A stretch of 24,487 nt of DNA, from positions 1 to 24,487 of IMG/VR virus record IMGVR_UViG_3300019884_000160; one strand, 5' to 3'. Position numbers and translations under genes: made by a program. This DNA is from a virus. The notes under the pieces were generated by a model. The model was given only the letters and a program-made list of their open reading frames with translations. It was not told where the DNA came from and made no database searches. The first letter of the stretch is position 1. Each line of letters opens with the position of its first letter. Shown here one piece after another: positions 1 to 24,487 of the stretch.

Positions 1-1608
1 ATGACAAGAGAGTCCGTAAGTCCCCAAAGGTTGAGGAAACCAAGAAGCTTTGGTCCTCAAACTATTGAAGAAGAATCTATTGGTGATCAGTCAATTCGTT
101 GGATCCAGGACCACTGCCGTATCCCTGAGGGCAAAGATGTTGGCAAAGAGGTCGTGCTGCGTGATTGGCAAAAGAAGGAAATATGTAGAATCTACAATAA
201 TCCGGCGGGTACGCGCCGTGCGATTATTTCCTTTGGCCGCAAGAATGCGAAGACTACGCTGGCGGCTTTTCTGCTTTTGCTTCACTTGTGCGGTCCGCGT
301 GCCAAGCCCAATTCACAGTTATTCAGCGCCGCGCAGTCAAGGGATCAAGCCGCTGTCATATTTGCGCTGGCTGCTAAGATAGTTCGATTGTCTCCTACGC
401 TCAGAAATCAAGTAATCATCAAGGACAGTTCCAAGCAACTTGCGTTTCCAGCGGCTGGCACTTTGTATAGGGCATTGTCAGCAGAGGTTTCTACGGCCTT
501 TGGATTATCTCCCGCGTTCATTGTCCATGATGAGTTGGGTCAAGTCAAAGGACCGCGGTCCGACCTTTATGATGCGCTTGAAACCGCCACCGGCGCACAA
601 GAAAGTCCATTGTCTGTGATCATCAGTACGCAGGCGCCGACTGATGCAGACTTGCTTTCTGACCTTATCGACAAGGCATTGGCCGGTCATGACCCGCGTG
701 TCATTGTTTCGCTGTACACTGCACCTATAGAAGAGGATCCGTACAGTGACAAGGCAATTAAGAAGGCTAATCCGGCGTTTGGGGACTTTCTTAATCCAGT
801 TGAAGTGCGAGCGATGGCAGAGGAAGCCCGACGTTCACCGGCTCGTGAAAGCTCTTATAGAAATTTAGTTCTCAATCAGCGCGTCGAAGCTAACAGTCCG
901 TTTGTTTCTAGATCGTTATGGGATAGCTGTGGGAAGGTCGCAGTCAAGCCGATTGATAAGGTGCCGGTATATGGAGGTCTTGATCTTTCTGAGACCAAGG
1001 ATCTTACGGCTTTGGTTTTGATCGGCAAGGTTGATGGGATCTGGCAGGTTCATCCAACATTTTGGCTACCGGCAGGCGGACTTAGGGAAAAGTCCAGAAC
1101 TGACCGTGTACCGTATGATCAGTGGCATAAGGAAGGGAAATTGATCGCTGCGCCGGGCAAATCTGTCGATTATGAATATGTTGCCATATGGCTGCGCGAG
1201 CAATTTAATAAATATGATATCTGTAAGCTTGCATTTGATCGTTGGAATATCAGACATCTAAAGCCGTGGCTTTTGAAAGCTGGATTTAATCTTGAAGAAA
1301 TTGGAGATGGTGCCAGCAAGGAAAGAGCTAAGTTTATTGAATTTGGTCAGGGTTTTCAAAGCATGTCGCCGGCGCTGCGTGATTTGGAAAGCGAAATTTT
1401 AAATAAACGTATTGCGCACGGCAATCATCCGGTGCTGGCCATGTGCGCGGCGAATGCTGTGGTGCAGACTGATCCTGCAGGGAATAGAAAACTGAACAAG
1501 GCCAAAAGCTCCGGCCGCATAGACGGAATGGTGGCATTGACAATGGCGATGGGTGCCGCGCCCATTACAGGTGAAGCGGCAGTATCAATCGATTCGATGA
1601 TTTTTTAG
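1..1608 (+). CDS. terL: Terminase large subunit (HK97-like TerL)
   Basis: This is the ATP-driven DNA packaging motor and headful or site-specific nuclease that docks on the portal. Visible motifs: a P-loop-like GRKNAKTT at residues 79-86, a Walker B strand FIVHDE with acidic D177/E178, and a coupling-type IISTQ at about 208-211. The C-terminal RNase H-like nuclease has candidate metal-binding aspartates D328 (GGLDLSETKDLTAL), D413 (AFDRWN) and D508 (GRIDGMV). The length of 535 aa is normal for the family. The P-loop has Ala where GKT/GKS is usual. The window opens exactly at this ATG, so an upstream start cannot be excluded. A small terminase subunit would be expected just upstream, outside the window. 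Confidence 0.95.
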   Translation: MTRESVSPQRLRKPRSFGPQTIEEESIGDQSIRWIQDHCRIPEGKDVGKEVVLRDWQKKEICRIYNNPAGTRRAIISFGRKNAKTTLAAFLLLLHLCGPRAKPNSQLFSAAQSRDQAAVIFALAAKIVRLSPTLRNQVIIKDSSKQLAFPAAGTLYRALSAEVSTAFGLSPAFIVHDELGQVKGPRSDLYDALETATGAQESPLSVIISTQAPTDADLLSDLIDKALAGHDPRVIVSLYTAPIEEDPYSDKAIKKANPAFGDFLNPVEVRAMAEEARRSPARESSYRNLVLNQRVEANSPFVSRSLWDSCGKVAVKPIDKVPVYGGLDLSETKDLTALVLIGKVDGIWQVHPTFWLPAGGLREKSRTDRVPYDQWHKEGKLIAAPGKSVDYEYVAIWLREQFNKYDICKLAFDRWNIRHLKPWLLKAGFNLEEIGDGASKERAKFIEFGQGFQSMSPALRDLESEILNKRIAHGNHPVLAMCAANAVVQTDPAGNRKLNKAKSSGRIDGMVALTMAMGAAPITGEAAVSIDSMIF

Positions 1609-1753
1609 TTGGTGACTGGGCGCACACTCATTCTTCGGACCCCTCCTAATGAGTTGCCGATCAAGGGCCCCACTTTGATCGGTTGTGCGTTCAGTCACCT
1701 CTATCTATTGATAGCCGGGGGGGGGGATGAAGACTCAATCAAAGGAGATGATG
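1609..1753 (+). other. Gap with a ten-G homopolymer and small hairpins
   Basis: The 145 bases between terminase and the small lipoprotein gene carry no convincing gene. They hold a weak stem (GATCAAGG paired with CTTTGATC-type bases, 1659-1680), a 5-bp hairpin CTATC/GATAG (1701-1714) and, right after it, ten consecutive G (1717-1726). No T-run follows the stems, so they are not good intrinsic terminators. A TTG-started open frame across 1609-1821 has low-complexity content and no ribosome binding site, and I do not believe it. Confidence 0.5.
1743..1747 (+). promoter_or_regulatory. Ribosome binding site deciding the lipoprotein start
   Basis: AGGAG is followed by three in-frame ATG codons at 1748, 1751 and 1754. 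Only the third has a normal spacing (6 nt), so 1754 is the likely start. The upstream in-frame ATG at 1727 has no such site at a useful distance; its only purine stretch is the G-run. Confidence 0.6.
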
Positions 1754-1936
1754 ATGCTGAGAATGTTGGTTACGACTTTTCTGTTGACTGGACTTGGGAT
1801 TGCTTTGGCGTCTTGTGCTAGCGCGCGGAAGCCGGTCGTTGTTGTCAGTACTCCTACTCCTAGAGCTGATGTTTTTTATGTTAGGAAGCCTGTTCCGCTT
1901 CCCCGTCCGCGTTATGGTGTTCGCGTAAGGCTATGA
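1754..1936 (+). CDS. Small proline-rich lipoprotein (putative, possibly Rz1-like)
   Basis: This 60-residue protein has a Met-Leu-Arg start, a hydrophobic stretch to about residue 19 and a lipobox LASC with C21. Signal peptidase II would leave a mature peptide of about 40 residues anchored by lipid. The mature part is rich in Pro, Val and Arg (STPTPR, VPLPRPR). A short secreted lipoprotein with a proline-rich tail resembles Rz1-type outer-membrane spanins. However, no Rz partner is visible and the gene sits between terminase and capsid, far from the amidase and holin at 23327-24487. It could instead be an envelope or superinfection-exclusion lipoprotein. The lipoprotein nature is well supported; the role is not. 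Confidence 0.6.
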   Translation: MLRMLVTTFLLTGLGIALASCASARKPVVVVSTPTPRADVFYVRKPVPLPRPRYGVRVRL

Positions 1937-1954
1937 ACTGAGGATCTTTCAATT

Positions 1955-3976
1955 ATGAAACCAAAGGTGATCCACAAAGTTTTCATGGCGCAGGTAACGC
2001 GCGCCGCCGATGGCGACTTAGAATTTGTTTTATCTGATGATACCAAGGATCGCTTGGGTGATGTTATTAATCCCAAGGGTTGGGTCCTTGACAACTTCAA
2101 GAAGAATCCAATCGCGCTGTTCAATCACATTAGCAGTTTTCCTATCGGCACTTGGACCAGCGTCCGTGTCAAGGCGAACAGGCTTATTGGTAAGCTAAAG
2201 CTGGCGGCGCTTGGTACGTCTGAGCGCATCGATGAACTGATTCGTCTTGTCGATCAGGGCATCATCAAAGCTGTGTCTGTGGGCTTCATGCCGCTGGACA
2301 TGGAACCATTAGCAGATAACAGTGGGATTTTATTCAAGGAGCAGGAGCTCCTTGAGTGCAGTTTGGTGACAGTGCCAGCTAATCCGTCTGCAATACAACT
2401 GGCACGTTCATTGAAAACTTCCGACGAAACTATGGCTCTTGTGTTTGGCGAGCAAGCCAGTAAGACCAAGAGCGGTAGTGGCGACGGAATAAAAACTGGC
2501 GAGCAAGCCGGAACGATGACTGCGAACGAGATGCGCCACTGCCGTGGCCTCCCGTCGCTACCGAAAGTCACAAACATGGAAACCCTCAGTAAGCGCATCG
2601 AAAGTGCGCGGGAGCGCTTGAATGCGCTCAAGGACCAACTGACAAAGCATCTGGAAACCCTCGGTGACGAGCCGGATGATTCGGCGACAGAAATTACCAA
2701 GGAGCTTAGCAGCAAGATCGAAGTGCACCAGAAATCTTTGGACACTTTGGTTGAAGCCGAGCAGCGCCTTGGCGTGCAAAGCGAAGAGATTGATCAGTCT
2801 CAGCAGCAGCAAACTTCGGTTCCTGTGATCAGCAAGAATCAGAAGCCTTTTGCCGTTGCTGCACAGAAGGTAAAACCTTCGGACTATGTCATGCGTTCGC
2901 TCGTGGCTGTTGTTCTTGGCCACATACAGAAGCGCAGTCCGCGTGAAGTTCTCATTGAGCGTTACGGTCAGGACAGTAAGATTGACGAGGTCAGTAAAGC
3001 TGTTTTCAGCTTCGTCACTCGTGCCGCGTCAGCTCCGGCTGACACTACGACATCGGGTTGGGCCTCCCAGCTTGTTGAGACTTCCGTTGCTGACTTTATG
3101 CAACTGCTCATGCCAGCTTCGGTTTATCCGGGCTTGTCGGCTAAGGGTCTTCGCCTGAACTTTGGACGCAGTGGTATCATCTCTATTCCGGCGCGTCTTG
3201 CTACGCCTACAATTGCGGGATCGTTTGTCGCTCAGGGCTCACCTATTCCAGTGCGTCAGGGCGCGTTCACGGCGATCACCCTCACCCCGAAGAAGATGGC
3301 AGTGATTTCCACGTTCACTCGTGAGATTGCTGAGCACTCAACTCCGGCGATTGAGGGCCTGATCCGCAATGCTATCCAGGAAGACACCAGCGTCTCGCTG
3401 GACACGATCTTGCTGGATGCCGTGGCGGCTTCTGCGGTTCGTCCTGCTGGTCTTCGCAACGGTGTGACCGTTACGACTGCAACGGCTGGCGGCGGCTTTG
3501 CCGCTCTGGTCGGTGATCTCAAGGCGCTCATCGGTGCATTGATTACAGCAAGTAATGGAAACATTCGTAGTCCTGTCTGGATTATGAATCCAATCCAAGC
3601 ACTGGCGATCAGTGTTACGCAGAACGCTGGAGGTGATTTCCCGTTTGCTTCCGAGATCAATCAGGGACGCTTCCAAGGTTATCCGTTGATCCTGTCGTCT
3701 ACAGTGACGGCTGGCATGGTTCTCTTGGTTGATGCCGCTGACTTCGTTTCGGTCGAAGGCGATGCACCGCGCTTTGATATGAGTGATCAGGCTACGCTCC
3801 ATATGGAAGACACCACGCCGCTTGCCATTGGCACGGCTGGCTCTCCTAATACTGTGGCCGCGCCGGTTCGCTCGCTCTACCAGACTGACTCCTTGGCTTT
3901 GAGAATGATCATGGACGTCAACTGGGCGATGCGCCGCACTGGCGTTGTTGCTTGGACGCAAGCTGTTACTTGGTAA
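1955..3976 (+). CDS. Prohead protease-major capsid protein fusion
   Basis: A single 673-residue frame joins two proteins that HK97 makes separately. Residues 1 to about 155 look like the S78/U35 prohead protease: FNHISSFPIG with candidate catalytic H58, AVSVGF with candidate S108, and the family-typical ELLECSLVTVPANPSA at 131-146. Residues about 205-285 are charged and helix-forming (KRIESARERLNALKDQL), as expected of a scaffold (delta-like) segment. From about 295 to the end the sequence reads as an HK97-fold capsid subunit (TSGWASQLVE, STFTREIAEHS, a conserved-looking DVNWAMRR near the C-terminus). The protease would cut itself and the scaffold away during maturation. GAGGA lies 10 nt before the ATG. 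Internal ATGs near 2517 and 2575 could give free capsid protein but lack strong binding sites. Confidence 0.9.
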   Translation: MKPKVIHKVFMAQVTRAADGDLEFVLSDDTKDRLGDVINPKGWVLDNFKKNPIALFNHISSFPIGTWTSVRVKANRLIGKLKLAALGTSERIDELIRLVDQGIIKAVSVGFMPLDMEPLADNSGILFKEQELLECSLVTVPANPSAIQLARSLKTSDETMALVFGEQASKTKSGSGDGIKTGEQAGTMTANEMRHCRGLPSLPKVTNMETLSKRIESARERLNALKDQLTKHLETLGDEPDDSATEITKELSSKIEVHQKSLDTLVEAEQRLGVQSEEIDQSQQQQTSVPVISKNQKPFAVAAQKVKPSDYVMRSLVAVVLGHIQKRSPREVLIERYGQDSKIDEVSKAVFSFVTRAASAPADTTTSGWASQLVETSVADFMQLLMPASVYPGLSAKGLRLNFGRSGIISIPARLATPTIAGSFVAQGSPIPVRQGAFTAITLTPKKMAVISTFTREIAEHSTPAIEGLIRNAIQEDTSVSLDTILLDAVAASAVRPAGLRNGVTVTTATAGGGFAALVGDLKALIGALITASNGNIRSPVWIMNPIQALAISVTQNAGGDFPFASEINQGRFQGYPLILSSTVTAGMVLLVDAADFVSVEGDAPRFDMSDQATLHMEDTTPLAIGTAGSPNTVAAPVRSLYQTDSLALRMIMDVNWAMRRTGVVAWTQAVTW

Positions 3977-3983
3977 ACTGAGA

Positions 3984-4070
3984 TGCCGTAGGCGAGCGAG
4001 GGCCAAGAACCCATTGCTCAGCCTCCCGATGCCACTTGGTCTGTTGACCTTGCCTACGGTACTTTTTATT
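3984..4070 (+). terminator. Nested inverted repeats with T-run after the capsid gene
   Basis: An outer 10-bp stem pairs TGCCGTAGGC (3984-3993) with GCCTACGGTA (4052-4061; one G-U pair). An inner 7-bp stem pairs GGCCAAG (4001-4007) with CTTGGTC (4035-4041; one G-U pair). TTTTTATT follows at 4063-4070 and a ribosome binding site (AGGAGAAG) comes right after, for the gene at 4085. Position and T-run suggest a partial terminator or attenuator, or an mRNA-stabilising structure limiting downstream genes relative to capsid. The loops are long for a classical intrinsic terminator, so the role is inferred. Confidence 0.5.
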
Positions 4071-4084
4071 AGGAGAAGTTTAAT

Positions 4085-4393
4085 ATGGGCAGGAAACTTA
4101 CTACCAGAAGGACAGGTGGCACCAATCCCGCAAGCATCATTGCTCCGTCGATCAGCGGAACGCTGATTGTTGGTCAGGTTCTGACATGCAATCCTGGTTA
4201 TTGGACTGGGCTAAATCCTTTTACGTTGGCGTATCAGTGGATACGTGGCGCGGCCACGCCTATCGGCACGAATTCACCGAATTACACTCTGGTTGCTGGC
4301 GACTCCACGAACACCGTGAAGTGTCAGGTGACCGTCACTAACGCGCTGGGAGCAGCGACGGCTACTTCTCCAAGCACGTCAACTATTCCTTAG
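4085..4393 (+). CDS. Ig-like domain protein, probable capsid decoration
   Basis: This 102-residue protein is almost entirely one Ig-like beta-sandwich. It shows the common bacterial and phage pattern: PSISGTLIVGQVLTC early, a YQWIRG core tryptophan strand in the middle, and a YTLVAGDSTNTVKCQVTVTN ending at about residue 88. The N-terminus is short and basic (GRKLTTRRTGG). A strong AGGAG site lies upstream. Small Ig-like proteins encoded straight after a capsid gene are often virion decoration proteins that bind carbohydrate or cell surfaces, which is the proposed role. No signal peptide is visible. The fold call is good; the capsid location is inferred from context. Confidence 0.7.
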   Translation: MGRKLTTRRTGGTNPASIIAPSISGTLIVGQVLTCNPGYWTGLNPFTLAYQWIRGAATPIGTNSPNYTLVAGDSTNTVKCQVTVTNALGAATATSPSTSTIP

Positions 4394-4419
4394 CCGGTTG
4401 GATACAAATGGAGGGCCAG

Positions 4420-4809
4420 ATGGCCGATCAGAACGTGTTGAATCAACAGGCTGCCGCCGCTGCCAAGTCTGCTGAAGAGCAGCGCAAGGCAAACGAGGAA
4501 GCCAAGAAGATTGCTGTGGAAGGTGTGGATGCGCGGTTGAAGGTGAAGGACGATCAGGTTCAGGCGAAAGCTGAACGTGAAGCCAATCTTCAACCAACGC
4601 CAACACAGCGGGAAAACGATCTTGCGCGCGTAGGTGCGCTGGACATTGATGATAAGGAAGATGATGGTTCTGAGGCTGATGCCGAGAATGTCAACCGTGT
4701 CTTGGCTGCTAAATTGCCGGGAGCAAATCCTTATGAGAACGCTACCAGTGAAAGTAGCGAGGAATCTAAGCCGAAAGCTGCTAAGCGCGGCAAAAGAAAA
4801 GGCAAGTAA
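4420..4809 (+). CDS. Charged low-complexity hypothetical protein
   Basis: I do not recognise this 129-residue protein. From the preferred start (MADQNV; GGAGGG at 4410-4415), the N-terminal half is Ala/Gln/Glu/Lys-rich and should form a helix or coiled coil. The middle is very acidic (DIDDKEDDGSEADAEN) and the C-terminus very basic (KPKAAKRGKRKGK). An in-frame ATG at 4408 overlaps the binding site and is less likely. Its place between decoration protein and methyltransferase suggests a head-related or accessory role. The stop codon lies six bases before the hairpin over the next gene's start, so its translation may control that gene. Confidence 0.65.
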   Translation: MADQNVLNQQAAAAAKSAEEQRKANEEAKKIAVEGVDARLKVKDDQVQAKAEREANLQPTPTQRENDLARVGALDIDDKEDDGSEADAENVNRVLAAKLPGANPYENATSESSEESKPKAAKRGKRKGK

Positions 4810-4814
4810 ACATA

Positions 4815-4848
4815 AATGAGCGCTTCTGCAAAAGCGGAAGCGCTCATT
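4815..4848 (+). promoter_or_regulatory. Hairpin enclosing the methyltransferase start codon
   Basis: Bases 4815-4829 pair with 4834-4848: 15 consecutive pairs, one of them G-U, around an AAAA loop. The ATG at 4816-4818 is buried in the stem base. The previous gene stops at 4809, so a terminating ribosome would reach and open the stem. This suggests translational coupling. No T-run follows on the + strand, which argues against a plain terminator. Confidence 0.65.
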
Positions 4849-5385
4849 CCTTCTGAAATCTTGCGTGCGCCGGTGGTGCCTGACTTGTTTGGTCTTTCTG
4901 TTGGTGTTTGTGAGAGATCTGGTCTCCATATGGAGTTCGGAGTGGCTACCGGCAGGAGCTTGAAGATAATCCGAGAGCTTCTGCCAATAGATATTCCGTT
5001 GTATGGGTTTGATTCGTTTGATGGTTTGCCTGAATCTTGGAATGGTTTTAAGAAAGGCTCTTTTTCAACAGGGCTTAGAGTATCTCTGGCGAATACCAAA
5101 TTGATAGTTGGACTTTATGAAAATACTCTCAGAGAATTTGTCGATCTTAATCCCGGTCTTGCTAGTTTTATTCATATTGATTGTGATCTTTATTCGTCAA
5201 CGAAGACAGTTTTAACCGAGTTTAGGCGGCGGATAATTCCGGGAACGATAATCTTGTTCGATGAGTTGTTTGGATTTGCTGGTTATGAGCAGCACGAATA
5301 CAAAGCTCTGCGCGAAAGCGGTATTCGTTACGAAGTCATCGGACGGTGGAATGCTTACCGCGCAGCAATTAGAGTGATCAAATGA
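4816..5385 (+). CDS. SAM-dependent methyltransferase, TylF/MycF-like
   Basis: A class I methyltransferase of 189 aa. The SAM-binding motif I is MEFGVATG (39-46), followed by YGFDSFDGLPESW (63-75), then HIDCDLYSST (120-129) and LFDELFG (148-154). These last two are acidic segments like those that hold the metal in TylF-type sugar O-methyltransferases. It lacks the DPPY/NPPY motif of amino-DNA methyltransferases, so a small molecule, sugar or glycan is a likelier substrate. It sits in the head gene module between a hypothetical gene and the portal, and its TGA overlaps the portal ATG (ATGA), so it is co-translated with the portal. No strong ribosome binding site is visible, and the start codon is inside a hairpin. 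Wobble positions look more AT-rich than in the genes at 7800-9200, hinting at separate acquisition. Confidence 0.85.
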   Translation: MSASAKAEALIPSEILRAPVVPDLFGLSVGVCERSGLHMEFGVATGRSLKIIRELLPIDIPLYGFDSFDGLPESWNGFKKGSFSTGLRVSLANTKLIVGLYENTLREFVDLNPGLASFIHIDCDLYSSTKTVLTEFRRRIIPGTIILFDELFGFAGYEQHEYKALRESGIRYEVIGRWNAYRAAIRVIK

Positions 5386-6741
5386 CCTCTAAAATTATTG
5401 ATCAATATGGAAACCCGATGGTAGCCAAACATACGGACGGCGCGTATCATGATGGTCCGTGGATTCTTCCTCTTACTGGAGGATATCTGCCACATGATGT
5501 TGGCGTTAACTGGAATTGGTGGCAGCACGGTTATGATTCTGTCAATTATAGTTCGTCTGCGATGGTTGAAGCCTGTGTGGCTGCATACTCGCAGACTATT
5601 GCGATGTGTCCCGGGGATCATTGGCGTTCACAGGGTAATGGCGGTCGTGAGCGTGTGACTACGTCCGCGCTTTCTCGTATTCTTAAACGGCCAAATACTT
5701 ATCAGTCGGCTTCCGACTTTTTACTTAACCTTGTTCGCAATTTGTATTGTGAGGGGGAGGCGTTTGCATTGGCATTGCGCAATAGTCGTTTTGAAATTCA
5801 AGAACTACACTTGATGAATTCTGCACAGTCCGGTGCGCGGATAGCTTACAACGGTGATATTTTCTATGACTTAGCGGGCAACGAAATTATTGATCGCTTG
5901 ATCGGCGGTGGTTTGATTGTGCCAGCACGTGATGTTTTGCACGTGCGATTGCATACTCCGGTCCATCCGCTTAAAGGCGTGTCACCGATTGTTGCTGTTG
6001 CTCATGATATTGCGATAGGGTCTGCGATGACGCAGCAGCAGATCTTGTTCTATATGAATCAGGCACGACCATCTACTGTTCTTACGACTGATTTGATCTT
6101 GACCAAGGAACAGGCGCAAGAACTTCGCGAGCGTTGGAATGAGCAAAGTCGCGGGTTGTCGTCTGGTGGTACGCCTATCTTAGGAGCAGGTGTAAAGCCG
6201 TTTCCTCTTTCTTCTTCATCGCGTGATTCTCAGCTTGCTGACATTATGAAGTTAACGGAACAGCATATTGCACTGGCGTTCCGCGTCCCGCTGCAAGTTC
6301 TTGGGATAGGTGGTTCACCATTTGCTTCTACAGAAGCATTGATGCAGTTCTGGCTCGCTGGCGGATTGAACTTTGCGCTCAATCATATTGAAGTAGCTTT
6401 CGATGCTCTGTTTGGTCTTAAGGGTCAACCTGATGAATATACAGAATTAAACACGGATGTTCTGCTTCGATCTGCCTTGAAAGATCGTGTTGAGTCATAC
6501 GCAGCTGGAACGCGCGCTGGTATCTTTGCTCCAAATGAAGCGCGCGCAGCATTTGAATTACCCGAGGCAAAGGATGGCGAAGAGCCAAGGATGCAGCAGC
6601 AAGATGTGCCACTCTCCTACGGGGCAAAGCTGGATCCAAATCCCGCTCCTCCGGCACCGCCGTCTCCTCCAACAGAACCTGAAGAGGATAAGCCGGACGA
6701 TGACAAATCATTCGACGCGGAAACAATTATCAACCGGCTCT

Positions 6742-6767
<26 letters not shown>
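5382..6767 (+). CDS. Portal protein (HK97 family)
   Basis: The portal is a dodecameric ring at one capsid vertex through which DNA is packaged and ejected. The 461-residue sequence has the family's course: an N-terminal NYSSSAMVEACVAAYSQTIA segment, LKRPNTYQSASDFL, a LYCEGEAFALALR strand, VLHVRLHTPVHPLKGVSPI, and a late AFRVPLQVLGIGGSPFASTEA. The C-terminus is an extended Pro/Asp-rich tail (about 414-445) ending in a short helix. It starts within the methyltransferase stop codon. In most HK97-like phages the portal precedes protease and capsid; here it follows them with three genes between. Confidence 0.93.
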
Positions 6768-7793
<1,026 letters not shown>

Positions 7794-7794
<1 letters not shown>

Positions 7795-7798
7795 GGAG
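7794..7798 (+). promoter_or_regulatory. Ribosome binding site for a GTG start
   Basis: AGGAG overlaps the end of the collagen-like gene's stop codon and lies 8 nt before the GTG at 7807. It supports GTG as the start of the next gene; there is no ATG nearby in that frame. Confidence 0.7.
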
Positions 7799-7806
7799 TT
7801 AAAGCC

Positions 7807-8394
7807 GTGGATGACAAAGACAAATTGAATGCTTCTGCCCAAGTCGGTGCATCGCTCTCTCGCAGTGGTGCCCTCGCTGATGAGTTGATCCCAAAAGGGA
7901 AGTTCACCGTCGAGTGCTACGGTGCCGACGGCAAACTGAAGTGGAAAGACGAGTTCTACAACACCGTCGTGACGGTCGGCAAGAACTACATGCTTGATGG
8001 TGTCTTGCAGACCGCGGTGACGATCGTTGGCCCGTTCATGGGACTGATCTCGTCGACTTCGTTCTCGGCCATTGCCGCTGGCGACACGATGGCGTCTCAT
8101 GCTGGTTGGTTGGAGGCTGGCACCGCCAACGCGCCGACCTACACGGCACCGCGCAAGACTGCTGCCTGGTCCGCTGCTTCTGGTGGATCCAAATCTCTGT
8201 CCGCCGCATTGGTCTTTGCCATCACTGGCACTGGCACAGTCAAGGGAGCGTTTCTTGTGTTGAGCACTGGCGCAGTCAGTACCATCGACAGCACGGCTGG
8301 CACGTTGTTCTCGGCTGGCTTGTTCACCGGTGGTGATCGCGCTGTGATCAACGGTGACACGTTGAACGTCTCCTACTCGATGGCGCTGACCTAG
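7807..8394 (+). CDS. Small beta-rich structural protein, function unknown
   Basis: This 195-residue protein starts at GTG. It reads like a family common in phage structural regions: an N-terminal KFTVECYGADGKLKWKDEFYNTVVTVGKNYMLDG, a central GWLEAGTANAPTYTAPRKTAAW, then FAITGTGTVKGAFL and a C-terminal INGDTLNVSYSMAL. It is predicted to be almost all beta strand. I know no assigned function for this family. Placed between two apparent surface-fibre genes and before the connector, it is likely a virion component, perhaps an attachment base for a fibre. Wobble positions are clearly more C/G-rich than in the terminase and methyltransferase genes. Confidence 0.7.
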   Translation: MDDKDKLNASAQVGASLSRSGALADELIPKGKFTVECYGADGKLKWKDEFYNTVVTVGKNYMLDGVLQTAVTIVGPFMGLISSTSFSAIAAGDTMASHAGWLEAGTANAPTYTAPRKTAAWSAASGGSKSLSAALVFAITGTGTVKGAFLVLSTGAVSTIDSTAGTLFSAGLFTGGDRAVINGDTLNVSYSMALT

Positions 8395-8417
8395 TAGCAA
8401 CACGCTGGAGGCACTCG

Positions 8418-8435
8418 GCCTCGGCTAAACGAGGC
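8418..8435 (+). promoter_or_regulatory. Hairpin covering the ribosome binding site
   Basis: GCCTCG (8418-8423) and CGAGGC (8430-8435) form a perfect 6-bp stem with loop GCTAAA. The GAGG inside the 3' arm is the only good ribosome binding site for the ATG at 8444 (9 nt away). A folded stem would limit initiation of the repeat protein. Regulation is an inference. Confidence 0.4.
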
Positions 8436-8443
8436 ATGGCGAC

Positions 8444-10735
8444 ATGGCTTGGTCAATCGTCGGTGTCGGCGCGGCGGTATCGCAGGTCGGCGGCTCTGTC
8501 ACTGCTTTGCTGCCATCAGGGATGCAGGCTGGCGACTTGATCGTCGCGCATGTCGCGTGGCGTACAGGCACGGCTGCGTCGCCAACCCTTCCTTCTGGCT
8601 GGGCGACAGCGGTTGAGGAACTGAACTCCTCGACCGCCACCAACAACACTGCCATGACGAGCGGTGGCATCTACTACATAGTCCGTGATGCCTCCAACCC
8701 TGCCGTCAATTTCACGTTCAGCAGCGTGAACCAGGTTATAATGAGCGTCATTGCCTATCGCGGCAATGACCAAGTCTCTCCGAAGTCCGCTGACAATGGC
8801 GGGCAGACCGAAGCGGCTGGCGTCACGTCTGTTACCCTACCAGGACTGACGACCCCAACAGAAGGCGAATTGATCTGCGTTGCCTTCTGCGGCGCGCAGG
8901 AAGCTACCTTCGAGCTTGATGCTACCAACCCCGGCGTGGCATCGGCCTCTCTCGACACGACTTCGCAGCCGGCTGGCAACACATGGTTCAGACGTGCCTC
9001 GACCACTTACACTAACGGCGCTGACGGCTCGCTGCACTGTTTCGACGGCATCAGGACAGCAGGTGACGCCGGAGCCACTGGTAATCTGTTCGGCACGGCT
9101 TCGATTGCTGCTCGTCACACTATCTGTGCCGTTAGCTTCAAGAGTGCGACGCCAGGAGATACGTTTAATGAGGACGTAGCAGAAACTGCCAGCGCAGAAG
9201 ACACTCCAAGCGCGGCGGTTGTAAGAGTTGGGGAACTAGATGAGACTGCAAGCGCAGTAGATACGCCAGCTTCGACTGCGATCTTTCCGCGCACGGTTGC
9301 TGAAACTGCTGCTGCTGTTGACACACCATCGGCGACAGGGATCTTTTCACGTTCGGTTGCTGAGGCTGCCGCTGCTGTTGACACTCCGTCTTCGACTGCC
9401 GTCTTTCCGAAGTCTGTTGCTGAGACTGCGTCTGCAGCCGATATTGTCGATGGATCGAGAGCCTTCAACAGTACGATTGCTGAGACCGCCACCGCTGTTG
9501 ACACTCCGGCTTCGACTGCAATCTTTCCGCGGTCTGTTGCTGAGACCGCCGCCGCTGCTGACACCCCGGCTTCGACCGCGATCTTTCCGCGGTCTGTTGC
9601 TGAGACCGCCGCCGCTGCTGACACTCCGGCTTCGACTGCGATCTTTCCACGTTCGGTTGCTGAGACCGCCGCCGCTGCTGACACTCCGGCTTCGACTGCA
9701 GTCTTCCCGCGGTCTGTCGCTGAGACCGCTGCCGCTGCTGACACTCAGAGTGCTGCGGCAGTAAGAGTTGGAAGTGTTGCTGAGACGGCTGCCGCCGCTG
9801 ACACGCCATCATCCGCTGCGATCTTTCCGCGGTCTGTTGCTGAGACGGCTGTCGCTGCTGACGCTCCGAGTGCTGCACTCGTAAGGGTTGGGTCTGTTGC
9901 GGAAACTTCTCCTGCGGCGGACACTCAGGACGCTACCGTAAACGCTGGCGGCACGACGTACAACGTCAGCGTTGAGGAGACTGCAAGTGCAGTAGACACG
10001 CCGAGTTCTTTGGCGATCTTTGCCAGTGCGCTTGCAGAAGCTGCTAGTGCAGCAGATACGCCAAGTGCGGCTGCGGTAAGAGTTGGAGCGATTGCTGAGA
10101 CCGCAGCGGCGAACGATAGCCAGAATGGCCTGGGTGTCTTTCCGCGTTCTGTTTCTGAGACTGCCGCTGCCGCCGAAACTACAGACGCTACTACCACCGC
10201 TCAGTCCTCCAGGAGCGTGGCAGAAACGGCCAGTGCAGTAGACACACAGTCTGCTCTTGGCGTCTTTAGCAGGTCTGTCGCAGAAACTGCCGCCGCTGTT
10301 GATGCACCTAGTGCGGCAGCAGTCAGGACCGGTGCCGCGGCTGAAACCGCCGCCGCTGTTGATACGCCGAGCGCGGTGCTGGCTAGAGTTGGTTCTGTAG
10401 CAGAGGCTTCCAGTGCGGCAGACGCGCAGAGTGCGACAACTGCTAGAGCCGGTGCTGTAGCAGAGACATCTGTCGTAAGTGACACGGTCGTTGCTACAGG
10501 GGTTCATCAGCACAGCGTTGTTGAGGTTGCGGCAGCACTAGAAAGTTTGAGTGCTGGCGTCTCTTACAACGTGTCAGTATCAGAGTCGACATCGGTCAAT
10601 GACAACGTAAGTGCAACTGTCTTCAGCGTGCCGACTCGTACGGTATCGCCCAAGAGGTTCAGGTCAGTTAATTTGTCTTCAGGTAGTAGACCTTCAAACA
10701 TTCCTAGTGAAAGAAGACGTTCCAATGGGAATTAA
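8444..10735 (+). CDS. Large tandem-repeat putative surface fibre
   Basis: This 763-residue protein has two parts. Residues 1 to about 240 form a beta-sandwich-like domain (LPSGMQAGDLIVAHVAWR, YYIVRDASNPAVNFTF, IAYRGNDQ) seen in uncharacterised phage proteins. Then come about 24 tandem units of about 20 residues with consensus VAETAAAxDTPSxxAxFPRS, and a short basic Ser/Arg-rich tail. The alternating E and D spaced by small residues suggests an elongated beta structure or fibre, possibly metal-binding, but I cannot name the fold. There is no signal peptide. Its end overlaps the connector start by 11 nt, so it belongs to the same late operon. Head or neck appendage is the best guess from context. 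The length could vary between related phages through repeat gain and loss. Confidence 0.7.
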   Translation: MAWSIVGVGAAVSQVGGSVTALLPSGMQAGDLIVAHVAWRTGTAASPTLPSGWATAVEELNSSTATNNTAMTSGGIYYIVRDASNPAVNFTFSSVNQVIMSVIAYRGNDQVSPKSADNGGQTEAAGVTSVTLPGLTTPTEGELICVAFCGAQEATFELDATNPGVASASLDTTSQPAGNTWFRRASTTYTNGADGSLHCFDGIRTAGDAGATGNLFGTASIAARHTICAVSFKSATPGDTFNEDVAETASAEDTPSAAVVRVGELDETASAVDTPASTAIFPRTVAETAAAVDTPSATGIFSRSVAEAAAAVDTPSSTAVFPKSVAETASAADIVDGSRAFNSTIAETATAVDTPASTAIFPRSVAETAAAADTPASTAIFPRSVAETAAAADTPASTAIFPRSVAETAAAADTPASTAVFPRSVAETAAAADTQSAAAVRVGSVAETAAAADTPSSAAIFPRSVAETAVAADAPSAALVRVGSVAETSPAADTQDATVNAGGTTYNVSVEETASAVDTPSSLAIFASALAEAASAADTPSAAAVRVGAIAETAAANDSQNGLGVFPRSVSETAAAAETTDATTTAQSSRSVAETASAVDTQSALGVFSRSVAETAAAVDAPSAAAVRTGAAAETAAAVDTPSAVLARVGSVAEASSAADAQSATTARAGAVAETSVVSDTVVATGVHQHSVVEVAAALESLSAGVSYNVSVSESTSVNDNVSATVFSVPTRTVSPKRFRSVNLSSGSRPSNIPSERRRSNGN
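9176..10636 (+). repeat. About 24 tandem 60-bp coding repeats
   Basis: Units mostly start every 60 bp at 9176, 9236, 9296 and so on. The unit at 9896 is 75 bp and that at 10151 is 66 bp. Units at 9536 and 9596 differ at 5 of 60 bases, all synonymous. The units at 9536 and 9656 also differ at 5 bases, with one conservative Ile/Val change. The cluster at 9476-9715 thus looks like the most recent expansion. Confidence 0.95.
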
Positions 10736-11264
10736 ACTTATAGTACCTCCAGCCGCCGTGGAGCCGGTAGAGCTTGAAGAAGTCAAGCAGGCTCTGCGCG
10801 TTCAGCATACGTTGGATGATGCAGTGCTGGCTTCCTATAGAACCGCTGCGCGCGAATGGGTTGAGCGGCGTATACAGGCCAAGATAGCTACAGAGACATG
10901 GGAGCTTGTAATTGATGCATTCCCAGTCAATGAAATCCGCCTTCCGTTTGGTCCGGTTCAGAGCATAGTCCATATTAAATATGATGATGCGGATGGTAAT
11001 GAGCAGACCTTCCTAGACACGAACTATGCTCTTGATAGTACGAGTAACGAGCCTTGGGTCTTTTCCGACGCCGGTTGGCCTACTGCATTAGATGCATTCA
11101 ATGCGGTTCGCATACGTTTCGTTACTGGCTATGCTGACTTGACTCTCATTCCTGCGCCAGTACGAGCCGCACTAATACTTAAGATTAAGGAGCTTTACGA
11201 CAAGGAGAGTAATGCCGTTGCGATTCACGACCTGCTGACCAACTGGTATAAGATGGTCGCTTAA
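10725..11264 (+). CDS. Head-tail connector (gp6-like)
   Basis: A 179-residue protein of the HK97 gp6/SPP1 gp15-type connector family, which forms a ring under the portal. It has the typical N-terminal helices (EPVELEEVKQALRV, DDAVLASYRTAAREWVERR), a beta section with LPFGPVQSIVHIKYDDADG, and a FVTGYADLTLIPAPVRAAL segment before the C-terminal helix. The start at 10725 is chosen because the protein homology begins there, with an A/G-rich site GAAAGAAGA before it. The open frame extends upstream inside the repeat gene. Confidence 0.88.
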   Translation: MGIKLIVPPAAVEPVELEEVKQALRVQHTLDDAVLASYRTAAREWVERRIQAKIATETWELVIDAFPVNEIRLPFGPVQSIVHIKYDDADGNEQTFLDTNYALDSTSNEPWVFSDAGWPTALDAFNAVRIRFVTGYADLTLIPAPVRAALILKIKELYDKESNAVAIHDLLTNWYKMVA

Positions 11265-11279
11265 CATGGAGAAAGTACA

Positions 11280-11687
11280 ATGGTTGATCTAACTGTTACG
11301 CCTGCGAACGTCCTGCCAGGATCGAACGCAGTGAAGGAGGCAGGAACTGCCGGCGAGACGATTGCTGCGGGCAAGGCAGTGTACAAGGCTGCGACTGGTC
11401 TTTATATGCTTGCTGATAGTAATTCGGCTACAGCTTTGGCACGTCAAGCGACAGGTATCGCGCTTAACGGTGCGTCCCTTAACCAGCCTGTTGATGTTCA
11501 GACACGGGGGGATATAACTCCCGGCGCTACGCTTGTTGCTGGCACGGACTATTATCTCAGCGATACTCCGGGAGGCATCTGTCCGCGTGCTGATATTGGC
11601 GCGGGCGAGTTTGTTTGCTTGCTTGGTTTGGCTCGCTCAACGACTGTCCTTGCGATAGACATCCAGTTCCCCGGCGTGTCACTGTAA
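11280..11687 (+). CDS. DUF2190-like capsid cement protein
   Basis: This 135-residue protein has the DUF2190 pattern: a start-proximal beta strand, AGETIAAGKAVYKAA, a middle ATGIALNGASLNQPVDVQTRGDI and a final beta hairpin. Family members bind capsid faces or three-fold sites as cement proteins. It usually follows the capsid gene; here it lies between connector and head-tail joining genes. GGAG lies about 10 nt before the ATG. Confidence 0.75.
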   Translation: MVDLTVTPANVLPGSNAVKEAGTAGETIAAGKAVYKAATGLYMLADSNSATALARQATGIALNGASLNQPVDVQTRGDITPGATLVAGTDYYLSDTPGGICPRADIGAGEFVCLLGLARSTTVLAIDIQFPGVSL

Positions 11688-11688
11688 G

Positions 11689-12045
11689 ATGCTTTCGCAC
11701 AAACTCGATCGCAGCATCATAATTCAACGTAGTACGTCAGTCACGTCGCCATCAGGCGCAGTGACTGACGTGTGGGCGAATTACATTGAGCGCCGCGCGC
11801 AAGTCTTGCCGGTGCGTGGTGAGGAGCGTTTTTCCGGCGCGCAATGGGCTGCGAAAGAGCAGGTGGAGTTCTTTATTCGTTGGGACCCTGACGTTGCGAA
11901 TGTTTCTCCGCTGGACAGGGTTATATATCCGACCAATGAGCCAGTGACAGAAGCTCAGATCTATGAAGTTATGGCGGTACATGAAATTGATCGTCATGAT
12001 GGACTAAGAATAATGACGGCACGTAAAGCGGAGCTCGTACCTTAG
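11689..12045 (+). CDS. Head-tail joining protein (SPP1 gp16-like)
   Basis: This 118-residue protein matches the phage head-tail joining family. Visible pattern: LDRSIIIQRSTSV at the start, VWANYIERRAQVLPVRGEE, and a C-terminal YEVMAVHEIDRHDGLRIMTARK. It would seal the head beneath the connector ring and dock the tail. It begins 1 nt after the DUF2190-like gene stop. A strong inverted repeat (11734-11771) lies within its coding sequence. Confidence 0.85.
   Translation: MLSHKLDRSIIIQRSTSVTSPSGAVTDVWANYIERRAQVLPVRGEERFSGAQWAAKEQVEFFIRWDPDVANVSPLDRVIYPTNEPVTEAQIYEVMAVHEIDRHDGLRIMTARKAELVP
11734..11771 (+). repeat. Intragenic 11-bp perfect inverted repeat
   Basis: ACGTCAGTCAC (11734-11744) is the exact reverse complement of GTGACTGACGT (11761-11771). 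Within the 16-nt spacer CGCC/GGCG can pair (11747-11750 with 11755-11758, loop ATCA). The result is a long hairpin about 45 nt into the head-tail joining gene. It encodes SVTSPSGAVTDV, which is ordinary sequence, so the symmetry may be functional at RNA level or accidental. Confidence 0.6.
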
Positions 12046-12456
12046 ATGATTGCTGATCTGAGAGGTCCGCTTAGGGATTTTCTTTTGGGCGATTCAATTG
12101 TGAATATTGCCGTGGGCGGTACGCGCATCTATCCGCTTAGGATACCGCAAGGCATCACTGCTACGAGCGTAGTTATCAACGACCAGATTTCTGAGGGGAC
12201 CGATTATCACATGCAAGGTCCTAGCGGATTGGCTACCGTTCGTGTGCAGATTGATGCATGGTCTCGAGACACTGATGCGGCGCGGTCTTTGAGCAATGCC
12301 ATCAAGTCGCGTTTGGGGGGCTATCGTGGATTCATGGGCACTGTCAGAGTGCAGAGAGCCTTTGCTGTCAATGCACATGCGGATTATGATCAGGCAGTAG
12401 ATCTTTATCGTAGTGGTCGCGACTATATGATAACATTCGAGGAGGATTTAGCGTGA
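12046..12456 (+). CDS. DUF3168 tail completion protein
   Basis: A 136-residue protein with the DUF3168 outline: DLRGPLRDFLLGDSIVNIAV, a strand with TRIYPLRIPQ, VRVQIDAWSRDTDAARSLSNAIKSRL and a C-terminal SGRDYMITFEEDLA. Family members (HK97 gp10/lambda U-type context, gene transfer agent gp8) act at the tail end that joins the head. The ATG follows the previous TAG directly, and the TGA overlaps the next gene's GTG. Confidence 0.82.
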   Translation: MIADLRGPLRDFLLGDSIVNIAVGGTRIYPLRIPQGITATSVVINDQISEGTDYHMQGPSGLATVRVQIDAWSRDTDAARSLSNAIKSRLGGYRGFMGTVRVQRAFAVNAHADYDQAVDLYRSGRDYMITFEEDLA

Positions 12457-12899
12457 TTAAGCTTCGTGTTGAAGGTTTGAAAGACCTGGAACAATCCTTG
12501 ATTGAATTGCCCAAGGCTACTTCTCGTAATGTGGTCTTGCGTTCATTGACACTGTACGCAAAGCGAATAGCATCGTTAGCTTCTAGATTAGCGCCAGATG
12601 ATCCGGGGACTCGTGGGAAAGATCTTAAGTCTTCAATAGCGACACAGACTGTGAGCGCTAGGCAACGTGAGTCAAGCGTTGAAGTTGCAATTAGCTGGCT
12701 TAAACGTATTCGTCATGGTGGCTTTCAAGAAATGGGCAGCGCGAATAATTCGCCGCATCCTTTTCTTCGACCAGCATTTGATGAAAACGTTCCTGTGGTT
12801 ATAGCTGGCTTGAAACAGGATCTAGCAGCAGAACTTGAAAAGGCGCGACAGCGGATAGCGCGCAAGGCTGAAAGGCTCGCCGCGAAAATGAAAACCTGA
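12453..12899 (+). CDS. HK97 gp10-like tail completion protein
   Basis: A 148-residue protein with the family hallmarks: an N-terminal VEGLKDLEQSLIELP, a helix with ASRLAPDDPGTRGKDLKSSI, and the signature GSANNSPHPFLRPAFDE before a long charged C-terminal helix. It starts at GTG, overlapping the DUF3168 stop, with GGAGGA (12441-12446) as binding site. It would work at the head-proximal end of the tail. Confidence 0.88.
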   Translation: MIKLRVEGLKDLEQSLIELPKATSRNVVLRSLTLYAKRIASLASRLAPDDPGTRGKDLKSSIATQTVSARQRESSVEVAISWLKRIRHGGFQEMGSANNSPHPFLRPAFDENVPVVIAGLKQDLAAELEKARQRIARKAERLAAKMKT

Positions 12900-12913
12900 A
12901 GGAGAACTGAACT

Positions 12914-13339
12914 ATGTCTGACGCAATGATTGGCTATGGTACGCTGGTCGAAATTCACAACGATGCCGTGCCTGCCGTTTATGAAACCATAGCGGAGACC
13001 GTGGATGTCGAACTGCCCGACGCAGATATCGATCAAGTCGATGTCACACATAACCAAAGTCCAGATAGAGCGCGTGAGTATGCTGCCGGTCTTATCGACT
13101 ATGGCGAAGCAGGGTTTGATATGAACTATGTGCCCGGATCGTTTAGCGATCAACGGTTGCAGGCACTATTGAATAGTGGCGCTAAGAAAAGTGTTCGCAT
13201 CACTTTTCCAAATACATCGGTGATGACATTCTTGGCGTTTGTGTCTGGCTATAAGCGAAGTGGACCAACTGCCGACAAGATGACAGCTTCTATCAGCTTG
13301 AAGGTGTCTGGCCCGCCAACTATTATTGCTGCGCCATAA
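12914..13339 (+). CDS. Major tail tube protein
   Basis: This 141-residue protein is a lambda gpV/HK97-type tube subunit. It starts with YGTLVEIHND and contains VDVELPDADIDQVDVTHNQ, and then the pattern of a small beta-barrel with one helix (FSDQRLQALLNSGAKKSVRITFPN) and a C-terminal ADKMTASISLKVSG strand. It is followed by the assembly chaperone and tape measure, as expected. A strong AAGGAGAA site precedes it. There is no added C-terminal Ig domain. Confidence 0.88.
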   Translation: MSDAMIGYGTLVEIHNDAVPAVYETIAETVDVELPDADIDQVDVTHNQSPDRAREYAAGLIDYGEAGFDMNYVPGSFSDQRLQALLNSGAKKSVRITFPNTSVMTFLAFVSGYKRSGPTADKMTASISLKVSGPPTIIAAP

Positions 13340-13349
13340 AGGAGGAAGA

Positions 13350-13799
13350 ATGCCTAATCCATATAGAGGAGAAGTACCGTTTACAGCTAACGGCAAGGAG
13401 TACATCTTGCGGTTAGATGTTGAAGCGTTGTGCTGCCTGGAAGAGCAAACGAAGAAGGGGATTATTTCTCTTCTTAGTGAGCTGCAGGATCCGCAAAAAA
13501 TAACACTGACGCTGGCGCGGCAGATGCTGTGGGCGGGATTGCAGGAGAAACATTCTGGCATTTCCCTTAAGGAAGCCGGTGATTTGATTCCTGCTCTAGG
13601 AGGCTTGGCTAAACTTGTCAATTTGTTCTCTGATGCTATGAATGCTCGTTTCACTGAGACGGAGGGCCAAACAGAAGACCACCCTCCGAAGGCGGGAAAT
13701 CCCACGAATGGGATTGGCCCGCGCTCTACAGATCATGGGCAGAGTTTGGAAGGGACCCCGACACCTTCTGGCGTCTCTCCATCTGTGAACTCTCCTTAA
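13350..13799 (+). CDS. Tail assembly chaperone, short form
   Basis: A 149-residue protein like the gene transfer agent gp10/TAC_11 group and functionally like lambda gpG. Its N-terminal YRGEVPFTANGKEYILRLDVEALCCLEEQT is the family signature. A folded region runs to about residue 105 and the remaining tail is Pro/Ser/Thr-rich and disordered. The start at 13350 is fixed by AAAGGAGG at 13338-13345. A G_GGA_AAT slippery heptamer at residues 115-117 should make some ribosomes shift to the -1 frame and add the domain encoded to 14011. Confidence 0.87.
   Translation: MPNPYRGEVPFTANGKEYILRLDVEALCCLEEQTKKGIISLLSELQDPQKITLTLARQMLWAGLQEKHSGISLKEAGDLIPALGGLAKLVNLFSDAMNARFTETEGQTEDHPPKAGNPTNGIGPRSTDHGQSLEGTPTPSGVSPSVNSP
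13694..13700 (+). promoter_or_regulatory. -1 ribosomal frameshift site GGGAAAT
   Basis: The heptamer is in the X_XXY_YYZ register of the chaperone frame (codons GGA at 13695 and AAT at 13698) and differs only in the last base from lambda's G_GGA_AAG. The -1 frame is open from 13658 to 14011, and reading it from 13700 gives a family-typical domain. A 7-bp hairpin AATCCCA/TGGGATT (13698-13715) overlaps the site. Confidence 0.8.
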
Positions 13800-14011
13800 T
13801 CTTTGAAGGTGAGAACAGAAGGTTGCGTCGTGCGCATATTGCGCAGGCATGGCACACTTGGTACATGGCCGCATTGCCTCAGTTCAAGAAGTTTCCGGAG
13901 CTTCCAAAGTTTCTAGATGATGCGGTGCCTAAGAAGAAAAAGCGCGTACAGAAAGATCCAGTTGCTTGGGTTAGATCTATCCCCGGTGGCAAAGTAATAA
14001 CAAGGCAGTAA
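13700..14011 (+). CDS. Tail assembly chaperone, frameshift extension (T-like)
   Basis: These bases are read in the -1 frame after the slip site and add 103 residues to the first 117 of the short form, giving a protein of about 220 aa. The extension has motifs typical of this chaperone family: HEWDWPALYRSWAEFGRDP, TFWRLS, LIFEGENRRLRR and AWHTWYMAALPQFKKFPELP. It ends in a basic Lys-rich segment. In lambda the equivalent gpGT binds the tape measure through its T part while gpG coats it. An independent start is unlikely: only a TTG at 13823 lies in frame, within the domain. It ends 3 nt before the tape measure start. Confidence 0.8.
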   Translation, partial: SHEWDWPALYRSWAEFGRDPDTFWRLSICELSLIFEGENRRLRRAHIAQAWHTWYMAALPQFKKFPELPKFLDDAVPKKKKRVQKDPVAWVRSIPGGKVITRQ

Positions 14012-14014
14012 CTC

Positions 14015-15796
14015 GTGGCAGATATTCTTTCAGCACTTAGAGTTGTCATTGGCGCTGATACAGCTGCGCTTACACGCGGGCTGAAAGACGCGGAGTCAAA
14101 GGTCAGCAGCTTTGGCACTGGCATTGCAGGAACAGCGAAGCTGATAACTGCTGCGTTTGCCGGTCTTGCCACAGCTATTTCTGCCGGCCTGAAAATGACA
14201 ATTAATGATGCGGATAAGATGGGCAAGATGGCTCAGTCTATCGGCATCCCGGTGGAAGAGCTCTCGAAGTTAAATTTCGCTGCTGACCTAGCTGGAGTAT
14301 CGCTCGACGACCTTGGCAAGTCGATGGCACGGCTGTCGCGAAATATGAATGACTTTGCGTCCGGTGCGAAAGGACCAGCCGCTAATGCTTTCAGGACGTT
14401 GGAAATTTCGGTTAAGAATGCTGACGGTTCCTTGAAGGATACAAGTGTACTGTTCAGTGAGATTGCAGAGAAGTTTGCTGGCATGAAGGATGGAGCCGGC
14501 AAGACAGCTTTGGCCATCGCTCTGTTTGGTCGTGCCGGTGCAAGCTTGATTCCGCTGTTGAACGCTGGTGCAAGTGGCCTTAAGATAATGAAGAACGAGG
14601 CCGAGCGGCTTGGTCTTGTCATTACACAAGAAGCTTATTTAGGAGCGGAGCGTTTTAATGATGCATTGACAAGATTGAAAGGCGCGGCTGGCGGTGTTCT
14701 TATCCAATTGTTAGGGACACTTGGCAGCAGTCTTGCGGCTGTGTCTTCTCACATGGAAGGTCTATCAGCGAGTGGCAAACAACTAGGTCCATTGATTGAG
14801 GGACTAGCTAACATTGTTCGTGTTCTGGCAACGGCTGTCTTGGCAAATGCGACGGCGTTCATAACAGCTATCCATGTGTGGACTGGAGCTGTTAAGGCTC
14901 TCTATGAACTAGGCAAGTTGAACCCGTCCAAGGCTCTCGATGAGTTGACCGCTGGAGCGCAGAGGGGTAAGAACGCCCTTATGGAGTTTGGGGCGGTCGT
15001 CAAGGGTATTTGGGGTTTGATGACGCCTCCATCCGGAATGGATCTTGAGTTTCGGATACCAGCTTTCTTTGACAAGGTGAAGAAAGATGCGCCAGCATTT
15101 GGAAAAGCCATTGACTCTGCCAAGGGGAAAGTATCTGAGCTCCATGCAGAGTTGAGAAAGCTAGAAGAGGAATTGCGCACGCCATCGGAAGAGTATGCTC
15201 ACAAGTTGGAGCGGTTGGACTATCTGTTCAAGGAAACTAGTTTGAGTGCTGAGAATTATGCTCGCGCTGTCAGTAAGGCTCAGGCTGAGATGGCGAAGGC
15301 CAGCCCGACATTGCAAGTGCTGGAGCAAGGTCTTACATCAGCGTTTGATAGAGCGCTTGATGGGGCGATGACATTTCAGGAACAGCTTCAGGCTCTGGGC
15401 AGGGATCTAGCTAGGCTTGCTGCACAGGCTGCGTTCAAGGCTCTGTTGTTTCCCAGCACTACTGGTCCGGGCTTGATCGGAAGTCTGTTTGCTCCTAGAG
15501 CGGCTGGCGGTCCTGTCAGCGCCGGTCAGTCCTATTTGATTGGTGAGCGCGGTCCTGAACTCTTTACTCCTGCAGCGAGTGGAAGGATTTCATCGAACCG
15601 TGACTTGATGGGTGGTGGTGGCAGTTTGACCGTGCACGTCGTTTCTGATGACGACAAGTTCAGGGCATTTGTGCAGGACGAAAGCGGCAAAGTAGTTGCT
15701 CAGTCATCACCTGCTATTGTAGCGAAGGCTACTCAGACATCAGTCCGTGCTGTACGGTCTGGTCGTAACAATGATCCATCCTTTCTAGGGCGCTGA
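14015..15796 (+). CDS. Tape measure protein
   Basis: A 593-residue tape measure, which runs through the tail tube and sets its length. At about 0.15 nm per residue it predicts a tail near 90 nm (inference). It starts at GTG. The N-terminus (LRVVIGADTAALTRGLKDAESKV) is the typical start, followed by an Ala/Gly-rich hydrophobic segment (about 40-60). Other features are a long helical centre, a second hydrophobic segment near 260-290, and a charged coiled-coil stretch (AELRKLEEELRTPSEEYAHK). The C-terminus has the family-typical AAGGPVSAGQSYLIGERGPE. No lysozyme or peptidase domain is visible. Confidence 0.93.
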   Translation: MADILSALRVVIGADTAALTRGLKDAESKVSSFGTGIAGTAKLITAAFAGLATAISAGLKMTINDADKMGKMAQSIGIPVEELSKLNFAADLAGVSLDDLGKSMARLSRNMNDFASGAKGPAANAFRTLEISVKNADGSLKDTSVLFSEIAEKFAGMKDGAGKTALAIALFGRAGASLIPLLNAGASGLKIMKNEAERLGLVITQEAYLGAERFNDALTRLKGAAGGVLIQLLGTLGSSLAAVSSHMEGLSASGKQLGPLIEGLANIVRVLATAVLANATAFITAIHVWTGAVKALYELGKLNPSKALDELTAGAQRGKNALMEFGAVVKGIWGLMTPPSGMDLEFRIPAFFDKVKKDAPAFGKAIDSAKGKVSELHAELRKLEEELRTPSEEYAHKLERLDYLFKETSLSAENYARAVSKAQAEMAKASPTLQVLEQGLTSAFDRALDGAMTFQEQLQALGRDLARLAAQAAFKALLFPSTTGPGLIGSLFAPRAAGGPVSAGQSYLIGERGPELFTPAASGRISSNRDLMGGGGSLTVHVVSDDDKFRAFVQDESGKVVAQSSPAIVAKATQTSVRAVRSGRNNDPSFLGR

Positions 15797-15797
15797 G

Positions 15798-16514
15798 ATG
15801 CCAAATATCATCGAATGGCCGCGTGCATGGTGGGGAGTAGCAGCGGCAGAATTTTATTTGACGCCACGATCGCAGAGATCGCAGTCGCCTTGGACGATGA
15901 GACAAAACATTTATGGACCTCACGTTCAGTACTGGCAGGCACGATTGATTTTTCCTACTCTGTTGGATGGTGATCTAGCTGCTCGCGAGTCAATCATAGA
16001 ACAGCTTGGCGGTACGGCCGGTCTGCTCAGGATGGGGCATCCGTTTAGAATCACTCCCATGTTCAGTGACGAGGCCATCACTGGAATAGTTGGCTGGTCA
16101 GATGGTACATTTTTCACAGACGGTACTGGCTGGTTGTCCGGGCCTCTTCCTTCTTCTATTCATGTTTATTCTCCGGCAGCAGCCAGGACTACTAGTGTTG
16201 TTGTAGGAGGTCTTCCAATCAATACGTCACGAGTTCTCAGGCGAGGTGATATGGTGGAGTTCAGGAGAGATGGTATCGCCGATGAAACTCCCAGCTTGCA
16301 TAGAGTTCTTGTAGATGCGCATTCTAATGCCAATGGTCGCTGCTCTATCAGCTTTCTTCCTCCATTGCGCAAGGCCGTGGCAGCCGGTGATCAAGTGGTT
16401 CTGGATTATCCAACTACTGTTTTCCGTTTGGCGGGAGACGAACCGCAGGCTTCAGTTAGAAATGCGGCATGGCATGGTTCTCTAGAAATGAATTTGGTTG
16501 AGGCCCTGATCTAA
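15798..16514 (+). CDS. Distal tail-like protein
   Basis: A 238-residue protein beginning MPNIIEWPRAWWG, then AEFYLTPRSQRSQSPWTMRQNIYG and a segment on replacing the whole width of a beta sheet (VQYWQARLIFPTLLDGDLA). This outline is shared with distal tail proteins that follow the tape measure in siphoviruses. The central part (SPAAARTTSVVVGGLPINTS) and RRGDMVEFRRDG suggest an inserted beta domain. It would form the ring linking tube and tip. The start is 1 nt after the tape measure stop and has only a weak binding site. The family name is uncertain. Confidence 0.65.
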   Translation: MPNIIEWPRAWWGVAAAEFYLTPRSQRSQSPWTMRQNIYGPHVQYWQARLIFPTLLDGDLAARESIIEQLGGTAGLLRMGHPFRITPMFSDEAITGIVGWSDGTFFTDGTGWLSGPLPSSIHVYSPAAARTTSVVVGGLPINTSRVLRRGDMVEFRRDGIADETPSLHRVLVDAHSNANGRCSISFLPPLRKAVAAGDQVVLDYPTTVFRLAGDEPQASVRNAAWHGSLEMNLVEALI

Positions 16515-16515
16515 A

Positions 16516-17076
16516 ATGTCTTCACCTCCTATGACTTCTCGTATGGTGGACGCATTGCGTTCGGGAGCACCTATATGTTTGCTGGCTATGATAGACCATC
16601 CTGAAGGGATGCAAAGGTTTTGGACCGGCGTTGGTCCGTTAGAATATGACGGGCAGACTTGGATTGGCCTGGGAGTTCTCGGCAGCGTCTCTCCTGTCAA
16701 GTACACCGCAGAGCTAGTCATCCAGGAGTTGCAGTTCAGCTTGTCCGGTGTCCCCTCTGACATGGTGTCCTGGCTGGAAAGTGACGTGAGGAATAGACCG
16801 GCGGATGTTTGGTTAGCTGTACTGGATCAATATGGGCAGATCGTACCTAATCCATACGCCATTATCACTGCGCTCCTTGATTATCAGAACTTGCAAGTAG
16901 ATGATCAGGGGAATGCTGCTATAACTCTTATTGCTAGATCAGGCTTTTATACTTTGGAGCGTGCGCTGGATGAGGTTCATTCTCCTGAGGATCAGAAGAG
17001 GACATATGCGTCTGATACTGGTCTTGACTTGATCTATGATATCAGGCGGCAAGAAGTGATATGGCGACCAGCATGA
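16516..17076 (+). CDS. Tail tip hub-associated protein (DUF2163-like)
   Basis: A 186-residue protein between distal tail and NlpC-like genes, the slot of gene transfer agent gp13 or lambda gpL. Sequence seen: RFWTGVGPLEYDGQTWIGLGVLG, which resembles the start of DUF2163/BR0599-like proteins, then VIQELQFSLSGVP and ITLIARSGFYTLERALDEVHSPEDQKRTYASDTGLD. In lambda-like gpL an iron-sulfur cluster is bound by cysteines; here only one Cys is present, so that is not expected. The ATG lies two bases after the previous stop. Confidence 0.6.
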   Translation: MSSPPMTSRMVDALRSGAPICLLAMIDHPEGMQRFWTGVGPLEYDGQTWIGLGVLGSVSPVKYTAELVIQELQFSLSGVPSDMVSWLESDVRNRPADVWLAVLDQYGQIVPNPYAIITALLDYQNLQVDDQGNAAITLIARSGFYTLERALDEVHSPEDQKRTYASDTGLDLIYDIRRQEVIWRPA

Positions 17077-17507
17077 GAGATAGAGCTGAGGCTGCTGTTG
17101 TTGCTGGCATGGAAAAATGGGCCAGACCAATGCAGTGGGGAAAAGATGACTGCATGTTGGCAGTGGCCGATATCATTTGGGAGATCATCGGCAAAGATCC
17201 GGCAGAAGAATATCGTGGTAGATACCGTTCTCGTACAGGAGCCATCAGGGTTCTGGGAAGAGGTGGTACTCTAAATGCAGCATCGAGAGTAGCTGAGAAA
17301 CTTAACTGGAAAAGCATTGAGCCGACAGAGGCAGAGGTTGGTGATTTTGGTTTGACTCTTGTTGAGAGTTTAGATAGCAAGGGTAATTCTATCAAGATCT
17401 GTGCCGCCGTGATATGTAGAGGCAGTGGATATTTCATAGGTAGAAATGAAAATGGGTTCACTGCCATCAATTCAAGTAAGGTTTTTCGGGCATGGCGAAT
17501 AGGATAA
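17061..17507 (+). CDS. DUF6950 NlpC/P60-like tail protein
   Basis: A 148-residue protein with the DUF6950 signature: MQWGKDDCMLAVADIIWE with candidate nucleophile C31, then DPAEEYRGRYRSRTGAIRVLGRGG, and VGDFGLTLVE. It corresponds to the peptidase-like part of lambda gpK and gene transfer agent gp14, which act in the tail tip and may cut peptidoglycan during entry. The matching catalytic His is not obvious, so activity is uncertain. It overlaps the previous gene by 16 nt. A second in-frame ATG at 17073 overlaps the previous TGA and is an alternative start. Confidence 0.78.
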   Translation: MATSMRDRAEAAVVAGMEKWARPMQWGKDDCMLAVADIIWEIIGKDPAEEYRGRYRSRTGAIRVLGRGGTLNAASRVAEKLNWKSIEPTEAEVGDFGLTLVESLDSKGNSIKICAAVICRGSGYFIGRNENGFTAINSSKVFRAWRIG

Positions 17508-19204
17508 TTGTTCCGCCTTATATTGCGGCGGCTGCGCTGAAACACCTAAGGGACGGAGGCGACCCTGCTAGGGTATATACCTTTCCTGTTAGCAAGCCTT
17601 TTATGGCCCCCAGGGAGGCCACAGGGCGCGTTTTGTGGGCGGACCCTATAACCATAGGCACCGTGGCTATATCGGCCTTTACGGCTGTCACTGGCGTCGC
17701 TGTTGCCTCTGGTGCAGCCAGCTTTGTAGGCACTGCGATTGTTTTGGCTGGTGCCATTGGCGCTAATTATCTGCTGACGCCTCAGGTTGGCAGTGGCCCT
17801 TTAGCTAATAAGAGCGCTCCGCTCAATTCTCCAGAGATAAGACTTAACCATCGTCACGAGACGCCGCCTAAGAGAGTGATCTACGGGAGGGCTTTGGTTG
17901 GCGGAGATATGTTTTTCGAGCATACAACCAAGCCGTTCTTATATCACGGCTGGTTGATTGCATCTCATGAGGTAGAAGGATTTGAGCAGGTTCGTATCGG
18001 TGGAGACATTCTAGCTTTCGACGAAGTGACTGATCTTTTGCCTGACGACAAGGTACTTACTCCCCTCGGTAGACTGAAGGGTGGCCAGATCGCGGCTAGT
18101 CCGGACTATGCTGGCAATCTAAAAGTCTCTCTGCGTCTTGGCTTTACAGATCAGGAGAGAGACAAGTTGATAGAGGATGACTTTCCCGGCGTCAATAGCA
18201 ACTACAGGCAGAGGGGGATTTCCACCGCCGTTCTAAGGTACAAGTGGCCCGGAGCTACGTTCGATGATCGTCAGGAGATGTGGGGAGACAGTCAGGCCCC
18301 GAACCCTCTATTCTTGGTGAAGGGCAGAAAAGTTTATGACCCTAGGAATTCGTCCCAATCTCGTGACGGTGTTGATTCGTGGACATGGTCGGACAATGCG
18401 TCTCTGATCCAGGCAGATTATCTTAGGCAGGAGTATGGCCTTCGCATCGACCCTGACGACATAGACTGGGAGGCAGTGTCAGATGCTGCAGACTATGACG
18501 ACGAGCTAGTGGGATGCCTGGACGGAAAGTTCATCAAGAGGCACACGATCAACGGTGTCATCACTTTGAATCAACCGCCGAGTGAGATAGCTCCAGGTCT
18601 TTTAACTGCAAATAGAGGCTTCATTTGCGAACGCGCAGGGCGAGTGTGGGTTTCTTCATCTAGACCGCGCGATCCTATCTTGACCATTCATGATGGAATG
18701 CTTACGGGAGGAATAGAGTTTCAGGCAGCGAAGCCTAAACGTGATATTGTCAATAGGGTTCGCTCTCGTTTTATTGCAGAAGAGCGCCAGTATGAACAAG
18801 TCGATGGTCCCCTCCTGGATAGGGAAGATCTCCAGGTAGCAGCAGAGGATGGCGAGGTTCTCTCAACTACGCTCAACCTCCCATTCACGTTTGATTACAG
18901 GAGAGTTGAGAGACTTCAGAAGCAGTATCTCGAGACTTCCCGTTTGGGTAAGACATTGACTGTTCGGGTGGATCTGAAAGCCATTACGGAATCGAATGAG
19001 GAGTTGTTAAACAAGCCTGTTCTGTTTGACAGTACTCTGTTTTCTTCTGCCAACGGAATATATAGGGTGCACACTGTTTCCTTTGCTGAGAATTTTTCTT
19101 CTTTGGAATTACAGATGATGGAGTATGATAGGGCAATCGAAACAGATTGGGACCCTGAGGTAGATGAGCTTCCGTTCGTGATAGACAAACCGGATCTGGA
19201 TTAA
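17492..19204 (+). CDS. Tail tip/host-specificity hub protein
   Basis: A 570-residue protein in the position of lambda gpI-gpJ. Residues 53-95 form a long Ala/Gly/Val hydrophobic stretch (TIGTVAISAFTAVTG onwards), as in lambda gpI-like N-termini. The next segment contains the gpJ-like PPKRVIYGRALVGGDMFFEH, then WLIASHEVEGFEQVRIGGD. The rest is beta-rich with DSWTWSDNASLIQADYLRQEYGL and a C-terminal FAENFSSLELQMMEYDRAIE, similar to hub domains of M6/YuA-like phages. It forms the central tip, and the hydrophobic part may insert into the membrane at DNA ejection. Overlap with the preceding gene is 16 nt. Confidence 0.8.
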   Translation: MANRIIVPPYIAAAALKHLRDGGDPARVYTFPVSKPFMAPREATGRVLWADPITIGTVAISAFTAVTGVAVASGAASFVGTAIVLAGAIGANYLLTPQVGSGPLANKSAPLNSPEIRLNHRHETPPKRVIYGRALVGGDMFFEHTTKPFLYHGWLIASHEVEGFEQVRIGGDILAFDEVTDLLPDDKVLTPLGRLKGGQIAASPDYAGNLKVSLRLGFTDQERDKLIEDDFPGVNSNYRQRGISTAVLRYKWPGATFDDRQEMWGDSQAPNPLFLVKGRKVYDPRNSSQSRDGVDSWTWSDNASLIQADYLRQEYGLRIDPDDIDWEAVSDAADYDDELVGCLDGKFIKRHTINGVITLNQPPSEIAPGLLTANRGFICERAGRVWVSSSRPRDPILTIHDGMLTGGIEFQAAKPKRDIVNRVRSRFIAEERQYEQVDGPLLDREDLQVAAEDGEVLSTTLNLPFTFDYRRVERLQKQYLETSRLGKTLTVRVDLKAITESNEELLNKPVLFDSTLFSSANGIYRVHTVSFAENFSSLELQMMEYDRAIETDWDPEVDELPFVIDKPDLD

Positions 19205-20542
19205 ATGCCAACGAATCATGAAGTTGTAGCAGCCGTTCCTATTTCAACTGCGGCTAATCAGACGCTGCTGAGAAATCTGCTGGTCCGCAGGATGGCACAC
19301 GTGTCTGCTACTGCCGCAGAGGTCCAGGATCTCGTGGTGGTTGATCCGACAACCGGCACCACTATCGTAGTTATTATTCTATTGGGTAGGAGCTATCTGT
19401 TTGATCCTACTGACACAACCAGCGCACATGACGGCACTACGGTACTGGTCAGCTCTGATGGCAAGAGATACAAGCTTGCGTCGAATGCTGAGGTTCTAGT
19501 TTATTCTGTTCTTGATCGTATCAACACGCCTCCCGGTTCTCCCACGATAGGACAGGCGTATCTCATCACTGCTGCTCCCACCGGAGCATGGGCAGGTCAC
19601 GCAAATCATATCGGTGTCTTCACGTCTCGAGGTTGGGAGTTCATCGTTCCCGGCATCGGAAGGTTGATCTATGTGGAGGACGAGGATGCCTTCTACCGGA
19701 AGAAGGCAGATGCAAGCGTAACGATAGGGCTTGGTACTAATGCCATTGATCTTTCCAGCATTGTTCCATCGCAGATGCTTGGAGGGGGAGCTAGAGTAAA
19801 TTGGCCGGTTGAAAACCAAACAACCAACACGCCTCCGGCAGTTATCAATGGCCGCGCCTACATCGTAGGAAGTTCTCCGACTGGAGTGTGGGCAGGTCAC
19901 GCAGGAAAGATCGCGCACGGAGAGTTGGGTAGTTGGGTTATCTATAATCCTGAAGAGGGCTGGCTTGCCTTTGATAAAGCGCAAGACGTCATTTTTACCT
20001 ATAGCGGTTCTGCTTGGGTCACTCAGTCCGGTACTATCAGAGTTAAGCTAAATCTCTTCACTAGTGATGGCACCTTTAGCAAGGATAGTCGGTGCATAGG
20101 CGTTATCGTGGACGTCGTTGGAGCAGGTGGAGCTGGAGCCTTCGCAGGACAGTCCCCAGGATCAAATGGAGGTAGCTCTTCTTTCGGCGCTCATTGCTCA
20201 GCCACTGGTGGCGACGGTGGAGTAGTAGGCTTTGGCGGCGCTGGAGGCAGCGGCAGCGGCGGAGACGTTAATGAGAATGGTGAGCCAGGCATTTTATTGA
20301 ATGCTACTGTAACTGCCATGAACTTTCCAGGTGGAGCATCCGGTGCTGGAGGACATAGAGGAAAGGGAGGGCCAGCTACGGAGAGCAACTTCGGCGCTGG
20401 CGGTGGAGGAGGGCGGTCTAGAAAGTGGGTCGCTGATGCCGACCTGAGCGCCGGTGTCGTGGTCACTGTTGGCACTGCTGGCACCACGGGAAATGATGGC
20501 ACGAATGGATTTATTCTAGTGCAAGAGTTCATAGAGGTTTAA
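19205..20542 (+). CDS. Tail fibre with two DUF2793-like modules and Gly-rich tip
   Basis: A 445-residue protein whose ATG follows the hub's TAA directly. The N-terminus (1-105) is a virion-attachment-like domain with SYLFDPTDTTSAHDGTTVL. Two related modules follow: PPGSPTIGQAYLITAAPTG (109-127; AWAGHANHIG next) and PPAVINGRAYIVGSSPTG (210-227; VWAGHAGKIA next), both matching DUF2793. Residues 306-405 are strongly glycine-rich (GAGGAGAF, GFGGAGGSGSGG, GAGGGGGRSRKW), like glycine-rich adhesin tips of tail fibres. It is a probable receptor-binding protein or a base for the tailspike encoded next. Confidence 0.78.
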   Translation: MPTNHEVVAAVPISTAANQTLLRNLLVRRMAHVSATAAEVQDLVVVDPTTGTTIVVIILLGRSYLFDPTDTTSAHDGTTVLVSSDGKRYKLASNAEVLVYSVLDRINTPPGSPTIGQAYLITAAPTGAWAGHANHIGVFTSRGWEFIVPGIGRLIYVEDEDAFYRKKADASVTIGLGTNAIDLSSIVPSQMLGGGARVNWPVENQTTNTPPAVINGRAYIVGSSPTGVWAGHAGKIAHGELGSWVIYNPEEGWLAFDKAQDVIFTYSGSAWVTQSGTIRVKLNLFTSDGTFSKDSRCIGVIVDVVGAGGAGAFAGQSPGSNGGSSSFGAHCSATGGDGGVVGFGGAGGSGSGGDVNENGEPGILLNATVTAMNFPGGASGAGGHRGKGGPATESNFGAGGGGGRSRKWVADADLSAGVVVTVGTAGTTGNDGTNGFILVQEFIEV

Positions 20543-23323
20543 ATGGCTGACCCGGCAGAAGACATTGATGGTCTTAATTCTCTGGCTAATGTTTCTAAGC
20601 CTGAGACGTTGACCTATTTGAAAAACAGTCTCTATCATTTCACTACTGCTGCTTCGGTACGAGCCGCTGACTTGAGCGGTCGCAATCGCATCATGGTGGG
20701 AGACAGGTTTTTCAAGAAGGACAATGCTGACCTAGGCACGGATGACGGCACAGAAACTGCCACAGTCATTATAGATTTCGCCGGCAATCATTGGCTGTAC
20801 ATTCCACCGGCTGGTGCAGCGCAACTTATTTTTATCAACAGGGCGGCGCTACAGGCCACGTCGGTCGTTGCTTCTATCCAGACTGTGCTGTTGGAAAGTT
20901 ATACATCTCTCCTGACTGGAGGGCGTGCCGTTTACAAGAGAGTAAACGCAGAGCCTTCTCATGAGGGAAAAATTAGATCGCTCGACAGGTTCCTTGTTAA
21001 CGGCACCGTCAGCGCCGGTAACGGCGGATGGTGGGAAATGGTGGTCACTGGAGAAGTGGACATCAGAGCCTTCGGTGCAGTGGCGGATGCTGTCCAGACT
21101 GATCCGGCTTGGTTCGGTGCGACGGTGGACAATGCTACGGACACCTTCACTGTAACTTCTCATCCATGGAACACTCAGGATGCAGTGAGGGTCAGAGCTA
21201 CTACGATGCCTGGTGGCGTGGACAAGGACCTCGTCTACTACGTCATCGACCTCACTGCCAACACGTTCAAGCTTGCGCAGAGCAAGGCTAACGCCGTTGC
21301 TGGAACTCCGGTCGTTAATGTCACTAGCAATGGCACGGCAGTAGAAGTCAGGAGCCGGCAGGTCTGGAGCGGCACAGACCAGACGGCAGTGCTTGATGCA
21401 GCCAAGGACTTCGGGGAGCTGTTCAAGGTCGGGCTCTACGCTCCCACTGGAAAGTACTATTTCGCCGATGCCATGATAGACGGCGTGGACCTGGGAGCAA
21501 TCGTCTACAGCTTCCTCATCATCAGGGGAGATCCGGGCGGCGGCACGAAGTTCATCATCGACGAGGACTTGGACTGGCGCATGGCCAACGCGGTCGGCGG
21601 CAGCCAGCTATTCGACACTGGAGTAAGAGCAACACCGTTCACAATCAACAAGGAACTCTGCTCGTTCACAGACATAGAGTTCCATGGTATATGGACGCAG
21701 GCTCCTGGAGGCGACGACAACGATCCTCTTGTTGGCAGTATGGGCATCAACCCGATACGCGCCGAGGGCACTGCTAGAGTAGACCTGATCAGGGTCGGCT
21801 TCTTTGACATCCGCAACAAGGGTTTTAGAGGCAAGGTCAATACAAACTTTTTGGCGCAGAATTGTTATGGGGAGAGATGCTGTGATGGGTTTGTTCGTAA
21901 CGTTAGCGGAGATGTCAGCATTGCGATTGGTTGTCGCTTTGCTATGTGTGATGATGATGCCATTGACTTTAATGCCACAGAAGACATGACCGTCAATGCA
22001 CCGGCGCACGTCATTGTTAGTGGTAACAAGTTATCAGACTGCGAGGCCATCTCCTGCAACCTTGGTCGTCAGACGGAGATCAATGGCAACACTCTGGAGC
22101 GATGCAAGGGCACTGGGATCAAAGCCATCTTTGGTGCTCAGTCTCATCAGGCTATGTTCGGTGTGGACATATCACACAACTCTATCACTGACCACCTTAT
22201 GCGCGTCAACACTACGGATTGGCTTACTATCTCTGACAATGGCGGCGGCGGAGGCGCTATCCAGATTGATGGTTCAGAGAAGTCTGCCATAAGCACTTCT
22301 GTTCCTCCAGGCGATGCGCCTACTCCAAGTGGTATCTTTGTTCTTCCCTTCGGTACAGATGGTTCTCAGGCTGCTCCAGCCGGATACATGCACGGCAAGG
22401 AAGATGGCGTTGGCAGTCTTGCGGCTGGCTATGGTTTTCATATCAGTCACAACACCGTTCAGCGAACTCTCAGGGACGTTGCGAACTATAGCCTCTGGGG
22501 CAAGGGACTTATGTTTACGAAGAGGGGCTTCCGTGATCCTCCTGTAGATAGTCTGGAGAAGCGTGCATACTCTGGCATCAAGATCGCTGCCGATATGGAA
22601 GAGTTTGAGGTCTCGCACAATTTGGTGAATGGCCATGAGGTCGGTCTCTTAATTGTCAACAGTAATTCTAGTTTCAGGGCAGATGCTTTCCGTGCTGGCT
22701 TGATTGAGAGCAACGTGTTTCGTCGGCTTACTACTGGCGTCAAGTCGGTTGGCCCTACTTCTCCTGTGGGACGTTGGAGCCTTGCGTTCTTCCACAATCT
22801 GTTTGACATTGACCCTGAGTGTCAGCTCAGCAACAGGAATACAGATGGATCATGGGACTCGACAGGTGCAACTAATGAACTCGGCAGGGCGATCTTTATG
22901 GACAACGCCCCAGTCGGCTTGGTCCTCCATCATAACATTTGTAGGAATGCCTATCAGTTCTTCGGCAACGGTTTGGGTACGGTAGGTGAGAATGACCTCT
23001 TCAATAATCTCCTCGTCTGCGAGCCTAGTGTTGTAGGCTTCAATGCTGCCAACAAGGGGATCGGCGTAGTCGAGTTGTCAGGTCCGTCTTTCCGATACAT
23101 GATAGTTCGGTCTGACCCGACGCAGGCCAATTTCAGGCAAGTGCTCAATGCCTGCTTAGTGCAGGCCGCGTCCATCCCGACTACGGGTTTTTATGTGAGA
23201 GGTCATTACGTTCACAATAATAGTCCGTCAGCGGGAACAAACGTAACGATTGGGTGGGCAAGGTTGACAACCGGTTCTGCCCACGTAGCGGACACGGACT
23301 GGAAGGCTATCAGAGGAGCATAA
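20543..23323 (+). CDS. Beta-helix tailspike
   Basis: A 926-residue tailspike. Residues 1-170 form an N-terminal adaptor with FTTAASVRAADLSGRN and DDGTETATVIIDFAGN. VDIRAFGAVADAVQTD (172-187) is the start of a pectate-lyase-3-type beta-helix. It continues only after about 90 residues, at GTDQTAVLDAAKDFGELF. From about 420 to 800 the sequence has beta-helix repeats (VIVSGNKLSDCEAIS, VDISHNSITDHL, GFHISHNTVQRTL, EFEVSHNLVNGHEVG). The C-terminus (GFYVRGHYVHNNSP) is a cap domain common in rhizobial phage spikes. Such spikes bind and often cut surface polysaccharide; DDDAIDF (about 473-479) could be part of an active site. The ATG follows the fibre stop directly. Confidence 0.87.
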   Translation: MADPAEDIDGLNSLANVSKPETLTYLKNSLYHFTTAASVRAADLSGRNRIMVGDRFFKKDNADLGTDDGTETATVIIDFAGNHWLYIPPAGAAQLIFINRAALQATSVVASIQTVLLESYTSLLTGGRAVYKRVNAEPSHEGKIRSLDRFLVNGTVSAGNGGWWEMVVTGEVDIRAFGAVADAVQTDPAWFGATVDNATDTFTVTSHPWNTQDAVRVRATTMPGGVDKDLVYYVIDLTANTFKLAQSKANAVAGTPVVNVTSNGTAVEVRSRQVWSGTDQTAVLDAAKDFGELFKVGLYAPTGKYYFADAMIDGVDLGAIVYSFLIIRGDPGGGTKFIIDEDLDWRMANAVGGSQLFDTGVRATPFTINKELCSFTDIEFHGIWTQAPGGDDNDPLVGSMGINPIRAEGTARVDLIRVGFFDIRNKGFRGKVNTNFLAQNCYGERCCDGFVRNVSGDVSIAIGCRFAMCDDDAIDFNATEDMTVNAPAHVIVSGNKLSDCEAISCNLGRQTEINGNTLERCKGTGIKAIFGAQSHQAMFGVDISHNSITDHLMRVNTTDWLTISDNGGGGGAIQIDGSEKSAISTSVPPGDAPTPSGIFVLPFGTDGSQAAPAGYMHGKEDGVGSLAAGYGFHISHNTVQRTLRDVANYSLWGKGLMFTKRGFRDPPVDSLEKRAYSGIKIAADMEEFEVSHNLVNGHEVGLLIVNSNSSFRADAFRAGLIESNVFRRLTTGVKSVGPTSPVGRWSLAFFHNLFDIDPECQLSNRNTDGSWDSTGATNELGRAIFMDNAPVGLVLHHNICRNAYQFFGNGLGTVGENDLFNNLLVCEPSVVGFNAANKGIGVVELSGPSFRYMIVRSDPTQANFRQVLNACLVQAASIPTTGFYVRGHYVHNNSPSAGTNVTIGWARLTTGSAHVADTDWKAIRGA

Positions 23324-23326
23324 GAT

Positions 23327-24118
23327 ATGGCTAGGTGGAAGGGTATCGATGGTCGTCATATGATGCTGCCGCAGCTTCAGAAGCATATCGACGGTTTGCC
23401 AGCCAATACTTGGGCAAGTGGAATGACGTTGCATAACACGGCTGCTCCCTCCATCAAGCAGTGGACGCCAGAAAACAGGGCGCAGCGCATCTTGAACCTG
23501 GAGAAGTACTTTCGTGATGATCGCAAGTGGTCGTCTGCGCCACACGCCTTTGTTGACTATGACTACGTATGGTTGTTCACTCCATTCACTACTGAGGGAA
23601 CGCACTCCCCGTCGTGGAATGGCACAAAGCTTGGAATCGAGATGGTGGGAGATTTCTCATTTGAAGATGACGACGCTGGCTTGGGGCTTAAGATAAAGAA
23701 GAACACTGCTGCTTTGTTTGCTATGCTGCATAAGAAATATGGTTGGGACCCGGAGACAATTAAGCTGCACAAGGAGGATCCGCGCACTGACCACGATTGT
23801 CCCGGCAAGGACATTGATAAGGCAGAGTTCATCGGCATAGTGCAGGAGTACATGGGTCACGCTGGCGACCTGGACTATGATCCTCCTCCTCTGAAGGTTA
23901 CTGGGAGTGTTACTAATGTACGGTCGGATGACGTTCTGAACGTGAGGGAGCAGTCTAGCCCTTCTTCAAAGATTCTTGGCACTTTGAAAAATGGTTCACC
24001 AATAGTTGTAACAGGATCTGGTATGAATGGATCAACCAAGTGGTTGAGTATAGAAACGGCTGGCGCTAATGCCCGTCATTTGGTAGGTTGGGTTAATGCC
24101 CATTATGTAACTATGTGA
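23327..24118 (+). CDS. N-acetylmuramoyl-L-alanine amidase endolysin with SH3b
   Basis: A 263-residue lysin. Residues 1 to about 175 are an Amidase_2 (T7 lysozyme/PGRP) fold that cuts the bond between muramic acid and the first peptide residue. Candidate zinc ligands are H36 (TLHNTAA), H148 (KLHKEDP) and C158 (DHDCPG). Residues about 193-263 form an SH3b domain (TNVRSDDVLNVREQSS, ILGTLKNGSPIVV, WLSIE, VGWVNAHYV) that would bind the wall. There is no signal peptide or transmembrane segment, so release depends on a holin, and one candidate is encoded immediately downstream. Confidence 0.93.
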   Translation: MARWKGIDGRHMMLPQLQKHIDGLPANTWASGMTLHNTAAPSIKQWTPENRAQRILNLEKYFRDDRKWSSAPHAFVDYDYVWLFTPFTTEGTHSPSWNGTKLGIEMVGDFSFEDDDAGLGLKIKKNTAALFAMLHKKYGWDPETIKLHKEDPRTDHDCPGKDIDKAEFIGIVQEYMGHAGDLDYDPPPLKVTGSVTNVRSDDVLNVREQSSPSSKILGTLKNGSPIVVTGSGMNGSTKWLSIETAGANARHLVGWVNAHYVTM

Positions 24119-24133
24119 AGGAGGACTGAGACA

Positions 24134-24487
24134 ATGAACTATGAGCAGATCAAGGGAGCAGGTGATCGCCTTGTTTTTAACCTCATTACGATGGGGCTTA
24201 CATATGTTGCTGCGCGGGGCTGGCTGGGAGATAGCGAGGTTGCGCTGCTCGCGCCAGCTTTTTCCGTGGCAATAAACACGGTCATCGGCATTATGGTGAA
24301 TCGTCGTGTATCAATTGCCAAGTCTGCAACAAACCTTGGCGACGTTGTTATCACCACGCCGGAGATCGCTAAGAAGACGCCGGACTATCCAAGCATTGTT
24401 TCCAACAAGGCACGGCTATCTGTTATTGCGGATGCTGTGAGTGAAGCGAAGATCGCGGACCCCGAGGAAGCCAAACGAAAGGACTGA
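24134..24487 (+). CDS. Putative holin (Pam3-gp28-like)
   Basis: A 117-residue protein with two likely membrane segments: LVFNLITMGLTYVAARGWL (14-32) and a second at about 36-54 (LLAPAFSVAINTVIGIMV). A charged hydrophilic tail follows, containing VVITTPEIAKK. The N-terminal MNYEQIKGAGDRLVFNLITMGLTYVAARGW fits the Pam3-gp28 family of putative holins (only the pattern is quoted here). AAGGAGGA at 24118-24125 is a strong binding site. It would open the membrane for the amidase. The stop codon ends the window exactly, so downstream spanin genes cannot be seen. Confidence 0.72.
   Translation: MNYEQIKGAGDRLVFNLITMGLTYVAARGWLGDSEVALLAPAFSVAINTVIGIMVNRRVSIAKSATNLGDVVITTPEIAKKTPDYPSIVSNKARLSVIADAVSEAKIADPEEAKRKD

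Follow-up and report, generated by a model that had tools for sequence, protein, structure and literature searches.

The hairpin at positions 4815-4848 of the window, the whole 24,487-base IMG/VR contig analyzed here, most likely marks where the highly expressed capsid genes stop and lowers the expression of the genes behind them. A phage head contains hundreds of copies of the capsid protein and 12 copies of the portal protein, and the location of the hairpin between genes for abundant and scarce head proteins points to an element that governs stoichiometry. On balance, we favor the view that it represents, in this phage, an operon-internal hairpin that the phage's family often retains just past a small gene, here called g133, and that sets the stoichiometry of expression. 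Comparison with relatives establishes, at the level of sequence, the position of such hairpins, their excess over chance, their re-invention with new sequences and their covariation.

The hairpin and its surroundings in the window

The genes of the window are arranged in the order TerL, fused protease-capsid, a small Ig-like protein, g133, methyltransferase, portal, and connector and tail genes. The features that surround the hairpin are as follows:

1955..3976, + strand, fused prohead protease and major capsid protein
3980..4064, + strand, second operon hairpin just past the capsid gene, terminator-like, its 3' end carrying a CUUUUUAUU tract
4420..4809, + strand, g133, a small protein with the family motif PTPTQxEND (from sequence; homologues lie upstream of the portal in relatives)
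4813..4815, + strand, second in-frame TAA between g133 and ATG 4816, abutting the ATG
4815..4848, + strand, hairpin with a 15-bp stem and AAAA loop, starting 5 nt past the g133 stop and holding the predicted methyltransferase ATG
4816..5385, + strand, inserted class I methyltransferase (Methyltransf_24 / TylF-like, Pfam-type match; residues 1-22 without detectable homology)
5382..6767, + strand, portal protein, its start overlapping the methyltransferase stop (ATGA) and its 5' codons without a hairpin

The fold of the Ig-like small protein was guessed from sequence, and its PHROG matches are to virion or unknown proteins only. The g133 of the window has no Pfam or PHROG match, and the g133 family is an undescribed head-operon protein. 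Its longest open reading frame begins at 4408, but ATG 4420 is preceded by a Shine-Dalgarno sequence, GGAGGG (4410-4415). The family occurs as two tandem copies in loci L109, L134, L137, L150, L161 and L208. On another branch (L062, L112, L122-L125, L156) g133 is seemingly replaced by two protein types: one of ~125 aa (RRFVVPVTxDxxGxAEVxSPxLSGK), present once or twice, and a short one marked by "ETWYVLEDG".

The original prediction described a 15-bp stem with one G-U pair enclosing AAAA and the methyltransferase start codon, and this description is borne out by the folding. Arms 4815-4829 and 4834-4848 form 15 uninterrupted pairs with a single G·U (U4827-G4836), and the 34-mer folds with a ΔG of -25.5 kcal/mol versus -8.0 +/- 2.5 in dinucleotide shuffles (z -7.0; 0/200 as good). 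This is the strongest simple hairpin of the window, its score is reached by 0/100 whole-window shuffles, and its pattern occurs once in the whole record. Synonymous re-codings of methyltransferase codons 2-35 pair less well than the native sequence (p 0.003), and ATG 4816-4818 lies inside the stem, with an unpaired probability for G4818 of 5e-5 in the local ensemble. The predicted arrangement of the flanking genes was likewise read in the sequence: g133 ends with TAA 4807-4809, which precedes ATG 4816 by six bases; there is no Shine-Dalgarno sequence at a working distance from that ATG, the nearest purine run being AAAAGG at 4797-4802, 13 nt away; and portal ATG 5382 overlaps methyltransferase TGA 5383-5385. 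The portal start itself is without structure (z +0.3). An Rfam search with the hairpin returned sub-threshold matches only and nothing above the gathering score.

Hairpins past g133 in related loci

Counting the window, portal and capsid searches yielded 153 distinct loci, which lie on viral contigs and in genomes of Bradyrhizobium, Mesorhizobium, Devosia, Sphingomonas, Methylobacterium and related bacteria. A g133-like gene bearing the PTPTQxEND motif was recognized upstream of the portal in 101 loci, window included, comprising 83 short-gap loci (portal start -8 to +23 nt from the g133 stop), 16 long-gap loci (40-103 nt) and two, the window and L024, in which an inserted gene separates g133 and portal. 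In relatives without a methyltransferase, the gene directly after g133 is the portal. Using a score cut-off of our own choice, we found a strong hairpin in the 100 nt that follow g133 in 8/16 long-gap and 23/83 short-gap loci, together 31 of 99 relatives, compared to ~1-2% of control windows; 13 windows at other offsets gave 0-2/16 and 0-4/83, and shuffles gave 0 and 0-2. Across loci, hairpin density is 1.17/kb from the capsid stop to portal +70 versus 0.06-0.12/kb elsewhere, and the positional enrichment in relatives amounts to 10-20 fold. In the long-gap loci, the folding z-profile has its only dip past the g133 stop (mean -2.3), and the window profile falls to -7 to -9 at the same offsets. 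The window and loci L088, L089 and L092 share a stop-to-hairpin spacing of exactly 5 nt, and their arm sequences differ, save for the related pair L088/L089. In total the element is carried by 33 loci, window included, in 25 clusters, among them the prophage loci L105 of Aureimonas glaciei and L120 of Bradyrhizobium erythrophlei, and about two thirds of the g133-bearing relatives have no strong hairpin there.

In the short-gap loci the hairpin falls within the first portal codons, and pairing in these codons beats synonymous re-codings (p<0.01) in 18/151 loci compared to 2/150 for a control segment. Covariation, which the original prediction had proposed as a check, was detected on these equivalent portal hairpins: in five loci of common register, six pairs have changed on both sides, for a score of 0.564 versus 0.300 when shuffled and at most 0.157 in slid controls, values that are supportive and do not amount to a probability, as the five loci were picked for forming the hairpin and some are related. 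The methyltransferase itself offered no close homologues for such a comparison, the best hits having 45-47% identity over the core and no adjoining portal, and no near-identical phage DNA was found among 50,697 phage records.

On the portal tree, the hairpin labels require at least 21 changes in all, and the element has therefore often been gained and lost. The nearest relatives of the window phage are L022 and L209 (fork support 99). Their hairpin is formed by the first portal codons, a stretch that in the window phage contains none; the window hairpin belongs to the same distance class from g133 as theirs, but it lies inside the inserted methyltransferase. In L180, whose inserted methyltransferase is of the same Pfam family as that of the window with little pairwise similarity to it, a 15-bp hairpin is again found in the first codons. 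As the hairpin is located in the portal in L022 and L209 and in the methyltransferase here and in L180, it tracks g133 and not the methyltransferase.

The interval between g133 and the portal is an insertion hotspot, with methyltransferases of at least two Pfam families in four phages (window 4816-5385; L024 2443-2940; L143 about 2330-2927; L180 about 2404-2992). Almost none of the other portal loci has the gene here, and an insertion in exactly the window's form was seen once. The L024 enzyme differs from that of the window, and the first codons of the L024 and L143 enzymes contain no such hairpin. Loci L143 and L180 have an additional protein of ~335 aa, TPR-like as judged by eye (the L180 copy has no Pfam match), and a similar one is located ahead of g133 in L141. 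The methyltransferases inserted at this hotspot possibly serve virion glycan modification.

The methyltransferase start and alternative origins of the hairpin

The original prediction interpreted the hairpin as a translational switch, in which the stem would bar new initiation at ATG 4816, ribosomes terminating on g133 would open it and reinitiate, and the portal would follow by way of the ATGA overlap. As a full account of the hairpin, we regard this as unlikely. A start codon within a -25 kcal/mol stem, six bases from a stop and without its own Shine-Dalgarno sequence, does fit termination-reinitiation, and a ribosome covering the message to 4819-4822 would leave just 10 or 7 bp of the stem. 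In E. coli, start-site structures are predicted to prevent new initiation at coupled gene pairs (PMC6728339); the short stop-start distance and the structure over the initiation region are common to such pairs and to the window. Unlike these pairs, however, the hairpins of the relatives leave the start codon uncovered: some end ahead of the portal start, and others lie within the portal gene, beginning 18-58 nt into it, with one at 85 nt. Such same-site hairpins occur in relatives that have no methyltransferase, which makes the masking of a start codon peculiar to the window phage, and ATG 4816 is itself a predicted start. Judged from these comparisons, start-codon masking is probably not the reason for the hairpin's existence, and what stands of the switch is a plausible role for translational coupling of the methyltransferase as a secondary effect, provided that ATG 4816 is the real start.

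The true start of the enzyme is uncertain, since homology begins only at about residue 23-25 and the stretch that the hairpin encodes lacks conservation. It is thus conceivable, if improbable, that the arrangement is an artefact of annotation and that the hairpin is untranslated, with the enzyme starting at TTG 4861, GTG 4873/4876 or TTG 4885; in the relatives, a start 20-50 nt behind an intergenic hairpin is a common arrangement. However, none of these downstream starts has a Shine-Dalgarno sequence and none ahead of the conserved core is an ATG, while a start 6 nt past the g133 stop agrees with the 5-9 nt gaps of many relatives.

A DNA-level origin, such as a recombination scar or a moron boundary left by insertion of the methyltransferase, would suit an insertion hotspot but is very unlikely, as hairpins are present in loci without inserts, obey codon-level pairing and covariation, and have no sequence common to their arms. 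A functionless chance palindrome, for which one might cite the single sequence and the lack of universality in relatives, can be set aside as the least credible reading in view of the window shuffles and the positional enrichment described above.

A probable boundary element between capsid and portal genes

The preferred reading, in which the hairpin delimits the strongly expressed capsid genes, could operate in more than one way. The capsid-g133 mRNA may have its 3' end formed or protected by the hairpin, or the hairpin may be a leaky attenuator, and less message would run on into the genes downstream. Features of an intrinsic terminator are present in part: the stem is G+C-rich, with 8 G-C of 15 bp, but a U-run is lacking directly behind it (CCTTCTGAA, 3 T of 9), and a terminator scan did not call the hairpin on the + strand. 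The mean T count in the 9 nt behind the hairpin is 4.5 for intergenic hairpins versus 1.6 for controls, and 2.1 for those in portal codons, with at least 5 T of 9 in 5/8 intergenic relatives; the 3 T of the window fall between the intergenic and portal-codon values. Given the weak T-tract here and the absence of one in the portal-codon versions, intrinsic termination cannot be common to all forms. Placement is as expected for selective RNA processing and stabilization, where a strong hairpin stands at the 3' end of the upstream operon gene (here 5 nt past the g133 stop, z -7).

Two further hairpins of the window were considered. That at 3980-4064, with its CUUUUUAUU tract, has a folding energy of -36.7 kcal/mol (z -3.4 for 3975-4075), and the post-capsid position is hairpin-rich in relatives (28/94 tested loci, some with clear T-runs). 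At 11734-11771, in the first codons of the head-closure gene, there is a 17-nt inverted repeat, 88% complementary with a 4-nt loop (-30 kcal/mol and z -5.3 for 11725-11780); it was rejected as a second instance of the element, with no comparable hairpin past the same upstream gene in 12/13 relatives and an unrelated one in L216.

Several known systems resemble this arrangement. In Rhodobacter capsulatus, an intercistronic stem-loop lies between the high-abundance pufBA and low-abundance pufLM genes of one operon; this is likewise an alphaproteobacterial hairpin separating operon genes of differing abundance, with unrelated genes and sequence, and the case made here is from sequence. Phage T7 has a leaky terminator, T-phi, behind capsid gene 10. 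Unlike T-phi, the g133-portal hairpin is followed by a weak U-tract or none, and the closer counterpart of T-phi is the post-capsid hairpin at 3980-4064. Stem-loops at the 3' ends of abundant operon genes set the stoichiometry of the cellulosome (PMC4423207). The cip-cel operon of Clostridium cellulolyticum (PMC4423207) is similar in that hairpins lie just 3' of an abundant gene in an operon encoding one complex and hold orthologous positions in relatives; here, in contrast, the operon is a phage head operon, the hairpin may sit in the first codons of the next gene, and the evidence is drawn from genome comparison. A terminator several bp past a translated stop codon was nearly fully repressed in E. 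coli (PMC4824070). Because ribosomes would largely silence a terminator so near a translated stop (PMC4824070), protection of the 3' end (PMC4423207) is possibly the form common to all of these hairpins.

In the window phage, a methyltransferase gene would have been inserted directly behind the hairpin, with the result that its first 11 codons consist of hairpin sequence. Translation may thus form a second layer in this phage only. If ATG 4816 is the start, the methyltransferase would depend on ribosomes coming directly from the end of g133 and opening part of the stem, and this dependence would lower methyltransferase output and possibly also that of the coupled portal. Melting of the lower stem by the terminating ribosome would be consistent with reinitiation across the 6-nt gap, a stop-start distance typical of that process.

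Our literature search on hairpins at the capsid-portal boundary in phages found no relevant paper. More tentatively, we propose that an uncultured alphaproteobacterial phage clade possesses a sequence-free, position-conserved RNA element at the capsid-portal boundary that may set the stoichiometry of head proteins, move freely between intergenic and coding locations, and be re-formed inside genes inserted behind g133. How one operon supplies both the capsid and the portal at such different copy numbers is usually explained only loosely. This phage family repeatedly sets a hairpin at the boundary between the two, even inside the first codons of the portal, and an inserted accessory gene can fall under the same boundary element. 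The hairpin thus offers a defined, mutable site at which the role of RNA structure in the capsid-to-portal ratio may be tested.
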